Positions 1 through 64,000 of a DNA stretch of 64,000 bases are shown piece by piece. The notes below the pieces were generated by a model that was given only the letters and a program-made list of their open reading frames with translations, was not told the DNA's origin and searched no databases. This DNA comes from a halophilic archaeon SHRA6 (GTDB lineage Archaea > Halobacteriota > Halobacteria > Halobacteriales > Haloferacaceae), in assembly GCA_005239175.1 (NCBI GenBank), contig SOPS01000004.1, positions 248,001 through 312,000 on the forward strand, given 5' to 3'. Position 1 is the stretch's first letter. The number at the start of each line of letters is the position of its first letter. The position numbers and the translations under genes are program-made.

Positions 1-534
1 ATCGTCACAAAAGGGCCAGCGATCGAGGCGACGGGACTCTTTGCAACGCTGTTTCCCGAGGCGCTCGACCTCTCGCGCTCGGCTCAACAGGCCGCCGAAG
101 CGCGACTGTCGGATACCCAGACGGTTCGTGATTGTTCGGCGATCGCCGCAGGGCCAGGAGTCACTGCCATGCACGACGCCACTGAAGGTGGACTGCTCGG
201 CGCGCTCCACGAGGTTGCCGAAAGCGCTGGCGTGGGGCTCTCAGTTGATCGCGACGCAGTCCCGATCGCTCCGGGCGTCGAAGCGACCTGTTCTGCCCTC
301 GGGATTGATCCGTGGACCGCGACGAGTTCGGGCACGCTGATCGTCACCGCGTCTCCGGATGCAAGCGAAGCTATCGTCGATCGGCTCGCGGCCCGGGGAA
401 CGAGTGCGGCGATCGTTGGTGAGGTGACGGCGGACTCGGGCGTTCAAATCGACGGAACCCAGACGGGACCGCCGGAGAGCGATTCTTCGTGGGCGGTGTA
501 CGAGTCGCTCTCAGGATCTACGGCCTCTGAGTAG
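1..534 (+). CDS. AIR synthase-related protein, HypE-like (5'-partial)
   Basis: The reading frame is open from the first base, so the N-terminal half lies outside the window; 177 codons plus stop remain. The visible part is the C-terminal domain of the AIR synthase/HypE/SelD/ThiL superfamily. It shows the signature M-H-D-A-T-E-G-G-L (about residue 57 of the visible part, starting at 169), where HypE has MRDPTRGG, and a glycine-rich C-terminus (G-T-L-I-V, then an I-V-G-E-V strand). Family members bind ATP and phosphorylate or dehydrate a substrate. Archaeal stand-alone versions are usually annotated 'AIR synthase-related' without a known substrate, and no hyp genes are visible here, so a hydrogenase role is not supported. 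Confidence 0.8.
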   Translation: MVTKGPAIEATGLFATLFPEALDLSRSAQQAAEARLSDTQTVRDCSAIAAGPGVTAMHDATEGGLLGALHEVAESAGVGLSVDRDAVPIAPGVEATCSALGIDPWTATSSGTLIVTASPDASEAIVDRLAARGTSAAIVGEVTADSGVQIDGTQTGPPESDSSWAVYESLSGSTASE

Positions 535-627
535 GTTTTCGTTTTATTAGCCGAGGAAACCGTCCCACGACACGTCTTTTCGATGTACGTCGTGGGTTTT
601 TATAATCACCCGTCGTAGCGATCAGAC

Positions 628-876
628 ATGACTGATCTCTCCGAAGCGATTCGGACCGCCTTTGAACACACTGACTACGACGTTGCGGACGTGACCCAGA
701 ATCGTCAGCGCGTTCGAATCACGATCAAACAGGACGGCCCCGAGCCGGCAGCGCTGCGGGCGATCGTCGAGGATGCGATCGGCGCAGACGGCTTCTTCGG
801 TTTTAATGTCACCACCGAGCGTATTGACGGGCAAGACACTGTCGGGACCGTCATTACCTTCCAACAGCGCGGCTGA
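628..876 (+). CDS. Small conserved-looking haloarchaeal protein, function unknown
   Basis: An 82-aa acidic protein with an ATG preceded by the AT-rich TATA-like element TTTATAATC about 26 bases upstream, the spacing of a leaderless haloarchaeal transcript. The predicted fold alternates helix (L-S-E-A-I-R-T-A-F) and strands (V-R-I-T-I, V-T-T-E, G-T-V-I-T-F), so a compact alpha/beta domain is likely. There are no cysteines, membrane segments or signal. I do not recognise the family. Codon use (GC-rich third positions, CGATCG hexamers) matches neighbouring core genes, which supports a real gene. Confidence 0.7.
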   Translation: MTDLSEAIRTAFEHTDYDVADVTQNRQRVRITIKQDGPEPAALRAIVEDAIGADGFFGFNVTTERIDGQDTVGTVITFQQRG

Positions 877-1058
877 GACGATCGACAGAGAGCGGGAGTG
901 GCTGTTTCTTTTTCCGATGGCCAATAAGTGTAATTCCTCGTTTGTTGTGATCCCCATTCGCTGGCACTTTCTGTAACGGCTGCCGACAGCCGCAAGCATC
1001 GATAAGCATAGAACTCCTTGAAAGAGTCTTTACGTTATCACGTCGTATCGACGGTCGA

Positions 1059-2030
1059 ATGACATCACCGCTTGCATCCGCACCCGATGTGGATTACACC
1101 GACGGCGAGGGTGAATCGCCTGCCGACTATCCGTCTATCGAGCACAAAATCGAGAAGGCCCTCGAGGTCACAAAGAGAGGTCTCGAGGAGTACGACAACC
1201 CTGCGGTCATGTGGACCGGTGGGAAGGACTCGACGCTTACGCTGTATTTCATCAAAGAGGTCGCAGAACAGTACGATCTTGAGCTGCCTCCCGCGGTATT
1301 TATCGATCACTACCAGCACTTTGAGGAGATCAAAGACTTCGTTCGCCACTGGGCCGACGAATGGGACATCGAGGTCATCTGGGCACGAAACGAGGATATT
1401 GGTGCCTACGTCGATGAAAACGACCTCGAACCGGGCGACGACATCCCGATTTCGGCACTGTCCGAGCACAACCAACACCACGTCCGCAACATTCTCGAAT
1501 ACGAGGAGGACTCGTTCCCGTTCCTGTTGGACACGTACGTGGGCAACCACCTGTTGAAAACCGTCGCGCTCAATGACGCCCTCGAAACGTACGATATCGA
1601 TGGCGTCATTTCCGGTGTCCGCTGGGACGAACAGGAAGCTCGCGCCGACGAGACGTTCTTTTCGCCGCGACACGATCCAGAGATCTATCCACCACACGAT
1701 CGGATCCAACCCATTCTGCAGTTTGACGAGCGATCGGTCTGGGATACGTTCTGGAACTTCGTCGTTCCGGAAACAGTCCCCGGCTACCCCGAAGAGGGCT
1801 ATGTTCCCCAGTCGTTCGACGACATGCCGGAGGGAATCAAACAGTCTGATATCCCGGTTTCGCCGAAGTACTTCGAGGGATTCCGCTCGCTCGGCAGCGA
1901 GGTCTCGACAAAAAAGAGCGATCAAGAGCCTGCGTGGCTCCAGGATATGGAAAACACGACCGAGCGCGCTGGGCGCGCCCAGGACAAAGAGGACCTGATG
2001 GAGCGCCTGCGCGATCTCGGCTACATGTAG
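1059..2030 (+). CDS. PP-loop phosphoadenosine-phosphosulfate-reductase-family protein
   Basis: A 323-aa cytoplasmic protein. The PP-loop T-G-G-K-D-S-T lies at residues 53-59 after strand N-P-A-V-M-W, the ATP-pyrophosphatase fold of PAPS reductases. Downstream come F-I-D-H-Y-Q-H and a conserved S-G-V-R-W-D-E-Q-E-A-R segment, equivalent to the adenylyl-binding loop of CysH/CysD-like enzymes. No C-terminal cysteine pair of classical CysH is present, so activity on PAPS is doubtful. Haloarchaeal homologues are annotated as PAPS reductase family without proven substrate. The start at 1059 gives a leaderless spacing from TTTACGTTATC. A second PP-loop enzyme follows 99 bp downstream. Confidence 0.85.
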   Translation: MTSPLASAPDVDYTDGEGESPADYPSIEHKIEKALEVTKRGLEEYDNPAVMWTGGKDSTLTLYFIKEVAEQYDLELPPAVFIDHYQHFEEIKDFVRHWADEWDIEVIWARNEDIGAYVDENDLEPGDDIPISALSEHNQHHVRNILEYEEDSFPFLLDTYVGNHLLKTVALNDALETYDIDGVISGVRWDEQEARADETFFSPRHDPEIYPPHDRIQPILQFDERSVWDTFWNFVVPETVPGYPEEGYVPQSFDDMPEGIKQSDIPVSPKYFEGFRSLGSEVSTKKSDQEPAWLQDMENTTERAGRAQDKEDLMERLRDLGYM

Positions 2031-2129
2031 GCCGTCGTACATACGACCGTTTCAGTACCGAAAGGATCGTCAATACCGCCCATTGACCGGACCAACGCTG
2101 TTTTATTGTCCCGAACGGCTACCTACCGC

Positions 2130-2855
2130 ATGAACGACGAGTGGGTGAGTCTGTTCTCCGGCGGCAAAGATTCCTCGTGGGCGCTGTATCAGGCGCTCGA
2201 GCATGGACTGAACGTTACCAAGTTGGTGACCGTCCATCCAGGCGAGGATTCGTACATGTACCATGTGCCCGCGACCGACCTCGCAGCGTTGGCTGCCGAA
2301 AGCATTGGCATTGATCTCCTCGAGATCGATCCCGGTGAACTCGACGCCGAGTCGACGATCGACGCCGGCGCACAGGGCGATCGAGAACTCGAACCGCTGG
2401 AAGCCGCCCTCACAGAGCTCGCAGACAAACTTGATCTCGCGGGCGTAACCGCCGGTGCGATCGAAAGCGAATTCCAGACCAGTCGGATCACGGCGATGTG
2501 TGAGCGGCTCGGAATCGACCTCTTTGCGCCGCTTTGGCAGCGCGATCCGGAGGCGCTCGCCGCAGAAATGCTGGAGGCGGGGTTCGAGATCACTATCGTC
2601 CAGGTCGCCGCCTACGGTCTTGATGAGTCGTGGCTTGGACGAACGCTCGATGCGGAGGCTATCACAGAATTACGGGCGCTCAACGAGAAGTACGGCGTCC
2701 ACATTCTCGGCGAGGGTGGTGAGTTCGAGACGATCGTGACCGACGGCCCGCATATGCAGCAGGCGATCGAATTGGACCACGATGTCGAGTGGGACAAAGC
2801 CGGCGGCCGCGGACGACTCCGAATCACTGACGCGAGGCTAGCCGGAAATAAATAA
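2130..2855 (+). CDS. Diphthine--ammonia ligase (Dph6-type ATP pyrophosphatase)
   Basis: This cytoplasmic protein of 241 aa should catalyse the ATP-dependent amidation of diphthine on elongation factor 2, the last step of diphthamide synthesis. The PP-loop S-G-G-K-D-S is at residues 10-15, and the family signature G-E-G-G-E-F-E-T followed by D-G-P-H is near the C-terminus. Size matches archaeal Dph6 proteins (about 220-250 aa). I chose ATG 2130 rather than an in-frame TTG at 2106, because the extra eight residues precede the usual family start M-x-x-x-W-V-S-L-F-S-G-G-K-D-S. Tandem placement with another PP-loop gene suggests shared ancestry or co-expression only. Confidence 0.85.
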   Translation: MNDEWVSLFSGGKDSSWALYQALEHGLNVTKLVTVHPGEDSYMYHVPATDLAALAAESIGIDLLEIDPGELDAESTIDAGAQGDRELEPLEAALTELADKLDLAGVTAGAIESEFQTSRITAMCERLGIDLFAPLWQRDPEALAAEMLEAGFEITIVQVAAYGLDESWLGRTLDAEAITELRALNEKYGVHILGEGGEFETIVTDGPHMQQAIELDHDVEWDKAGGRGRLRITDARLAGNK

Positions 2856-2878
2856 AACGAACAGATTCTCAGAGTGCG

Positions 2879-3844
2879 TTACTCGCCTTCGAGTTGCGTG
2901 TACTCGCCGACGAGCGACTCCGTGAGATCCACGCCCTCGACCGACGCCTCAATATCCACGATCGAGTCGCTGATCTCGGCATCAGTTACGGTGGCGTTTG
3001 GGAAGACCACTGAGTTTTCGATCGTCGAACCGGTGACCGTTGCGCCGTCCATGATCTGGACATTCGAACCGAGTTCAGAATCTTCGACGGTTGCGCCGTC
3101 GTGAACGACCGCTTCCCCGCCAGTCGCCCATTCGACCGCTTCAAGGTAGCTCTCTGCCGTGCCGATGTCGTACCACGCGTCGTCGAAGGTGAACGCCGAC
3201 ACGGTGCCGCGATCCTGGAGCCACTGGATGAACCAGCCGGGCTCGTCGGGGTTTTCGCCGTCCGAAAGGTACGTCTCGAGGAGTTCGAGGGTGTCTGCGG
3301 GGAACGCATAACAGGCGATCGACACGAGCGTACTCTTTGGATTGGCGGGTTTCTCCTGGAAGCCGACGACCTGATCGCCCTCGAGCGTCACGAGCCCGTA
3401 GGATTTCGCGCGCTCTTTTGAGCCAACGTCATAGGCCGCAAGTGCCGTGTTGCCTTTGGATTTGAAGAAATCGAGGAACTCCGCAATATCGAAGCCAATG
3501 AGGTTGTCGCCGGCAACGACGACTAGGTCATCTTCGACATCCTCGCGATCGACGAGTTGGGCGAGCGCGCCGACAACACCGAACTTCTCGTCTTCATCGA
3601 CGGTCTCTTCGACAGAGAGGGTCGGCTTCGAGAAGTCGCTGTCTTCAATATAAGATTCGAACTCTCCGGCGAACCGTTCGTTCGTACTCACGAACACCTC
3701 ATCGACCCGGTCGTCGGCCTCGAGATCTTCGAAGATACCGTCAATGACAGTTCGATCGCCAACCGGGAGGAACATCTTTGGTCGGTCTTTCGTGATCGGC
3801 CAGAGTCGTGTTGCGTACCCGCCAGCAAGAACTACGGCTTTCAT
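2879..3844 (-). CDS. Sugar nucleotidyltransferase with left-handed beta-helix tail
   Basis: A 321-aa protein that transfers NMP from an NTP to a sugar 1-phosphate, supplying activated sugars for glycan or S-layer glycosylation. The nucleotide-binding motif L-A-G-G-Y-A-T-R-L-W-P-I-T-K-D-R-P-K is at residues 6-23, with D-N-L-I-G-F-D further on as the metal-binding Asp region. After about residue 230 the sequence turns into hexapeptide-like repeats (V-E-D-S-E-L-G-S-N-V, V-T-G-S-T-I-E-N-S-V-V), typical of a left-handed beta-helix. The substrate (glucose, mannose or GlcNAc 1-phosphate) cannot be told from sequence. It diverges from the gene at 3902 over a 57-bp promoter region. Confidence 0.87.
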   Translation of the reverse strand: MKAVVLAGGYATRLWPITKDRPKMFLPVGDRTVIDGIFEDLEADDRVDEVFVSTNERFAGEFESYIEDSDFSKPTLSVEETVDEDEKFGVVGALAQLVDREDVEDDLVVVAGDNLIGFDIAEFLDFFKSKGNTALAAYDVGSKERAKSYGLVTLEGDQVVGFQEKPANPKSTLVSIACYAFPADTLELLETYLSDGENPDEPGWFIQWLQDRGTVSAFTFDDAWYDIGTAESYLEAVEWATGGEAVVHDGATVEDSELGSNVQIMDGATVTGSTIENSVVFPNATVTDAEISDSIVDIEASVEGVDLTESLVGEYTQLEGE

Positions 3845-3901
3845 AGTTCACACTCAGACTCCGAAGATAAGTTCTTTACCCTTGATACAACAGGTATAAT
3901 T
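3845..3901. promoter_or_regulatory. Compact divergent promoter
   Basis: Only 57 bp separate two divergent ATG codons. An AACTTATCT-like box lies about 25 nt upstream of the minus-strand start, and a TTTACCCTTGATAC-like AT-rich box about 30 nt upstream of the plus-strand start. They overlap, so the two transcripts probably compete or are co-regulated. The assignment of the boxes is inference from spacing. Confidence 0.45.
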
Positions 3902-4192
3902 ATGTCGGAAGTAACGTCGCGCGAACGCGTCGCTGAGCTATTACGCGAAGATCCCCACACTGCGCCGGCGCTGTCAGTGGCGCTATCGCTGCCTGTTTCA
4001 ACGATTTATCAAGACCTCCAACACGTTGCCAGATCGATCGATGCCGACGAAAGCGATGAGCAGTTTCTCGTTGCACCACCAGAGTGTTCAAACTGTGGAT
4101 TCAGCCGCTTTGACGACCCGATCAATCGTCCCTCTCGGTGTCCTGACTGTCGAAGCGAATCGATCGAAGATGCTGTGTTTGTGATTCGGTGA
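3902..4192 (+). CDS. Small HTH / zinc-ribbon transcriptional regulator
   Basis: A 96-aa protein. Residues 1-60 form a helix-rich region whose helices R-E-R-V-A-E-L-L-R and V-S-T-I-Y-Q-D-L-Q-H-V-A read like a winged-helix DNA-binding unit. The C-terminus carries C-S-N-C-G-F and C-P-D-C, the four ligands of a zinc ribbon. The arrangement matches small archaeal HTH-plus-zinc-ribbon regulators. An in-frame open stretch upstream is only shadow of the opposite gene, so ATG 3902 is the start. Divergence from the nucleotidyltransferase gene makes local control of that gene possible. Confidence 0.8.
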   Translation: MSEVTSRERVAELLREDPHTAPALSVALSLPVSTIYQDLQHVARSIDADESDEQFLVAPPECSNCGFSRFDDPINRPSRCPDCRSESIEDAVFVIR

Positions 4193-4274
4193 CGATGGTG
4201 TACCATGGACGAAATCCAGTAGCGGCCTGTATTGGTCCAACATATATATTCGGCTGCCAGCCTTGCAATGAGAT

Positions 4275-5141
4275 ATGACCTCGTTGTCAGCACTCGATCG
4301 GCTGCGACAGCCGGCATACACGGGTGAAAACAGATGCACTCCCTGTACTGTCGTTAATCTCCTTCTTGGAGCGATCGTCACGGTCGCTGTCGGTCTGTAC
4401 GCCCCGGCTGCCGGCCTAATTGTCGGGGGGCTCTCGGTAGTCGTCATCTATCTGCGTGGGTACCTCGTTCCCGGGACACCTGAACTGACGAAACAATACC
4501 TCCCAAATCGCGTCCTTCGATGGTTCGACAAACACCCAACAGAGAGCGAAACAGAGACGGAGACGTGGGAGACGATCGAGCGCCGCGAAGAGCTCGCAAC
4601 AAACGCGGTTGATCCCGAACAATTCCTGCTCGAAGCCGATGTCGTCGAACCGTGTGCGGACTCCGAAGATATCTGTTTCACCGACGCGTTCGAACGACGG
4701 CTCCGCGACCGATTCGACTATCACCGTGAGCATCCGCCCGATACAGCAGCGATCGCCTCGCTATTTGACCGCCCGGTACGCGACGTGTCAAAAAAAGACC
4801 GCTCGTATCCGGCAGTGACCGTCGATCGTCGCGTCCACAAGTGGCCCGGCGACGCGGCGTTGCTCGCGGACGTTGCGGCGAACGACGCGCTGGTCGCACA
4901 CGCAGCCGGCTGGATGGACGTCCCGACCGAACAGCGTCTCGAGATTCTGAAGATGTTGCGATCGTTCCACAACGAGTGTCCGGTCTGCGATTCACCCGTT
5001 TCTATCGGATCGACGACCGCAGAATCCTGTTGTGCGACCTACGAGGTTGTCGCGGTAAGCTGTCCGGAGTGTGCAGAGCACCTGCTTGAACTGGATCCCG
5101 AGATGGTTGGTTCGACCGACGAACACGGTATTGCTGCCTGA
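4275..5141 (+). CDS. Membrane-anchored protein with C-terminal zinc ribbon, unknown
   Basis: A 288-aa protein. An N-terminal C-T-P-C pair is followed by two hydrophobic segments at about residues 27-60 (V-N-L-L-L-G-A-I-V-T-V and L-I-V-G-G-L-S-V-V-V-I-Y-L) and then a long acidic soluble part. The C-terminus has C-P-V-C...C-C...C-P-E-C, a second zinc-binding module. A TATA-like CATATATATTC sits about 30 nt before ATG 4275, consistent with its own leaderless promoter. I do not recognise a functional family. The layout suggests a membrane-attached cytoplasmic sensor or adaptor, which is inference only. Confidence 0.75.
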   Translation: MTSLSALDRLRQPAYTGENRCTPCTVVNLLLGAIVTVAVGLYAPAAGLIVGGLSVVVIYLRGYLVPGTPELTKQYLPNRVLRWFDKHPTESETETETWETIERREELATNAVDPEQFLLEADVVEPCADSEDICFTDAFERRLRDRFDYHREHPPDTAAIASLFDRPVRDVSKKDRSYPAVTVDRRVHKWPGDAALLADVAANDALVAHAAGWMDVPTEQRLEILKMLRSFHNECPVCDSPVSIGSTTAESCCATYEVVAVSCPECAEHLLELDPEMVGSTDEHGIAA

Positions 5142-5279
5142 CCGGGGCGATCGATCGCACAAGTAAAATACTCGATAGTGGTCGCAAACGGTGGGCTGAT
5201 AACGATATTGAATCCAGTACCGACCAACTGCATGTAGTTGCGAGTCGTTATTGTAGTAAATCACAGCCATTTTTCGTTC

Positions 5280-5345
5280 GTACTTAATGACAATATATAA
5301 TTATAAAAATTTGTTAATTTACAGTATAGTTATATCTTCACGAAT
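5280..5345 (+). promoter_or_regulatory. Very AT-rich promoter of the tandem-HU gene
   Basis: This segment is almost free of G and C, in sharp contrast to the surroundings. It contains several candidate TATA boxes (CAATATATAATTATAAA and AGTATAGTTATATC). The last lies about 25-30 nt before ATG 5361. Extreme AT content may also mark a recently acquired gene or a nucleoprotein-binding site. Confidence 0.5.
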
Positions 5346-5360
5346 CAATTGAGTGGCGCG

Positions 5361-6059
5361 ATGAAAAATCAAGTGTCTCAAAACGGACTTTCGCGGCGAA
5401 CTCTACTACGACGCGGTATGATTCTCTCGACCACCCTTGGAGTGGCCCTGCTGACAACATCGGGGCAGGCCGCAGCGATGAACAAAGCGGAACTGATCGA
5501 GGCGATGGCAAGCCACGCCGGACTCAGACAGCCAGATGCACAGAGGGTATTGGATGCGTTTATCAATGCAACGACAAAGGCCTTGAAGAACAACGATAGC
5601 GTCGAACTGATCGGATTCGGCTCCTTCAGTATCTCGAAGCGCTCTGCTCGGACAGGACGGAATCCGAGGGTCGCAAACGCACCGACGGATGACTCGCCGG
5701 TAGTCTTTGCCCCGTGCCCCGAGTTTGCAGCCGCCCTTGATATCAACCCTGGCAGGGGTGACGTGGCCAGTGCTAAATGTGATGCTGACGTGACGATCGA
5801 CGCAGCGTACATCGCAAGTAATAGCAAACTATCGAAGGCGGACGCGAAGAAAGCTCTCGATGGGTTCGTCAACGCGATCACAATGAGGCTAAAGAGTGGT
5901 GAGATAGTGTCGTTAGGTGGACAATTCGGATCATTCAGTATCTCGAAGCGATCGGCACGGACAGGGCGAAATCCACAGACCGGAAAAGAGATCCAGATCC
6001 CAGCAAAGAATGTGGTCAAATTCAAAGCAGGGGCAGAGCTATCGAAGTCTGTCAACTAA
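5361..6059 (+). CDS. Tat-exported protein with two tandem HU (bacterial histone-like) domains
   Basis: A 232-aa protein. Residues 11-19 read S-R-R-T-L-L-R-R-G and are followed by a hydrophobic stretch ending A-A-A at about 39, a Tat signal with a signal-peptidase site. M-N-K-A-E-L-I-E-A-M then starts an HU domain exactly as bacterial HU proteins begin. Domain 1 (about 40-128) has G-F-G-S-F-S-I-S and R-T-G-R-N-P but a degenerate arm tip. Domain 2 (about 142-232) has F-G-S-F-S-I-S and the classical R-T-G-R-N-P-Q-T-G-K-E arm. A 17-residue segment around R-T-G-R-N-P is identical in both. The mature part has roughly 27 Lys/Arg against 19 Asp/Glu, basic for a haloarchaeon. HU binds and bends DNA in bacteria; an exported form would act on extracellular DNA (inference). 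ATG 5361 is preferred over TTG 5349. Confidence 0.9.
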   Translation: MKNQVSQNGLSRRTLLRRGMILSTTLGVALLTTSGQAAAMNKAELIEAMASHAGLRQPDAQRVLDAFINATTKALKNNDSVELIGFGSFSISKRSARTGRNPRVANAPTDDSPVVFAPCPEFAAALDINPGRGDVASAKCDADVTIDAAYIASNSKLSKADAKKALDGFVNAITMRLKSGEIVSLGGQFGSFSISKRSARTGRNPQTGKEIQIPAKNVVKFKAGAELSKSVN

Positions 6060-6458
6060 GCCTGCTCCAGTGCGCCTGTCGTAATCCTCGGTGAAACGAT
6101 CGGTGGCCCGTTGTCGGAACCTATCTTGCGATGGATCCTTCTGCTCTGTCCTCAGCGTTGATGAGTGCCTCTTGGGTATTTGTCCAATTCAACGTTGATT
6201 ACCGCTGACTCATGCCATATCAGGGTCGTCTCTCAGAGCATTGGTGATTGTGCGACATTATTATAATTATTAATAGTAATAGTTATCCTCTCACGAGCCG
6301 TCTCTATGATTAGATTCTCAGAGTTCGCCCCTGGTTCGCCGTTGCGAATGAGACCCAGCAAGACCTTCTCAGGGATTCAATGGAGACCAATAGTATGGCA
6401 GTACCAACCACAGGAACAGCCTACCAGGTCACCAGGAACAACAGCAGGCCGCAAACTA
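6060..6458. other. 399-bp intergenic region with distal AT-rich promoter
   Basis: No gene is visible. At 6257-6285 there is a strongly AT-rich run (TTATTATAATTATTAATAG), a good TATA candidate, but it lies about 170 nt before the chosen start of the next gene. An in-frame ATG at 6306, about 30 nt from that TATA, would add 51 residues of non-family sequence to the next protein. This leaves either a long leader or an N-terminal extension open. Confidence 0.5.
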
Positions 6459-7856
6459 ATGTCACTAAAAATACCAACGACAACAGACAAAGCAGTTGCC
6501 GAATTCACCGCATCCCTCAGAGGATCGCTCCTTCGACCGGACGACGATCGGTACGATGAGGCACGGACGGTCTGGAACGCAACAATTGATAAACATCCTG
6601 CGTTCATCGTCCAATGTGCTGGCACCGCAGACGTCATCAGCGCGATAGCATTCGCTAAAGAACATGAATACCCGATCTCGGTGAAAGGCGGCGGCCACAA
6701 TATCGCTGGCAGCGCCGTCGAGAACGAGGCTTTGATGATCGATCTCTCGTTGATGAACGCCATTCGCGTCGATCCAGCTACGAAAACGGTCCGCGTCGAA
6801 CCCGGTGTTGTACTCAACGAGCTGGATCACGAAACACAGGCGTTCGGTCTGGCCACACCCGTCGGCTACAACTCGACGACCGGCATCGCCGGCCTAACAC
6901 TCGGAGGAGGCTTCGGATGGCTCTCACGACGGTACGGACTAACCGTTGATAACCTCATTTCCGCTGACGTTGTCACCGCCAACGGCGACCTCGTCCATGC
7001 GAGTGAGTCCGAAAACGAGGACCTTTTCTGGGGTCTCAGAGGCGGCGGCGGGAACTTCGGCATCGTCACGTCCTTCGAGTTCCAGCTACACGAGGTTGGC
7101 CCAACCGTGTTGTCTGGGCCGATCGTCTATCCTTTCGAGGACGCCAAAGCAGTCCTCCGAGAGTATCGTGAGTTGGCTGCTGAGGCATCCGATGACACTA
7201 CAGTGTGGTTTGTCATCCGGCATGCACCCCCACTGCCGTTCATTCCCGAGGAGTGGCACGGCGAAAAGGTTCTCATCCTGGCAGCGTTCTACGCCGGTGA
7301 GATGGGAGACGGCGAGGAGGCCCTTCAGCCGTTCCGCGATATTGGTGCGCCCATCGCAGACGCCGTTGGCCCGCATCCGTACGCCGGTTGGCAACAGGCG
7401 TTTGACGGGCTGAATCCCGAAGGCATGCGTAACTACTGGAAGTCACACAATTTCGACGAATTCACTGATGGCATGATCGAGACGTTCGTGGAGTACGGCG
7501 AGACGATTCCGTCTGCAGCCACGGAGATCGCCTGCGCACAACTCGGCGGTGCGATCAACGACGTGGAAGTCGAGGCGACAGCCTATCCCCACCGCAACGC
7601 CACGTTCCTGATGAACCTCCACACACAGTGGGAAAACCCCACCCAGGACGCGGAGTGCATCAACTGGGCACGTGACGTGCACCAGGCGATGACGCCGCAC
7701 GCGACCGGCGGTGTCTACGCCAACTTCGTCCCCGAGGAGGTCGGCGACCACCAGGCTGCCTACCGAGAGAACTACGACCGACTGGTCGAAATAAAAAACA
7801 AGTGGGATCCAGAGAACCTGTTCCGACTAAACCACAACGTCAAACCGACGAACTAG
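6459..7856 (+). CDS. FAD-linked oxidase of the berberine-bridge (BBE-like) type
   Basis: A 465-aa flavoprotein with the PCMH/FAD-binding-4 fold. The His of V-K-G-G-G-H-N-I-A-G-S is the usual site of covalent FAD attachment; G-L-T-L-G-G-G-F-G-W and W-G-L-R-G-G-G-G-N-F-G-I are the FAD-binding loops. The C-terminal berberine-bridge element is present (N-Y-D-R-L-V-E-I-K-N-K-W-D-P-E-N-L-F-R-L-N). Such enzymes oxidise sugars, alcohols or secondary metabolites with oxygen; the substrate is unknown. Cys of the bicovalent type (C-x-x-V/G) is not seen at the G-Y-N-S-T-T-G position, implying mono-covalent flavin. Start 6459 is chosen because M-S-L-K-I-P begins the family-like part. Confidence 0.88.
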   Translation: MSLKIPTTTDKAVAEFTASLRGSLLRPDDDRYDEARTVWNATIDKHPAFIVQCAGTADVISAIAFAKEHEYPISVKGGGHNIAGSAVENEALMIDLSLMNAIRVDPATKTVRVEPGVVLNELDHETQAFGLATPVGYNSTTGIAGLTLGGGFGWLSRRYGLTVDNLISADVVTANGDLVHASESENEDLFWGLRGGGGNFGIVTSFEFQLHEVGPTVLSGPIVYPFEDAKAVLREYRELAAEASDDTTVWFVIRHAPPLPFIPEEWHGEKVLILAAFYAGEMGDGEEALQPFRDIGAPIADAVGPHPYAGWQQAFDGLNPEGMRNYWKSHNFDEFTDGMIETFVEYGETIPSAATEIACAQLGGAINDVEVEATAYPHRNATFLMNLHTQWENPTQDAECINWARDVHQAMTPHATGGVYANFVPEEVGDHQAAYRENYDRLVEIKNKWDPENLFRLNHNVKPTN

Positions 7857-8084
7857 GTTCGCCGTCGGATATCTGGTGAAACAATTTGCACCAACAACAG
7901 GCAAATTGATTGCGTATCTCTCAGAAGAGAGAATCCATAGCCCATCTGTATCTACTAATCTAATTTTCCGTCACAAAGCGAGTGATTAGCAATCGATATG
8001 CGCCGTGTATTCCCCCTGACGCTGAGAGGTATCACTCATTAGTGTTTCTACGAGGCCCAAACGAACAACCCATTCGTGTGGTAC

Positions 8085-8624
8085 CTACCGATCGACAATT
8101 TCGACGATCGTTTCGTCGTATAGCCCAGAGCCGACCGGATCGGCCACGTTGAGCCCGGCGCCGATCGTATACGTTCCCGGAGAGACGTACTCCCACTCGC
8201 GATCTGAGACGCGAAACGCTTGCGGCCAGCGCTTTTGAAACTGCTTTCGCTCGCCACGGGTAAACCCGAACACATCCGGTTCATCCGGTGGATCACGGAG
8301 CCTAACCCGGGATGCTTCGGTGACACCGTCGACGCTCCAGTTCCAGAGTATCGGCGACACGGTCGGAATACTCACTGAGAACGGCATGGCGTTTTTCATC
8401 GTGACGGTGAACGGAATCGGTGCGCCCACTGGGTACGTCTCACGATCGGTCGAAACTGAAACCGAGATCGACAACTCGGCGAGTCGATCAGGCACGAGCA
8501 GCCGGCTAAACCGACTCGCATCGCCGTCTCCGTTCCGTCTGGGACGTGAGGATTCTTCCTGCTCGCCAGGGGTGAATGGACCATCCTCGCGGCGGAGTGC
8601 ATTCGATTCGTAAATTCGACGCAT
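8085..8624 (-). CDS. Unknown protein with Ig-like domain, last gene of the peptide-ABC operon
   Basis: A 179-aa protein whose first 45 residues are charged and disordered. The rest is strand-rich (A-E-L-S-I-S-V-S-V-S, Y-P-V-G-A-P-I-P-F-T-V-T-M-K-N, G-T-Y-T-I-G-A-G-L-N-V), resembling an intracellular-proteinase-inhibitor or other Ig-like beta-sandwich. It starts 2 nt after the stop of the dppF-like gene and so is almost surely co-transcribed with the ABC importer. There is no signal peptide or lipobox. No function can be assigned; a regulatory or accessory role to the transporter is inference from position. Confidence 0.75.
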   Translation of the reverse strand: MRRIYESNALRREDGPFTPGEQEESSRPRRNGDGDASRFSRLLVPDRLAELSISVSVSTDRETYPVGAPIPFTVTMKNAMPFSVSIPTVSPILWNWSVDGVTEASRVRLRDPPDEPDVFGFTRGERKQFQKRWPQAFRVSDREWEYVSPGTYTIGAGLNVADPVGSGLYDETIVEIVDR

Positions 8625-8626
8625 AG

Positions 8627-9961
8627 TCAGTCACTCACTGCTGGTTCGCTTCCCTCACCCACATCCTGTCCGGGTATTGTCCCCGGACGATCGTCCTCAA
8701 ACAAGAGACACGAAATTCGGTGGCCGTCATCCGTCTCAATGAGTTCGGGATCGATCTGCTCGCAGGGCGTAACGAACGCCTCCGCGGCAGCGTTGCTTGC
8801 TGCGTCAACCCCGTCGCGTTCGAGCGTTTCGACCACCGACGCAAACTTCGATTCAGCGGTGCCGTCCGATAGCGATTCGGGGAGACCGAACTCCTGACGA
8901 ACCGAGCTGGCGAGCTCAGCGCCCGTCCGTTCCGTTGACTCGCCGTCTTCCTCAACGACGGTAACTGAGTCGATCGACTCGGCTCCCGAAAGACGCTGTT
9001 TGAAATCAAGCAGTGATCGCCACTCTGCCTGCGGCATGTCGAATTGCTCGGGCTGGATAACCTTCGGACACCGTGTGTGGAATCGACACCCAGACGGCGG
9101 GTTGATCGGCGAAGGGACACTCCCCGACAGGAATATCTGTTCGCCCTCCCACAGCGGATCTGGTTCGGGAATGGCCGACAATAGCGCCTCTGAGTACGGA
9201 TGATACGGGGGTTCGAACACAGACTCCGTCGAGCCAATTTCGGCGATCTCTCCGAGGTACATCACCGCAATTCGATCCGAGATGTGTTCAACGACGCTGA
9301 GGTCGTGGGCAATGAAAATATACGACAGACCGAACTCCGCCTGAAGGTCTTCGAGCAGGTTGAGGATCTGCGCTTGGACACTGACGTCGAGTGCGCTCAC
9401 CGGCTCATCACAGATTATGACCTCTGGATCGACCGCAAGTGCCCGCGCAATCCCGATCCGCTGGCGCTGTCCGCCGGAGAACTCGTGCGGATATCGGCTC
9501 GCGTGGCTCGGATTCAGGCCAACGATTTCGAGCAGTTCGTAGATTCGCTCCGATCGACTTGCGCCGCTTGCGATACCGTGAATATCGAGTGGCTCTCCGA
9601 TGATATCACCCACGGTCAGTCGCGGATTGAGACTTGAAAACGGGTCCTGGAAAATGTACTGCAGATCTTTGCGCAAGGTCCGAAGACGCTTACTCGACAC
9701 ATCGGTGATCTCTTCGCCACGGTAGTAGACCGATCCCCCGGTTGGCTCGACCAACCGAAGTATCGATCGACCGAGCGTTGTCTTCCCGCAGCCGCTCTCG
9801 CCGACGACGCCGAGGGTTTCGCCCTCGTATAGCTCGAGATCGACGCCGTCGACAGCCTTGACCTGCTGACCCGTTCCGAGTAAACTTTCGATGAAGCCAC
9901 TGCTGGTGTCGTAATACTTGGTGAGATTCTCCGTTCGGAGGATTGGTTCGTTAGTGGACAT
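8627..9961 (-). CDS. Peptide/oligopeptide ABC transporter ATPase (DppF/OppF-like)
   Basis: A 444-aa ATPase subunit that drives peptide uptake at the cytoplasmic face of the membrane. It has Walker [10 protein letters not shown], signature L-S-like [14 protein letters not shown] and Walker B V-I-I-C-D-E-P. The oligopeptide/dipeptide C-terminal domain is present with the Cys residues C-R-F-H-T-R-C-P and C-E-Q, which in relatives may bind a 4Fe-4S cluster. The region between these (about 120 residues) is longer than in most homologues and acidic. ATG 9961 gives M-S-T-N-E-P and overlaps the upstream gene by 11 nt. Confidence 0.9.
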
Positions 9962-11045
9962 TGTCTGGTTCCTCAGATCGGTGATCAGCATTCGACTGCG
10001 ATATCGGATCGTGGCCGTCGGTCACGTGTACCTCGTAGTCGAGTCCGTCTTCAAGTTCGCCAGTGTATTCTAGACACGCTGCAGCGCGCTCGGTATCGGC
10101 CGTTGCCGTTGTGGCTGATCCATCGACGGTGACCAACTCGGGTTCGATTCGGGTGCATGCTTCTTCGGCGAAGGGACATCGTGGATGAAAGCTACACCCC
10201 GGTGGTAGTTCGACGAGGTCGGGCATCGTCCCCGGAATCGTCTGTAGCCGATCGCGGCGATCGCCCACCCGTGGGATTGAGCTCATGAGGCCGACCGTGT
10301 AGGGATGTTTGGGATCGTAGTACAGCTCTTCGACCGGTGCCTTCTCGACCGGTTTCCCCGCGTACATTACCATCACTCGATCGCAGACGTCTGCGATCAC
10401 GCCCAAGTCGTGGGTGATAAGCTGCACTGCGGTGTCGGTCTCGTCAGCGAGACTTTCAATCAGATCGAGGATCTGCGTTTCGATTGTCACGTCCAGCGCG
10501 GTCGTTGGCTCGTCGCATAGTAACAGGTCTGGATCACACGACAGCGCCATCGCGATCACCGCCCGTTGTTGCATTCCACCGGAGAACTCGTGGGGATAGT
10601 CGCTGTATCGTGTCTCTGGCTCCGGAATCCCGACCTGATCAAGCAGTTGTATCGTCCGTGCCTTGGCCTCCTCGTTGTCGTAATCGAGATGATGTCGGAT
10701 CGCCTCGGAAATCTGTTCGCCGACGGTGTATACCGGATTCAAGGCCGTCTGAGCGTCCTGGAAGATCATCGAGATCTCGTTGCCACGGATGCTCCGAATC
10801 TCCGACTCACTCAACTCGAGAAGGTTTTGCCCTTTGAACATGATTTCGCCGCTCTCGATCCGCCCCGGATTGTCGATTAGGCGCATCAATGAGAGCGCGG
10901 TCACGCTTTTGCCCGCACCGCTTTCGCCGACGACGCCGAACTTCTCGCCAGGGTCGATCCGATATGAGAGATCATCGACCGCAGTGACGACTCCCTCCTG
11001 GGTGTAAAACCGCACGGTGAGATCGTTGACTTCGAGCAGCGTCAT
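9951..11045 (-). CDS. Peptide ABC transporter ATPase (DppD/OppD-like)
   Basis: A 364-aa ATPase partner of the preceding subunit; the pair forms the heterodimeric motor. Walker A is [10 protein letters not shown], the signature is [14 protein letters not shown] and Walker B is L-L-L-C-D-E-P. The C-terminal oligo_HPY-type region contains [13 protein letters not shown] and later C-T-R and C-L-E. ATG 11045 (M-T-L-L-E-V) is selected over an upstream in-frame codon because it starts at the first strand of the ATPase fold and lies just 1 nt from the permease stop. Confidence 0.9.
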
Positions 11046-11046
11046 T

Positions 11047-12102
11047 TCAGACACCACCTGCACCCTCGCCCGCACCAGTCTCCTGGGCGTCGAGCGCGTC
11101 GTTTACACCGTCACCAATCATGTTCATCGACATCACGAAGATGAAGATCGCCATGCCTGGGTAGATCGTCGCCCACCATGGGATCTGGCCTTCAGGCCCC
11201 TGGATTAGGGTTTCGCGGGTCGCATCGAGCATCGTCCCCCACTCGGCAGTTCCCGAGTCCATTCCGAGACCCAAGAAGCCGAGCGCGGCGACTCCAATCA
11301 CAACAGTCCCGATGCTGAGCGAAGCCAACACCAACAGTGGTGGCATCGCGTTCGGAATGATGTGTCTGAATATGACCGATCGATCCCGCGCCCCGAGTGC
11401 CTTTGCCGCGAGCACATACTCGTTCTGTTTGATTTTGAGAACCTCCCCACGGACAACACGGGCATAGCCGTTCCATCCGAAAAGCGAGAACGCGAGCACA
11501 AGCTGCCAGTACCCGCCGCCGAGGATGGCGACGATGATAAGCGCCAAGATGAGCCCGGGGAATGCGTAGATGGTGTCAACGATCCGCATCATAATCTCGT
11601 CAACCCAGCCGCCGTAGTATCCCGAGATTCCGCCGTAGACGAGCCCGACACTCGCAGTGAGCGAAACGACGACAAACCCGATCGAGAGGCTGTATCGGCC
11701 CCCAAAGAGCACGCGCGAGAACAAGTCTCGTCCACGGCCGTCGATTCCCATCGGGTGATCCCACGACGGCGGATCGTATACGCTCACCGCCGGATCCTCA
11801 AGATACAGGATAGTAGTTGGATCGTACGGTGCGATCGCGAACGGCTGTACCATCACGCCGGCGACCTCGATCGGCCGCGAGAAGATCGCAAGCAGCGACA
11901 TGACGACAACGATGACGACGCCTAACACCGCCGATCGGTTTCTGATAAAGCGTTTGAATCCTCGCCGCCAGCGGCTCTGTGTGCCGGTTTGCGTGTCTTC
12001 GGTCCAATCTGAAAGCGGCTCACGCTCTGTGACTCGCTCGGGATCGAAACCAGTAATCTGGATCCGCCCGCGCCCGTGGGAAATGTTTCGTGTATCAGTC
12101 AT
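11047..12102 (-). CDS. Peptide ABC transporter permease (DppC/OppC-like)
   Basis: A 351-aa integral membrane subunit with a cytoplasmic N-terminus, then the typical DppC pattern: a first membrane helix (S-A-V-L-G-V-V-I-V-V-V-M-S-L-L-A-I-F), a long external loop containing H-P-M-G-I-D-G-R-G-R-D-L-F-S-R, and five more helices. The EAA-like coupling motif A-A-K-A-L-G-A-R-D is visible near residue 240. The start at ATG 12102 overlaps the upstream permease by 8 nt, a usual arrangement of coupled transporter genes. Confidence 0.9.
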   Translation of the reverse strand: MTDTRNISHGRGRIQITGFDPERVTEREPLSDWTEDTQTGTQSRWRRGFKRFIRNRSAVLGVVIVVVMSLLAIFSRPIEVAGVMVQPFAIAPYDPTTILYLEDPAVSVYDPPSWDHPMGIDGRGRDLFSRVLFGGRYSLSIGFVVVSLTASVGLVYGGISGYYGGWVDEIMMRIVDTIYAFPGLILALIIVAILGGGYWQLVLAFSLFGWNGYARVVRGEVLKIKQNEYVLAAKALGARDRSVIFRHIIPNAMPPLLVLASLSIGTVVIGVAALGFLGLGMDSGTAEWGTMLDATRETLIQGPEGQIPWWATIYPGMAIFIFVMSMNMIGDGVNDALDAQETGAGEGAGGV

Positions 12103-13051
12103 ATCGTATCCGTGGGTCAAGTACCGCGTACAGTATATCGGCGACCAGGTTCGCGAGGATGATGAACACCCCAGTGAATAGCGTGATCGCCATGATCATA
12201 TTAATTTCTCGCCCGTTGATCGCATCAATGAACTCTCGCCCAAGTCCCGGCCAGTTGAAGACGACCTCTACGACAACTGAGCCAGAGACGATCCCTGCAG
12301 TCAGGGTCGCCGCAAGTGTCACAACAGAGATGAGCGAGTTCCGCAATACGTGTTTGAGCACGACTTGCCGCTCGGGAAGCCCTTTGGCTCTCGCAGCGGT
12401 GACGTACTCTTTGTTCATTTCCTCGGCCATCGAGGTCCGCATCACCCGCATGATGCTCGCTGCCGCAGCGGTGCCGATCGTCACGCCCGGGAGGATGAGG
12501 AACCACAGCATATCGGGGTGATACAGCGGTAACCGGTTTGGCGCTAGCACGGGCCATAAATCGAGCCACAGTGCCATGACGAGGATGAGAATCAACCCGA
12601 GCCAGAAGTTCGGAATTGAGATCCCAGACAGCGCGATGAAGCGGCTCACGGTGTCGCCGAACTGATCTTTGTTGACTGCGGCGTAGATCCCCGTTGGAAT
12701 CGCAATGATCAGGGCGAATGCCCACCCGAACAGTCCGAGTGCGATCGTCTCCGGCAAGCGAGCGAGGACGACCGCCGAAACGCTCCGTCCATTGCTAATA
12801 ACCGTGCCGAAGTCACCTCTAAGGACGTTTTCGATCCATGTGAGATACTGCTGCCATACAGGGCCGTCAAGGCCGTATCGCGCACGTAGCTGCGCTTCTT
12901 CTGAGGCGGTGATATCTGGGTTTAACCCGACTACTTGATCGATCGGATCACCCGGTGTGAGGTGAACTAAGGCGAAGGTTATCACCGAGACACCGAAGAG
13001 TATCGGGATAATTGCCAGTATTCGTTTCAGAATAAACCGTCGGAGGCTCAT
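12095..13051 (-). CDS. Peptide ABC transporter permease (DppB/OppB-like)
   Basis: A 318-aa membrane protein, first permease of the importer. The N-terminal helix R-R-F-I-L-K-R-I-L-A-I-I-P-I-L-F-G-V-S is characteristic of DppB, followed by H-L-T-P-G-D-P-I-D and six membrane helices. The EAA-like loop T-A-A-R-A-K-G-L-P-E precedes V-V-L-K-H-V-L-R-N-S, and the C-terminus D-P-R-I-R-Y-D is the family ending. It lies 61 bp after the substrate-binding protein gene and forms an operon with it. Confidence 0.92.
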   Translation of the reverse strand: MSLRRFILKRILAIIPILFGVSVITFALVHLTPGDPIDQVVGLNPDITASEEAQLRARYGLDGPVWQQYLTWIENVLRGDFGTVISNGRSVSAVVLARLPETIALGLFGWAFALIIAIPTGIYAAVNKDQFGDTVSRFIALSGISIPNFWLGLILILVMALWLDLWPVLAPNRLPLYHPDMLWFLILPGVTIGTAAAASIMRVMRTSMAEEMNKEYVTAARAKGLPERQVVLKHVLRNSLISVVTLAATLTAGIVSGSVVVEVVFNWPGLGREFIDAINGREINMIMAITLFTGVFIILANLVADILYAVLDPRIRYD

Positions 13052-13112
13052 AGTGAGTTCATTGGGTATCGAGGGATGGTATCAAAACCGGACGGTGCAA
13101 CGAGCAGCGATG

Positions 13113-15107
13113 TTACTCGCGGTTAACCCAGGCGATCTGCTCGTCGGTCGGCGCGTACAGGCCATAGCTGTATGTCGATTCGCTGAACGGATAGCCGTTG
13201 AAGCCGCGGAACTCGTTACTTGACACGGTCGAGTTCACACTGAAGTGTGTAATCGAACTGTACCGTTCATCGGCCAGCACACTCCACACTTCGTCGTACG
13301 CTTCGCCGCGAGCCTCTACGGACTCAGCGACATCAGTGCCGTAGCGAGCGTCGTCGATCAGGTCGTCGAGTTCAGCGTTGTCCACGCCGACGAGGTTACA
13401 GCACTGCCCGACGTTGTCGCTGTGGTGCAGGGCATTACAGAAGCTGCCGGGGTTGAACGTGCCTGAGAGACCGATGCACGGAATGTGGCCTCGTTCGCCG
13501 TATTCTGGATCAAGCACTCGCCCCACGTACGTGTTCCACTCGTACGTCTCGACTTCGACCTCGAAGAAGTCTGTCTGTTCCATCGACTCAGCGATGAGTT
13601 CGACGAGAGCGACGCGATCGTCGTTGTCGGCGTTGGTCTCCATCTGGACCTCGATCGGGAAGTCGATGTCACCCTCGAGTTCCTCGAGAAGTTCGGTAGC
13701 ACGCTCGGGGTTGTACTCGTTGGTCGGCTTGATCTCTTCGAGGAGCGCCTCGTAGTCGGCAGTCCCCGAACCCTGGGCGGGGGTTGGAATGTCGGTCCAG
13801 GCGGGCGAGCCGTAGCCGTTGAGGATGTTGTTGACGATCGCCTCCCGTGGGACGAGGTGGTTGACCGCCCGGCGGAGCTGTGGGTTGTCCCACGGTTCGA
13901 CCTGCAGCGGGTACTGGATGTATGTATAGCCACCTGCTTCAACAACATCGACGTTGTAATCTTCAGAGGATTCGAATTCATCGAGCGTCGATGAGGAAAG
14001 ACCGAGCGTTGTGTCGATTTCGTCGTTCTGCAGCGCAGCCGATCGGGTGGCGTTGTCTGGGATTATCTCGAACTCGATCGCGTCGATAACTGGACCGCTC
14101 GGGAAGTCTTCGGGGCCCTCGAACCACGACTTGTTCTGAATCCCGAGCTCTTCAAGCCAGTAACTGTCGTTCTTTTCGTACTCCGCAAACGACTCGTCAG
14201 AGAACTCAGTGAGGACAAACGGACCGGTTCCGATTGGCATGTACTCCTGGCGCGGATCGATCTCACCGCCTGCCGCTTGCGATTGTTCTTCGGTGAACAC
14301 GACGAAGCCAGGCAACTGTCCTTCCGCCTCGGCGTCGATAATCTGCGCGAAGATGTCGACAGTGTACTCGTCAACCTCCTCGATGTGGAGGACCGAATCG
14401 AACGTCTGTGCGGAGACGTCGGAGTTCTCGTACCGGCGCAATGAGTTTACCACCTGTGTAGCGGTCATTTCCTCCCCGTTCGAGAAGGTGACACCTTCGT
14501 GGAGTTCGTATCGATACTGCATCCCGAAAGTCCCGTCTGAAACCGCATCTGCAGCTTCTGCTGGGGTAAGGACACGAACCTCGTCTTGGCTCAATGGATC
14601 GTCCTCGGGATGTTGAATGATAATCTGCTCGTCGGTGTCGATGACACCCTCATCGTCCGCCGGTAGCGAGACCATGTAGTCTGCGTAGGCGGTCCGATCG
14701 ACGTCGTTCGTTTCGAGGAGCTCGTAGGATTCCGCGAGCCACGGATACACGTTCCCCTCCGAGTCAGTCGTCGTGAGTCCCTCAAAGATGAAGTTCTGCG
14801 CCATCGTCGAGGTAGTGTCAGTGCTGTACGGCGGATCAAAAGAGTCGACGTTGGCGGTCCCACCGATTCGGAGCGTACCGCCTTCTTGAATCTCACCTTG
14901 GTCGTCTCCGTTACCGTTACCATCGCCGTTTCCGTTTCCATCTCCGTTGCCGTTACCGCCATTTCCGTTTCCATCCCCGTTGCCGTTACCATCGCCGTTT
15001 CCGTCGCCGGTACACCCGGCAAAGGCGGTAACGCCTGCAGCACCTGCACCCTGGAGGAGCCGCCGTCGGTTGAGGACCGTTCCGGACTCTTTGGTGTCCT
15101 GTGACAT
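13113..15107 (-). CDS. Peptide-binding lipoprotein (extracellular solute-binding family 5)
   Basis: A 664-aa substrate receptor. The Tat signal N-R-R-R-L-L-Q-G-A-G leads to the lipobox T-A-F-A-G-C (Cys about residue 32), so the protein is exported folded and lipid-anchored. A linker of about 38 residues made only of G, N and D (with the terminal D-D-Q-G) follows, then the family 5 domain starting G-G-T-L-R-I-G-G-T. The domain includes L-H-E-G-V-T-F-S-N-G-E, a family hallmark. As first gene of the operon with DppBCDF it defines a complete importer; peptide specificity is not deducible. The acidic composition fits a high-salt extracellular protein. Confidence 0.92.
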   Translation of the reverse strand: MSQDTKESGTVLNRRRLLQGAGAAGVTAFAGCTGDGNGDGNGNGDGNGNGGNGNGDGNGNGDGNGNGDDQGEIQEGGTLRIGGTANVDSFDPPYSTDTTSTMAQNFIFEGLTTTDSEGNVYPWLAESYELLETNDVDRTAYADYMVSLPADDEGVIDTDEQIIIQHPEDDPLSQDEVRVLTPAEAADAVSDGTFGMQYRYELHEGVTFSNGEEMTATQVVNSLRRYENSDVSAQTFDSVLHIEEVDEYTVDIFAQIIDAEAEGQLPGFVVFTEEQSQAAGGEIDPRQEYMPIGTGPFVLTEFSDESFAEYEKNDSYWLEELGIQNKSWFEGPEDFPSGPVIDAIEFEIIPDNATRSAALQNDEIDTTLGLSSSTLDEFESSEDYNVDVVEAGGYTYIQYPLQVEPWDNPQLRRAVNHLVPREAIVNNILNGYGSPAWTDIPTPAQGSGTADYEALLEEIKPTNEYNPERATELLEELEGDIDFPIEVQMETNADNDDRVALVELIAESMEQTDFFEVEVETYEWNTYVGRVLDPEYGERGHIPCIGLSGTFNPGSFCNALHHSDNVGQCCNLVGVDNAELDDLIDDARYGTDVAESVEARGEAYDEVWSVLADERYSSITHFSVNSTVSSNEFRGFNGYPFSESTYSYGLYAPTDEQIAWVNRE
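14895..15012 (-). repeat. Low-complexity coding repeat (Gly-Asn-Asp linker)
   Basis: About 118 bp are built from imperfect GGNAAC/GGNGAY units encoding the G-N/G-D linker of the lipoprotein. Such tracts expand and contract by slippage in whole codon pairs. Acidic or polar linkers after the lipid-anchored Cys are common in haloarchaeal binding proteins. Confidence 0.8.
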
Positions 15108-15329
15108 AGAAAACTGTATTTACGTTAGGTATTTAATTCTATTGCTACTGATACCGGAAAATAACACGCTAATAAGTAAATATATATGTTCCCTCTTAAT
15201 TTGCAGGTATTCTGGGGGTAGAGTGTTTCTATACAGCGTGATTTGAAGTCATTTAAATCCTAAAGATCAGTATAATCGTATTTGTTTAAAACCAACGTCC
15301 GTTGAGTTTATTCAAGTTTCGTTCGGCTA
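15108..15329. other. AT-rich intergenic region before the peptide-transport operon
   Basis: About 220 bp of AT-rich DNA hold the promoter of the solute-binding-protein operon (several TATA-like runs such as AATTCTATTG and TAAATATATATG). No gene is visible in it. Confidence 0.5.
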
Positions 15330-15896
15330 TTAGTTGTCACCGAGCGGATCAACAATGACAACCTCATTATCCTCAACGGAGACGTTGATGAGCGTCTTCA
15401 CGCGGTAGTCTGTCCCGTCGAGCTTGTTCGGTCCCGCTTTTTTAATCACAGCCACCACGTCGACGATCTCGGTGCCGATGTCTGTCAGGGCGTCGAGAAT
15501 TGCTTTCATTGTCCCACCGGTCGAGAGCACGTCGTCAAGCACGAGTACTCGATCGCCCGGTTCGACGTCGTTTATGTACATCTCTGACTCTGAGTAGCCG
15601 GTCTCCTGGCTCAACGCGACCTCACCGTCGAGACCGTACTCGCGTTTGCGGATGACGACGAGCGGAATATCGGTCATGAGCGACACGGCCGTCGAAATGT
15701 GAATGCCCATTGCGGCCGGTGTGACGATCTTGTCGATGTTTTCGAGTTCGGCCTTGCGGATGATCTTGATAACGATCTCGCGGAGTAGTTCTGGGCGCAG
15801 CATGGGAACGCCATCGCTGATGGGGTGGACGAAGTAGTGATACCCCTCCTTCTCGATGATGGGCGCGTCGAGCAGCGACTGTTTGAGTAGCTCCAT
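15330..15896 (-). CDS. Purine (hypoxanthine/guanine-type) phosphoribosyltransferase
   Basis: A 188-aa cytoplasmic enzyme joining a purine base to PRPP in the salvage pathway. The PRPP-binding motif [13 protein letters not shown] is clear near residue 120, and the N-terminal [10 protein letters not shown] plus P-A-A-M-G-I-H pattern matches the archaeal HGPRTase-like/Apt group. Archaeal members act on hypoxanthine, guanine or adenine, so base specificity is left open. A single-gene unit is likely, transcribed away from the Mnh operon end. Confidence 0.88.
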
Positions 15897-16034
15897 GCTG
15901 TCGGTACTTCGAGCGGTTACTAAAGTTCGTCGTCACGGAATCGCCGTCTTCGTGGCTTGCTACTTGAATACCGGGCCAGCACAGCCAGCGTCCATACTTT
16001 CAATAGTTTGCTATAGTGTGAACACCCTACCTAC

Positions 16035-17813
16035 TCAGGGAAGTAAGAGAAGTGCAATTGTCACGAAGACAGCAAGTACGAGAATACTGGCCCCGATACC
16101 GGCCCGTAGCGGGTTTGAGTCACCACTTTTGCTAACACGCTCGTAGAGCCCGTTTGGATCTTTTGCGGCCGCGATCAGCCCGCCAGCCCCGGCGACGGCG
16201 ACGCGATCGGCAGCCGCGTACAAGTCGGTGACACCGACGACTAGTGCCCGTGTGCCGTAGAACGTCGCAGGGTTATACAGTGAGTCGACGTCGGGGACGC
16301 GGCCGAGTTTTGAGAGCGGTTTCTTTGTTAGTGCGAAGCCCATCAGCCCTATCAATCCCAACAGGACACCTTCGATGACGTGAGACACCGTATAAGTGGT
16401 ATAGACGTGCTCAACGGCGGTCTCGCTGGTCACGTCGAAAGGAAGAATGGCAAAGAGCGCGCTGTCGAAGAGGCCGTAGAACACACAGAGGGCGGCGACG
16501 CCAACCATCGCGACGGTCTGGCCGCGGTTGGCGTCCTTGACGTTGCTGTCGTACTCGCCGTGGAAGAACGCGTAGTAGCCGAACTTGATAAACGACATGA
16601 ACGTCCCGACCCCGCCCAGCAGGAGGAGCCATTCGAGCGTGGTAAACTCCCCGATAGGGACGGGCCCGTAGTCGAACGTATAGTGCGCACCATCAACGAC
16701 GATTCCCTTGCTGACGAAGCCATTGAAACCCGGGAAGCCGGCGATAGACAGCGCTGCGATGGTAAAGGCCCCTGCGGTGATCGGCATCTGGCGGGCCAGC
16801 CCGCCGAGCTTCTTGAGGTTCTCTTCGCCGGTACGATAGATGACGACGCCGGCGGTCATGAACAGCAGCCCCTTATACAGAATGTGGTTGAACACGTGAG
16901 CGAACGCCCCTGCTTGCGAAAGGGCCGACCCGATGCCAACGCCGGCAATCATGTAGCCGACCTGCGATTGGATGTGATAGGAGAGCAGCCGTCGCATGTC
17001 GTTCTGGAACAGGGCAAAAGTCGCCCCAAAGACCGCCATCCCGCCACCCATGTAGGCGATCGCGACGTGGCCGTCGGGAAACGCTCGGTACATTCCGTAG
17101 ACACCGGTTTTCGTCGTGAAAACACAGAGGAAAACACTGGCGGCGATGTGCGGACGCGGATAGGTGTCTGGCAGCCAGGCGTGCAGGCCGATGAAGCCGA
17201 CGTTGACGCCGATACCGACCGCAGCGAGCGCTGCCGGGAGCCCAGCTGTGATGCCTGCCATCTCGGGGCCGCCAGGGACCGACGCAAACAGGAAGGTGCC
17301 TTTCGCGACGTACGTCTGGAGAATGGCCGCCATCAGCAGCGTCCCGCCGATGCCGTGAAACAGCGCGTACCGGAAGCCGGCCCGGACCGCCTCGCCGCGG
17401 TAGTGCCACACCAAAAGCGTCGACGTGACGGCCATCAGCTCCCAGAAGAACAGCAAGGTGAGCCAGTCCCCGGCGAAGACCGCCCCGTAACTCGTCGCGA
17501 CGTATGAAAACGCAAAGGCGGTCTGTGTGCTCTCGGCCTCGCTGGCGTAGGAGTACAGAATCGCTGCGATACCGATGATACCGAACACCAGCCCCATCAG
17601 CCGCGAGAAGTCGTCGACGTTCAGCAAGACGGCTTCAAAGCCGAGGAACGTTGTCTGGAGGAAGGCGCCATCGGGCACGAGCCACGCCCACGCCAGGGCC
17701 GCGCCGGAGGTCGCCATCCCCAAAACGTGGGCGGCCCGGCGAGGCAGCAGGGCCATCAGAACCGCCACGGGGAGTAACACGGCGACCGGCGGGAGCATCG
17801 TCAGGAGGCTCAC
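16035..17813 (-). CDS. MnhD-like antiporter subunit (third copy in operon)
   Basis: A 592-aa polytopic membrane protein of the proton-conducting NuoL/M/N/MrpD family. Hydrophobic helices begin directly (M-L-P-P-V-A-V-L-L-P-V-A-V-L-M-A), and the conserved proton-channel features are visible, for example F-W-E-L-M-A (Glu), F-H-G-I-G-G-T-L and L-L-S-Y-H-I-Q-S-Q-V-G-Y-M. GTG 17813 is chosen because it overlaps the upstream stop in a GTGA arrangement; a longer frame would add 42 hydrophilic residues. It is the last gene of the operon and longer than the other two D-type subunits. Confidence 0.88.
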   Translation of the reverse strand: MSLLTMLPPVAVLLPVAVLMALLPRRAAHVLGMATSGAALAWAWLVPDGAFLQTTFLGFEAVLLNVDDFSRLMGLVFGIIGIAAILYSYASEAESTQTAFAFSYVATSYGAVFAGDWLTLLFFWELMAVTSTLLVWHYRGEAVRAGFRYALFHGIGGTLLMAAILQTYVAKGTFLFASVPGGPEMAGITAGLPAALAAVGIGVNVGFIGLHAWLPDTYPRPHIAASVFLCVFTTKTGVYGMYRAFPDGHVAIAYMGGGMAVFGATFALFQNDMRRLLSYHIQSQVGYMIAGVGIGSALSQAGAFAHVFNHILYKGLLFMTAGVVIYRTGEENLKKLGGLARQMPITAGAFTIAALSIAGFPGFNGFVSKGIVVDGAHYTFDYGPVPIGEFTTLEWLLLLGGVGTFMSFIKFGYYAFFHGEYDSNVKDANRGQTVAMVGVAALCVFYGLFDSALFAILPFDVTSETAVEHVYTTYTVSHVIEGVLLGLIGLMGFALTKKPLSKLGRVPDVDSLYNPATFYGTRALVVGVTDLYAAADRVAVAGAGGLIAAAKDPNGLYERVSKSGDSNPLRAGIGASILVLAVFVTIALLLLP

Positions 17814-19471
17814 AGCATCACCTCCGGTAGCGCGCCGACGACAGTCTCGACAATGCGGAGGAACACCGCCGATCGTGGGACGATACCCAGCAGGAGCGAC
17901 AGTGTCGCTGCTGTCAGAATGGGCCCGAGCATGAACCACGTACTCTCACCGCCACGCCAACCGCTTGCCGCCCAACCACCGGCTGGAGGCCCGCCGTGAT
18001 GGTCGTGGTTCTCGGTGTCATCATGGTCGGGCACTTCACCTCCATCTGTGTGATAGTCCGATGAGACGCCTGACCCGTCAGCCCGAGCCGCCGATCGGCC
18101 ACCGATCGCTGCCTCGATGAGGGGTTTCTCGTCGTGGTCGTCGGGCGACTCGAAGTACGCCTGATAGACGATGGGCCAAAAGTACGCGATGTTGAGCACG
18201 CCCGAGACCAACAGCGCGCCGGCAAAGACCAGCGATCCGCCTTCCAGCGCCCCGATGATGATGTACCACTTACTGACGAACCCTGCGACCAGCGGTATAC
18301 CGGCCATCCCGGCCGCGGCGACGCCGAAAGCGGCCATCGTCAACGGCATCCGCGTGCCGATCCCAGCCATATCGCTGATGTCGTCAGTGTGGGTCTCGAC
18401 GTGGATGGCCCCGGCACAGAAAAACAGCGTGAGCTTCATGAACGCGTGGGCAGGGATGTGGAGCAATCCTCCGATGAGTGCGGGGCCCTCCAACAAGGCA
18501 AGTCCCAGTACGATGTAGGAGAGCTGGCTGATAGTCGAATACGCCAGCCGGCGTTTGAGGTTGTCCTTGCGCAAGGCGATGACACTGGCCGTGAGCAGCG
18601 TGAACGCAGCGACAGCAGCCAGTGGGAGTGCCACGCCGAGTTGATCCATCGTCTCCGGACCAAACACGTCGAGTACGACACGAGCAATGCCGAATACGCC
18701 GCTCTTAACGACGGCGACAGCGTGGAGCAGTCCGGACACCGGTGTCGGTGCGACCATTGCGTCGGGGAGCCAGGAGTGAGCGGGCATCAGCGCCGCCTTC
18801 ACGCCGAAGCCGGCCGCAAGCAGGGCAAACGCCGCACGGGCGAGCGCTGGGTCCGCTGTGGCCAGGGCTTCGATTCCGCCGGGGGTAAAGGCCGTTGTCC
18901 CCGCGAGGAGGTAGACGAGGACGGTGCCGCCAAGCACCGCGACCCCGCCGCCGAAGGTGTAGGTGAGGTACTTCCGGCCGGCCGCACGGGCGCGATCGGT
19001 CTCGTCGTGGGTCACCAGTGGGTACGTGGAGACGGTCAGCAACTCGTAGAAGACAAAGACCGTCAGCAGGTTGGCGCCGAAGGCCACGCCTATCGCAGAA
19101 GCGAGACTCGCCGCAAAGGAGGCGAAGTATCTGGTCTGGGCGTGTTCGTCAAGCCCCCGCATGTAGCCGATCGAGTAAAAGCTCGTGACGATCCACAGCA
19201 GGCTCGCCAGCAGGCCAAAGAGGATACCAAGCGCGTCGGCTCGCAGGGCCAACGAGAGGCCGTTGCCAAATTCTCCCAGTGAGGTCACGTACACCGTCCC
19301 GGAGAGGACGCCCGGCACCATGCTGGCGACAAGGCCGAACTTGGTACCCGCGACGATGAGGGTGACGGCCTCGCGGACGTTCGGTCGCGATTTTAGCGAC
19401 AGTATCACTGGGATTGCAACGGCGCTCACAAGCACGGCGGCCAGGGGTCTGAGTGAGACTACGTCAGTCAT
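17810..19471 (-). CDS. MnhD-like antiporter subunit (second copy)
   Basis: A 553-aa proton-conducting membrane transporter. Typical motifs include F-V-F-Y-E-L-L-T-V-S-T-Y-P-L-V (channel Glu), H-S-W-L-P-D-A-M-V-A-P-T-P-V-S-G-L-L-H-A and L-A-Y-S-T-I-S-Q-L-S-Y-I. The C-terminal part contains an acidic, His-rich loop (D-H-D-D-T-E-N-H-D-H-H-G-G), unusual for the family and possibly metal-binding (inference). Start and stop overlap neighbours by 4 nt. In sequence style this copy could play the role of the N-terminal antiporter half of MrpA, but that is inference. Confidence 0.88.
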   Translation of the reverse strand: MTDVVSLRPLAAVLVSAVAIPVILSLKSRPNVREAVTLIVAGTKFGLVASMVPGVLSGTVYVTSLGEFGNGLSLALRADALGILFGLLASLLWIVTSFYSIGYMRGLDEHAQTRYFASFAASLASAIGVAFGANLLTVFVFYELLTVSTYPLVTHDETDRARAAGRKYLTYTFGGGVAVLGGTVLVYLLAGTTAFTPGGIEALATADPALARAAFALLAAGFGVKAALMPAHSWLPDAMVAPTPVSGLLHAVAVVKSGVFGIARVVLDVFGPETMDQLGVALPLAAVAAFTLLTASVIALRKDNLKRRLAYSTISQLSYIVLGLALLEGPALIGGLLHIPAHAFMKLTLFFCAGAIHVETHTDDISDMAGIGTRMPLTMAAFGVAAAGMAGIPLVAGFVSKWYIIIGALEGGSLVFAGALLVSGVLNIAYFWPIVYQAYFESPDDHDEKPLIEAAIGGRSAARADGSGVSSDYHTDGGEVPDHDDTENHDHHGGPPAGGWAASGWRGGESTWFMLGPILTAATLSLLLGIVPRSAVFLRIVETVVGALPEVML

Positions 19472-20994
19472 TGGAGTAGTGGTGGCAGTGTCTGATCAAG
19501 CAACTGGTCCAACAGCGGGACGGCACCGGTCAACACGACGGCCAAGACGGCGGCGGCGACGACGACGGCGATCATCCCAGTAGAGACTGCCCCGCCGCCG
19601 TCGGATCTGTGGTCTGACGAGGCTGGGGACTCGTCGGCCTCCGCGCCACCATCGGCGACGGCGGGCTCATCGTGGATGGTCGGCTCAGCGAAGTAGAGCC
19701 GTTCGACGAGCCGAGCGAAATAGGCCAGGGTCAACAACGTGCTTGCCAGCAGGACGACCACGACGGGCCAGAGCCCGGCCTCAACGGCGCCGAGGACGAT
19801 GTACCATTTGCCGACAAAGCCGATCGCTGGCGGCACACCGACCATCGCCAGCGCGAGCAGGGCGAACGCGCCAGCAACAAACGGTGTCCGACCCGCCATC
19901 CCGGCGTAGCCGCTGACAGTCGTCGCGCCCGTCTTCCGCTCTATGATACCGCTGGCAGCGAACAGGCCGCCTTTCATCACCGCGTGGCCGATAAGGTGGA
20001 CTGTCGCGCCCAGTACGGCGATTGGCGTCGCGATCGTGAACCCGGCGATGACAAGGCCGAACTGCGACACCGAGGAGTACGCCAGCATTCGCTGGACATT
20101 GCTCTGGGAGACAGCGAGCGCCGATCCGGCGACGATACTCACCGAAGCCAGCACCAACAGTGCCCACCGAGCGGCCGGAACCGCGGTGAGGAAATCGACC
20201 GTGAACACAGAAAACAGCAGGCGGGCCAGCGCATAGGCCGACACTGTCGAGACCAGCGCCGAAATGAATGCGCTAACGCTGTCGGGAGCGTTTGCGTAGG
20301 CGTCGGGCTGCCACGTGTGTAGCGGGAACAGCGCGACTTTCACAGTCAGTCCCCCAACCATCAGCCCGAAAGCAGTCAGGACGAGTGTGGAGTCGTACCC
20401 GACAGCGGCGAGTTTCGTGCTCATGTCTGCCATGTTGAGCGTCCCAGTCGTCGCCAATGCGTAGCCGACGCCAAGTAGGTACAACGAGGCACCGACAGTT
20501 CCAATGATGAGGTACTTTAGGGCCGCGACGGCCGCACTGACCCTCCGGCCGCTAGCGACGAGACCGTAGGCCGCAAGGCCCGTAATCTCCAGGAAGACGT
20601 AGAGGTTGAACACGTCACCGGTTACCGTCATGCCCGTGAGCCCAGTCACGAGCAGCAGAAACTGGCTGTAGAACGTGTTCTCGTGTGGCCCGGCGTGGCG
20701 TGCGTACACGAGCACGCCAAGCGAGATGATACTAATGAGTGTCACGACTGCCAGCGAGAGCCCGTCGACGACGAGTTCGATACCGTACGGAAGCGCAAAG
20801 CCACCGACAGCGTAGCTGACGACGCCGCCAGTCCATACCTCAGGAACGAGTAGGCCCGCGAGCGTCGCGTGGGCCAGCATCGTTACGGCGGCGATACTCC
20901 AGCCGCCGCGATCGCTGTAGAGACTCACAATCAACGGTATCGCCGCACCAAGTACCGGCAAGACAACCAAGAGGACGGGTATGTGCTCAATCAT
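19468..20994 (-). CDS. mnhD: Na+/H+ antiporter subunit D (MnhD/MrpD)
   Basis: A 508-aa membrane protein closest in gene order to true MnhD, directly after mnhC. It has F-N-L-Y-V-F-L-E-I-T-G-L-A-A-Y (channel Glu), H-T-W-Q-P-D-A-Y-A-N-A-P-D-S-V-S-A and L-A-Y-S-S-V-S-Q-F-G. It conducts protons as part of the Mrp-type complex that exchanges cytoplasmic Na+ for H+. ATG 20994 (M-I-E-H-I-P-V) overlaps the mnhC stop by 8 nt, and an upstream in-frame start would put a hydrophilic extension before the first helix. Confidence 0.9.
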   Translation of the reverse strand: MIEHIPVLLVVLPVLGAAIPLIVSLYSDRGGWSIAAVTMLAHATLAGLLVPEVWTGGVVSYAVGGFALPYGIELVVDGLSLAVVTLISIISLGVLVYARHAGPHENTFYSQFLLLVTGLTGMTVTGDVFNLYVFLEITGLAAYGLVASGRRVSAAVAALKYLIIGTVGASLYLLGVGYALATTGTLNMADMSTKLAAVGYDSTLVLTAFGLMVGGLTVKVALFPLHTWQPDAYANAPDSVSAFISALVSTVSAYALARLLFSVFTVDFLTAVPAARWALLVLASVSIVAGSALAVSQSNVQRMLAYSSVSQFGLVIAGFTIATPIAVLGATVHLIGHAVMKGGLFAASGIIERKTGATTVSGYAGMAGRTPFVAGAFALLALAMVGVPPAIGFVGKWYIVLGAVEAGLWPVVVVLLASTLLTLAYFARLVERLYFAEPTIHDEPAVADGGAEADESPASSDHRSDGGGAVSTGMIAVVVAAAVLAVVLTGAVPLLDQLLDQTLPPLLQ

Positions 20995-21361
20995 AGTAGA
21001 GTTCCTCCAGCCGCTCTTCATCAAGCGTGCCGTACTCCGAGTATATACGAACGATGAGCGCGAGCGCCACCGCCGTCAGGCTCACTCCGACGACGATGGC
21101 AGTCAGGATGAGCACGTGGGGCAGCGGGCTCACGTAGGGGCCGCCGCCGTCGGTCACGATCGGGGGGTTCCCGCCGGTTCGGTAGGCCAGCGTGACAAAA
21201 AACAGGAAGATACCCGTCTGGAAGATGTTCATCCCAATGACCTTTTTCAAGAGGTTTGGCGACTCCACCAGCGTGTAGAGCCCGATACCGAGCAACAACA
21301 TGACCGCGTAGTAATTGTAGTGTGTGGTCAGCAGCTCCAACTGGAGCGCGAGCGCCGTCAT
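20987..21361 (-). CDS. mnhC: Na+/H+ antiporter subunit C (MnhC/MrpC)
   Basis: A 124-aa NuoK-like protein with three membrane helices: Y-Y-A-V-M-L-L-L-G-I-G-L-Y, the family segment N-L-L-K-K-V-I-G-M-N-I-F-Q-T-G-I-F-L-F, and V-L-I-L-T-A-I-V-V-G-V-S-L-T-A-V. Charged Glu in the first helix region (L-V-E-S) matches the family. It overlaps both neighbours by 4-8 nt in the operon, so production should be coupled to the other subunits. Confidence 0.9.
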   Translation of the reverse strand: MTALALQLELLTTHYNYYAVMLLLGIGLYTLVESPNLLKKVIGMNIFQTGIFLFFVTLAYRTGGNPPIVTDGGGPYVSPLPHVLILTAIVVGVSLTAVALALIVRIYSEYGTLDEERLEELYYD

Positions 21362-21828
21362 GGCTCACCCTCCCCGTCCGTGACGTGGCCGAATCCGGCA
21401 GCGAGCAGGAAAAAGAGGCCGATTGCAACACTGGCAACGATGCCACCAATCCCGAGTTCGACCAGCTCAATGCCGTACTTGCTAGCCTCGTAGTAGTACG
21501 GTTCGTAAACGTTGTACTGGAGAAACTGTCCGCCTAACGCCATTGCGCCGAGACCGACTCCAGCAAACACGAGGACCCCGCCCGAGGCCAGCGCCGAAAC
21601 GACGCGGACATCAACCCACTGGCGGGCGGCCTCGATACCGAACGCAAAGGCGAGCATCATCACGACCGAACCGGCGATGACGCCGCCCTGGAATCCGCCC
21701 CCGGGCGTGTCCGCGCCGTGGAACATGATAAAGAGGGCGAACGTGAGCACGAACGGAGCGACTGCCCGGACCGTCGTCATGATGATGGTCGACTCGACGT
21801 ACAACCCCGGCTGTTCGTCGGCGCTCAT
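21358..21828 (-). CDS. mnhB: Na+/H+ antiporter subunit B (MnhB/MrpB)
   Basis: A 156-aa membrane protein with the MnhB domain. The family hallmark F-I-M-F-H-G-A-D-T-P-G-G-G-F-Q-G-G-V-I is at about residues 36-54, between hydrophobic segments. The first 18 residues are hydrophilic, then V-R-A-V-A-P-F-V-L-T-F-A begins helix 1. It follows the MrpA C-terminal-like gene with a 4-nt overlap. Confidence 0.92.
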   Translation of the reverse strand: MSADEQPGLYVESTIIMTTVRAVAPFVLTFALFIMFHGADTPGGGFQGGVIAGSVVMMLAFAFGIEAARQWVDVRVVSALASGGVLVFAGVGLGAMALGGQFLQYNVYEPYYYEASKYGIELVELGIGGIVASVAIGLFFLLAAGFGHVTDGEGEP

Positions 21829-22364
21829 GTGAACACCTCCCGGCGCAATACGGAAAGGGCAACGACGCCGGCAGAGAACACCACAACTGCCTCGCCCAGC
21901 GTGTCGAACCCGCGGTAGGCCGCAAGTACTGCAGTCACCGCGTTTTTGACCTGTGTCTCTTTGTAGGCGTTCGACAGGTAGTACTGTGTAACCTCACCGC
22001 CAACCACGGGTGCGGTCGGGTCGCCGATTGCCGGCAGCGACGGGACGGTCGCCCCGATTACGAGGACGAATGCAGCCACGAACGCCACCGTTCGCCAGCG
22101 GATCGACTCGAAGAGTCGATCGGTATCTCGGTTGACTGTATTTGCCAGCGCGATCAAGAAGAGGATGGTCATGATACCGGCGCCAACAGCGGCCTCGGTC
22201 AGCCCCACATCTGGGGCCTGAAGGACGAGCCAGATGATGGAGATACCCAGACTGTAGGCGGCAAAGGCGATCACTGCCGCCAGCGTGTTCTTCAACAGTG
22301 CCGTGCCGATCGCACAGACGATAACGAAAACGAGCAACGAACCCTCAATTAGTGACAGACTCAT
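21825..22364 (-). CDS. MrpA C-terminal-like subunit (MbhD/DUF4040 plus MbhE-like)
   Basis: A 179-aa membrane protein corresponding to the C-terminal part of bacterial MrpA, encoded separately as in other archaeal Mrp and Mbh clusters. The DUF4040 core V-L-Q-A-P-D-V-G-L-T-E-A-A-V-G-A-G lies in the first half; the second half has another two hydrophobic segments and ends with A-Y-R-G-F-D-T-L-G-E-A-V-V, the MbhE-like motif. ATG 22364 (M-S-L-S-L-I-E-G) is preferred because it gives the 4-nt overlap with mnhG. Confidence 0.87.
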   Translation of the reverse strand: MSLSLIEGSLLVFVIVCAIGTALLKNTLAAVIAFAAYSLGISIIWLVLQAPDVGLTEAAVGAGIMTILFLIALANTVNRDTDRLFESIRWRTVAFVAAFVLVIGATVPSLPAIGDPTAPVVGGEVTQYYLSNAYKETQVKNAVTAVLAAYRGFDTLGEAVVVFSAGVVALSVLRREVFT

Positions 22365-22672
22365 GAATCGTCCTCCTTGGTCCACGGCTCGATGTCTTGG
22401 TCCGCCGCGGCGCGTGCAATGGCGTGGGCCGCCGTCGGATTCGTGATGAACATAAACACGATCAAAAAGATGGATTTCACCGTCGAGAGGTCAGATTGGA
22501 GTGCGAACGCGACCGCGCCAATAGTGAGCACCGCGCCGAGCGTGTCACTTTTCGACGCAGCGTGTGCGCGTGTATATATGTCCGGTAGCCGGACAATGCC
22601 GATCGCAGCTACACCGCCGAAGAAGGCCCCAAGCAGCGCCAGTGCGACGATCGCCCACTCGACGGGTGTCAT
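22361..22672 (-). CDS. mnhG: Na+/H+ antiporter subunit G (MnhG/MrpG)
   Basis: A 103-aa protein with three hydrophobic segments and the MnhG signature I-V-R-L-P-D-I-Y-T-R-A-H-A-A-S-K-S-D-T-L-G at residues 27-47. The C-terminus is acidic and cytoplasmic, as is common in haloarchaeal versions. It overlaps mnhF and the next gene by 4 nt each. Confidence 0.92.
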   Translation of the reverse strand: MTPVEWAIVALALLGAFFGGVAAIGIVRLPDIYTRAHAASKSDTLGAVLTIGAVAFALQSDLSTVKSIFLIVFMFITNPTAAHAIARAAADQDIEPWTKEDDS

Positions 22673-22944
22673 AGCACACCCCCGCGTTCAACGTTGAACT
22701 TCGAGAACGCTATCGAGAGCAGGAAGTTGAGCAGCGCGTACACGAGCGCCACGTCGAGGAATGTCGACTCGTCGAACGCGGCGGCCACGAGCGCAATGGC
22801 GATCACGGTGTTCGTGCCGGCGACGTTGACCGCGATGACCCTATCGTGGATGGTCGGCCCGACGAACACCCGGTAGAGGGCGACAACAGCGAATATCACG
22901 AACGCCCCAGCGATAGCGAGTAGCGCGGTCGAGAACTCAACCAT
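22669..22944 (-). CDS. mnhF: Na+/H+ antiporter subunit F (MnhF/MrpF)
   Basis: A 91-aa protein with three membrane helices and the MnhF motif R-V-F-V-G-P-T-I-H-D-R-V-I-A-V-N at about residues 24-39. ATG 22944 starts directly before the first helix (M-V-E-F-S-T-A-L-L-A-I-A) and overlaps the mnhE stop by 8 nt; an upstream in-frame codon would add 28 residues from inside mnhE. Confidence 0.9.
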   Translation of the reverse strand: MVEFSTALLAIAGAFVIFAVVALYRVFVGPTIHDRVIAVNVAGTNTVIAIALVAAAFDESTFLDVALVYALLNFLLSIAFSKFNVERGGVL

Positions 22945-23983
22945 CTGAGTGCCCTCCGTCGTCCCCGCGCTCGCGGGGTGTGGCGATGGCCGCTGCGTCG
23001 CGGCCGTAAAAAACGAACCGCACGGCACGTTCTAGGCCGCCCTCGAAGAGGTCCTCACGTGCGCCGGCAGTCAGTGAGTGAATAGAGAACGAACGATCGG
23101 TGACGCTGACCGTCAGTGTTCCCGGCGTGAGTGTGATGCTGTTCGCGAGCGTCGTCACAGCGGCGTCGCCCCAGACGGCAGCTCGGAGTTCAACGACCTC
23201 CGGGTCGATAGGCAGGTCCGGGTGGAGGACAACGTAGGCGATTTGGAGGTTCGCAACGGCGATTTCTTTCAGGAGATATGGCGCGTAAATGAGCATCCTG
23301 ATGGTCTGCTTGCCGATCCGCCCAAACGAGGGCTGTTCGCTGAAGGCTATCGGGGCGAGCAACACGGCAACCAGCGCTGCGGTGAGGAAGCCGGTGGCGA
23401 AATCGATCGGCTTCCACGATGAGAGCAGCATGTAGAAGAGATAGGAGGCACCGAATACGGTGAGATATTTGCGGAACGACGCCGCGCGAGCGAGCACCGT
23501 CTGTTCGGTCGGTCGATCGACGGGTGCCTGTTCTATCTCCACGTCGTCGCGGGCGAGTTCGAATTCCAGCGGCCGCAGCATCGGTACCGACCCGCCTGGG
23601 CTATATTCGGGGTCGAGGACGATGCGATCGATGTCCTTGTCGTCGGCGTACTCCAGCAACACGTCGGCGTAGTCGCTCGGGCTGAACAGATATTGATTAG
23701 CCCCGATCACGTCAGTGATGACCGTGAGGTTCTCCGGAGTTTCGCCGCCAGTGTCCTCTTCGACCCACAGTTCGATGCGGTCGAGCAGGTCGCTCGCAGC
23801 ACCCAGCTCTGCCTGGGCGTCCGGGTCAACCGCGCGGGTTCTGGCAACGTCGACGAAATGGAGTTCAACCGGACGGTCGGCTGCCAGCTCTATCCCACGA
23901 TCGACCACGTAGGCGACGGTGTTACGGACGGTCACAGAGGTATCAACGGGAATCAGCAGACGGAAGACATCGGTTGCAGTCAC
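22937..23983 (-). CDS. mnhE: Antiporter subunit E fused to an N-terminal UspA-like domain
   Basis: A 348-aa protein and first gene of the antiporter operon. Residues 1-160 resemble a universal-stress (UspA) domain: the initial strand L-L-I-P-V-D-T-S-V and later I-V-L-D-P-E-Y-S-P-G-G. Residues about 185-330 are the MnhE domain with L-L-S-S-W-K-P-I-D-F-A-T-G-F and P-Y-L-L-K-E-I-A-V-A-N. Initiation is at GTG 23983. The fusion places a putative nucleotide-binding regulatory domain on the cytoplasmic side of the complex, which suggests gating by an adenine nucleotide (inference). No upstream gene overlaps, so the operon promoter is within 23984-24094. Confidence 0.88.
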   Translation of the reverse strand: MTATDVFRLLIPVDTSVTVRNTVAYVVDRGIELAADRPVELHFVDVARTRAVDPDAQAELGAASDLLDRIELWVEEDTGGETPENLTVITDVIGANQYLFSPSDYADVLLEYADDKDIDRIVLDPEYSPGGSVPMLRPLEFELARDDVEIEQAPVDRPTEQTVLARAASFRKYLTVFGASYLFYMLLSSWKPIDFATGFLTAALVAVLLAPIAFSEQPSFGRIGKQTIRMLIYAPYLLKEIAVANLQIAYVVLHPDLPIDPEVVELRAAVWGDAAVTTLANSITLTPGTLTVSVTDRSFSIHSLTAGAREDLFEGGLERAVRFVFYGRDAAAIATPRERGDDGGHSDG

Positions 23984-24094
23984 GGTAAGTTCTTGAGAAT
24001 CCTGTGTGGCTGTGTCTGAGGGGCGCTGCAGTCGTTACCCGAAGCAAGCCACGGGGTACTCAAAACTATTTCGCAATACAGTGGCCAGAGGTTG

Positions 24095-25255
24095 CTAATC
24101 GTGCAACTGCTCGTGTAGCTTTCTTGCGATTGCCAGTCCGAGCCCCTGCTTATCGCCGGTGTACTCGCTGTCGGTATCGGCCTCGACGAGCAATGCTCGT
24201 GTCTCCGATTTGCCCATCACGCTCGCGTCGTTGGCGACGACAAAAGAGAGATCAGCGCGATCGATCAGTGTCCGCGCACGGGAACGAAGTCGATCGTCGT
24301 CGCAGTCTGATTCGAGTTTGAAGCCGACGATTGGGAGGTTCGGATAGTCAGCACGGACCGTGTCGATGAGCTTTGGCGTCGGCTCCAGGTCCAGGGTGAG
24401 CCGGCCCTGTCCGCTCTTGATCTTCTTTTCAGCGGGGTCGACCGTGTAGTCCGAGATTGCCGCTGCCGAGACCAGCGCATCGGCGTCGCCGGCCACCTCT
24501 GTGACGGCGGCGGTCATCTCTGCTGCTGACTCAACGCGTTCGACTGTGGCATATGGCACCTTCGGGCCGTCGTGGACGAGCGTCACGTCGGCTCCGAGGA
24601 CGTGACAGGCACGCGCGACCGCTCGCCCGGTCCGGCCTGACGCCCGGTTCGAGAGGGTCCGCACGGGGTCGATCGACTCCGTTGTCGCCCCACTGGTGAC
24701 GACGATGTGGCGACCGTCAAGCGGCCGGTCCCCGGCGGCGCGAGCAACGGCCGTGGTGATTGCTGCTTCAGTTGCGATCTTGGCTTTGCCTTCCTCGATC
24801 CGGGGATCAACGAACTGTACGCCCCACGATTCGACCCGATCGATCGCGTCGACAACGCCCGGATGGTCGTACATCGGCTCGTGCATGGCAGGGGCGATCA
24901 CCACCGGCACACCAGCACCGAGCGCGGTCGTCGCAGTCGTCGTTACTGGCGTGTCGTCGATCGCAGCGGCAATCTTCCCGACAGTGTTCGCGGTCGCTGG
25001 CGCGATGAGGAACACATCTGCCCAGCCGTCACGACCGCACAACTCGACGTGTTCGACGCGACCGGTGATCTCGGTGATTGGGTCGTGTTCGGTCGCGAAC
25101 TCGACCGCCCACGGGTGGACGATCGACGACGCGCTCGGGCTCATCACTGCTCGAACCGACGCCCCCTGTCTACGAAGCTCGTGGGCCAGTTCGACGACTT
25201 TCACGGCCGCAATACTGCCGGTAACTCCGAGCGCGACGTTGACCCCCGACAACAT
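24095..25255 (-). CDS. coaBC: Bifunctional CoaBC (phosphopantothenoylcysteine synthetase/decarboxylase)
   Basis: A 386-aa cytoplasmic enzyme making 4'-phosphopantetheine for coenzyme A in two steps. The N-terminal FMN decarboxylase half shows L-G-V-T-G-S-I-A-A-V-K, A-P-A-T-A-N-T-V-G-K and P-A-M-H-E-P-M-Y. The C-terminal synthetase half shows T-S-G-A-T-T-E-S-I-D-P-V-R, S-N-R-A-S-G-R-T-G, A-A-A-I-S-D-Y and the K-I-K-S loop. Length matches archaeal Dfp proteins. It lies 2 nt after the thioredoxin reductase gene, suggesting one transcript. Confidence 0.93.
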   Translation of the reverse strand: MLSGVNVALGVTGSIAAVKVVELAHELRRQGASVRAVMSPSASSIVHPWAVEFATEHDPITEITGRVEHVELCGRDGWADVFLIAPATANTVGKIAAAIDDTPVTTTATTALGAGVPVVIAPAMHEPMYDHPGVVDAIDRVESWGVQFVDPRIEEGKAKIATEAAITTAVARAAGDRPLDGRHIVVTSGATTESIDPVRTLSNRASGRTGRAVARACHVLGADVTLVHDGPKVPYATVERVESAAEMTAAVTEVAGDADALVSAAAISDYTVDPAEKKIKSGQGRLTLDLEPTPKLIDTVRADYPNLPIVGFKLESDCDDDRLRSRARTLIDRADLSFVVANDASVMGKSETRALLVEADTDSEYTGDKQGLGLAIARKLHEQLHD

Positions 25256-25257
25256 GA

Positions 25258-26337
25258 TCAGTCGTCTGATTCGGCCGTTGCGGGTTCAGCTGCACTCGCT
25301 GCTGCGCGTGCACGATCGAGCTCTTCGAGGTAGTCGTCGGCGTCGATCGCTGCCTTGCTACCCATGCCACCAGCGGTGACGGCCTGCTGATAGTGGAAGT
25401 CGACGACATCGCCCGCTGCGAACAACCCATCGACGCCAGTTTTTGTCTGACCGGCCCCGCGGCCGCCTTCGGTAATGATGTAGCCTTCCTCGTCAGTCTC
25501 CACGTCGAGTTCGTTGAGGTACTCGGTGTTCGGCGTGTGGCCGATCGCATAGAATACTGCGCCGACGTCGAAGTCGAACTCCTCGGTTTCGGGATCGTCC
25601 AGCTTTTCAGTTGGGTGTCCTTCGGGATGCCGCACCAGCGTCACCGACTGCATACCGTCTTCTTTCGAGCCGTGGAGCTCGATCGCCTCGGTGTTCAACA
25701 TGAGTTCGATCTCGCCGGCTTCGACCTTCTCCATCGTCCGATCAATCCAGACGTCTTCGGCGCGGAACTCCTCGCGGCGGTGGACGATGTACACTGTCGA
25801 GGCGAACTTGGTGAGGAAGTTCGCTTCCTCCATCGCGGCGTCGCCGCCGCCAATAACCATGATCTTCTCGTCGCGGAAGAATGCCCCGTCACAGGTCGCA
25901 CACGTCGACAGGCCGTATCCCATGAGCTCTTCTTGGCCGGGGATATCGAGCGTTCGCGCGGACGCCCCGGACGCGGCGATGAACGCGTCGCTCGTGTACA
26001 CGTCGCCGTTTTTCAGTTCGACTCGGAAGGTTCGATCGGCCCCCTCGCCGACGGGAGTTACCGATTCGATGATCCCATTTTTCGTCTCTGCGCCGAACTT
26101 CTGTGCCTGCTTTTTCATGTTCGTGATCAGTTCGGGTCCCGAGATTCCCTCGGGAAAGCCCGGATAATTCTCCACATCCGTCGTCAGGGTGAGCTGGCCG
26201 CCGGGCTCGTCGCCTTCAAAGATGAGTGGATCATTGTTCGATCGCGCCGCGTAGATCGCTGCACTCAGTCCCGAGATACCGGTGCCTGCAATAATCAGCC
26301 GTCGATGTTCGACGACATCGGTAGCGTCTGCTGTCAT
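25258..26337 (-). CDS. trxB: Thioredoxin reductase (NAD(P)H:disulfide flavoprotein)
   Basis: A 359-aa flavoprotein that passes electrons from NAD(P)H through FAD and a CxxC pair to thioredoxin. The FAD motif G-T-G-I-S-G-L-S-A-A is at residues 18-27, the redox C-A-T-C-D-G-A at 146-152, and the NAD(P) motif V-I-G-G-G-D-A-A just after. The C-terminus is 30 residues longer than typical and rich in Ala and acidic residues. ATG 26337 is used because the 23 upstream residues are not family-like. Operon with coaBC. Confidence 0.92.
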   Translation of the reverse strand: MTADATDVVEHRRLIIAGTGISGLSAAIYAARSNNDPLIFEGDEPGGQLTLTTDVENYPGFPEGISGPELITNMKKQAQKFGAETKNGIIESVTPVGEGADRTFRVELKNGDVYTSDAFIAASGASARTLDIPGQEELMGYGLSTCATCDGAFFRDEKIMVIGGGDAAMEEANFLTKFASTVYIVHRREEFRAEDVWIDRTMEKVEAGEIELMLNTEAIELHGSKEDGMQSVTLVRHPEGHPTEKLDDPETEEFDFDVGAVFYAIGHTPNTEYLNELDVETDEEGYIITEGGRGAGQTKTGVDGLFAAGDVVDFHYQQAVTAGGMGSKAAIDADDYLEELDRARAAASAAEPATAESDD

Positions 26338-26506
26338 GTACCCACCTTCGCTAGCCCACGGTTTGTAGGTTGTGCTCTCGTGCAGTAGTGCAGTCAATAC
26401 ACACAACTACTGATAGCAGTTGCACTTTGCTGAACGGCGCCCGGTCGAACATCCCCCGATCGCCAACCCTTATCGGGTCGGGGAGGATCCTCTCATGTAG
26501 ACGAGG

Positions 26507-27205
26507 ATGGGAGGCGATAATCACGAGCATGCGGATTCGACGACTGCGTCAGTGAGGGCGACGTACGATCGGATCGCAGATCACTTCGCGACAACCCGCG
26601 AGCACCCCTGGCCGGAAGTCGTACAGTTCGTCGAACGCGAGGCGTCCCGACGCGGAGGTTCGCTCGGTCGGGCGATCGACATCGGGTGTGCGAACGGAAG
26701 ACATACAGAACTGCTTGCCGATCACGGCGCAGATCCGGTCGGTATCGACGTAAGTCGAGCGCTGTTGCGGGCCGGCCAGCGCAGAGCGGCCGATCGCGAA
26801 TTTTGTGCCTCGTGGGTCTGCGGAGACGCCGCCCGGTTGCCGATCGCCGAAAACACTGCGTCGATTGCGATCTACGTCGCAACGCTGCACCACCTGCGGC
26901 CGCGATCAGCGCGGATTGGAAGCCTCGACGAACTGGCTCGCGTGCTCACACCAGGCGGGCGGGCACTGGTGAGTGCGTGGAGTATCGAACACGATCGATT
27001 TGACGCGACAGCGGCCTTCGACACGACCGTCGAGTGGACGCTTCCCGGCGGTGAGACAGTGCCTCGATTTTACCACATCTACTCACCAGCGGAGTTCCGC
27101 GAAGATCTTGCCCAAAGTGCACTCGATGCGATCGACGTTGAGATCTCCAGCGGCAACTGCTACGCGACAGTTGCTGTCGGTGACGCTTCCCCAGGAGAAA
27201 TGTAA
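26507..27205 (+). CDS. Class I SAM-dependent methyltransferase (Trm9-like)
   Basis: A 232-aa cytoplasmic methyltransferase. Motif I is A-I-D-I-G-C-A-N-G-R-H at about residues 56-66, motif II V-G-I-D-V-S and motif IV A-T-L-H-H-L. The N-terminal Y-D-R-I-A-D-H-F-A-T-T-R and the W-P-E-V segment are shared with Trm9/ABH8-type tRNA wobble-uridine methyltransferases, so a tRNA substrate is plausible but not shown. Start ATG 26507 is about 25 nt after a CTTATCGG box. Confidence 0.82.
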   Translation: MGGDNHEHADSTTASVRATYDRIADHFATTREHPWPEVVQFVEREASRRGGSLGRAIDIGCANGRHTELLADHGADPVGIDVSRALLRAGQRRAADREFCASWVCGDAARLPIAENTASIAIYVATLHHLRPRSARIGSLDELARVLTPGGRALVSAWSIEHDRFDATAAFDTTVEWTLPGGETVPRFYHIYSPAEFREDLAQSALDAIDVEISSGNCYATVAVGDASPGEM

Positions 27206-27285
27206 CGATTGTACAACTCCGTTGTGCAGTACTCGTGCACACGTCACCGACCATTTATGCCGATGAGGTTACTATCCGTTACTAC

Positions 27286-28314
27286 ATGAGTGAGACGGAT
27301 GCAGACGGACGCGATGATCGATCCTACGAGGTAGCTGTCGTCGGTGGCGGGCCCGCTGGGCTCACGTCGGCGCTGTACACGACCCGGCTGGGACACGACA
27401 CGGTTGTGATCGATCGCGGCGGGGGACGGGCAGCGATGATGCTTGACACCCACAATGTCATTGGGGTCACCGAAGCGACCTCGGGCAACGAGTTTCTCGC
27501 AACTGCCCACGAGCAGGTCAAATCCTACGGCGCTGACGTCGTTCGCGACCTCGTGACTGACGTCACCCGCCGTGAGGATGGCCGGTTCGAGCTATCTACG
27601 AACGGGGACACGTTCACCGCCGATCGAGTGGTCTTCGCGATCGGCTTTGCGGATGAACGTCCCGAGCCACCCCTGCCACGAACAGGGCGGGGACTGCACT
27701 ACTGCCTGCACTGTGATGCGTACATGTTCATCGACGAGTCGGTTTACGTGATGGGCGTCGGCGAAAGTGCCGCCCACGTCGCGATGATCATGCTCAACTT
27801 CACCGACGAGGTCGATCTGCTCACCCGTGGCGATGAGCCCGAGTGGAGCGACGAAACTCAGCGACTGCTCGATGGGCACCCGGTCGACGTCATCCACGAG
27901 GACATTGTCGCGATGAACAAAGGCGACGACGGCTGGCTGGAGAGCTTCGAGTTCGAGGACGGGACTGTCCGCGAGTACAAGGGTGGGTTCCCGATGTACG
28001 GTTCGAAGTATAACAACGAGTTGCCAGCGTCGCTCGGCTGTGATCTCACTGACGACGGCACGGTTGCGGTCGACGACCACGGCCGGACGAGCGTTGACGG
28101 GGTGTACGCTGTCGGCGACATCACGCCCGGACACAACCAGATCCCGGTTGCAATGGGCCAGGGAGCGAAGGCGGGGCTCGCGATTCACAAAGAGCTTCGA
28201 GAGTTCCCGCGATCGATCGAGGAGCTGGAGGCCGAGGGAGCGGTTGCGGAAACTGAGGTTCCGAGTGTTTCGCCGTCCCTGCAGAACGCGGCTCGGATGT
28301 TCGGCGACGACTGA
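27286..28314 (+). CDS. Thioredoxin-reductase-like NAD(P)/FAD oxidoreductase
   Basis: A 342-aa flavoprotein related to thioredoxin reductase. The N-terminal V-V-G-G-G-P-A-G-L-T-S-A motif binds FAD, C-L-H-C replaces the canonical C-A-x-C, and V-M-G-V-G-E-S-A-A-H is the NAD(P) region, although it is less glycine-rich than the classic GxGxxA/G. The FAD end motif Y-A-V-G-D-I-T-P-G-H-N-Q is intact. This group may reduce ferredoxin, thioredoxin-like proteins or act without NAD(P)H. ATG 27286 is taken because the preceding residues lie in the promoter region. Confidence 0.87.
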   Translation: MSETDADGRDDRSYEVAVVGGGPAGLTSALYTTRLGHDTVVIDRGGGRAAMMLDTHNVIGVTEATSGNEFLATAHEQVKSYGADVVRDLVTDVTRREDGRFELSTNGDTFTADRVVFAIGFADERPEPPLPRTGRGLHYCLHCDAYMFIDESVYVMGVGESAAHVAMIMLNFTDEVDLLTRGDEPEWSDETQRLLDGHPVDVIHEDIVAMNKGDDGWLESFEFEDGTVREYKGGFPMYGSKYNNELPASLGCDLTDDGTVAVDDHGRTSVDGVYAVGDITPGHNQIPVAMGQGAKAGLAIHKELREFPRSIEELEAEGAVAETEVPSVSPSLQNAARMFGDD

Positions 28315-28463
28315 TCGGCAGCGGTTCGAATTCGGGAAATGCAGGCCGATCGATCGAAATGCAGCGCACGCGGTGATCGATCGAAACGGTAAGGTACAAA
28401 TCCTTCCCTCGAATACTGTTGCGTGAACGCGTCGACACACGGTGTGTTGATGTGGGTTCGATC

Positions 28464-28534
28464 GCGCCGGTGGTCTAGTGGTAGGACCTGAGCCTTCCAA
28501 GCTCATGGCCCGGGTTCAAATCCCGGCCGGCGCA
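28464..28534 (+). tRNA. tRNA-Gly (anticodon TCC)
   Basis: A 71-nt cloverleaf with acceptor GCGCCGG/CCGGCGC, discriminator A, D-arm containing TAGTGGTA, anticodon stem TGAGC/GCTCA around loop CTTCCAA (anticodon TCC), and T-arm CCGGG-TTCAAAT-CCCGG. No intron is present. CCA is not encoded. A copy of its last 22 nt lies 86 bp downstream. Confidence 0.97.
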
Positions 28535-28563
28535 TTTTCTGTCGAGCGAAGCGAGGCGAAAAT
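28534..28563 (+). repeat. Hairpin with constant loop directly after tRNA-Gly
   Basis: The arms ATTTTC and GAAAAT pair around the 12-nt core GAGCGAAGCGAG (28544-28555). It begins at the tRNA discriminator base, so it could be a transcription terminator or processing signal. The same core recurs in other hairpins after both tRNA genes. Confidence 0.7.
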
Positions 28564-28584
28564 CACCACGAGATTTGAAGTAGA

Positions 28585-28616
28585 GAAGACGCGCACAGCG
28601 AAGCGAGCACGTCTTC
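28585..28616 (+). repeat. Second constant-loop hairpin after tRNA-Gly
   Basis: Perfect 7-nt arms GAAGACG and CGTCTTC enclose a core CAGCGAAGCGAG (28596-28607) that is nearly identical to the core of the first hairpin although the arms are unrelated. Confidence 0.65.
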
Positions 28617-28620
28617 GCGT

Positions 28621-28642
28621 GGTTCAAATCCCGGCCGGCGCA
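28621..28642 (+). repeat. Duplicated 3' end of tRNA-Gly (att-like)
   Basis: A 22-nt exact direct repeat of the tRNA T-arm plus acceptor 3' end and discriminator (28513-28534). It lacks the rest of the tRNA, so it is not a gene. Such repeats are left by integrases that use tRNA 3' ends, or by local duplication. Confidence 0.85.
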
Positions 28643-28862
28643 TACGCTCCTCCGTCGCGTCTTGCAATTTTCAGGTGTTCTCAATGAGAATCAAACATGG
28701 ACACCGCAGCTCAATGCCCGGGTGGTTCGAACTCACCCCCGCGCTGTATGGCGATTTTGGATAGTGACAGGCTCAAAACAAGAAAAGCGTGCGACGGCGT
28801 AGGGGTCGTCTGAAAATGGAGAAGATTGGGAAAGCGACGGAAAAGACTGACTCCGGTCAGGA

Positions 28863-29866
28863 CTAGAGTACAAACGGCTCGGTATCGGTGGCCCGCAGAG
28901 TGACGGTCGCCACTCTGAGCATATAGGCGGTGAGGATAATAAACGGTGCCAGGGCAATCGTGAATGCGGCGGCCACAAAGGTCAGTAGCGGTGAGAGGCC
29001 AAGTACCCATATTTGCGGGAGGATGTTCGCGTTTATAGCCAAAATCGTGCTTGCGGTTGCCAAAATGGCTGGGAGCGAGACAATCAAGAGGGTTCGTGAC
29101 AACATTGAGAACTCTCGTCTATAATATAACGTCTTGAAAAAATGGCGTCCGGTCGTGATCAGCTCAAAGGCGCGTATGAGCCTCTCGAACCGATCTTCAC
29201 CACTATCAGAGAGTTCATCAGCATACGCCAGATGCAATACACGCGACCGATCCATCAACGGTCCAAGATTTAAATCAAGCCCCAGCCACAGGGTACTGAA
29301 CTCGCCCCCGCCCGTTTGATCAACGGATTTCTCAACGTATTCGATGGTCTGGAGAATGGTCTTGATGTGTGCTTTGATTTCCTCGGCATCACTCCCGTCA
29401 AGCTCATCTGTAACCGTCATCAACTCGTTGGCTCGCTGGTTGATAACTCCGACCATCATAGAGAGGAATGAAGTCGGGTTCAAAGTGCTATGTTCGGTGT
29501 CCGTCAGCTGACCTACTTCGCGGCGGAACTCTACCGTGCCTCGAAGACGATCTTCCTGTGCACCGATGGAAATAATATCGTATGATAGGACGAATGAGTT
29601 GATCGATACGACGATCGAGACCAGCAGGATAATTCCTCCCAGGAAGGTGTTGAGAACCGTCTGAACGGCAGCAGTCTCGGTGAGGAGTTGTTGCATTTCG
29701 AACGGCCAATCGTGCCAATTGCGAGGGTGGTGACGAACGTCATTGTGAGAAGCGCCCCGGTGACAGCATGTCGATTCCCCTCCAAGAGTACCCATTGTAC
29801 CAAGCCGACGCCACGTCTCCCTGATGGGTCCGGGAACCACCCTCGCCAGCCGCCTGATCGACTCAT
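28863..29866 (-). pseudogene. Membrane protein with a single-base frameshift near its N-terminus
   Basis: Two overlapping frames together give one coherent protein. Starting at 29866, M-S-R-S-G-G-W continues through W-V-L-L-E-G-N-R-H and a membrane helix (V-T-G-A-L-L-T-M-T-F-V-T-T-L-A-I-G-T-I-G), then, one frame over, F-E-M-Q-Q-L-L-T-E-T-A-A-V-Q-T-V-L-N and further helices continue to 28863. Inserting one base in ATTGGCCG near 29710 would restore I-G-P-F-E-M-Q. The rest has four membrane helices (one N-terminal pair, one C-terminal pair) with a soluble cytoplasmic domain. Function is unknown. If the shift is real, a 325-aa frame starting at 29840 would give a protein lacking the first helix. 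Confidence 0.7.
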
Positions 29867-30117
29867 TGTGTCACCCGGATGGAGCGGGAAGCAAGTGGTG
29901 GTTTGACTGATGGAGATTGATTCGAAGTACCCATAACCGATTTGATCGCTGCCTGATCACTTAACTAAGGGTATCGTTATCGCCTCGGACTCAACGGGAA
30001 TAGAGTCAGGAGGGGCAAGCGATAATTGGATTCGGATCTAATTTCCTTCGGGATCCGGTGGAATGCAGCGGAACCTCAATGAGGAACAAGAGCGGTGTAG
30101 GAGCGTGTATTCGTTTT

Positions 30118-30444
30118 TCAGGCGTCTGAGATGTCTGTCTCCGGTGCTGTTTCAAGCAGTGCTTCGACGAGTTCGTCACCACGATATCGAATCGTCTTCG
30201 CACAGGAGTCGAACTCAATCGCATCCAGACTGGTGAGTTTGGGAAGGTGGATGTGGTGTAGTTCTACTTCGATCCTGTCATGGTCGGCTGCCGTTGGGTC
30301 CCGCTTCTGGAGATCGCTCACCACATCACGGATCGACACGTGGCCCGTCTCGCTTTCTTGGAGGATTTGGATGACACGCCGACGCTCGTACCGGTCTAAC
30401 AGTGCAAATCGTTTGTCAATTTCTGTAGTGGTATATTCTCGCAT
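30118..30444 (-). CDS. Small winged-helix regulator, DUF7344-like
   Basis: A 108-aa protein: residues 8-60 form helices (R-F-A-L-L-D-R-Y-E-R-R-R-V-I-Q-I-L, V-S-I-R-D-V-V-S-D-L) of an ArsR/MarR-like winged helix, then I-E-V-E-L-H-H-I-H-L-P-K-L as recognition helix and I-R-Y-R-G-D-E-L as wing. The H-H-x-H-L-P-K-L signature is typical of a widespread haloarchaeal regulator family without metal ligands. Targets are unknown. It stands alone, transcribed toward the broken membrane-protein gene. Confidence 0.82.
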   Translation of the reverse strand: MREYTTTEIDKRFALLDRYERRRVIQILQESETGHVSIRDVVSDLQKRDPTAADHDRIEVELHHIHLPKLTSLDAIEFDSCAKTIRYRGDELVEALLETAPETDISDA

Positions 30445-30745
30445 TATTTTGTCTTGTATCTGGTTCTCAAATCTACCATGGTGGGTTTGCTGTATTCAAC
30501 ACACTATCCCGGAGAGCAGGAGGCCAGCGGCGATCGCCTGTGGATTTTCACTCTTCAACTCCTACTCCCCCTCAGATTCACGCTAGTGTTTGTCTGTCTG
30601 TCCCCCCGTCCCCTCAATTTGGACCAAACACATGGCGAGTACAACCCTGACTGCCAGGAAATTATAAAGGCTTGTAGACTTCTCTATTTGGACGTGAATA
30701 CATCCGGACTGGACGAATAAATGACCATGTCCGGACAAGGACACC
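30445..30745. other. 301-bp intergenic region
   Basis: No gene is visible. It carries the divergent promoters: AAATTATAAAGG at about 30660 fits the TATA of the plus-strand gene with a long leader. A pyrimidine-rich stretch (CCCCCCGTCCCCTC) lies near 30605. The region includes GTCCGG/CCGGAC words at 30700-30745, possibly an operator. Confidence 0.4.
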
Positions 30746-31297
30746 ATGGATAATTTGACGCCAAAGAGTGGGGCCGATGCGATCGATCCCTATCTGAAAG
30801 AACAAAATGAAGGGATTCTCTATGCATTTGCAAAGGAGAACCATCGAGTTCTGACAACTCCCGAAATCGTCGAACACGTTGATTTGAGCCGTCGCCAAGT
30901 GGAGCGCCGTCTGAAAAATCTGCGAGATCAGGGAATTGTAGGTACTCGTAAACCGGGGAGAACCCGTTTGTGGTGGCTCGAAACAGAAGTCGAAGAGCCA
31001 GTTTCTGTCCAATACCCGATTTTAAAATTGATCCAAGAACGGCTCAGTCTCCAATTGGTGGTACTCGGTGTTCTATTGGGCATCGTGACGGTTATTTGCA
31101 GTACAGCAGCGGTATTGGTGGCAAGTTATGGGTTCTCAAACTATTTTGTTGATGTTGAGGTACTATTGCAGGCTACGCTCTTGTTCAGCCTGACAGCGGT
31201 TATGTTTCTTCTCACGGGTGGCCTTGTCGCAGGGACGGTCTGGCTATTCGACCATCTTGGGATCGAAATTCGATACAATCCTGATGACTCTCAGTAG
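30746..31297 (+). CDS. Membrane-bound winged-helix protein
   Basis: A 183-aa protein with an N-terminal winged helix (about 18-80: N-H-R-V-L-T-T-P-E-I-V-E-H, L-S-R-R-Q-V-E-R-R-L-K-N-L, G-I-V-G-T-R-K-P-G-R-T-R-L-W-W-L) followed by two membrane helices (about 103-130 and 140-170). It looks like a membrane-tethered transcription regulator, a combination frequent in haloarchaea. The ligand and targets cannot be inferred. Composition is less GC-rich than core genes. Confidence 0.8.
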   Translation: MDNLTPKSGADAIDPYLKEQNEGILYAFAKENHRVLTTPEIVEHVDLSRRQVERRLKNLRDQGIVGTRKPGRTRLWWLETEVEEPVSVQYPILKLIQERLSLQLVVLGVLLGIVTVICSTAAVLVASYGFSNYFVDVEVLLQATLLFSLTAVMFLLTGGLVAGTVWLFDHLGIEIRYNPDDSQ

Positions 31298-31711
31298 TTC
31301 AGAGAGGTGCACTATTTGATATCTTTTTGCTATCTTTTTGCTATCTTTTGCGTTCGGCTTCAATGCCGACTGCGCTGTCATCGTTCCTTTCCTCGGCACC
31401 CATATCACCGTCAGCACGTAGGCGTCCAGGAGTGTCGGAAGTCTGTTCCTTTGGTGTCTGCGTTGGGAGTTGGACACTCCATAGCGGTGTGCAAACAAAC
31501 GGTAACAAAGGGAATTGCGTTGACTCCGTACTGAAAGCACGGTTGATACAAAAGTGGCACAGTATACACTACGAATTTTTGATATATAAACTAAAAACGG
31601 TACCGTCTGATTAAGCCAGTTTGAGAAGTTTGGAGTTCGTTGGTTTAGATATCTTGTAACTTGGTCCTGAGAATTCGAAAGAACCATGTTGCTATTAAAT
31701 AGTGATGAATC
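31298..31711. other. 414-bp low-GC intergenic region with short tandem repeats
   Basis: No supported gene. At 31317-31350 the unit GCTATCTTTTT occurs three times in near-perfect tandem. The end contains a TATA candidate CTATTAAATAG about 20 nt before the kinase start. The long frame on the opposite strand has no family-like sequence. Confidence 0.45.
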
Positions 31712-32761
31712 ATGGATGAATTGTCTGCTGAACAATATCAAACGCTTATTAAGCAAGGATCCGACGCAGTTTCGATCGTTTCGGAGGATGGAACGATACG
31801 GTATCAATCACCGAATACAGTCCAAGTCAAAGGGTGGGAACCTGAGGAGTTGATTGGCGAGAATATAATTGAATACATCCATCCAGATGACCGCTCCCAT
31901 GTTGTAGACGAATTTCAATCACTTACCGGCACTCAGGGATACATTGAAAAACAAATTGAGTTCCGGTTCCGAACAAAAAACCACGGGTGGGTCTGGTTGG
32001 AAACCACAGGTACCTCACCCGGCCCAGATACCCCTATTGACGGATATATCACCACAAGCCGGGATATCTCTGCGAGAAAGGAGCGTGAACAGCAGATTGC
32101 TGAACAGCGGGATAATTTGGACCTACTGAATCAGGTTCTTCGTCACGATCTACGGAATGACTTACAGGTCATAACTGGGCGGTTAGAGATCCTTTCTGAT
32201 CATGTTGAGGACTCCGGAGTAGAGTCACTCCACACTGCTCGTGAGAGTGCACAACACGCGATTGAGCTCACAACAACGGCCCGAGAGATCGCAGAAGTGA
32301 TGCTCACTGATGGAACAAATACCCAGAGTATCAAACTCAAGCCAACACTCACAAGTGTGGTTGAGAACGTCCGATCGGAGTATCCTGATTCAACAGTCAC
32401 CATTGCAGACGAGATCCCGCAGGTCACCGTCGTTGCAACTGAGATGCTGAGTTCGGTGTTCGATAATCTCTTGACCAATGCAATTCAGCACAATAACAAA
32501 CCGACAGCCACTGTTACTGTCTCGGTCAGCGACCACGACGAGACAGTGGTAATCCAAATTGCAGATAACGGACCGGGTATCCCAGACGATCAAAAAACGC
32601 AGATATTCGGAAAGGGCGACAAGGGGTTGGAGAGTACGGGGACTGGGATTGGCCTCTATCTTGTTTACAGACTTGTTGAGATCTACGGCGGTGATGTCTG
32701 GGTTGAAGACAACGACCCAGAGGGCTCGGTATTCCATGTGGAATTACCAACTGATAGCTAG
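31712..32761 (+). CDS. PAS-domain histidine kinase (soluble)
   Basis: A 349-aa cytoplasmic sensor kinase. The PAS domain spans about residues 8-125 (I-V-S-E-D-G-T-I-R-Y, then I-H-P-D-D-R and W-L-E-T-T-G-T). The His box R-H-D-L-R-N-D has the phosphorylated His at residue 145; the N box is N-A-I-Q-H-N, and G boxes D-N-G-P-G-I-P and G-T-G-I-G-L-Y-L complete the ATPase. No membrane helices are present. The closest possible partner is the HalX response regulator at 33189, which is broken. A paralogue with the same kinase half is at 45560. Confidence 0.9.
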   Translation: MDELSAEQYQTLIKQGSDAVSIVSEDGTIRYQSPNTVQVKGWEPEELIGENIIEYIHPDDRSHVVDEFQSLTGTQGYIEKQIEFRFRTKNHGWVWLETTGTSPGPDTPIDGYITTSRDISARKEREQQIAEQRDNLDLLNQVLRHDLRNDLQVITGRLEILSDHVEDSGVESLHTARESAQHAIELTTTAREIAEVMLTDGTNTQSIKLKPTLTSVVENVRSEYPDSTVTIADEIPQVTVVATEMLSSVFDNLLTNAIQHNNKPTATVTVSVSDHDETVVIQIADNGPGIPDDQKTQIFGKGDKGLESTGTGIGLYLVYRLVEIYGGDVWVEDNDPEGSVFHVELPTDS

Positions 32762-33188
32762 CGAACCATGCCTTACTCATACCGTTTTGCTGTGCATTAT
32801 AGCCCTTCACGGAGTCACAAAACAGAATCTCACCGGTTCGATCGTGGGTTAGTTAAAAATGTGTCTTGATATATTGCTGAACACGTCTCACCCACTCAGG
32901 CTCAAACGACCAGGTTCCTTTCCAGACGTTCTCGCCAATTTCCCAACAGACCAGCGCTGCTGACTGGGTCTCTGCATGCTTGTCTGAACATTGTGTTTAC
33001 GACTGGATTGTACAACAAATCTCGCGGGGTACTTCGTAGGGTACTACAGTCGGGTGATATCGATAACGGTACAGATTTCGGTGGAGAAAGAGCCCGCCTC
33101 GCGTCGCTGAGGAGTTCCCCATCACGCTTTCACGGACACTCTCCGGCTTGAAGCAAGGTGTTATTCTGGCATAAGGCGTAGCTGACCG
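32762..33188. other. 427-bp intergenic region with a coding remnant
   Basis: Mostly without genes. On the minus strand, 32853-32996 stays open without a start codon and encodes a plausible C-terminal tail with L-V-C-W-E-I-G-E-N-V-W-K-G-T-W and W-V-R-R-V-Q-Q-Y-I, described separately. The remainder looks non-coding. Confidence 0.45.
32853..32996 (-). pseudogene. Possible remnant of a small protein gene (no start codon)
   Basis: A 47-codon stretch preceded by an in-frame stop and lacking ATG, GTG or TTG at its start. The translation is rich in Trp and acidic residues, ends W-V-R-R-V-Q-Q-Y-I-K-T-H-F and reads like a natural protein tail. I do not recognise a family. It may be a decayed gene next to the kinase. 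Confidence 0.3.
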
Positions 33189-33821
33189 ATGGGAAACACA
33201 TCGGGTACCGACGTGAGACCGATCGTATTGGTCGTCGATGACGACGAAGACACCGCTGACACGTACACTGACTTTTTAGCTGAAGCGTACACTGTCCGGA
33301 CCGCGTATTCGGGTGCGGATGCATTGGATCTCGTAGACACAGCTGTTGATGTCGTGTTGCTTGATTGAGATATACCGGGCCTGTCTGGCGACGAGGTGTT
33401 ACGGACGCTCCAAGAGCGTGACCTTGGCTGTCGGGTTGTCATGGTCACGGGAATCAAGCCTGACATAGCGGTGCTTGATCTTCCGTTCGATGACTATGTT
33501 GTCAAGCCGACATCCGCCGAGAGCATCCGTACTGTGGTTTCGGCGATGTCTGTCCGCAATACCTACGACGAACCGAGACGAGAACTGGTCGCAGTGACCT
33601 CAAAAATGGCAACGATCGAATCAAAATTGAGCGTCGCCGAACTACACGAAAGCCCTGAGTATGCAGCCGTCCAAGCACGCTTTGCTGACCTGCGGTGTGA
33701 AATCGGGTTCGGTCTGTCCGACGCGAATCATACCCGAGAATACGACGACAGCCGGTTTCAACCATTGGCGGCCGTGCGAAGCGGCCACACATTGGTCAGC
33801 GGGGATCGATCTTGTCACTGA
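33189..33821 (+). pseudogene. HalX-domain response regulator broken by a stop after the phospho-acceptor Asp
   Basis: The frame starting at ATG 33189 encodes a receiver domain: I-V-L-V-V-D-D-D-E-D (acidic pocket), then V-V-L-L-D with the acceptor Asp at residue 59. The next codon is TGA (33366-33368), after which D-I-P-G-L-S-G-D-E-V and M-V-T-G, V-K-P continue in the same frame. Relatives have Arg here, so CGA to TGA is the simplest change. The tail (R-N-T-Y-D-E-P-R-R-E-L-V-A-V-T-S-K-M-A) is a HalX domain. Translation stopping at residue 59 would leave no working regulator. An internal ATG (33441) could give only the C-terminal part. Confidence 0.85.
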
Positions 33822-33881
33822 CATTCTTCACACAGAGGCAAAATATCAAGTACTCCGCTACCATCGGTACGGCTATTGAGG

Positions 33882-34655
33882 ATGTCCCTCATCGAACTCA
33901 TCGCCGGCGTCGAGGCCCACGAGACGGTGCTGACTGCGGTCAACACCGAACCTGAGGCCGTCACGACGCTGGAAGAGCATTTCAGGGACCGACACGTGTC
34001 GGTTACCGCAGCGGATCTCGACGGCGATCCGCGTTCGTTCGTCGTGCTGAGCCGCGACGGCGAATTTGTAACGGCCGTGAGCGTTGACGAAATACTGCGC
34101 ACGAGCGAATCAACCGACCCCGGTTTCGAGACTGAAAGCTATCGGCCGATACTGGATCACCTCGACGAGACGATGTTTACCTCGTACTCGATCGGACAGA
34201 TGGTTGCGGCCTCCCGCGAGATCGAAGATCGCGCTTTTCGTATCGGCTCTGGGCTGCTTCACTCTGGATTTCAGACCCTCTCTGTCCTCGCGAGTGAGGT
34301 ACCGACGTACGACCGAATTGCCTCACGGGAGGGGCTTGAGGTTCACGCCTACGCCGCTCCGGAAGGTGATGTCCCCGAACACGGTGATTTCACAATCCAC
34401 ATCGAGCGAGACGCCGAGATCAGAAATACCTGGTTCGTCGTCTACGACGGCGCGGGGATCGACGACAACAAGTGTGCGCTGCTTGCCGAAGAGCGCGGGG
34501 ACCGAGAGTTCTATGGCTTCTGGAGCTACGACCCCGACACAGTCGACTACATCATTTCGCATCTCCAGTCAACATACGGGCTCATCGAAACTGACGGTGG
34601 TGTCGAGGCCAGCGAACATCGCGACGCCGACGGACCAACTGGAGTCCCGAGGTGA
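33882..34655 (+). CDS. DICT sensory-domain protein
   Basis: A 257-aa soluble protein beginning M-S-L-I-E-L-I-A-G-V-E-A-H-E, the usual start of haloarchaeal DICT-domain proteins (domain associated with diguanylate cyclases, kinases and transcription regulators). The core has R-S-F-V-V-L-S-R-D-G-E-F and a second sensory segment (G-S-G-L-L-H-S-G-F-Q-T-L-S). The C-terminal F-Y-G-F-W-S-Y-D-P-D-T-V is typical. The ligand is unknown. It follows the broken response regulator by 60 bp and may have been part of a light or redox sensing unit (inference). Confidence 0.82.
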   Translation: MSLIELIAGVEAHETVLTAVNTEPEAVTTLEEHFRDRHVSVTAADLDGDPRSFVVLSRDGEFVTAVSVDEILRTSESTDPGFETESYRPILDHLDETMFTSYSIGQMVAASREIEDRAFRIGSGLLHSGFQTLSVLASEVPTYDRIASREGLEVHAYAAPEGDVPEHGDFTIHIERDAEIRNTWFVVYDGAGIDDNKCALLAEERGDREFYGFWSYDPDTVDYIISHLQSTYGLIETDGGVEASEHRDADGPTGVPR

Positions 34656-34674
34656 CGCGGAGGGATTGAGAGCC

Positions 34675-35280
34675 ATGACTGACTGGGATCGCCGCTTTCG
34701 GACTGGTGAGTACCCGCAATCCCCAGAGCCATCGCCGATCTTGGCGCAGTTCGTCGACGCCGCCCCAGACGGTCGGGCGATCGACATTGCTGCCGGAACC
34801 GGACGAAACGCGGTATTTCTCGCCGATTGTGGGTATACGGTCGATGCGATCGACCAATCTCGAGAGGGACTTCGAATCACAGCCGATCGAGCAGCCGCTC
34901 GCGACGTGGATGACCGCCTCAACGCGATCCAAGCAGACATCCCGACGTACGAATTTCCGAGAGAAACCTACGAGTTTGCAACAATCAGCTTCTATCGTGC
35001 GGTCGATCGGTTCCCGGATATCAAGGAGGCGATCGTTCCCGGCGGCTATCTCTTCGTCGAACACCATCTGCGAACAACGCACGCGACGCCCAGCGGTCCC
35101 AGCACCGATCGCTATCGCTTTGCGGCGAACGAGCTCCTGCACGCGAATCTCGATTTGACCGTGTTGCACTACGATGAGGCAATTGAGCCGCGCAATACCG
35201 ACAAACGTCGGGCGACCGCGCGGCTCGTGGCAAGAAAGACGAATGGAAGTCGGCAGTCGTATCCGGTCCGATCCGAGTAA
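34675..35280 (+). CDS. SAM-dependent methyltransferase (TehB/UbiE-like)
   Basis: A 201-aa methyltransferase. Motif I A-I-D-I-A-A-G-T-G-R-N-A is at about residues 33-44 and the acidic residue ending strand 2 is in V-D-A-I-D. Catalytic-strand sequence F-A-T-I-S-F-Y-R-A and G-G-Y-L-F-V-E-H-H follow. The arrangement W-D-R-R-F-R-T-G-E-Y at the N-terminus is common to thiol or tellurite methyltransferase-like proteins. It begins 19 nt after the DICT gene. The substrate is unknown. Confidence 0.82.
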   Translation: MTDWDRRFRTGEYPQSPEPSPILAQFVDAAPDGRAIDIAAGTGRNAVFLADCGYTVDAIDQSREGLRITADRAAARDVDDRLNAIQADIPTYEFPRETYEFATISFYRAVDRFPDIKEAIVPGGYLFVEHHLRTTHATPSGPSTDRYRFAANELLHANLDLTVLHYDEAIEPRNTDKRRATARLVARKTNGSRQSYPVRSE

Positions 35281-35308
35281 CGGTCACGACGACGGTGTCA
35301 ACAGCTGA

Positions 35309-35842
35309 TCAGTCTTTTCGTTTGACGACGTCTCCGAGTGTCATCCCACCGCTGGTGTCGCTTGACCACTCATCATCGTCGACATCGATTCCCTCGACGA
35401 GTGAAATATCGAGTGCGCGTTCGAGCTTCTTTTGGACGCTGTCACTCGGGAGCATGTCGCCGCGTTCGATCTTTCTGATCAGGCTCGCCTTTTCATTGAG
35501 TTGGTTTGCGAGTTCTTCTTGGGTGAGGTTGGCGGCTTCGCGGGCGTCTCGGACGCGATCGTCGTAGTCAGTTGCGATCTCGTCCATATCGTCGAACATG
35601 TCACGACGCCGTTGGGAACTGGACGTGCTGTTCGACCCGCTTGACCCGCTCGATCCCGACGATCCGCTGGCTTTGCCCGAACTCGAGGATGTCGAGTACT
35701 TGCTCGCGCTCGTGGTCGTCGATTCAGTGCGGACTTCGGTGCCGAAATCCGTACACGAATCACAGAGTTCCAGCTCGGCACCTTCGACTTTCGTTGTAGT
35801 GAGCGACGCTTGGGTAGCGCCACACATCTCGCACTGTGGCAT
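35309..35842 (-). CDS. Multiprotein bridging factor 1-like transcription factor
   Basis: A 177-aa protein: N-terminal zinc ribbon C-E-M-C...C-D-S-C (residues 4-30), a Ser/Gly-rich flexible linker of about 40 residues, and a C-terminal Cro/C1-type HTH (about 90-150: R-D-A-R-E-A-A-N-L-T-Q-E-E-L-A and I-R-K-I-E-R-G). This matches archaeal MBF1, which interacts with the transcription or ribosome machinery. The Ser-rich linker (repeated G-S-S) is longer than usual for the family. Transcribed toward the methyltransferase gene. Confidence 0.9.
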   Translation of the reverse strand: MPQCEMCGATQASLTTTKVEGAELELCDSCTDFGTEVRTESTTTSASKYSTSSSSGKASGSSGSSGSSGSNSTSSSQRRRDMFDDMDEIATDYDDRVRDAREAANLTQEELANQLNEKASLIRKIERGDMLPSDSVQKKLERALDISLVEGIDVDDDEWSSDTSGGMTLGDVVKRKD

Positions 35843-35917
35843 ACTCGACCGTTGTGCGGCCCCCGATAAAAAGGATGCGTCGGCGGCGAGGAGATCGCCA
35901 ACTCCTCGATTCGTTGC

Positions 35918-36523
35918 TCACTCAACGTCTGACCACGCGCCCCAAAAGCGCTGGATCGCAGTCACGTGACCAACGATTGCAAACAGCGCGAGCAACAGCC
36001 AGACCACGCCAACCCCAGCGACGATCGGCGCCGAATACACCGCCGCGACGACGCCAACGATCCCGACGAGCGCGAGTCGATCGGCCCGGCCCAACAGCCC
36101 ACCGTACTCGCGTCCGAGGCCGACGGCCTGGATCTGGGTCCCGAGGTACGAGGTCATCAACACACCCGTCACGGCGGCAAATCCAAGCGCATACGCCTCT
36201 ATCCCGGCTGCAAGTCCAGCGAGGATGAGAATATCTGCGTACCGATCGAGCACGTGATCGAGCAGATCCCCGCCGGCGGAGGCGACGTTCTGCTCGCGAG
36301 CTAACGCGCCGTCAACGAGATCGAGCCAGCCGTTCGCGAGGACGAACAGCGCACCCAGCACGTACCACACAGGGGAGGCGATCGAAAACGCGACCGCAGC
36401 CGCCACGGCAAAGCCCATCGCCAACACGCTCACGCCGTTTGGCGTGAGTCCGACGCGATCGGCAACACTCACGAACGGTTCGAGTAGCCGGTCGGCAACC
36501 GATCGGAACTGGTCCAGTGTCAT
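35918..36523 (-). CDS. CDP-alcohol phosphotransferase (archaetidylinositol-phosphate-synthase-like)
   Basis: A 201-aa membrane enzyme of phospholipid synthesis that replaces CMP of a CDP-archaeol by an alcohol phosphate. The family motif is intact: D71-G72...A75-R76...G85...D89...D93. About five to six hydrophobic helices surround it. The alcohol (inositol phosphate is the common assignment of this archaeal branch) is not certain. It overlaps the kinase gene upstream (start 36523 inside its stop at 36520) and belongs to an operon with hisC. Confidence 0.87.
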   Translation of the reverse strand: MTLDQFRSVADRLLEPFVSVADRVGLTPNGVSVLAMGFAVAAAVAFSIASPVWYVLGALFVLANGWLDLVDGALAREQNVASAGGDLLDHVLDRYADILILAGLAAGIEAYALGFAAVTGVLMTSYLGTQIQAVGLGREYGGLLGRADRLALVGIVGVVAAVYSAPIVAGVGVVWLLLALFAIVGHVTAIQRFWGAWSDVE

Positions 36524-37035
36524 ACAGTCAGGTACTCCGTGTAGTCCACCTGTCCAACACCCGGTTCAGCCTCGCCGCGGACGACAGCGCCGATCGCGTC
36601 TGCGACGGCCTCGGGCGATCGGTTGGTTGTTTCGACCTCGTAGACGCGATCAGCGCCGTGGCGTTCGACGGCCTCTGAGAGGATGACATCGAGCGCTTCG
36701 CTTTCGGCGTTCTCGGTCGCGCTCTGTTCGGACTCGCCACGATCGAGCAGGCGATCGCGAAGCCGGTCGGGTCGACACCTGAGGACGACGACCCGATCGG
36801 CCTCGAGGTAATGTGCGAGGTGAGATTCGACGATTCCCTCCCAGTCGCCGAGGTGTTCGCGCACGGCATCCAGATCGACGACCAGTGAGTCGCGATCGGC
36901 GTCGCGCTCGGTCCACAGCCCATGGGTGCGGATCGTCTCGTTGAGATGGACGACCGGAACGGATTGGTCTTCGGAGACCGCATCAGTCGCGGTTGTTTTT
37001 CCTGTTCCGGGAGTGCCGGTTACGGCGATCCTCAT
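36520..37035 (-). CDS. Adenylate-kinase-like NTPase (Fap7/AK6 type)
   Basis: A 171-aa soluble P-loop protein. Walker A G-T-P-G-T-G-K-T-T is at residues 7-15, the NMP-binding region N-E-T-I-R-T-H-G-L-W and V-V-D-L-D follow, and the lid-like R-C-R-P-D-R-L-R-D-R-L is present. This is the archaeal AK6/Fap7 group that aids small-subunit ribosome maturation and has adenylate-kinase activity. Neighbouring genes overlap at both ends by 4 nt, so it is translated with HisC and the lipid enzyme. Confidence 0.88.
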   Translation of the reverse strand: MRIAVTGTPGTGKTTATDAVSEDQSVPVVHLNETIRTHGLWTERDADRDSLVVDLDAVREHLGDWEGIVESHLAHYLEADRVVVLRCRPDRLRDRLLDRGESEQSATENAESEALDVILSEAVERHGADRVYEVETTNRSPEAVADAIGAVVRGEAEPGVGQVDYTEYLTV

Positions 37036-38126
37036 GGCTGCACTGAGACCTCAGCCAAAATGGTATTGAGCGTCTCGACTGCAGTTTTGGTCTCGGCTTC
37101 GGTCCCACAGGAGATCCGGACGCATTCGGGGAGCCCGAAGCTCGTGCAGTCACGGATGATGACGCCGCGCGCTTGGCTTCGGGCGGCAACCGTCTCGGCG
37201 TCGCCAACGTCGGCGAGCACGAAGTTGCCCGCACTGTCCCACGTTTTTGCGTCGAGGTTCTCGCGCATGTACCCGCGGGCCCAGCGGGCGGTTTCGATCG
37301 ATCGCTCGACGTGAGTTTGGTCGTCGAGTGCGGCCAGCGCGGCCCGACAGGCCAAGTCATTGGCCGCGAACGGCGTGTTCACGCGGGCGTATGCGTCGGC
37401 CCACTCACTCGGAACGACCGCGTAGCCGATCCGGAGGCCGGCGAGCCCGTACGCTTTCGAGAACGTCCGCAACACCGCGAGGTTCTCGTGGTCGTCGACC
37501 AGTTCGATACTACTCGGTCGCTGGCTGTACTCGCCGTAGGCCTCGTCGATGACAACGAGAGTGTGTTCGTCGACTCCATCTGCGATCGTCTCGATCGCCT
37601 CTCGGGAAAACTCCGAGCCGGTCGGGTTGTGTGGGGTCGTGAGGTACACCATCCGCTCGCCCTCGTAGGCCTCGAGAACTAATTCGGCGGTTTGAGCGAA
37701 TTCTGCGGCCTTCGAGAGATCGTACGTTCTCGCGGTACCGTGGTGGTATCGCGCGCTCATACTGTAATACGAAAAGCCCGGGTCGGGCTCAAGAATTCCG
37801 TCACCGGGCTCTAAGAACGCCCGGCTCAACAGGTCGATCGCCCCATCAGCACCTGGCGTGAGCCACACCTGTTCGGCTGCGACGTCCCACTGGTCGGCGA
37901 TCGCTGCGGTGAGGTCCGTGTGTGACGCCTTTGGGTAGACGTGGAGTCCGGTGGTTTCCGTGGCGTCTATGACAGCCGCAGCCGCCTTCGGGCTCGATCC
38001 GTGAGGGTTCTCGTTCGACGAGAGCTTGATGAGCTCGTCGGGGTCCATGCCGAGGTCGCGGGCGACCTCCTCGATGCCTCGGCCGGGAACGTACGGAGAA
38101 TGCGACGATAGATCCCGTGTCTGCAT
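37032..38126 (-). CDS. hisC: Histidinol-phosphate aminotransferase
   Basis: A 364-aa PLP-dependent class I/II aminotransferase converting imidazole-acetol phosphate to histidinol phosphate. The N-terminal Y-V-P-G-R-G-I-E-E-V-A-R-D-L-G and K-L-S-S-N-E-N-P-H-G are HisC hallmarks. The PLP Lys lies in T-F-S-K-A-Y-G-L-A-G-L-R-I-G-Y and Y-P-K is a substrate motif. ATG 38126 (M-Q-T-R-D-L) is chosen because relatives start there. Operon with the two genes downstream. Confidence 0.9.
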   Translation of the reverse strand: MQTRDLSSHSPYVPGRGIEEVARDLGMDPDELIKLSSNENPHGSSPKAAAAVIDATETTGLHVYPKASHTDLTAAIADQWDVAAEQVWLTPGADGAIDLLSRAFLEPGDGILEPDPGFSYYSMSARYHHGTARTYDLSKAAEFAQTAELVLEAYEGERMVYLTTPHNPTGSEFSREAIETIADGVDEHTLVVIDEAYGEYSQRPSSIELVDDHENLAVLRTFSKAYGLAGLRIGYAVVPSEWADAYARVNTPFAANDLACRAALAALDDQTHVERSIETARWARGYMRENLDAKTWDSAGNFVLADVGDAETVAARSQARGVIIRDCTSFGLPECVRISCGTEAETKTAVETLNTILAEVSVQP

Positions 38127-38190
38127 ACCTGTATTCAGCGGTGCACTGCCCTTAAGAGTGCTCACATGGCGTGGCGTTGACAGCCGACGC

Positions 38191-38928
38191 TCACGGAATC
38201 CGCACGTCGTGTTCGAGTACTCCGATCCCCTCGATCTCGATTTCGACAGTGTCGCCGTCCGACAGTGCGCCGACGCCCGCTGGCGTCCCGGTCGAGATCA
38301 CGTCACCCGGTTGTAACGTCATGTACGCCGTAATTTCCTCGATCAGCTCTGGGACTGAAAAAATGAACTTGTCGATCGAGGAGGTCTGTTTCGTCTCACC
38401 ATTTACGCGCAGTTCGATCGCCGCGTCCGCCGGCACCGCGTCCTGATCTGCCAGTACCGGGCCAAGCACCGCGCTGTTGTCGAACGCCTTGCCACGAACC
38501 CAGTTTGTCTCGACGGTCTGATCGTCGCGATTGGACAGGTCGTTCATGCAGGTGTAGCCGGCCACGTAGTCCATCGCCTCCCCAGCCTCGACGTTTCGAC
38601 ACTCCTCACCGATGACGACTGCGAGTTCGGCCTCCCAGTCGATCCGTTCTTTGTCTGCTGGCAACGTTACTGTCGAATCCGGGTGAGCGATCGCGTTTGG
38701 TGGTTTCAAAAACAACAGCGGGCGATCGGGCGGCTCTTCATTTTGTTCGGCGGCGTGGTCAGCGTAGTTGAGCCCGACGCAGACGATTTTCGACGGCGTG
38801 GTTGGCGCGCGAATTCGGATACGGTCTGCCTCGACATCGTAGCTCACGCCGCCTGCGGTAACCGTTCCGTTCTCGTACGCTCCGGTCCGCTCTGTCCCCG
38901 CCGGATCGACGAATCGCACAGTTCGCAT
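38191..38928 (-). CDS. Fumarylacetoacetate-hydrolase-family protein
   Basis: A 245-aa metal-dependent hydrolase/isomerase. The FAH-family core is clear: K-I-V-C-V-G-L-N-Y-A-D-H-A-A-E, P-L-L-F-L-K-P-P-N-A, W-E-A-E-L-A-V-V-I-G-E (metal-binding Glu residues) and G-D-V-I-S-T-G-T-P-A-G-V-G. Relatives include 2-hydroxyhepta-2,4-diene-1,7-dioate isomerases and acylpyruvases; no catabolic operon surrounds it, so oxaloacetate decarboxylase or acylpyruvase activity is as likely. ATG 38928 excludes 13 non-family residues. Confidence 0.87.
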   Translation of the reverse strand: MRTVRFVDPAGTERTGAYENGTVTAGGVSYDVEADRIRIRAPTTPSKIVCVGLNYADHAAEQNEEPPDRPLLFLKPPNAIAHPDSTVTLPADKERIDWEAELAVVIGEECRNVEAGEAMDYVAGYTCMNDLSNRDDQTVETNWVRGKAFDNSAVLGPVLADQDAVPADAAIELRVNGETKQTSSIDKFIFSVPELIEEITAYMTLQPGDVISTGTPAGVGALSDGDTVEIEIEGIGVLEHDVRIP

Positions 38929-39025
38929 GTTCCAGGCAACGCAAGTGGGAGAAAAAAGCGTTCTCACAACGGCAGCCCGTGGAGCGGCGTCAAGGACCGG
39001 CTGTCCGCGCGTTCGGACACCCGTC

Positions 39026-39913
39026 TCAGGCTTCGTTTCCCGTTGGTGGCCCGTTCGGCGGGGAGTCCTCTCGGAAGTCGTCTGCGTGGTCTTCGACGAA
39101 CGCTCTCATTCTCCGAGGCTGTCGGCCGAGAAGTGTCCGGCTATCGTCGGTCACGCGGGCGGCTAATCCGAGGCGTGCAATGGTGTAGATGCCACACATG
39201 AGTGCGATGAATCCCAGCGGTTTCCTCCGACGGCGCATCCGTCGGCCGAACGTCAACAGGGACGGATTCGGATACGTGATACGCTGATCGAGAACGTCGC
39301 TAAAGATGGTGGCAACTGCCCCGTAGTCCAGCGCTTCAGGGCCGGTGAGATCGTAGGCTCGATTCGCGTGTCCGGACTCAGTCAACACAATTGCTGCCGT
39401 TTCAGCGATATCTCTCGCGTCCACAAAACTGGTCTTCCCGTTCCCGGCTGGCACGAAGATCTCACCATGTTCAACGATATCTCGTCGATGGACTTTGAGG
39501 AGGTTCTGCATGAAAAACGACGCCCGAAGCAGCGTGTATTCCATATCTGTAGCCATGATTCGCTTTTCGATCCAGTGGTGGGGAACGAGGACGTTCTTTT
39601 CTGCGCCGATCGCCGAGAGGTAGGCAATACGGTCGACACCCACACGATCCGCAGCCTCGACAAACGAGCCAATCTTCGATTTGGCCACGACCGGCGGTCG
39701 AACGAGGAAGATTCCATCGACAGCTGTCAGCGCTCTGCCCCACGTTTCTGGCTTTGTGAAGTCGAACTTGATCACTTCCCCTGTGATCTCCTCCGAAACA
39801 GTTTCAGGGTCACGAACCCCGATTTTGATGGTAACGTCGCGGTCTGAAAGGGCAACGACAACATGCTGACCGACAGTTCCAGTTGCGCCGGTAACGAGTA
39901 TCGACTCCGTCAC
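39026..39913 (-). CDS. NmrA-like NAD(P)H-binding atypical SDR
   Basis: A 295-aa protein with an N-terminal Rossmann motif V-T-G-A-T-G-T-V-G-Q-H-V-V and downstream W-G-R-A-L, I-A-Y-L-S-A and H-H-W-I-E-K-R segments. NmrA/HSCARG proteins sense or reduce with NAD(P)H; the Y-x3-K of classical SDRs is not visible, suggesting sensing rather than dehydrogenation. The C-terminal 60 residues are basic (R-R-M-R-R-R-R-K). Initiation at GTG 39913 overlaps the preceding stop by 1 nt. Last gene of the three-gene operon. Confidence 0.83.
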   Translation of the reverse strand: MTESILVTGATGTVGQHVVVALSDRDVTIKIGVRDPETVSEEITGEVIKFDFTKPETWGRALTAVDGIFLVRPPVVAKSKIGSFVEAADRVGVDRIAYLSAIGAEKNVLVPHHWIEKRIMATDMEYTLLRASFFMQNLLKVHRRDIVEHGEIFVPAGNGKTSFVDARDIAETAAIVLTESGHANRAYDLTGPEALDYGAVATIFSDVLDQRITYPNPSLLTFGRRMRRRRKPLGFIALMCGIYTIARLGLAARVTDDSRTLLGRQPRRMRAFVEDHADDFREDSPPNGPPTGNEA

Positions 39914-40323
39914 TATTCGGCCCTCCAGGAGACGAGCACCCAGACCGACACCGCTGCGACGACCACGTGCATGGCCATGAGGATGACGACAGCAAGCGGG
40001 GTCGCAGCTGGATCGCTTGCGAGCAACACAACGTCGGGGACAAACGAGAGAAGTAACACGCCAGCGGCCACTCGGACGAACGTCTGATCGGCATCACTGA
40101 CGTATCGACCGAGAAGCCAGTAGACGGCTGTTGCCCCACCTGCGCCGAGCGCCGACAAAAAGGCAACGGGCGGGACAGTCAACGCTCGGAACGCGGAGGC
40201 GATGCCAAGAGCGTCCACGCCAAGCACGAGTACCACGTTAGTGAGCACAGCGAGCCCAACAGCAAGCCCGCCTCGCACCGGTACGGAAGGTGATCGGGGC
40301 ATAGTGTATACTGAGCTCATCAT
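39913..40323 (-). CDS. DUF6069-like four-helix membrane protein
   Basis: A 136-aa integral membrane protein with four hydrophobic segments (about 18-35, 47-67, 80-105 and 108-130). The pattern G-A-G-G-A-T-A-V-Y-W-L-L and D-A-D-Q-T-F-V-R-V-A matches the DUF6069 family as I remember it. Two adjacent ATG codons (40323 and 40320) are possible starts. It sits between two NAD(P)H-binding SDR-like genes, so it may belong to a redox or detoxification unit controlled by the HxlR protein. Confidence 0.78.
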   Translation of the reverse strand: MMSSVYTMPRSPSVPVRGGLAVGLAVLTNVVLVLGVDALGIASAFRALTVPPVAFLSALGAGGATAVYWLLGRYVSDADQTFVRVAAGVLLLSFVPDVVLLASDPAATPLAVVILMAMHVVVAAVSVWVLVSWRAE

Positions 40324-40976
40324 GCGTCTGCGATCTTTGGCATTTCGTGGACGTACAGGTCGTCTTCGAGACAGTCGAGAATGAACGCAGCCACGTTCGC
40401 CCGCCCAACGGTGTCACGCATGCCCAGCGAAAGGTCTGTCCCGTGGCGGAACTCGCCGGTGTGGGCGTCTTCGGTGAGACGTGGACCACGTACGACTGTC
40501 CATCGGGTATCGCTGTCTCTGACGAGTTCGACCTGATCGCGGGCGTCTTCGAGGACTGACCGCGCTAGCAGCTTCAACAGTACACCCATCATGCGTCCGC
40601 CGAGACTCACCGATTCGCCTTCCTCGCGGACGCCCGCCCCAACCAACGTGACGAACCGATCGACACTATGTTTGTCCATCGCCGCGAGCATGTGTCGGCC
40701 GGCTTCTGTCAGTAGGTCGTCTGGCCCCTCTGCATTCTGCGCGAGAACACTGACAACGGCATCGACGGGGTCGCCGTCGCCAGCGATAGCACGTTCGACG
40801 TCCGCACCAGTGTATGCGTCACCTTCGACGATACTGACTCGGTCATCATTCCGAACTGAGGATGAGAGGCCGGTCGTATCCCGAACGAAGGCAACCACTT
40901 CGTGTCCGCGTTCAACTGCCTGTTCGACGAGTGGGTGGCCGGTTCGCCCGGTCGCACCAAAGACTGCGATTTTCAT
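40320..40976 (-). CDS. NAD(P)H-binding SDR-like oxidoreductase
   Basis: A 218-aa protein starting M-K-I-A-V-F-G-A-T-G-R-T-G-H, the glycine-rich NAD(P) motif of the atypical SDR/flavin-reductase-like group, with V-V-A-F-V-R-D and V-V-S-V-L-A-Q-N-A following. C-terminal T-V-V-R-G-P-R-L is typical. It heads the operon; a TATA-like box lies about 25 nt upstream of ATG 40976, with an adjacent palindromic operator. Annotated length extensions further upstream would cross that promoter and are rejected. Confidence 0.87.
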   Translation of the reverse strand: MKIAVFGATGRTGHPLVEQAVERGHEVVAFVRDTTGLSSSVRNDDRVSIVEGDAYTGADVERAIAGDGDPVDAVVSVLAQNAEGPDDLLTEAGRHMLAAMDKHSVDRFVTLVGAGVREEGESVSLGGRMMGVLLKLLARSVLEDARDQVELVRDSDTRWTVVRGPRLTEDAHTGEFRHGTDLSLGMRDTVGRANVAAFILDCLEDDLYVHEMPKIADA

Positions 40977-41093
40977 ACGCAAAATAGCATCTCTTGAAGT
41001 ATATACTTGCAACTTCGAAGTTTCGAAGTATTGGGTCCGAAGCCGTCTCACAGCCAAAGATACAAATCCACAAGTGTTGATATTCACACATCC
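40977..41093. promoter_or_regulatory. Divergent promoter with HxlR operator
   Basis: Between the SDR operon and the HxlR gene lie two palindromes: AAGTATATACTT (40997-41008), which also works as TATA box for the minus-strand operon, and AACTTCGAAGTT (41011-41022), a perfect 12-bp palindrome with a further TTCGAA right after. This is the layout of a regulator binding next to the core promoter. The HxlR protein encoded at 41094 is the natural candidate. That it binds here is inference. Confidence 0.7.
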
Positions 41094-41501
41094 ATGACTG
41101 GACCGAGTGACCCACCGGACGTTCCTGATTTGAGCGTGGGGTTGTCCCGTGAGGAAGCGATTGCGCTTCGTGAATCGTTCGACCCCGAGGAACAAGAACG
41201 CATCAGTCACACCGTCGCAGACCTGCTCGATCTCCTTGGGAAGACACACACGATGGCGGTTCTGAGCGCGTTCGCATTCGCCGAGGGATCGCTCCGATTC
41301 AGCGACCTCGAAAGCGAACTCGCCGTTGCGCCGAACACGCTCTCGACGCGATTACTGGATCTGACAAAAGCAGGGCTGCTCGATCGTGAGGCTTACAACG
41401 AGGTCCCGCCTCGCGTAGAATACACACCGACGGAGAAGACAGAACAGCTGTTCCCCGTATTCGCGCACCTCCACCACTGGGCGATCGAGTACGAACTTTA
41501 G
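41094..41501 (+). CDS. HxlR-family winged-helix regulator
   Basis: A 135-aa DNA-binding protein. The winged helix (about 45-125) includes L-L-G-K-T-H-T-M-A-V-L-S-A-F, R-F-S-D-L-E-S-E-L, A-P-N-T-L-S-T-R-L-L-D-L (recognition helix) and P-P-R-V-E-Y-T-P-T-E-K (wing), all diagnostic of HxlR. There is no Cys pair, so direct thiol sensing is unlikely here. It is divergently transcribed from the NAD(P)H-binding operon, a common pairing for control of quinone or aldehyde stress genes. ATG 41094 removes upstream promoter residues. Confidence 0.9.
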   Translation: MTGPSDPPDVPDLSVGLSREEAIALRESFDPEEQERISHTVADLLDLLGKTHTMAVLSAFAFAEGSLRFSDLESELAVAPNTLSTRLLDLTKAGLLDREAYNEVPPRVEYTPTEKTEQLFPVFAHLHHWAIEYEL

Positions 41502-41657
41502 CTTCGATTGCTGTAGTAACGACGGTGTCATAGAACTATTCACAAGGGACTGTTCCTATCTCAACAGGGGCCGTCGTCTACGATACTGCCTGTTCTTTCG
41601 TCTGAAACCTCCCGCTCTCGGGACCACAGGTGTATCGATGGCTGTGCCACACAGCCG

Positions 41658-42668
41658 TTACTCTGCCACTCGAACGACCTGTTTGCCGATGTTGTCACCA
41701 GAGAACAGGCCGAGAAACGCGTCCGGTGCGTTCTCTAAGCCGTCGACGATCGACTCGCGGTGGACGAGATCTCCGTTTGCAACCCACCTAGTGAGTCGCT
41801 CGTTCGCTTTTTCGAATCGCGTGGCGTAGTCGGTAATTAGCAAGCCCTGTACTTTCGCACGCGGTGCGATGAGCTGCGGCAGCTTTCTGGGGCCCATCGG
41901 CACCTCCTCATCGTTGTAGTGTGCGATCTGTCCACAAACTGCCACACGAGCATCGAGATTTAGTTTTGTAAACACCGCGTCCGTGATCGGGCCGCCGACG
42001 TTATCGAAGTAGACATCGACGCCCTCTGGCGCAGCTTCCTCAAGAACAGCGCCATAGTCGTCGGTTTCGTTGTAGTTGATCGCTGCGTCGAATCCCAGTT
42101 CGTCAGTAAGCCAGTCAGTCTTTTCGTCCGTCCCGGCGAAGCCCACAACCCGACAGCCGTTCAGTTTGGCAATCTGTCCGACAACCGATCCAACCGCCCC
42201 TGCAGCTCCGGACACGACGACAGTATCACCGGGATCTGGCGCTCCGACCTCAAGCAAGCCAAAGTACGCTGTCCGACCAGGCATTCCGAGTGTGCCAAGG
42301 TACGCCGGTAGCCCAGCAACGTCGGGGTCAACAGGGGCGACATCGGCAGCATCGAGAACGCTGTAATCGGCCCATGTTCCTTCGCCGGTCACGAACTCTC
42401 CTGCGTCGTAGTGGTCGCTGTTGCTTTCGACGATTTCGCCGACGATACCGCCTTTGAGTATATCACCGACAGCCCACGGCTCCGCATACGACTCTCTGTC
42501 TCGCATCCGGCCACGCATATACGGATCGACAGAAAGGTACTTGACACGAACGAGCAACTCTCCTTCGCTGGCTGTTGGAATCTCTCCGTCCCGAAGTTCG
42601 AAATCGTCCATGTCCGGCTCCCCTGTTGGTCGTTCTGCAAGGTACCATCCGCGATTTGTCTCTGTCAC
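41658..42668 (-). CDS. NADP-dependent oxidoreductase (MDR, quinone/enone reductase type)
   Basis: A 336-aa medium-chain dehydrogenase/reductase without zinc ligands, beginning W-Y-L-A-E-R-P-T-G-E-P and carrying S-V-D-P-Y-M-R-G-R-M, typical of the CurA/leukotriene-B4-dehydrogenase group. The coenzyme loop S-G-A-A-G-A-V-G-S-V-V-G-Q-I-A is intact and Y-F-D-N-V-G-G is the family end of the NADP half. Such enzymes reduce alpha,beta-unsaturated carbonyls. Initiation appears to be GTG 42668. It is near the HxlR unit but transcribed separately. Confidence 0.88.
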   Translation of the reverse strand: MTETNRGWYLAERPTGEPDMDDFELRDGEIPTASEGELLVRVKYLSVDPYMRGRMRDRESYAEPWAVGDILKGGIVGEIVESNSDHYDAGEFVTGEGTWADYSVLDAADVAPVDPDVAGLPAYLGTLGMPGRTAYFGLLEVGAPDPGDTVVVSGAAGAVGSVVGQIAKLNGCRVVGFAGTDEKTDWLTDELGFDAAINYNETDDYGAVLEEAAPEGVDVYFDNVGGPITDAVFTKLNLDARVAVCGQIAHYNDEEVPMGPRKLPQLIAPRAKVQGLLITDYATRFEKANERLTRWVANGDLVHRESIVDGLENAPDAFLGLFSGDNIGKQVVRVAE

Positions 42669-42758
42669 ACAACTAGTCCACTCGTGACGTCAAAGAGTGT
42701 TCGGGGGCTGTCTTAATCCATCGACCCCGCCGACGCGTCTTTATGTATTCCGCGGAAA

Positions 42759-43355
42759 TTGAAATACATAGCTGAATCAGCTGTCTCTGATCCACACCCG
42801 CTGGATACGATGCTGGCCGTCTCTGCCGTCATTCAAAAAAACCGGTTGGCACGTCTGTACGCCAGGGTACTGGAACTCGATACCCCGACTGTCGAGGAAC
42901 TTGCCAGCCGTTCTACGAGCTCCCAAACCACTGTCTACGATGATGTCAAGCACCTCGTCGAGATTGGCGTCCTCGAGCGCGTGACCGATTCCCAGCCGCA
43001 CCGCTACCGAGCTCGTCGGGTTGATATGACCATTCAGACGGGAGAAGAAACATTCCAAATCACTCCAACACTCCTCGTCGCCCTTGCTCAACGGGATTCG
43101 AACGAGAATATCGAGCTTTACATCGGACGTCACGGAGTGAGTGGTCTGGCGACAGCCATCGAATACGCTCGGGCCTACACAAAATCGGAGATGAATGCCC
43201 GGATAATGGCTCGTGAACAGGAGATTCCTGTCCTCGAAGCCGAAACAATCCTCCAGGAACTCCAGGAAATTCCCTTGGATGTAGAGGATGAGAGCTTGAC
43301 TCAACTCGATATCGAGGCGTTGGATGCAGCAGTAGAGGTGGCTGTCGACGAGTAA
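42759..43355 (+). CDS. HTH regulator/antitoxin-like partner of a PIN protein
   Basis: A 198-aa soluble protein with an N-terminal winged helix (about 22-85: K-N-R-L-A-R-L-Y, T-V-E-E-L-A-S-R-S-T, T-T-V-Y-D-D-V-K-H-L) followed by a helical domain (about 95-190) with L-Y-I-G-R-H-G-V-S-G-L-A-T-A. Haloarchaeal pairs of this protein with a PIN ribonuclease behave like toxin-antitoxin modules by gene order. Initiation is uncertain: TTG 42759 keeps all family-like residues, ATG 42810 is the alternative. The partner gene starts 5 nt downstream and is broken. Confidence 0.8.
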   Translation: MKYIAESAVSDPHPLDTMLAVSAVIQKNRLARLYARVLELDTPTVEELASRSTSSQTTVYDDVKHLVEIGVLERVTDSQPHRYRARRVDMTIQTGEETFQITPTLLVALAQRDSNENIELYIGRHGVSGLATAIEYARAYTKSEMNARIMAREQEIPVLEAETILQELQEIPLDVEDESLTQLDIEALDAAVEVAVDE

Positions 43356-43360
43356 AAACC

Positions 43361-43888
43361 GTGCCAGAGCAACTCTTTTCCGATGTCGAGAGCCACCTCA
43401 TCGACACGAACCTCTTCATTCGATTCGAACGCCACGATACAATTGGCCTGCTTGAGCGGGCGATGACCGAACACGATATCGTGCTTTTACTCCCTAAACG
43501 AGTGTACGAAGAACTCACGCCAGAATTCTATCCCCATGGCCAACCGCCAATTGACGATGCGATCGAAGCCGGCTGGGCGTAGGTCTTAGAGGAACCAGAC
43601 TATTCGAATCCTGTTGTTTCTACCACGATGGATATGGTTTGACACTATATTTCTGCTGCCACAGATCGTCCCGAGCACACGATAGAGCAAGCGGAAGTGG
43701 GTGGAGCAGCTGCTACACTTTTAGAAGACGGGCGCACAAATTCGATCGCGATCGATACGAATGACAAAGCTGCATTCCGCGGCATTGAGCGAGCGCTCTC
43801 TCAACACAACTACGAGAATCACGTCCAATTGGTCAACGCGTTCGATTTCATCGACACTATCGAAAAGAGATACCAGTTCACCGAGTGA
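43361..43888 (+). pseudogene. PIN-domain ribonuclease (toxin-like), inactivated by two in-frame stops
   Basis: The frame starts at GTG 43361 and runs to 43888 without shifts but with TAG at 43580-43582 and TGA near 43640. The parts read as one PIN protein: L-I-D-T-N-L-F-I-R-F-E (first catalytic Asp), E-E-L near residue 50, and I-D-T-N-D-K-A-A-F (later acidic cluster). Around the second stop, M-D-M-V then stop then H-Y-I-S-A-A-T-D suggests CGA or similar mutated to TGA. A ribosome reaching only the first stop would make 73 residues lacking half of the active site. Confidence 0.85.
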
Positions 43889-44241
43889 GTGGATCAAGCG
43901 ACTTCATCGAAAAGTCGGATTTCGAGCAGTACCGTTCGGCGACGTCCATCAGCGCCCGAGTTCGCCGAATATCCGCGACATTGTGGAGCACTACCGCTTC
44001 GAAATCGTCGACCTGCTCCCCTCGACGGCGTCGTTCCCTGTGTGGCTGTCCAGATTGGACTTGATCTCCTGTTGGGGGTATCGTCGTCTTCTTGCTGTCA
44101 TGTGCCTCGAATTCCGATGTGGAATAACGGGCCCAATGACCCTTCAGGAGCGTTCTCGGAGGATTTTCGCGATGTATAATCTGCTTCCATCACACTGGCA
44201 ACAACTGTTATGTGGATTTGTCCGGTACGTCTAGGTGGATT
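43889..44241. other. 353-bp region without a convincing gene
   Basis: Short frames exist but none looks like natural protein over its length. The end contains a GTATAATC box (about 44172) and TGTTATGT (about 44207) that can serve the hydrolase gene at 44242. The stretch may be decayed sequence belonging to the broken PIN module. Confidence 0.4.
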
Positions 44242-44970
44242 ATGACGATGGAACTCACGTGGCACGGCCACTCGACGTGGTACGTACAGGTAGACGACAC
44301 GAGCCTGCTCATCGATCCGTTCTTCGACAATCCGAAGACGGATCTCGAACCAGAAGATATCGACAATCCGGACTATCTACTGTTGACCCACGGCCATGCC
44401 GACCACATCGCCCACGCCGGCGCGTTCCCCGACGCGACGGTTGTGGCGACGCCAGAGCTTGCGTCGTACATGAACGACGAGTTCGGCCTCGAGAACGCGA
44501 TCGGCGGGATGGGCATGAACCTCGGTGGGACCGTCGAATGCGGCGACGCATACGTCACTATGGTTCGCGCAGACCACAGCAACGGTATCGAAACGGGCTA
44601 TGAAACGTCTGCGGGCATGCCCGCCGGGTTCGTCGTAAGCGATACGAAACCGACACAGATCGCTGATGAGGATTCGACGACGTTCTACCACGCCGGCGAT
44701 ACGAGCCTCATGTCTGAGATGCGCGACGTGATCGGACCATATCTCGAACCCGATGCCGCGGCGGTTCCAGCCGGCGATCACTTCACGATGGGGCCGTGGC
44801 AAGCCGCAGTTGCGGTCGACTGGCTTGACGTTGAGCACGCGTTCCCGATGCACTACGACTCGTTCCCGCCGATCGAGATCGACACCGATGACTTCGTTCG
44901 CGAGGTCAAAGCGACCGGCAGCGACACCGACGTGCACGTTCTCGACGGCGACGAGACGTTCGAGTTGTAA
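44242..44970 (+). CDS. UPF0173-like metal-dependent hydrolase (metallo-beta-lactamase fold)
   Basis: A 242-aa cytoplasmic protein with the beta-lactamase-fold metal motif [11 protein letters not shown] and later H-A-G-D-T (metal Asp) and M-H-Y (last His). Start W-H-G-H-S is family-typical. Members are broad 'metal-dependent hydrolases' with unknown physiological substrate. Starts at 44242 or 44248 are both possible (M-T-M-E-L-T-W). Confidence 0.87.
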
Positions 44971-45089
44971 CGGTAACAGGGTGGGTGTTTGCTCGGTTCT
45001 AGAACGCAATTGCAGGAGCGGTCGCTTGTGCGCGCCGGTCAACCGATGAAGCAATCTTTAGGCCTGTTCCGACCATCTCTCCAAGTGCA

Positions 45090-45488
45090 ATGACAGATAT
45101 CGAAACCACCACCGTCAGTGAAGAAGGGTTTGCAAGCACGAGTCAGGTCGGAGAATTCGAGCTATCGATCGACGCACTCGATGAGGCCGGCCCGAATCCC
45201 AACGCCGTTCTGGTCGCCGATTATGCGTCCTGTTTCTTGCCGGCGTTCCGCGTCGGCGCGCAGAAAGAACGCGTCGACGACCTCGGCAAGGTACAGATCG
45301 ACGCCGAAGCTGATCTCGACGACGAGGACGACCTCTCGGCGGTTCGATTTACGATCCACGTCGAAGCCGATCTCAGTGACGACCAGTTCGACGCGATCGT
45401 CGAGCGCGCAGAGGGTATCTGTCACGTTCACTCGGCGTTGAAACCCGAACTCCACGCCGACGTGACCGTCCACGGCGGCGCGTTCTGA
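45090..45488 (+). CDS. OsmC/Ohr-family protein (peroxide detoxification)
   Basis: A 132-aa soluble protein. OsmC family members reduce organic hydroperoxides with two Cys; here Cys49 (A-D-Y-A-S-C-F-L-P-A) and Cys at G-I-C-H-V-H-S (about 112) fit the pair. The N-terminus is acidic as usual in haloarchaea. The motif N-P-N-A-V-L-V matches the family's dimer interface. Single-gene unit with its own promoter in 44971-45089. Confidence 0.87.
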   Translation: MTDIETTTVSEEGFASTSQVGEFELSIDALDEAGPNPNAVLVADYASCFLPAFRVGAQKERVDDLGKVQIDAEADLDDEDDLSAVRFTIHVEADLSDDQFDAIVERAEGICHVHSALKPELHADVTVHGGAF

Positions 45489-45559
45489 GGCGGTCTCCCA
45501 GCCCGAAAGGCGCGATGCGGTTCAAAACGGCTTACTTTTTGTGGTACAACAGCAGAGAT

Positions 45560-46963
45560 ATGAGTCTCCACGACGACGCTTATCGTGCGCTTTTCGAGCA
45601 ATCTAGCGATCCTCTCGTTGTATTCGATCCCAACACAGGGGAGGTTTGCGAGCGCAATCGCCGTTTTGACACACTGTGTGGAGACGAGGAACGTAGTACA
45701 GGTCTCACGTCGATCGAGTCGTTATTTGGCGACCATACCGAGGATGGCGACCTTCTCACAACGCTTCGGGCGGCCGCGGCGGACGCAGAGACCATCACCC
45801 TCTCGCTTGAGACGGCGTCTGGGGAAATGCAAGTAGACACTGCCCTCTCGACAGTCCAGACGGGCGAAGACAGTCTGGCGATTGCACGAATCTGCTCGCA
45901 ATCGCCCTGCTCAGCCAGAGCAAAACTGAAAAGCCAGGTTGTCGACCACGTGCCGATCGGAATTCTCCGAACAAAGCTGTCTGACCCAAAGTCAGTTGAG
46001 TACGCGAATCCGACGGCGCAGTCGCTTTTCGGCGTTGATTCTGTGGCGATCCTGCGTGAGCGCGGCATCGACTCGTTCTACGTCGAACCGTCGAGGCATG
46101 AGAAAGTAATGGAGTTAACTGCAGACGACGAGCGAGAACGGGTCAGATACGAGGCGGTGATCGAGACGATAGCGGGGGAAACGAAAGATGTCGTCGTCAC
46201 TGGCTTACTCGTTACCGACGAGACGGGAACCGAATACTGTTATGAGGTGTTTCAGGACGCAACCCGCAGGAAAGAGTACGAAAAACAGCTGCGACGACAG
46301 CGCGACAACCTCGAGATTCTGAACGAGATGGTCAGACACGACATCAGAAACGATCTGCAGTTGGTCACGGCGTATGCGAATATGGTTGCAGACCACGTCG
46401 ACGAGGAGGCACAATCCTACGTTGAGATTATCCAGAAACACGCCACACACGCCGTTGAGTTGACCCAGACAGCCCGTGACATGGCCGACGTGATGCTCTC
46501 GACCGAAAGTGACCACAGGCCAACCGATCTGTGGAGTACGCTCGAAGGTGAACTCGACACGATTCGATCAAAGTATCCGAACGCCGCGATCACGGTTGAA
46601 GAGACGATCGAAGAGACCACTGTCATCGCAGACGAGATGCTCGATTCGGTGTTTCGAAATCTCCTGTCGAACGCAATCCAACACAACGACAAGGAGGTAC
46701 CGACAGTGACCGTCTCAGCAACACGAACGGACGAATCTGTGCAGGTAACGATCGCTGACAACGGCCCCGGGATCCCGGACGATCAAAAAAAAGATATCTT
46801 CGGCAAGGGCGAAAAGGGGCTTGAGAGCGCAGGGACGGGGATCGGGCTGTACCTAGTCAAGAGCCTCACAGAGCTGTATGGGGGAACAGTCTGGGTGGAG
46901 GACAATGACCCAGCGGGTTCGATATTCGTCGTTGAATTGCCGATCGCTGATACCGACGAGTGA
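45560..46963 (+). CDS. PAS-domain histidine kinase, paralogue of 31712
   Basis: A 467-aa soluble kinase with two PAS-like regions (about 5-110 and 125-240) and a kinase core: V-R-H-D-I-R-N-D with His260, N-A-I-Q-H-N, D-N-G-P-G-I-P and G-T-G-I-G-L-Y-L. The catalytic end G-G-T-V-W-V-E-D-N-D-P is nearly the same as in the kinase at 31712. No response regulator lies beside it. ATG 45560 (M-S-L-H-D-D) follows a TATA-like TACTTTTTGTGG about 25 nt upstream, so it is preferred to the longer frame. Confidence 0.9.
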   Translation: MSLHDDAYRALFEQSSDPLVVFDPNTGEVCERNRRFDTLCGDEERSTGLTSIESLFGDHTEDGDLLTTLRAAAADAETITLSLETASGEMQVDTALSTVQTGEDSLAIARICSQSPCSARAKLKSQVVDHVPIGILRTKLSDPKSVEYANPTAQSLFGVDSVAILRERGIDSFYVEPSRHEKVMELTADDERERVRYEAVIETIAGETKDVVVTGLLVTDETGTEYCYEVFQDATRRKEYEKQLRRQRDNLEILNEMVRHDIRNDLQLVTAYANMVADHVDEEAQSYVEIIQKHATHAVELTQTARDMADVMLSTESDHRPTDLWSTLEGELDTIRSKYPNAAITVEETIEETTVIADEMLDSVFRNLLSNAIQHNDKEVPTVTVSATRTDESVQVTIADNGPGIPDDQKKDIFGKGEKGLESAGTGIGLYLVKSLTELYGGTVWVEDNDPAGSIFVVELPIADTDE

Positions 46964-46991
46964 GGGCGGCGTTGATCGATTGTTCGCTCGA

Positions 46992-47783
46992 TCAGCCGAG
47001 CACGCGATCGATCTCACCGATCGAATTCAACACGTAATCAGGCTCGATAGGTGAGTCTGCCAGCCGACGATCGTCGGTGATTCCTGTCTGGACGAGAACG
47101 GTAGTCATTCCGGCTCGATCGCCAAGAAGGATATCGGTGTCAAGGCGATCGCCGATGACAAGACAGCGTTCGGGTGCAGGATCTCCGAGGCGATCGAGTG
47201 CCATCGATGCGACGTGCGTGGAGGGTTTGCCACAGATGACGTCGACCGATCGCTCGGTAACTGTCTCGATTGCGCCGATGATCGCGCCAGATCCCGGAAT
47301 GTTGCCCGTGTCGGTCGGGATGACGATATCGGGGTCAGTTCCAATAAACGGGACCTCCGGATCTGCGAGCACTCGAAGCCCCTGTTGCATGTCGTCGTAA
47401 CTAAACGCAAAGTCGATCGACGCAACGAACACGTCGGCTTCAGTGGGGTGATCGGCCACTGTAATCCCCGCATCGGTGAACTGTTCGGCCAGTTCAGCCT
47501 CGCCAACGAGGTAGACCGCGTCATCGTGGTACTCTTCGTCTAAGTACGAGGTCGTTGCAGTTCCAGCAGTGATGACCTCCGCTGCGTCGACATCGAATCC
47601 CGCACTCGTGAGCCGGCGCTCGTACGCTGGTGGGCGTTTCGTTGGATTATTCGAGACGAACAACCGATCCAGCCCGGCAGCGTCGATCGCACTGAGCCCG
47701 CGATCGGCTCCGCCAATTGGCGTATCGCCGCGGACGATCGTCCCGTCGACATCAATAATCGCAGCCTGATAGTCCATACCCAT
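46992..47783 (-). CDS. HAD-superfamily phosphatase (NagD/PNPase-like, class IIA)
   Basis: A 263-aa cytosolic phosphatase. Motif I is I-I-D-V-D-G-T-I-V, then motif II S-N-N-P-T-K-R-P, a C2 cap, and motif III-IV C-L-V-I-G-D-R-L-D-T-D-I (acidic pair). Such enzymes act on sugar or nucleotide phosphates or p-nitrophenyl phosphate; the substrate is unknown. The first codon is ATG 47783 or 47777. Convergent with the kinase gene. Confidence 0.9.
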   Translation of the reverse strand: MGMDYQAAIIDVDGTIVRGDTPIGGADRGLSAIDAAGLDRLFVSNNPTKRPPAYERRLTSAGFDVDAAEVITAGTATTSYLDEEYHDDAVYLVGEAELAEQFTDAGITVADHPTEADVFVASIDFAFSYDDMQQGLRVLADPEVPFIGTDPDIVIPTDTGNIPGSGAIIGAIETVTERSVDVICGKPSTHVASMALDRLGDPAPERCLVIGDRLDTDILLGDRAGMTTVLVQTGITDDRRLADSPIEPDYVLNSIGEIDRVLG

Positions 47784-47914
47784 AGTACGTGATCTCTGTA
47801 GTTGTATTCGCCGATCGATCATTTGCATTGGCTCCTGTCGGGCTCATTCCGCGAATGTGACGCCCAACAAAAACGGAAAGACACTACCTTGTGCAAACCG
47901 AACCAACGTGTACT

Positions 47915-48694
47915 GTGACGAGAACCCAGTTGACGCTCATCCAGATCGACAACTACGGACCGTGGACGGTCACTCCCGAACCACGCCGGGAGATGGACCT
48001 CCAGACCTTGCAATCCCGCCTATTTGCGGACATCGCTCAGTTCATCGGGAGTCGGGACGGCTACGTCTTTTTCACACGGTTTGACAACATGATCGCGGTG
48101 ACAAACGGAATGGACGAGCGCGATCACCGGACGCTGCAAGAGAGCGTGCGGAACCGCTATCCGGTGACGATCAGCCTCGGGATTGGTGTCGCCGAAACGC
48201 CTGCCAAAGCGCTATCGGCGGCCACAGAGCGCCTGCAGGCGGCGGGAAGTGCCCAGGACGCGAATCGAACTGAGGTTCTCGGCGGCTCGTATCTCTCTGA
48301 GGTGGCACCGAATGATGTTTCGATCGCGCACTTCGACGTCAACAACGCGACAGACAAGTACACCGACAAACTCAACGAGTTTGACTCGTTCATCCACATC
48401 GAACGAAGCTACGCCTCGCTCATGGAGCACATGCGGCGCGAACACGGCGCGCTGTCGTTTTTTGTCGGCGGAGACAACATCATCGCGATCTGTCCGTCAC
48501 TCGATGTGGGCGCGTATCGGGCGGCGATCGATGCGGTCCGCGAAGACGTTGGCGTCGAGCTAAAGGTCGGCGTCGGCCGCGGAGAGTCCGCTCACGACGC
48601 GGGGATCGCGGCGAAACACGCCCTCGAGGACTGCCGGTACGACGGGACGACAGTCGAGTTCGCCGGACAACGCGCACACGCAACGAGTGACTGA
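47915..48694 (+). CDS. GTP cyclohydrolase III
   Basis: A 259-aa enzyme that hydrolyses GTP to 2-amino-5-formylamino-6-ribosylamino-pyrimidinone phosphate, first step toward archaeal deazaflavin/riboflavin. The sequence T-L-I-Q-I-D-N-Y-G-P-W-T-V-T-P-E-P-R-R-E is the family hallmark; F-F-T-R-F-D-N-M-I-A and G-G-D-N-I-I-A are nucleotidyl-cyclase-like metal motifs. GTG 47915 gives the usual N-terminus V-T-R-T-Q-L. Its TGA overlaps the ATG of the next gene (TGATG), so the two are translationally coupled. Confidence 0.92.
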   Translation: MTRTQLTLIQIDNYGPWTVTPEPRREMDLQTLQSRLFADIAQFIGSRDGYVFFTRFDNMIAVTNGMDERDHRTLQESVRNRYPVTISLGIGVAETPAKALSAATERLQAAGSAQDANRTEVLGGSYLSEVAPNDVSIAHFDVNNATDKYTDKLNEFDSFIHIERSYASLMEHMRREHGALSFFVGGDNIIAICPSLDVGAYRAAIDAVREDVGVELKVGVGRGESAHDAGIAAKHALEDCRYDGTTVEFAGQRAHATSD

Positions 48695-49740
48695 TGACCA
48701 CCAGCCGTCGATCGCTGTTTTTCACCGGCCCGCGATCGGTGTCGATCCGCGAGCGATCGGCTATCGATCTCGCTACGGATGAGCTGCTCGTCGATACCGA
48801 GTATTCTGCAATCAGTCCGGGGACAGAGCTACTCGTCTACCGGGGCGAAGCACCCGACGAGATGGCCGCCGACAGCAAAATCGACTCGCTTTCTGGCTCG
48901 CTGTCGTATCCCTTACAGTACGGCTATGCGGCGGTTGGAACGGTACGTGAGACAGGCGCGGCGGTGTCTGATCGATGGCTCGGCGAGACAGTGTTTGGAT
49001 TCAACCCACACGAGACGCACTTTAGCACTGATCCGGATGCGGTGGTGGCGATTCCCGACGCGATCGATCCGGCCCACGCAACGTTGCTGCCGACCATCGA
49101 GACCGCGATTTCGCTTGTACACGACGGCGCACCGATCCTCGGTGAGCGAGTGGTCGTCTTCGGGCAGGGCCCGATCGGGCTCGCATTGACTGCGGTTCTC
49201 GCTGGGTTTCCACTGGAGCGGCTTGTCACCGTTGAACCGCTCGAACAACGACGAGCAATCTCAATTGAGATGGGTGCAGACTCGAGTGTCCACCCAGATA
49301 ATCTGGCCGACGCGATCGACCCACCGACGGGCGATGCGGATCCCTCAGGCGCGGACCTCGTCTTCGAAATCTCCGGGAACCCGGAGGCGCTGGACGACGC
49401 GGTCGGTGTGACGGGATACGACGGCCGCGTGGTACTCGGGTCGTGGTACGGCACCAAGCCGGTCGAACTGAATCTCGGCGGTCGGTTTCACCGCAGTCGG
49501 ATCGAACTCATCTCGAGTCAGGTGAGTACCTTCGATCCATCCTTGCGCGGGCGGTGGACACGGGATCGTCGCTACGACGCCGCGTGGGACCAGCTTCGAT
49601 CGATCGATGCGGACCAGTTACTGACCGATCGGGTGCCGTTTTCACAGGCTGAGCGCGCGTATGAGCGACTCAACTCGACGCCAGAGCAATGCGTCTGCGC
49701 ATTGCTTGAGTACGGCGATGACACAGTGCCCGACGTGTGA
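48694..49740 (+). CDS. Medium-chain dehydrogenase (zinc-dependent-alcohol-dehydrogenase-like)
   Basis: A 348-aa MDR-family protein. The N-terminal half has Y-S-A-I-S-P-G-T-E-L-L-V-Y-R-G and P-L-Q-Y-G-Y-A-A-V-G, as in the BchC-like subgroup. The coenzyme loop V-V-V-F-G-Q-G-P-I-G-L-A-L is intact. The catalytic Cys-His of classical ADHs is not present at the normal site. Coupling to GTP cyclohydrolase III and closeness to a PTPS gene suggest a pterin or flavin-related reduction (inference); the same trio is seen together in haloarchaea as far as I recall. Confidence 0.82.
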   Translation: MTTSRRSLFFTGPRSVSIRERSAIDLATDELLVDTEYSAISPGTELLVYRGEAPDEMAADSKIDSLSGSLSYPLQYGYAAVGTVRETGAAVSDRWLGETVFGFNPHETHFSTDPDAVVAIPDAIDPAHATLLPTIETAISLVHDGAPILGERVVVFGQGPIGLALTAVLAGFPLERLVTVEPLEQRRAISIEMGADSSVHPDNLADAIDPPTGDADPSGADLVFEISGNPEALDDAVGVTGYDGRVVLGSWYGTKPVELNLGGRFHRSRIELISSQVSTFDPSLRGRWTRDRRYDAAWDQLRSIDADQLLTDRVPFSQAERAYERLNSTPEQCVCALLEYGDDTVPDV

Positions 49741-49836
49741 GGTCAGGCTGGTGTATGACAACGCCACGTTATCCGACATGTGATCCAGACTAGTCTGTGT
49801 TAATTAATTTACCAGCGCCGCTACTACTCGACACAC

Positions 49837-50313
49837 ATGTCACCGGATACGCCGAACGATGTCGGACGTGAATCAAAAAATACTGCAGCGACCCCCAAAT
49901 CGGACGACTCGGCGGCGGGAGACGAACGCTCCGGGACGTACACTGTCTCTGTCGAGCGATCGTTCATTGCTCAACACTACCTCACTGTTCCGAATCCGGG
50001 TCCAGAAGGAACCCTTCACTCACATCGGTTTACCCTTGACGTCACGTTCAGTGGACCATCGCTGAACCAGTTCGGCTACCTCGTTGACATTGATGCGGTC
50101 AACCAAGCGATCGATTCGATTGTCGAGACATACGCCGACAAGACACTAAACGATCTGTCGGCGTTCGAGGGGCTAAACCCGAGTGTCGAGCACTTCAGCC
50201 GGATCGTCTGCGAGGACATCCTTGCGGACACCGAGCTTTCGGTACCCGATCGGCTCACCGTTCGGATCTGGGAAGACGACAGCGCATCGGCCTCGTACGA
50301 TCGCGCGATCTGA
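49837..50313 (+). CDS. 6-pyruvoyl-tetrahydropterin synthase/QueD-family protein
   Basis: A 158-aa tunnelling-fold enzyme with a disordered first 32 residues (N-terminal Asp/Ser-rich extension). Zinc ligands H47 (A-Q-H-Y), H61 and H63 (L-H-S-H) are visible. The position normally occupied by the catalytic Cys holds Glu57 (P-E-G-T-L-H-S-H), recalling PTPS-III-type enzymes that use Glu. The later E-D-D (W-E-D-D) is a usual end motif. It begins a short distance after the dehydrogenase gene and probably shares its pathway. Confidence 0.82.
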   Translation: MSPDTPNDVGRESKNTAATPKSDDSAAGDERSGTYTVSVERSFIAQHYLTVPNPGPEGTLHSHRFTLDVTFSGPSLNQFGYLVDIDAVNQAIDSIVETYADKTLNDLSAFEGLNPSVEHFSRIVCEDILADTELSVPDRLTVRIWEDDSASASYDRAI

Positions 50314-50413
50314 GAGAGTGCGGCTTCGGACCACCAACTGCGTCACGGTGGTCACAGCGGCAACCACCAGTCAAAAGAGCCGAACATATACCCGGCGGGT
50401 CCGTACAACCGCT

Positions 50414-52288
50414 ATGGCCGAGCGTCACGGCACGGACGAATCGCCCGATCGTGATCCCAACGACTCATCCGCGAGTGAGAGACAGCCGGCGATCGACATC
50501 GACGCGGTATATGACGTGATCGAGGACCGTGAGCGGCCGATGGTAACCGCGAGCGAACTCGCCCGAGCGTTCGATATCACACAGGCAGCGGCGATCGACC
50601 TCCTGGAATCCTTCGAAGCCGACGGCGCTGTCGATCGCTTTGACGTCGAGTCCGACCCGATCGTCTGGTATCCGACTGACCTCGCTGCGGTCGCCCGCCG
50701 CGAGCGGGTCGTCCTGTTTGACAAGCGACGGGAGATTGTCGTCGATCAGCCCACCCAACGAACCCGAGCCACGCTGTTTCAGTTCGCGCATCTGGTCGAT
50801 TCGACCGGGACGGACCCCGGGACGCGTGGGTACCTCTACCGGATTCGCCCGGAGGACATCTGGGCGGCCCCGTTTGAGGAGCTCTCGGCGCTGTTGCGTT
50901 CGGTTCGATCGGTACTGCCGCGTCGGTCTTCGTATCTCGAAGAGTGGATCTCCGACCAGTGGAATCGAGCCCACCAGTTCACGCTGCGGACCCACCCAGA
51001 CGGCTACGTGGTTCTCGAAGCGGCGACAGAGAATCTAATGGGAAACGTCGCGAGACAGAAGCTGTCGGAAGACCATCTCCACGCGCCAATATCGGACACC
51101 GAAAGCTGGGTCCGTGAGGAGGCGATCGGCGCTATCAAACGGACGCTTTACGATGCGGGATATCCGGTCGTTGACGCCCGAGAGCTCGAAACCGGCGATC
51201 CGGTTGATATCGAACTGTCCACGTCGTTGCGACCTTATCAGGAGGAGTGGATCGAGACGTTCCTCGATCGCAACGCCGGCATATACGTTGGCCCACCCGG
51301 CAGCGGAAAGACGATCGCTGCACTCGGGACGATGGCTGCGATCGGCGGAGAAACCCTCGTGCTCGTGCCGAGCCGCGAATTGGCCAGCCAGTGGCGTGAT
51401 GAACTCGAAAAACACACCACAATCGATCCGGCAGACGTCGGCGAGTACCACGGTGGCGAGAAAGATATCTCGCCGGTAACGATCGCCACCTACCAGACGG
51501 CCGGAATGGATCGACACCGCCACCTCTTCGACTCGCGAAAATGGGGGTTGATCGTTTACGACGAGTGCCAACACATTCCGAGCAACGTGTTCAGACGGAG
51601 CGCCGACCTTCAGGCGGTCCACCGGCTTGGTCTCTCGGCGTCACCAGTCCGCGAGGACGACAAGGAGGCTGAGATATTCACGCTGATCGGCCCGCCGATC
51701 GGGACCGACTGGTCGGCGCTGATCGACGAGGGATTTGTCGTCGAACCGGAACTCGAGATTCGCTACGTTCCCTGGCGCGACGACACAGCGCAAAATGAGT
51801 ATTCCAGCGCGGATGGCCGCGAACGGTACCGGCTGGCGGCGATGAACCCCGCAAAGATCGAGGAGGCTAGGTACTTGCTCGCGCGGAATCCTACCGCGAA
51901 GGCCCTCGTATTCGTCGAGTATCTCGAACAGGGCCGCGAACTCGCCGAGGCGCTGTCGGTGCCGTTTCTCAGCGGCGAGACACCCCACCACGAGCGCCAG
52001 CGGCTGTTAGATGCGTTTCAGGACGGCGAAGAGCGAACCCTCGTCGTCTCTCGGATCGCCGACGAGGGGATCGACCTGCCGAACGCCGAACTGGCGATCG
52101 TCGCCTCAGGGCTTGGCGGCTCTCGTCGGCAAGGAACCCAGCGAGCCGGCCGCACGATGCGGCCAGCCGGGAGCTCGATTGTCCACGTGCTTGCCACACG
52201 AGGCACCCGGGAAGAGGATTTTGCTCGCCGACAGCTCACCCACCTCGCTGGCAAAGGAATCAAGATCAGAGAAACGAACGTCGGCTGA
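50414..52288 (+). CDS. XPB/Rad25-like DEAH-type superfamily 2 helicase
   Basis: A 624-aa nuclear-excision-repair-type helicase. The N-terminal 40-100 region is a winged helix (A-S-E-L-A-R-A-F-D-I-T), then a damage-recognition-like domain (W-Y-P-T-D-L), followed by the helicase core: R-P-Y-Q-E-E-W, Walker A G-P-P-G-S-G-K-T (293-300), D-E-C-Q-H (383-387), L-S-A-S-P-V-R (motif III) and Q-R-A-G-R-T-M-R-P (motif VI). The longer open frame upstream is promoter sequence. The role is DNA opening in repair or transcription (established for XPB relatives). Confidence 0.9.
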   Translation: MAERHGTDESPDRDPNDSSASERQPAIDIDAVYDVIEDRERPMVTASELARAFDITQAAAIDLLESFEADGAVDRFDVESDPIVWYPTDLAAVARRERVVLFDKRREIVVDQPTQRTRATLFQFAHLVDSTGTDPGTRGYLYRIRPEDIWAAPFEELSALLRSVRSVLPRRSSYLEEWISDQWNRAHQFTLRTHPDGYVVLEAATENLMGNVARQKLSEDHLHAPISDTESWVREEAIGAIKRTLYDAGYPVVDARELETGDPVDIELSTSLRPYQEEWIETFLDRNAGIYVGPPGSGKTIAALGTMAAIGGETLVLVPSRELASQWRDELEKHTTIDPADVGEYHGGEKDISPVTIATYQTAGMDRHRHLFDSRKWGLIVYDECQHIPSNVFRRSADLQAVHRLGLSASPVREDDKEAEIFTLIGPPIGTDWSALIDEGFVVEPELEIRYVPWRDDTAQNEYSSADGRERYRLAAMNPAKIEEARYLLARNPTAKALVFVEYLEQGRELAEALSVPFLSGETPHHERQRLLDAFQDGEERTLVVSRIADEGIDLPNAELAIVASGLGGSRRQGTQRAGRTMRPAGSSIVHVLATRGTREEDFARRQLTHLAGKGIKIRETNVG

Positions 52289-52309
52289 TCAGTGGTGCGT
52301 GGTCGACCA

Positions 52310-53377
52310 TCAGGTATCGATCGCGGCACTAACTGCATCCATAACCCGATCGACTTTTTCTATCGTTGCATTGTACCCCATGTGACCGACTCTGAGGATG
52401 TCGTCTTCCATCTCACCGAGTCCGGTTCCGAGGACAATGTCTGTCTCTCTTTCCACGCGCTGTTGGATCGTTGTCGCCTCCCCAGGAAGGCTGAATGCGG
52501 TCACGGTTGGGGATGATCGCTCTGGCTCGGGATACAGTTCGAGCCCAAGCTCCGCTCCGCGAGTTCGACAGCGCTCGGCAGCCTCGCGGTGGCGATCGTA
52601 GACGGCGTCGGTCCCCTCTTCGAGAATGCGATCGACCGCGACCGACAGCGCCGCTACGAGCGCGTCGAGGTGGGTGTACGGAAAGTCCTCAGAGACATCT
52701 CGCCACGGTAGGAAGTTAGTGTACAATGACGTGGGGTCTCGCTCTTCCATTCGCTCCCACGCGCGATCGCTGATTGCGGCTGTCGTCAGTCCCGGCGGCG
52801 CGCTGAAACACTTCTGTGAGCCCCCCAGACAGACGTCGATCCGCTCGGTCGGGACTGGTGTCCCGCCGAGCGAGGAAACTGCGTCGACGACAGTGATCGC
52901 GCCGTGGTCGCTGATTCTGTCCAAGACAGGATCGAGATCGTTGAGCGTACCAGTCGGTGTCTCACAGTGGACCATCGTCGCGAAATCGAACGGTTCACCA
53001 GCCGCCTCGGCATCGGCGATCGCCCGATCGAGGGCCTCAAAATCGTATCCCGCGTCGTAGTCCGTGGTAACCAACGTTGCGTCTCCGTCGTAGGCGTCGA
53101 CGAAGTCCGCGAAGCCGTCGCCGTACAGCCCGTTCGAGACGCAGAGGACGCGATCGCCGGGGGAAACGAGCGAGGCGATCGCCGCCTCCAGCCCGAGGAT
53201 TCCCTCTCCACCAGGAACGACCACGTCGTGATCAGTCCCGTAGATCTGTGCGAGGTTGTCGGTAAGTCGATTGTAGCGATCGGCGAACGACGGATCCATG
53301 TCTGGGTTCGGCTGTGGCTCGGCCATCGCTTCGCGGACCGCCGGTGGGACCGCGGTCGGTCCCGGAGTAAAGAGCAT
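52310..53377 (-). CDS. Class V PLP-dependent aminotransferase (Ser/Ala-glyoxylate type)
   Basis: A 355-aa aminotransferase beginning M-L-F-T-P-G-P-T-A-V-P, typical of alanine/serine-glyoxylate and related transaminases. The PLP Lys lies in G-G-S-Q-K-C-F-S-A-P-P-G, and V-D-A-V-S-S-L-G-G provides the Asp for the pyridine nitrogen. The exact amino donor is not deducible. It converges with the helicase gene with a gap of 21 bp. Confidence 0.9.
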   Translation of the reverse strand: MLFTPGPTAVPPAVREAMAEPQPNPDMDPSFADRYNRLTDNLAQIYGTDHDVVVPGGEGILGLEAAIASLVSPGDRVLCVSNGLYGDGFADFVDAYDGDATLVTTDYDAGYDFEALDRAIADAEAAGEPFDFATMVHCETPTGTLNDLDPVLDRISDHGAITVVDAVSSLGGTPVPTERIDVCLGGSQKCFSAPPGLTTAAISDRAWERMEERDPTSLYTNFLPWRDVSEDFPYTHLDALVAALSVAVDRILEEGTDAVYDRHREAAERCRTRGAELGLELYPEPERSSPTVTAFSLPGEATTIQQRVERETDIVLGTGLGEMEDDILRVGHMGYNATIEKVDRVMDAVSAAIDT

Positions 53378-53419
53378 ACGCCACGTTCAGACGGTCGCAA
53401 ACCTAAAGCTGTCTCTCGA

Positions 53420-54241
53420 TCAGCGGTCGGTGTTTCCGGCGGTTCCGTCGTGCTCATCGCTTTCGGCGTCGTCGAAGGCCGGCTCCGTCCAGCGATCGTC
53501 CGGCTCGACTGCTGAGACGGCGTGTTCGATCTCAGCTTCGGTGTAGTCAACCTCGCTCAGGATCATGTTCAGCCGTTGCCAGCGCGCGCTCAGTTCGGAC
53601 TCGCCATCTGGGCCGACCCGCGCGCCATGACGTTTGAAAAACCGCGTCCCGCGATCGCGCTTCGATCCTTCGCCAGTATGGCCGTCAAAGATCACATCGT
53701 AGCGTCCCTCGGGTTTGAGGTCACCAACCGGGAAGTCGATCGTTGGCTCGCTCCCATCTTTGCGGGCCTTAGCGCGTTCTCCTGCGACAGCTCCGAAGAA
53801 CGCGTCGGCGTTGGCCGCCTCTCGGGTTGAGGGCGCACGGGCGGCTGCCAGAGCGGCGTGGACCGCACACAGTCGGCCCCGCCACGAGTCAGGCTCCCAG
53901 CGATCAGTCGCCAGTTCCTCGTAACGGTCGATCGTCAGCGCGATCTGATCGCCGGCTTTGAGATCCTCGACGACGTAGAGATTCAGTCGATCCCAGAGGT
54001 TCCACGCGTACCCCGATCGAGCGAGTTCCCAGGCGGCCCAGGCGGCGACCTCTTCGTCCGATCGCCGTACGGCCTTCTGGAGGAGGCTCGACACCGCATA
54101 GCGGCTGTAGCCGCCGTCGGTCTCGTTTGGGGCTTTCTCCTCGTCGAAATCGTTCGATCCCGTCGCCTCCGGGGGCGTATCTGTCTCCACGGAGCCGTCC
54201 GTCCCAAAGGTCGCCTGGCGGGTCCCGCGATCGTCGCTCAT
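53420..54241 (-). CDS. Stand-alone protein resembling the RarA/MgsA C-terminal region
   Basis: A 273-aa soluble protein. After a disordered acidic N-terminus (about 45 residues) comes Y-S-R-Y-A-V-S-S-L-L-Q-K-A-V-R-R-S-D-E-E-V-A-A-W, which is like the oligomerisation/helical region following AAA domains of RarA/MgsA proteins. A charged linker and G-T-R-F-F-K-R-H-G form the tail. No ATPase domain is present, so it would need a separate partner; the replication or repair role is an inference from weak similarity. Alternatives (phage-type AAA helper) remain open. Confidence 0.65.
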   Translation of the reverse strand: MSDDRGTRQATFGTDGSVETDTPPEATGSNDFDEEKAPNETDGGYSRYAVSSLLQKAVRRSDEEVAAWAAWELARSGYAWNLWDRLNLYVVEDLKAGDQIALTIDRYEELATDRWEPDSWRGRLCAVHAALAAARAPSTREAANADAFFGAVAGERAKARKDGSEPTIDFPVGDLKPEGRYDVIFDGHTGEGSKRDRGTRFFKRHGARVGPDGESELSARWQRLNMILSEVDYTEAEIEHAVSAVEPDDRWTEPAFDDAESDEHDGTAGNTDR

Positions 54242-54394
54242 ACCCCGCTGTTCGGGTGTTGTGCGCAAAAACGCTTGTCCGTCGCGGCTGTGTTGTGGGC
54301 GATCGGCGATGGGTGGGTGGGTATTACAATCACGGGACTCCGGCGCGATGGAATGAGAATTCTTAAGTCAGTTCGAGCGGCTATTTGCATATAA

Positions 54395-54468
54395 CCGCCC
54401 TTAGCTCAGCCTGGTAGAGCAGCCGACTGTAGATCGGCTTGTCCCCCGTTCAATTCGGGGAGGGCGGA
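54395..54468 (+). tRNA. tRNA-Tyr (anticodon GTA)
   Basis: A 74-nt cloverleaf: acceptor CCGCCCT/AGGGCGG, discriminator A, D-stem GCTC/GAGC, anticodon stem GCCGA/TCGGC around loop CTGTAGA (anticodon GTA), and T-arm CCCCG-TTCAATT-CGGGG. TTCTTAAG about 30 nt upstream resembles a TATA box. No intron is visible in this copy. Partial copies of the gene lie downstream. Confidence 0.96.
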
Positions 54469-54502
54469 TTTCTTCTGCGAACGAAGTGAGCAGTGAGAAA
54501 TC
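54467..54502 (+). repeat. Constant-loop hairpin directly after tRNA-Tyr
   Basis: Arms GATTTCTTCTGC and its near-complement CAGTGAGAAATC enclose GAACGAAGTGAG (54479-54490), the same kind of core as after tRNA-Gly. It overlaps the last two bases of the tRNA. Confidence 0.7.
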
Positions 54503-54533
54503 ACTCGCCGAGCCGAATTGTGCAGACGAGTCA

Positions 54534-54575
54534 CAGCCCGGAACGGCGAGCGGAGCGAGCCGCATGCCCGGACTG
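54534..54575 (+). repeat. Second constant-loop hairpin after tRNA-Tyr
   Basis: Arms CAGCCCGGAACGGC and CCGCATGCCCGGACTG pair with small bulges around GAGCGGAGCGAG (54548-54559). A third related core, GAGCGGAGCGAA, is at 54668-54679. Confidence 0.7.
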
Positions 54576-54584
54576 TCTCGGCGA

Positions 54585-54605
54585 GTTCAATTCGGGGAGG
54601 GCGGA
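54585..54605 (+). repeat. Duplicated 3' end of tRNA-Tyr
   Basis: A 21-nt exact copy of tRNA-Tyr positions 54448-54468 (T-loop through discriminator). It starts 116 nt past the tRNA end and is preceded by inverted-repeat DNA related to the tRNA itself (CTCGGCGAG opposite CTCGCCGAG at 54504-54512). Confidence 0.85.
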
Positions 54606-54636
54606 CTTCCTTTTTGACCGATTCTGATGCGTAATT

Positions 54637-54661
54637 GACTGTAGATCGGCTTTTCCCCCGT
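54637..54661 (+). repeat. Duplicated anticodon-arm segment of tRNA-Tyr
   Basis: A 25-nt copy, with one mismatch, of tRNA-Tyr positions 54425-54449 (anticodon stem-loop and variable region). It comes after the 3'-end copy, so order is scrambled. Not a functional tRNA. Confidence 0.8.
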
Positions 54662-54826
54662 CCTCGTGAGCGGAGCGAACAAGGGCTCGGAAGTGTGTTT
54701 TTCATCCGGATTTACGCAGGAATCGAGACTCAACATATCAGCTTGCGTGTCAGAACACAAACCAGTTCGTATGTCAGAAATTCGAATGTGAGCTGGACGT
54801 GAATTCTACTGCGAGGCCCCTCGATT

Positions 54827-55573
54827 TCACTCGTGGGTCATTGAGCCGCTTGGTAGACTCGAAATAATCGATTTCGTAAGTGCGGGTTCGAGTCCACTAT
54901 CCCGGTATCCTGCTGCCAAGTTGACGTCGACAGCCCAATACTGGTCCTCGGCATCTCTGACAAAATCAACCCCGACACCCCGGAGATCGAACCGCTCAAC
55001 GAGTTGTCGAAGAGACGCTGCAAGTGCTGGTCTGACCTGTGTGTCGCCGACGAACTGTTTCTCCCGGTAGAGCTTCGAGGTGACGCGTTTCCCTGCGACG
55101 TGTATCTGTTCCCCGTCATTAACGGCATAATACTTGTAATCAACTGGATCCGTCGGGATCAGCTCTTGATAGAAATCTCCCTCACCATTGAGTTCGGGTT
55201 CGCCGTCCCAGATATAGTAGCCTTTTGCGACGTACTCGATCGTTGGTTTCTCAAAGGTGACTGGGGGTGTGCGAAACCCCATCTCCGATAGCGCTCGAAG
55301 ACCGACTAGCCGTGAACTGAACAAAATCGTTGCCTGAAGGTTGTTCCACAGCGGCGTTCCCTCCCGATGAGCATGCCTCAGCGCCGGGAGTGCGCTCGGA
55401 AGGGTCTTTTTGTTGACAATCACCGAGAGGTCGGCAATCTGCTCTACTGAGAGCTGAGATTGCGGATCGAAGAATCGAACTCGAAACCCTTCGTTCCGAA
55501 GACGATCGGCCACCTCCCTGAACACTGGCTTGTGCTTTTGACACAGGATGCCGATACTCCCGCTTTTTCCCAT
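54827..55573 (-). CDS. RimK-like ATP-grasp protein
   Basis: A 248-aa protein with ATP-grasp features: the preATP-grasp Rossmann part (I-G-I-L-C-Q-K-H-K), A-K-G-Y-Y-I-W-D-G (lysine/ATP region), K-Y-Y-A-V-N-D-G and the metal motif V-D-V-N-L-A-A-G-Y near the end. Such enzymes join a carboxylate to an amine using ATP. The typical family length is about 280-300, so it is a short version. Neighbouring genes do not identify the substrate; the gap to the P450 gene is 145 nt and both point the same way. Confidence 0.78.
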   Translation of the reverse strand: MGKSGSIGILCQKHKPVFREVADRLRNEGFRVRFFDPQSQLSVEQIADLSVIVNKKTLPSALPALRHAHREGTPLWNNLQATILFSSRLVGLRALSEMGFRTPPVTFEKPTIEYVAKGYYIWDGEPELNGEGDFYQELIPTDPVDYKYYAVNDGEQIHVAGKRVTSKLYREKQFVGDTQVRPALAASLRQLVERFDLRGVGVDFVRDAEDQYWAVDVNLAAGYRDSGLEPALTKSIISSLPSGSMTHE

Positions 55574-55718
55574 GGTCGGAATCTACAGTGCTGTTCAAGC
55601 GCGGATCTGAATAGCGTTCGGATGCGTGGTTGAACGAGTCTAGCAACAGTCGCCCTGTGTCGTGGAAAATCAAAGCCGTGAGAAGTGTGATACGCACCGA
55701 AAAGTCCTATTCAATTTA

Positions 55719-56954
55719 TTATCGCTCGTCGTATCGGATCGGCAAGGATTCCACGCCGTAGATGAACGAACTCCGGGTTGGTTGGAGGGCTGTCTCGGTG
55801 AGTTGTACGTTTTCGACACGATCGAGTAACTCCGACAGTCCGACTTTGGCTTCGAGTCGGGCCAGCGGCGCGCCCAGACAGTAATGGGTCCCGTGACCGA
55901 ACCCGAGATGTTGGTTTGGCGATCGGTCCGGCCGGAACGTATCGGCCGCTTCAAACTGCCGTTCGTCGCGGTTCGCGGAGCCGAGCCAGGCAATGATCCG
56001 ATCACCGGAACCGATGGTCTCGCCATGCATCGTCACGTCTTCGGTGGCGACCCGGCTCATGGCCTGCACCGGCGATCGGTATCGCAGCACCTCTTCGATC
56101 GCACTCGTGAGCGCGCGATCGTCCCCACGTAACTCGTCGAACAAATCGCCGTCTGCCTCGGCGAAACACCGAACCGCGTTCGCGATGAGATTTGATGTCG
56201 TGATATTCCCTGCAACGAGCAGCAGGATACACATTCCGAGCGCCTCCTCCTGGGAGAGTCGTTCCCCCGAACTGGACTCGGCGGTGACGATAACAGAGAG
56301 GAGATCTTCTTGGGGGTTCTCACGACGGTCCTCTATCATCTCCAAGAAGTACTGTGCCATCTCCATCTGGATCTGCTGCTGGCGGTCCGCGAACGCGTCT
56401 ACGCTCTCATCGTCGCTTGCGGCTTCGACGAGCGTGTCCGACCACGTCTTGAATCGATCGCGGTCCGACGACGGGACGCCGAGCAGTTCAGCAATGACCG
56501 TTACCGGAAACGGATATGCGAGGTCCTTAACGATATCCAGTTGCTCGTCTGCCCCGACGGCGTCGTCGAGCAACTCGCCAGCCAGTTCTCGGAAGTGGGA
56601 TTCGCGATCGGCGAGGGCGCGGGGTTGGAACCAGTCGTCGACGACGCCTCGAAGCTCGTCGTGACGGGGCGGGTCCTGGAACAACATCGTATCGAAGATC
56701 AATCCCTCTCCCGGCCGTTCGGGTTCGACAAAATCGTCTGCCTCTCGAGGGTTTACTGAGAACACAGCGTCATCGTCCAACACGCGCTTTACGTCCTCGT
56801 ATCGGAAGATGTCCCACGTACGACGCTCCGGGTCGTATCGGACCGGAGCCTCCTCACGCATCCGCTCGTACCACTCGAAGGGTTCGAGCCACGACTCACG
56901 ATCCTGCAGTTCTTTGGGGACGGCTTGGAGTCCTTGTGGGCCTGCTGAGCTCAT
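55719..56954 (-). CDS. Cytochrome P450 with altered I-helix motif
   Basis: A 411-aa soluble haem monooxygenase. The haem-binding motif F-G-H-G-T-H-Y-C-L-G-A with Cys359 is intact, and the ExxR triad E-V-L-R is at 288-291. The I-helix motif is A-G-N-I-T-T (248-253): the acidic residue that usually precedes the Thr pair is Ile. Oxygen-activating P450s need that acid-alcohol pair for proton delivery, so rate or chemistry may be changed. ATG 56954 (M-S-S-A-G-P) is chosen over a longer frame. Redox partners are not visible nearby. Confidence 0.92.
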   Translation of the reverse strand: MSSAGPQGLQAVPKELQDRESWLEPFEWYERMREEAPVRYDPERRTWDIFRYEDVKRVLDDDAVFSVNPREADDFVEPERPGEGLIFDTMLFQDPPRHDELRGVVDDWFQPRALADRESHFRELAGELLDDAVGADEQLDIVKDLAYPFPVTVIAELLGVPSSDRDRFKTWSDTLVEAASDDESVDAFADRQQQIQMEMAQYFLEMIEDRRENPQEDLLSVIVTAESSSGERLSQEEALGMCILLLVAGNITTSNLIANAVRCFAEADGDLFDELRGDDRALTSAIEEVLRYRSPVQAMSRVATEDVTMHGETIGSGDRIIAWLGSANRDERQFEAADTFRPDRSPNQHLGFGHGTHYCLGAPLARLEAKVGLSELLDRVENVQLTETALQPTRSSFIYGVESLPIRYDER

Positions 56955-57401
56955 AGCTTTGAGGTTGGGCACGCATAGTCTAAAACTCTCTGTCAGCTAT
57001 TCGATCGAACGTCCTGGCTCTCTTCTTTGCCTCACTCTCACAGGGTGGAACTGTTCGGGCTGACAGAACTATAGTAGCGTTTGCAATTATTTTCCCACTT
57101 CGATTCAGGAACTGCTGGTTCACGCTCTCTCGGACTACATTTCGAGATGGCTGTTGCAAAGAGTTGCAAACGTTACTATAGCTCCTGACCGAACAGTATT
57201 TTCGAATGAGATATCCAGCGGAATAGACGCTGGGCGGACTACATGCGCCTATGGAAGTCTTGCACCGGAGAATTACAATTCACTGTACTCTGAAATCTCG
57301 TTTGAAAATTGTGAATACTTAGATACCACCGATCGGTTGAGACTACCCAATAGCGATTTCGCACGCATCGATCGGATACTGTCGCTATCCGTTTGTTGCG
57401 T
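56955..57401. other. 447-bp intergenic region holding a MITE-like element
   Basis: Contains the P450 promoter region, a 113-bp inverted-repeat element at 57069-57181 and otherwise no supported gene. The remaining bases are of mixed composition with stops in all frames. Confidence 0.5.
57069..57181. mobile_element. 113-bp MITE-like element with 18-bp terminal inverted repeats
   Basis: The left end CTATAGTAGCGTTTGCAA and the right end TTGCAAACGTTACTATAG are inverted repeats with a single mismatch. The internal 77 bp hold no gene. No clear target-site duplication is visible in the flanks. The size and ends are those of a non-autonomous derivative of an insertion sequence; a parent element was not seen in the window. 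Confidence 0.7.
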
Positions 57402-57659
57402 TCAGGGCGTCGATTCAACGCGCTCTCCTCGTATCGAGAAGTAAATTAGTATCCCGAGCAGGCCGGGAACCAGACCGGCTAAAAATAACAACGCGATGCC
57501 AACGCCCCATTGCCACGCCCAGTCACTCCCTCGAGATTTCGCATCTTGGTAGACCCATCGACCGATTAACCCGAAAACGATGAACAGAACCAGGAGGACC
57601 ATCAGGACGAAAATTAGTAACTCTGGACCGAAAGGGAACTGCAATATATGGAGAGGCAT
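57402..57659 (-). CDS. Small two-helix membrane protein, unknown
   Basis: An 85-aa protein with a first helix at about 13-36 (L-L-I-F-V-L-M-V-L-L-V-L-F-I-V-F-G-L), a cytoplasmic loop Y-Q-D-A-K-S-R-G-S-D-W-A-W and a second helix at about 50-72 (W-G-V-G-I-A-L-L-F-L-A-G-L-V-P-G-L-L-G-I-L). The Y-Q-D-A-x-x-R-G pattern is common to small archaeal membrane proteins near transport genes. No function known to me. Ends near the MITE-like element. Confidence 0.72.
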   Translation of the reverse strand: MPLHILQFPFGPELLIFVLMVLLVLFIVFGLIGRWVYQDAKSRGSDWAWQWGVGIALLFLAGLVPGLLGILIYFSIRGERVESTP

Positions 57660-57940
57660 AATCTGAGGCTCTCTTAGAATTATTTAAATTTTTTCACCGA
57701 AATTGGTGCGGTCTCTCTCGACTGTGCCGAGAATCGTCCGTATTGAGGTTCGATCGAGCTTCACCGAGGAGACACTACAAGCATTTAGCAGAATATAGAG
57801 ACACAGCCCAACCGCGTTTTTTATTGGGGAGCTATCGCTTTTGGTAGGATGTATATGAACGACTCTCCGGTAGTAACTTCGACGAGATTTGTTCAAGGAT
57901 CGTTCGGACACAGTCAGGAGACTGGATTTTCCTCACAGTA
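57660..57940. promoter_or_regulatory. Leader region of the APC permease
   Basis: Between 57660 and 57854 there is no gene, only AT-rich sequence. TTTTTTATTGG at about 57817 is the TATA candidate of the downstream unit, whose first ATG is at 57855, about 33 nt on. Confidence 0.5.
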
Positions 57941-57941
57941 A
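57855..57941 (+). CDS. 28-residue upstream ORF overlapping the permease start (TAATG)
   Basis: The frame begins at ATG 57855 (M-N-D-S-P-V-V-T-S-T) and stops with TAA at 57939-57941, whose last A is the first base of the permease ATG. Start placement just after the TATA is right for a leaderless transcript, while the permease ATG itself would need an 85-nt leader. This layout favours translational coupling or a leader peptide. It may be chance, as no family is recognised. Confidence 0.5.
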   Translation: MNDSPVVTSTRFVQGSFGHSQETGFSSQ

Positions 57942-60139
57942 TGGGGAAGCAACTAGAGCGCGATTTGGGTCTTCCAGCAGTAACGGCGATCAGTATCGGC
58001 GCGATGGTCGGCAGCGGCATCTTTATTCTGCCAGGGTTAGCGATGAAAATGGCCGGGCCTGCTGTCGTATTCGCGTACTTTCTCGCGGGCGTACTCGTGT
58101 TGCCGGCGGCGCTGAGCAAATCCGAGATGGCGACGGCGATGCCCGAAGCAGGGGGAACGTATCTGTATATCGAACGAGCAATGGGGCCGCTGTTCGGGAC
58201 AATTGCCGGCGTCGGGACGTGGTTTTCGCTGACATTCAAAGGCGCACTTGCGCTGGTGGGCGGTGCCCCGTATCTGGTATTGTTGTTCGACCTCCCGGTG
58301 ACACCCGTGGCGCTGGCGGTCGCCGCTTTGTTGATCCTGTTGAACATCGTCGGGGCGAAACAGACGGGACGGATGCAGATCGCCATCGTCGCGGTCATGC
58401 TGGCCGTAATGGTCTGGTTCATTGTCGTCGGGGCCCCAAGTGTCGAAGGTGCCCGATTCGAGGGATTCTTCGACAGCGGAATTAACGGAATCTTGGGCGC
58501 GACTGGGTTCGTGTTCGTTTCGTACGCCGGCGTTACCAAGATCGCGAGTGTTGCCGAAGAGGTAGAGAATCCGGATCGGAATCTTCCCCTCGGTATCTTA
58601 GGCTCACTTATCATCACGGCCGGGATCTACGTCGCGATCGTGACCGTGATGGTCGGCGTCGCAGACGAGGCGGCGCTCACGAACACAGATACGCCGATGC
58701 AAGTCGCAGCTAGTGCCGCGCTACCGACAGTCGGCGTTGCAGCCGTCGTGGTCGCTGCGTTGCTCGCCTTGATCAGCACGGCGAACGCGGGGATCCTCTC
58801 CTCGTCGCGGTACCCCTTCGCGATGAGTCGCGACGGTCTCGCTCCCGACATCTTCGAGAGTGTTAGCGATCGATTCGAGACGCCAGTCAACGCGATCACG
58901 ATCACGGGTGGTGTGTTGCTCGTCCTCATCGCGTTTGTGCCGATTGACGACATCGCCAAACTGGCAAGCGCGTTTAAGATTCTCGTGTTTATTCTGATCA
59001 ACGTCGCCCTCATCGCCTTTCGTCAGGGGTCGATCGAGGCCTATAATCCCAGTTTCACGTCGCCGCTCTATCCCGTCCCGCAACTGGTGGGGATTGTCGG
59101 CGGGTTTGTCCTGCTTCGGTACATCGGATTTGTTCCGCTGGTCGGAGCCGTTGTGATCATTGTCGGCTCAATGACGTGGTATTACGCATTCGTCTATCGT
59201 CGCGGCGGCGTTGCCCGCGAGGGAGCGATGACCGACGCCCTTCGTCGCAGTGTCGGCAGAGACGTGGTCGAACAAACAGAATCCGAGATTGCAACCGACA
59301 GCAACGAGGTCCTCGTGGCGGTTACAGAGCAGACAGACCCTGCTGTCGAGCAATCGCTAATCGACCTTGCCAGAGACCTCGCCCGGACCCGAGAGGGCGG
59401 GATCCGGGTCGCCCAGTTCGATGAGATACCCGATCAGACGCCCCTCCCGCAGTCAGCCGCGTCCCTCACAGAGGCCGACCAAGCGTTCGAAACTCGAATG
59501 GCCGACCGGGCAACCGATTCGAAGATCCCGATCCGCTACGGTGAGGTCGTCAGCCACGACACTCGACACGCCATCGTGAACTACGCGGCTGAGATTGAGG
59601 CCGATACGCTACTCATCGAGCGATCGACTGGATCACAGACGCTCCTCGGTAGCGATGCAGACTGGATCGAAGACCACGCACCCTGTGATGTTATCGAGGC
59701 CTCGAATTTCGATCACGACACCGTCAACCACATCGGTGTCATAACCGATGAGGGGCCTTTCGATCCAACAAAGGTTGCGTTGGCCGATGCCTTGGCAAGC
59801 GCAGTCGGCGCCACGATCACATTCTACTTCGCTGTGGATGCAGATGCACCCGAAAGCCGGCGGAACACCACTGCGGATTACCTCTCGGAATTGGTGGCGC
59901 TCTGTGAATCACCGGTCGAGACTCGAATCCTCGAGTCGACCACCGAAGACGCAATTGAACTCGCGGCCAACGATTCTGATGTCCTCGTCGTCAGCGGCAT
60001 GCAAAATGACCTCACAGACCGAATCTTTAACCGGGGATCGGATCCTGTGACAGCAGGTACAGAACACGGGACACTTCTCGTCTATGGAGTGAGCCAACCG
60101 GGACGACTGCGCCGAGCAGTCGAGCGACGACTGTTCTGA
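57941..60139 (+). CDS. APC-family amino-acid permease with two C-terminal UspA-like domains
   Basis: A 732-aa transporter. Residues 1-420 carry twelve hydrophobic helices of the APC superfamily (G-S-G-I-F-I-L-P-G in helix 1 and G-G-T-Y-L-Y-I-E in helix 2 are hallmarks). Residues about 455-595 and 600-730 form soluble UspA-like domains (E-V-L-V-A-V-T-E-Q, G-V-I-T-D-E-G-P-F). Together they suggest amino-acid uptake regulated through nucleotide-binding Usp domains. It starts within the stop codon of the upstream ORF. Substrate not deducible. Confidence 0.9.
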   Translation: MGKQLERDLGLPAVTAISIGAMVGSGIFILPGLAMKMAGPAVVFAYFLAGVLVLPAALSKSEMATAMPEAGGTYLYIERAMGPLFGTIAGVGTWFSLTFKGALALVGGAPYLVLLFDLPVTPVALAVAALLILLNIVGAKQTGRMQIAIVAVMLAVMVWFIVVGAPSVEGARFEGFFDSGINGILGATGFVFVSYAGVTKIASVAEEVENPDRNLPLGILGSLIITAGIYVAIVTVMVGVADEAALTNTDTPMQVAASAALPTVGVAAVVVAALLALISTANAGILSSSRYPFAMSRDGLAPDIFESVSDRFETPVNAITITGGVLLVLIAFVPIDDIAKLASAFKILVFILINVALIAFRQGSIEAYNPSFTSPLYPVPQLVGIVGGFVLLRYIGFVPLVGAVVIIVGSMTWYYAFVYRRGGVAREGAMTDALRRSVGRDVVEQTESEIATDSNEVLVAVTEQTDPAVEQSLIDLARDLARTREGGIRVAQFDEIPDQTPLPQSAASLTEADQAFETRMADRATDSKIPIRYGEVVSHDTRHAIVNYAAEIEADTLLIERSTGSQTLLGSDADWIEDHAPCDVIEASNFDHDTVNHIGVITDEGPFDPTKVALADALASAVGATITFYFAVDADAPESRRNTTADYLSELVALCESPVETRILESTTEDAIELAANDSDVLVVSGMQNDLTDRIFNRGSDPVTAGTEHGTLLVYGVSQPGRLRRAVERRLF

Positions 60140-60193
60140 CTGGCCATCTGTACCTGTCTATGGTCAGGATCACACACACACATGAGTCCGAAG

Positions 60194-61780
60194 TTATCTC
60201 AATTGGATCTCGACAAGCGACATCTCATCTATCACGAGTGCATCTCCCAACATCTCCTCAAGTTCATCCCAGTTCTCGGGGCGATATCCCTCGATACCGA
60301 AGCTTTCTGCGAACGTCATGAAGTCGGGATTCGTGAGTCCCGTTCCAAACGACTCCCCGCGATGGGCGCGTTGTTTCTCGGAAATCAGCCCGTAATCGTC
60401 GTCGGAGAAGAGGAGGATTGTGTAGCCACACCCCACTCGCGTTGCGGTCTCGATCTCCGCGCCGTTCATGAGAAAACCGCCGTCGCCGGTGGCTGCAACG
60501 ACGGCCCCATCGGTTGCGAGATCCGCAGCGATCCCACCAGGAACCGAGATACCCATCGACGCTAGGCCATTGGAAATAATGCACGTGTTGGGTTCGTAGG
60601 TGAGGAAATTCTGTGCGATCTGCATCTTGTGGCTTCCGACATCGGAGATCAGGACGTCCTCGGCGCTCATCACATCACGTAACACCGGCAGTACCGTCCG
60701 GACAGTAAACGGATCGTCTTCGGACGGATCGGCGGCGATATCCTTGAGAATATGCTCCCTGAGATCGCGGTACCACGTCTCGTCGAACTCGGTCCCGCTT
60801 TCGGCTATTTGCTCTGTGAGTTTCGCAAGTCCCGTCGAGAGCGTACAGACGAGTTCGAGGGTTGGATTGTACGCCTCGTACACCTCTGCTGGCTCGCTGT
60901 CGATGTGCACGATAACGGTGTCAGTACCTGTGTTCCAGCCAGCCGGATCGTGTTCGGCGATATCATAGCCGACGGTAATGATGAGATCGGCCATCTCGAT
61001 CGCATCTGATGCCTCCTGGTGGTCGCCGGAGTCCAGAGTCAAAAGCGACTGTGGCGATCGATCCGAGATCGCCCCTTTTCCCATATACGTCGACGCGACG
61101 GGAATACCGGTCGTCTCGACGAACTCGCGGAGTCGTCCTGTGGCGTTCGTCCGAACTGCGCCGTTCCCGGCGATAATCAGCGGCCGATCGGCCGCTTCGA
61201 GGAACGTCTGGACTCGTTTGAGTGATTCGACGTCCGGAGGTCCGAGCCGAACCCGTTCGCGAGCGTCCATTGGAGTGGTGTCAGTCGTAAAGCCGGCGAC
61301 GTCTTCGGGGAATTCGAGATGCGTCGCGCCGGGTTTCTCGTATTCGGCCACCTTGAACGCCTTCCGGACCGATTCGCTGATGATGTCGGGATCGTTGAGT
61401 TGGGTATTCCACTTCGTGATCGATTCGAACATGCTGACGATGTCGAGTGCCTGGTGGCTCTCCTTGTGCAATCGCTCTAATCCACCCTGTCCCGTGATCG
61501 CCACGAGGGGTGCCTTGTCGAGGTTCGCGTCCGCGACGCCAGTCATTAAATTCGTCGCACCGGGGCCGAGTGTTCCGAGACAGACGCCCGCATCGCCGGT
61601 GAGTCGCCCGTGAACGTTGGCCATGAACGCGGCACCCTGCTCGTGGCGAACCGGAACGAACGTGATTTCAGAGTCCCGAAGCGAGAAGAGCAGGTCTTCA
61701 GTCTCCTCGCCGGGAACACCGAATACGTGCTCGACGCCTTCGTTCTCGAGGCAGCGCACGAGCAAATCCGATGCGTTCAT
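60194..61780 (-). CDS. Acetolactate-synthase-like ThDP enzyme (large-subunit family)
   Basis: A 528-aa thiamin-diphosphate enzyme. The catalytic Glu is in V-R-H-E-Q-G-A-A, with G-T-L-G-P-G-A-T-N-L in the N-terminal domain; the ThDP/Mg motif is G-D-G-G-F-L-M-N-G-A-E-I with D-Y-G further on. Lack of a partner regulatory subunit and close pairing with an aldehyde dehydrogenase favour a catabolic ALS or a related decarboxylase (benzoylformate, oxalyl-CoA or sulfoacetaldehyde type) rather than IlvB. Overlaps the ALDH gene by 4 nt, so they are translated together. Confidence 0.87.
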   Translation of the reverse strand: MNASDLLVRCLENEGVEHVFGVPGEETEDLLFSLRDSEITFVPVRHEQGAAFMANVHGRLTGDAGVCLGTLGPGATNLMTGVADANLDKAPLVAITGQGGLERLHKESHQALDIVSMFESITKWNTQLNDPDIISESVRKAFKVAEYEKPGATHLEFPEDVAGFTTDTTPMDARERVRLGPPDVESLKRVQTFLEAADRPLIIAGNGAVRTNATGRLREFVETTGIPVASTYMGKGAISDRSPQSLLTLDSGDHQEASDAIEMADLIITVGYDIAEHDPAGWNTGTDTVIVHIDSEPAEVYEAYNPTLELVCTLSTGLAKLTEQIAESGTEFDETWYRDLREHILKDIAADPSEDDPFTVRTVLPVLRDVMSAEDVLISDVGSHKMQIAQNFLTYEPNTCIISNGLASMGISVPGGIAADLATDGAVVAATGDGGFLMNGAEIETATRVGCGYTILLFSDDDYGLISEKQRAHRGESFGTGLTNPDFMTFAESFGIEGYRPENWDELEEMLGDALVIDEMSLVEIQLR

Positions 61781-63177
61781 TCGGTCGGCACCTCGTCTTC
61801 ATCACTCATTTTTGCCTGCTGGCGCCAGACTGTCTTGCGATTGACGAACTCTTTGATCCCGGCTTCCGAGAGCTCACGGCCGTAGCCAGAGTCTTTTACC
61901 CCACCGAACGGAATCCGCGGATCGGATTTCACCAGTTCGTTGATGTACGCACAGCCAGCGTCGATACGACTGGCGACCCGCTCGCCGCGATCGAGGTCAT
62001 TCGTCCAGATGCTCGCTCCAAGCCCGAACTCCGTGTCGTTCGCCTTTTCGATAGCAGTCTCCTCGTCGGGGACTCGGTAGACGGCAGCCACGGGGCCGAA
62101 CACCTCCTCAGCATCGACAGGACACCCCCGTGGAACGTTTGTAAGCACTGTTGGCGGATAGTAGGCCCCGTCGCGATCGAGGGGCTCTCCGCCTGTGAGC
62201 ACCGTCGCACCGGCGTCGACGCTTTCTGTCACCTGTTCGTGAATTCCTTCCATGAGGTCCTGTCGAGCCTGCGGCCCGACGTCCGTGTCGTGGTCCATCG
62301 GGTCACCAACGGTGAACGATTCGACTTCCGCGACGAACCGATCGATGAACTCCTCGTAGACCGCGTCGTGGACGACGAATCGCTTGGCGGCGATACATGA
62401 TTGGCCGCCGTTGAGGTTGCGCGCCCAGGCTGCAGTCGTCGCGGCAACCTCGACATCCGCGTCATCGAGGACGACGTACGGGTCGCTCCCCCCGAGTTCG
62501 AGGACCGTCTTTTTGAGATTCTCGCCGGCCGTACCAGCAACTGCTCGCCCCGCTGGGCCGCTCCCAGTGAGCGTCGCCGCCTTAATACGCGGATCCGAGA
62601 GGATTCCCTCGACGCGGTCAGACGGGATCAGTAGTGTCTGGAACGCGCCTTCGGGAAACCCGGCGTCGCGGAACACCTCCTCGATCGCGAGCGCACACTC
62701 CGGCACGTTTGAGGCGTGTTTGAGGAGTCCGACGTTCCCCGCCGTGACGTACGGGGCAGCGAATCGAAATACCTGCCAGAACGGGAAGTTCCAGGGCATG
62801 ATCGCGAGCACAGGCCCGAGCGGTTCGTGAACTGTCTTCACGGTCGACCCCGGGGGACTCGGATGCTGTTCGTCCTGGAGATACCGTCCCGCGTGCTCGG
62901 CGTAGTGATCACAGACCCATGCACACTTTTCGACTTCGGCCTCAGCCTGGGCGATCGGCTTGCCCATCTCCCGAGTCATTAGTTCGGCGTACTCGGTCGT
63001 CCGCTCCCGGAGCAACGTCGCCACCTCCGCGAGTTTCGTTTCACGTTCAGCGACGGACCACTCGCGGAACGAATCGAACGTCGATTCGGCCTTCGCAAGC
63101 CGCGCTTCGACCTGCCCGTCGTCGTGTTCGTCGTACGTTTCGATCGTCTCGCCGGTCGCAGGGTTGGTTCGTACCAT
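61777..63177 (-). CDS. NAD(P)-dependent aldehyde dehydrogenase
   Basis: A 466-aa enzyme of the ALDH superfamily, close to the succinate-semialdehyde type by its start I-E-T-Y-D-E-H-D-D. Catalytic Cys lies in G-G-Q-S-C-I-A-A-K-R, the Glu in V-L-E-L-G-G-S-D-P-Y, and P-W-N-F-P-F-W-Q is the NAD-binding site. Together with the ThDP enzyme it may oxidise the aldehyde that the decarboxylase releases (inference). ATG 63177 starts the family-like part; the extra frame upstream is not used. Confidence 0.9.
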   Translation of the reverse strand: MVRTNPATGETIETYDEHDDGQVEARLAKAESTFDSFREWSVAERETKLAEVATLLRERTTEYAELMTREMGKPIAQAEAEVEKCAWVCDHYAEHAGRYLQDEQHPSPPGSTVKTVHEPLGPVLAIMPWNFPFWQVFRFAAPYVTAGNVGLLKHASNVPECALAIEEVFRDAGFPEGAFQTLLIPSDRVEGILSDPRIKAATLTGSGPAGRAVAGTAGENLKKTVLELGGSDPYVVLDDADVEVAATTAAWARNLNGGQSCIAAKRFVVHDAVYEEFIDRFVAEVESFTVGDPMDHDTDVGPQARQDLMEGIHEQVTESVDAGATVLTGGEPLDRDGAYYPPTVLTNVPRGCPVDAEEVFGPVAAVYRVPDEETAIEKANDTEFGLGASIWTNDLDRGERVASRIDAGCAYINELVKSDPRIPFGGVKDSGYGRELSEAGIKEFVNRKTVWRQQAKMSDEDEVPTE

Positions 63178-63814
63178 TGGTGTGTTACTCCGCTGTCGCT
63201 GTGTTCGCTCTGGTGGCCACCGAGTGACTGCCTCTGGGCCCGTTCGTCGCAGCCCCACACAGCACCCACAGATCGAGGCTGGCCAGTTTCACTCCGTTCT
63301 AGGGCCGTTCGTTGCCATCTCCGACCCGCAGAAAACCATCAGCAGTTCCGTTTTTGGGTTTCAGGCGAAGCCACCTCTTTCAATTCTCAGAGGGTGTTAC
63401 AACAACTCACACTTCATCGCGGATTCACTTGAATACCGGCGGTAGAACACCTCTAAAGTGGTGAATGTAGCTTCGAGAATAGCGATCGGACCGACATCAA
63501 TCTCTCTTGACGAGGTTCATTCGTGCGTGCGTCCGGTTCGCTCCTATAACGTCTGAGTGATTCCACTCCTATGGGACTTCTCTACCGATTTCGATGCCAC
63601 TGAGTCCGTCACCGTAAATCGCAACTGAAAGAAACCCGGTTGGATCGGGGTATGGATCGTTACTGATCGTAACTGTTGGATCGGGGTATGGATCGTTACT
63701 GATCGTAACTGAGAGACGAACCGGCTCTCTCAGCGAGGTACCGAGGGGGTACAGAATTCTCAGATTCCTCCGCAATACATATAAACGGGTTATAGGATTA
63801 AGCTACAGACCAAT
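63178..63814. other. 637-bp region almost without genes
   Basis: I see no supported gene. The stretch holds the promoter of the ALDH operon, a 36-bp tandem repeat (63639-63710), a short minus-strand frame through that repeat, and near 63777 the TATA ACATATAAAC for the gene at 63815. Confidence 0.5.
63639..63710. repeat. 36-bp exact tandem repeat, two copies
   Basis: Units at 63639-63674 and 63675-63710 are identical over 36 bp (each beginning GTTGGATCGG and ending GATCGTAACT). The period is a multiple of three, so a minus-strand frame through it repeats the 12 residues V-T-I-S-N-D-P-Y-P-D-P-T. It may be a recent slippage duplication. Confidence 0.9.
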
Positions 63815-63997
63815 ATGGGTACAGATGGCTTATTCCGTCACATGGCAACAAAAACCCGTGTCGACGATCGAGAAAGCGCGATTGACTCAGAACGCTACCT
63901 TCCCGTCGGGACCACCCCGCCGGTCGAAGCCAGTCACCTCGAGCGTCCCTGGGGACACCTGTTTAACCACGGCGGAGAAACACGAAGTGGATTGTAA
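63815..63997 (+). CDS. Possible 60-aa small protein, unknown
   Basis: The frame starts at ATG 63815, about 30 nt after TATA box ACATATAAAC (63777-63786), the right spacing for a leaderless start. The sequence is hydrophilic with D-R-E-S-A-I-D-S-E-R-Y-L-P-V and ends H-G-G-E-T-R-S-G-L. No membrane segment, no cysteines, no family recognised. A second ATG at 63842 would give 51 residues. The support is promoter spacing and natural-looking composition only. Confidence 0.45.
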   Translation: MGTDGLFRHMATKTRVDDRESAIDSERYLPVGTTPPVEASHLERPWGHLFNHGGETRSGL

Positions 63998-64000
63998 TGT

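Follow-up and report, generated by a model that had tools for sequence, protein, structure and literature searches.

Short hairpin units with host-matched tRNA tails behind haloarchaeal tRNA genes suggest a miniature mobile DNA

tRNA genes are classic docking sites of mobile DNA. Tyrosine-integrase elements of the SNJ2/pleolipovirus and HF1/HF2 types integrate at the 3' end of a tRNA gene without damaging the tRNA and carry a terminal direct repeat of the 3' part of the tRNA. They comprise an integrase and kilobases of genes, and their repeats measure about 13-14 or 43-49 nt. The units described here share the insertion site, the intact tRNA and the terminal repeat, but they contain no genes, have a 22-nt repeat starting from the T loop, carry a hairpin matched to the tRNA and stand in arrays; their sequences do not match integrase attachment boxes. 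In the open-access papers searched, tRNA-tail repeats are described solely as the ends of proviruses or islands (e.g. PMC3119063, PMC7911831).

Integron attC sites and gene-less attC clusters resemble the units in their imperfect inverted repeat, paired boxes, unpaired centre, occasional extra stem base and variable apex (PMC2727003), and integron arrays likewise gain members at one end. However, the attC core box GTTRRRY is not matched by the unit copies, which read GTTCAAA or GTTCGAA; the units carry no gene cassettes, their docking site is the tRNA gene itself, and the enzyme of the integron is IntI, a recombinase with an additional domain. Given the different core box and the absence of genes, the likeness is one of plan only and the units are not classed as integron attC. 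Casposons and other Cas1-type systems share a target at the tRNA 3' end that includes TCAAATC, a target duplication and placement of the newest insert beside the leader. A casposon identity was rejected on geometry, as the casposon duplication comprises 14-15 bp downstream of the motif, whereas the repeat of the units (tRNA positions 52-73, 22 bp) contains motif and T loop (PMC6614799). Casposons are marked by a cas1-solo gene and element-specific terminal inverted repeats; the units have no room for a Cas1 gene. MITEs and REP-type palindromic elements are, like the units, short, non-coding, hairpin-forming, multicopy and presumably mobilised in trans. The units differ from them in standing strictly at tRNA 3' ends with host-matched arms, and the constant, shared terminal inverted repeats that define MITEs are absent, since the arms follow the host tRNA and the stems of the first hairpin differ.

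The window, that is the whole 64-kb stretch of DNA analysed, contains two loci of this kind, one behind tRNA-Tyr and one behind tRNA-Gly, with the following features.

54395..54468, + strand: intact tRNA-Tyr(GTA), host gene of the unit (ARAGORN; Rfam RF00005, 60.2 bits)
54469..54500, + strand: hairpin A (TTTCTT...loop GAACGAAGTGA...GAGAAA), abutting tRNA-Tyr (fold and motif search)
54505..54520, + strand: imperfect inverted copy of the tRNA-Tyr 3' end, forming the left arm of hairpin B (fold)
54521..54584, + strand: core of hairpin B with loop GAGCGGAGCGA (fold, sequence comparison)
54585..54605, + strand: direct, exact 21-nt copy of the tRNA-Tyr 3' end, forming the right arm of hairpin B and the end of the unit
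54637..54661, + strand: copy (24/25 nt) of tRNA-Tyr from the anticodon arm to the start of the T stem, conserved in the congener
54662..54685, + strand: third constant-loop hairpin, stem partly decayed (sequence)
28464..28534, + strand: tRNA-Gly(TCC), host gene of the second unit of the window (tRNA prediction)
28535..28620, + strand: spacer of the tRNA-Gly unit with hairpin A, inverted arm and hairpin B core (sequence, fold)
28621..28642, + strand: direct, exact 22-nt copy of the tRNA-Gly 3' end (sequence)

A sequence-only reading had described the tRNA-Tyr locus as scrambled tRNA fragments in a spacer with three constant-loop hairpins. The comparison bore out its exact 21-nt copy at 54585-54605 and all three hairpins, of which the third has a decayed stem; the anticodon-arm copy at 54637-54661 is present as well, with 24 of 25 nt identical. 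The term scrambled does not hold, as the 21-nt copy is the right end of a hairpin unit and the anticodon-arm copy belongs to something else. Between the tRNA-Tyr gene and the first copy lies a 116-nt spacer containing two hairpins, with the constant loops GAACGAAGTGA at 54479 and GAGCGGAGCGA at 54548, while the third hairpin follows the second copy, with GAGCGGAGCGA at 54668; its stem is a perfect 7-bp stem in the congener, Halalkalirubrum salinum N1521 (G001). A search for hairpins with tandem-GA loops and a stem of 4 bp or longer gave just two matches in the 64 kb, both in the tRNA-Tyr spacer, and none in 20 shuffles. About 62 nt of the hairpin B core of the Tyr unit are homologous to the unit behind the tRNA-Phe of the congener, and the tRNA-Gly(TCC) locus is built on the same unit plan as the tRNA-Tyr locus. 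Further downstream, window positions 54841-54905 hold a weakly tRNA-like stretch with look-alikes of a D-arm and a T-arm inside the 3' end of a reverse-strand ORF; an Rfam search of this stretch up to E = 1 gave no match.

Outward from the tRNA, a unit consists of hairpin A, an inverted copy of the tail of its own tRNA, the hairpin B core with tandem-GA loops, and a direct copy of tRNA positions 52-73. The spacer mostly measures 60-230 nt, to which the 22-nt repeat is added. Inverted arm, hairpin B and direct copy fold as a single long interrupted hairpin, which in the Tyr unit comprises an outer stem formed by the acceptor part of the copy, an internal loop, an inner 8-bp T-arm stem and a long, interrupted apical hairpin. 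Hairpin A often begins with a run of T, and its stems are nearly all unlike each other (66 distinct among 88). The core of hairpin B is conserved yet variable: CAGGGAGCGA...GAGCGACCGT is the commonest form, and CAGACGAGTCACAGC...GACTGTCTCGGCGA and CCTATCAGTCGCG...CACGTCTGATTCC also occur. The inverted tail copy is most marked at positions 54-63 but weak around 64-70; across the family, inverted arms match their own tRNA at 55%, against 17% for other tRNAs. A primer-binding site of the retroviral type was rejected for these arms, as the examples inspected by eye had no complement of CCA.

Copies of the own 3' end (positions 52-73, at least 18/21, at most 400 nt downstream) were found at 17 of the 44 tRNAs in the genome of the window, a count that leaves out a tandem tRNA-Asp pair; adding two weaker copies with a T-loop insertion gives 19 of 44. 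When the regions downstream of 44 tRNA genes of this genome and 43 of the congener were taken together, a match of at least 18/21 to the own tail followed within 400 nt at 38 of 87 tRNAs, including a few matches to the neighbouring gene of the tandem tRNA-Asp pair, and a match of at least 19/21 at 35 of 87. When tails were paired instead with the sequence downstream of other tRNAs, only ~0.6% of comparisons reached 18 or more, which excludes chance as the source of the own-tail copies. The sequence-only reading had noted such fragments at two different tRNAs of the window and proposed a common process; one unit plan at both loci, at many tRNAs and in many haloarchaeal genera strongly supports this. 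As to the refuting conditions named in that reading, slightly over half of the tRNAs of this genome have no unit behind them, but the two loci do have homologous parts in common. At the 5' ends of tRNAs, no upstream copies were seen except where tRNA genes stand in tandem, and mirror units on the 5' side were therefore rejected.

Identity between copy and tRNA is ~0.86-1.0 over positions 52-73 and falls near background outside both edges. A second class of copies starts at position 60/61 and ends at 73 (57 of 244 distinct copies, including a few with T-loop insertions), and many of these carry the hairpin in the opposite orientation. Such copies were seen at Gly-TCC, Arg-CCT and Ala loci (e.g. 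L257, L266, L166, L165), often after a reverse hairpin of the CTCGCTTCGCTCG type. Single-base insertions, for which gaps were permitted at positions 55-70, lie inside the T loop at positions 57-60 in 30 of 32 cases, and the anticodon-arm copy of the window ends at the near edge of the T loop. The edges at 52/53 and 60/61 together with the insertions at 57-60 bracket the T loop, and from these breakpoints we infer that it may be the site where DNA is cut and joined. An insertion of one base in the middle of the loop (TTCA-N-AATCC) recurs in several genera and in ~13% of distinct copies (e.g. L206, L226, L232, L270).

The reading that we favour, with a probability of about one half, is that the units are gene-less mini-cassettes which site-specific recombination within the T loop has inserted at the 3' ends of tRNA genes. 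The putative enzyme, most probably a trans-acting tyrosine recombinase, would exchange strands in the 7-nt T loop, with the hairpin as its folded attachment site. New units would enter beside the tRNA and leave it intact, while older units would be displaced downstream and then decay. An inverted arm that matches its own tRNA is in keeping with an attachment site of which the tRNA tail is a part. No integrase is present in the units, as their first spacers of 63-227 nt are too short, and no gene-bearing unit was found in the flanks examined.

Insertion by a transposase or a Cas1-like enzyme, which we consider rather improbable, would make the 22 bp a target-site duplication from staggered cuts at the start of the T loop and the end of the tRNA; quasi-palindrome correction, by template switching inside the hairpin, would later have matched the inverted arm to its new flank. 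Duplication of the target directly accounts for the copies of the own tRNA and for array growth on the tRNA side, as in CRISPR arrays, and it agrees with a hairpin core that is common to the tRNA-Tyr, tRNA-Phe and tRNA-Met units while their arms are own-specific. There is also a casposase that targets a tRNA 3' end and recognises TCAAATC, but its 14-15-bp duplication starts 8 bp downstream of this motif (PMC6614799), while the repeat of the units contains the T loop. A second process is moreover required for the matching inverted arm, and the 60/61 class of copies and the T-loop insertions are left unexplained.

Unit arrays consist of 1-5 copies and are best preserved beside the tRNA. In arrays of at least two copies, the first copy matched the tRNA more closely than the last in 41, less closely in 13 and equally well in 18. 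Among related species, units persist behind the same tRNA, and cases of clean presence versus absence were also found. At tRNA-Gly(CCC), the genome of the window has a 69-nt spacer and a 22-nt repeat that are both missing from the congener, with matching flanks, and an older, decayed unit follows behind. At tRNA-Gly(TCC) of a related genus, the proximal unit is missing in some species and differs in others, with the same older unit behind it, and at tRNA-Ser(TGA) the genome of the window and its congener share two units whose order is swapped; one of these units is recombined. As most cases lack outgroup polarity, any single gain or loss could be a loss by recombination between the repeats, and tandem duplication and unequal crossing-over could also alter the arrays. 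Overall, insertions of several kinds appear to enter beside the tRNA and to push older ones outward, and therefore the fragments at tRNA-Tyr stand in reversed order. The opposite order pointed out in the sequence-only reading is thus real, and successive tRNA-proximal insertions explain it instead of scrambling.

An alignment of 50 cores, drawn from 46 loci with 21 tRNA types, served to evaluate the fold of the units; in it, arm pairs and apical pairs show compensating changes. The pair at tRNA position 57 is TA in 24, CG in 20, TG in 4 and CA in 2 cores, and one apical pair is AT in 24, GC in 15, CG in 9 and CA in 2. Compensation in the arm partly follows from its tRNA origin, whereas that in the apical pairs does not. 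The compensating changes make it likely that the fold is maintained by selection or by the process that generates it. Folding energies are only moderately low (z of -1.8 to -2.0 for the Tyr unit and -0.2 for the Gly unit), and the G.T and A.C cases in the apical stems are too few to distinguish selection on RNA from selection on DNA.

Covarying folds would also be expected if the units were functional RNA, that is a structured tRNA trailer with a role in processing, termination or as a decoy, kept by selection and multiplied by unequal crossing-over between the 22-nt repeats. The hairpins lie mostly on the tRNA strand (35 vs 5), and this preference together with the covariation keeps an RNA role of the units as a candidate. 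The persistence of units at the same tRNA in related species points the same way, as does the fact that some first units have no T-run terminator where the tRNA ends. Hairpins are also able to terminate transcription in H. volcanii (PMC7237163). Nevertheless, we think it unlikely that this is what the units are, as most tRNAs of a genome have none and their presence varies among close relatives. The diversity of the hairpin A stems also argues against it, the T-rich start of many units should stop tRNA transcription, and a trailer hairpin needs no exact copy of the acceptor strand.

The anticodon-arm copy at 54637-54661 is probably the left part of an older attachment site of a conventional integrase and lies outside the unit, by analogy with larger elements at other tRNAs. 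The right part of this putative site is gone, and a hairpin comes next. Several genomes of a related genus have 43-49-nt repeats that cover tRNA-Gly from the anticodon region through its 3' end, some with units beyond, and archaeal integrases that use the anticodon loop exist (PMC8371274). In one of these genomes (G007), a 49-nt repeat of the tRNA-Gly 3' part is found 8.1 kb from the tRNA (L372, G007:C1:112900-122000). The 8.1-kb segment encodes an Eco57I-type restriction-modification protein, and two units lie beyond the 49-nt repeat; none of the three larger ORFs examined in it was recognised as an integrase.

At tRNA-Tyr itself, the congener contains a 14.5-kb provirus-like insert (L039:1987-16510) that is absent from the genome of the window. 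Its right end carries an integrase, it encodes a PHROG transcription-regulator protein, and it is bounded by a 13-bp repeat, CGGGGAGGGCGGA. To the right of the insert follows the same sequence as after the 21-nt copy in the window. Similarly short repeats were reported for proviruses of the pleolipovirus type (PMC7911831). In Haloferax marisrubri (L189:2120-7700), a 5.4-kb element with Rep (DUF1424) and integrase lies between tRNA-Trp and a pre-existing unit. Gene-bearing units were considered and rejected, as the only far copy with a hairpin in the flanks examined proved to be a complete unit behind an ordinary element.

Since ordinary elements use the same tRNAs (tRNA-Tyr of the congener, tRNA-Trp of Haloferax, the 8.1-kb segment at tRNA-Gly), the copies could be scars, namely attR sites of proviruses or plasmids whose interior was deleted. 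This probably explains the anticodon-arm copy. For the units as a whole it is very unlikely, because 21 tRNA types and many genera share one specific hairpin plan, which independent erosion cannot yield. In addition, the attR sites of two integrase elements that were inspected are without the unit hairpin, and the repeats of integrase-bearing or longer elements are of other lengths (about 13 or 43-49 nt).

When one mismatch is permitted, the most frequent inverted-arm motif occurs in 208 of 391 Halobacteria genomes and in 60 of 86 genera, while a reversed control pattern gave 0. In named genomes, 88 of 111 exact matches lie at most 1.5 kb downstream of a detected tRNA, mostly at 30-280 nt; most of the others are either bacterial and not near tRNAs, or haloarchaeal and situated at contig ends or where no tRNA was detected. 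Exact matches in similar contexts with no detected tRNA nearby were seen at L136, L154, L157, L187, L203, L210 and L227, several of them titled cyanobacteria. These matches are probably a conserved, unrelated sequence. Hairpin density was 0.61/kb within 600 nt behind tRNAs, a value inflated by the selection of these loci by motif, versus 0.009/kb elsewhere in the same loci. In loci chosen independently of the motif, an own-tail copy was present at 15 of 61 Halobacteria tRNAs, a rough rate as the sample leans to high-scoring tRNAs and includes a hand-picked second set, and at 0 of 52 tRNAs from the other classes of the phylum. In the samples examined, the units are restricted to Halobacteria. 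The unit motif was absent from viral contigs, and phage and plasmid records had no match to the unit consensus, which counts against the mobile-cassette reading.

Taken together, the data suggest that the units are a new kind of miniature mobile DNA that docks at tRNA genes. A further step, which we regard as conceivable though speculative, is an integron-like platform without genes, in which single-stranded hairpin cassettes tailored to the tRNA would be captured, shuffled and lost by a dedicated recombinase, with tRNA genes as the docks. As a caution for annotation, a tRNA-tail repeat need not be the end of a provirus. Behind many of its tRNA genes, a whole archaeal class bears tiny inserts whose tails match the tRNA and which seem not to have been described so far; no description was found in the open-access papers searched, and an earlier report in a subscription journal is possible. 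If the units do not move, they are a widespread, folded, tRNA-attached element in need of another explanation. If they do, they would be among the smallest integrative elements known, and at each tRNA they would naturally record the order of insertion.
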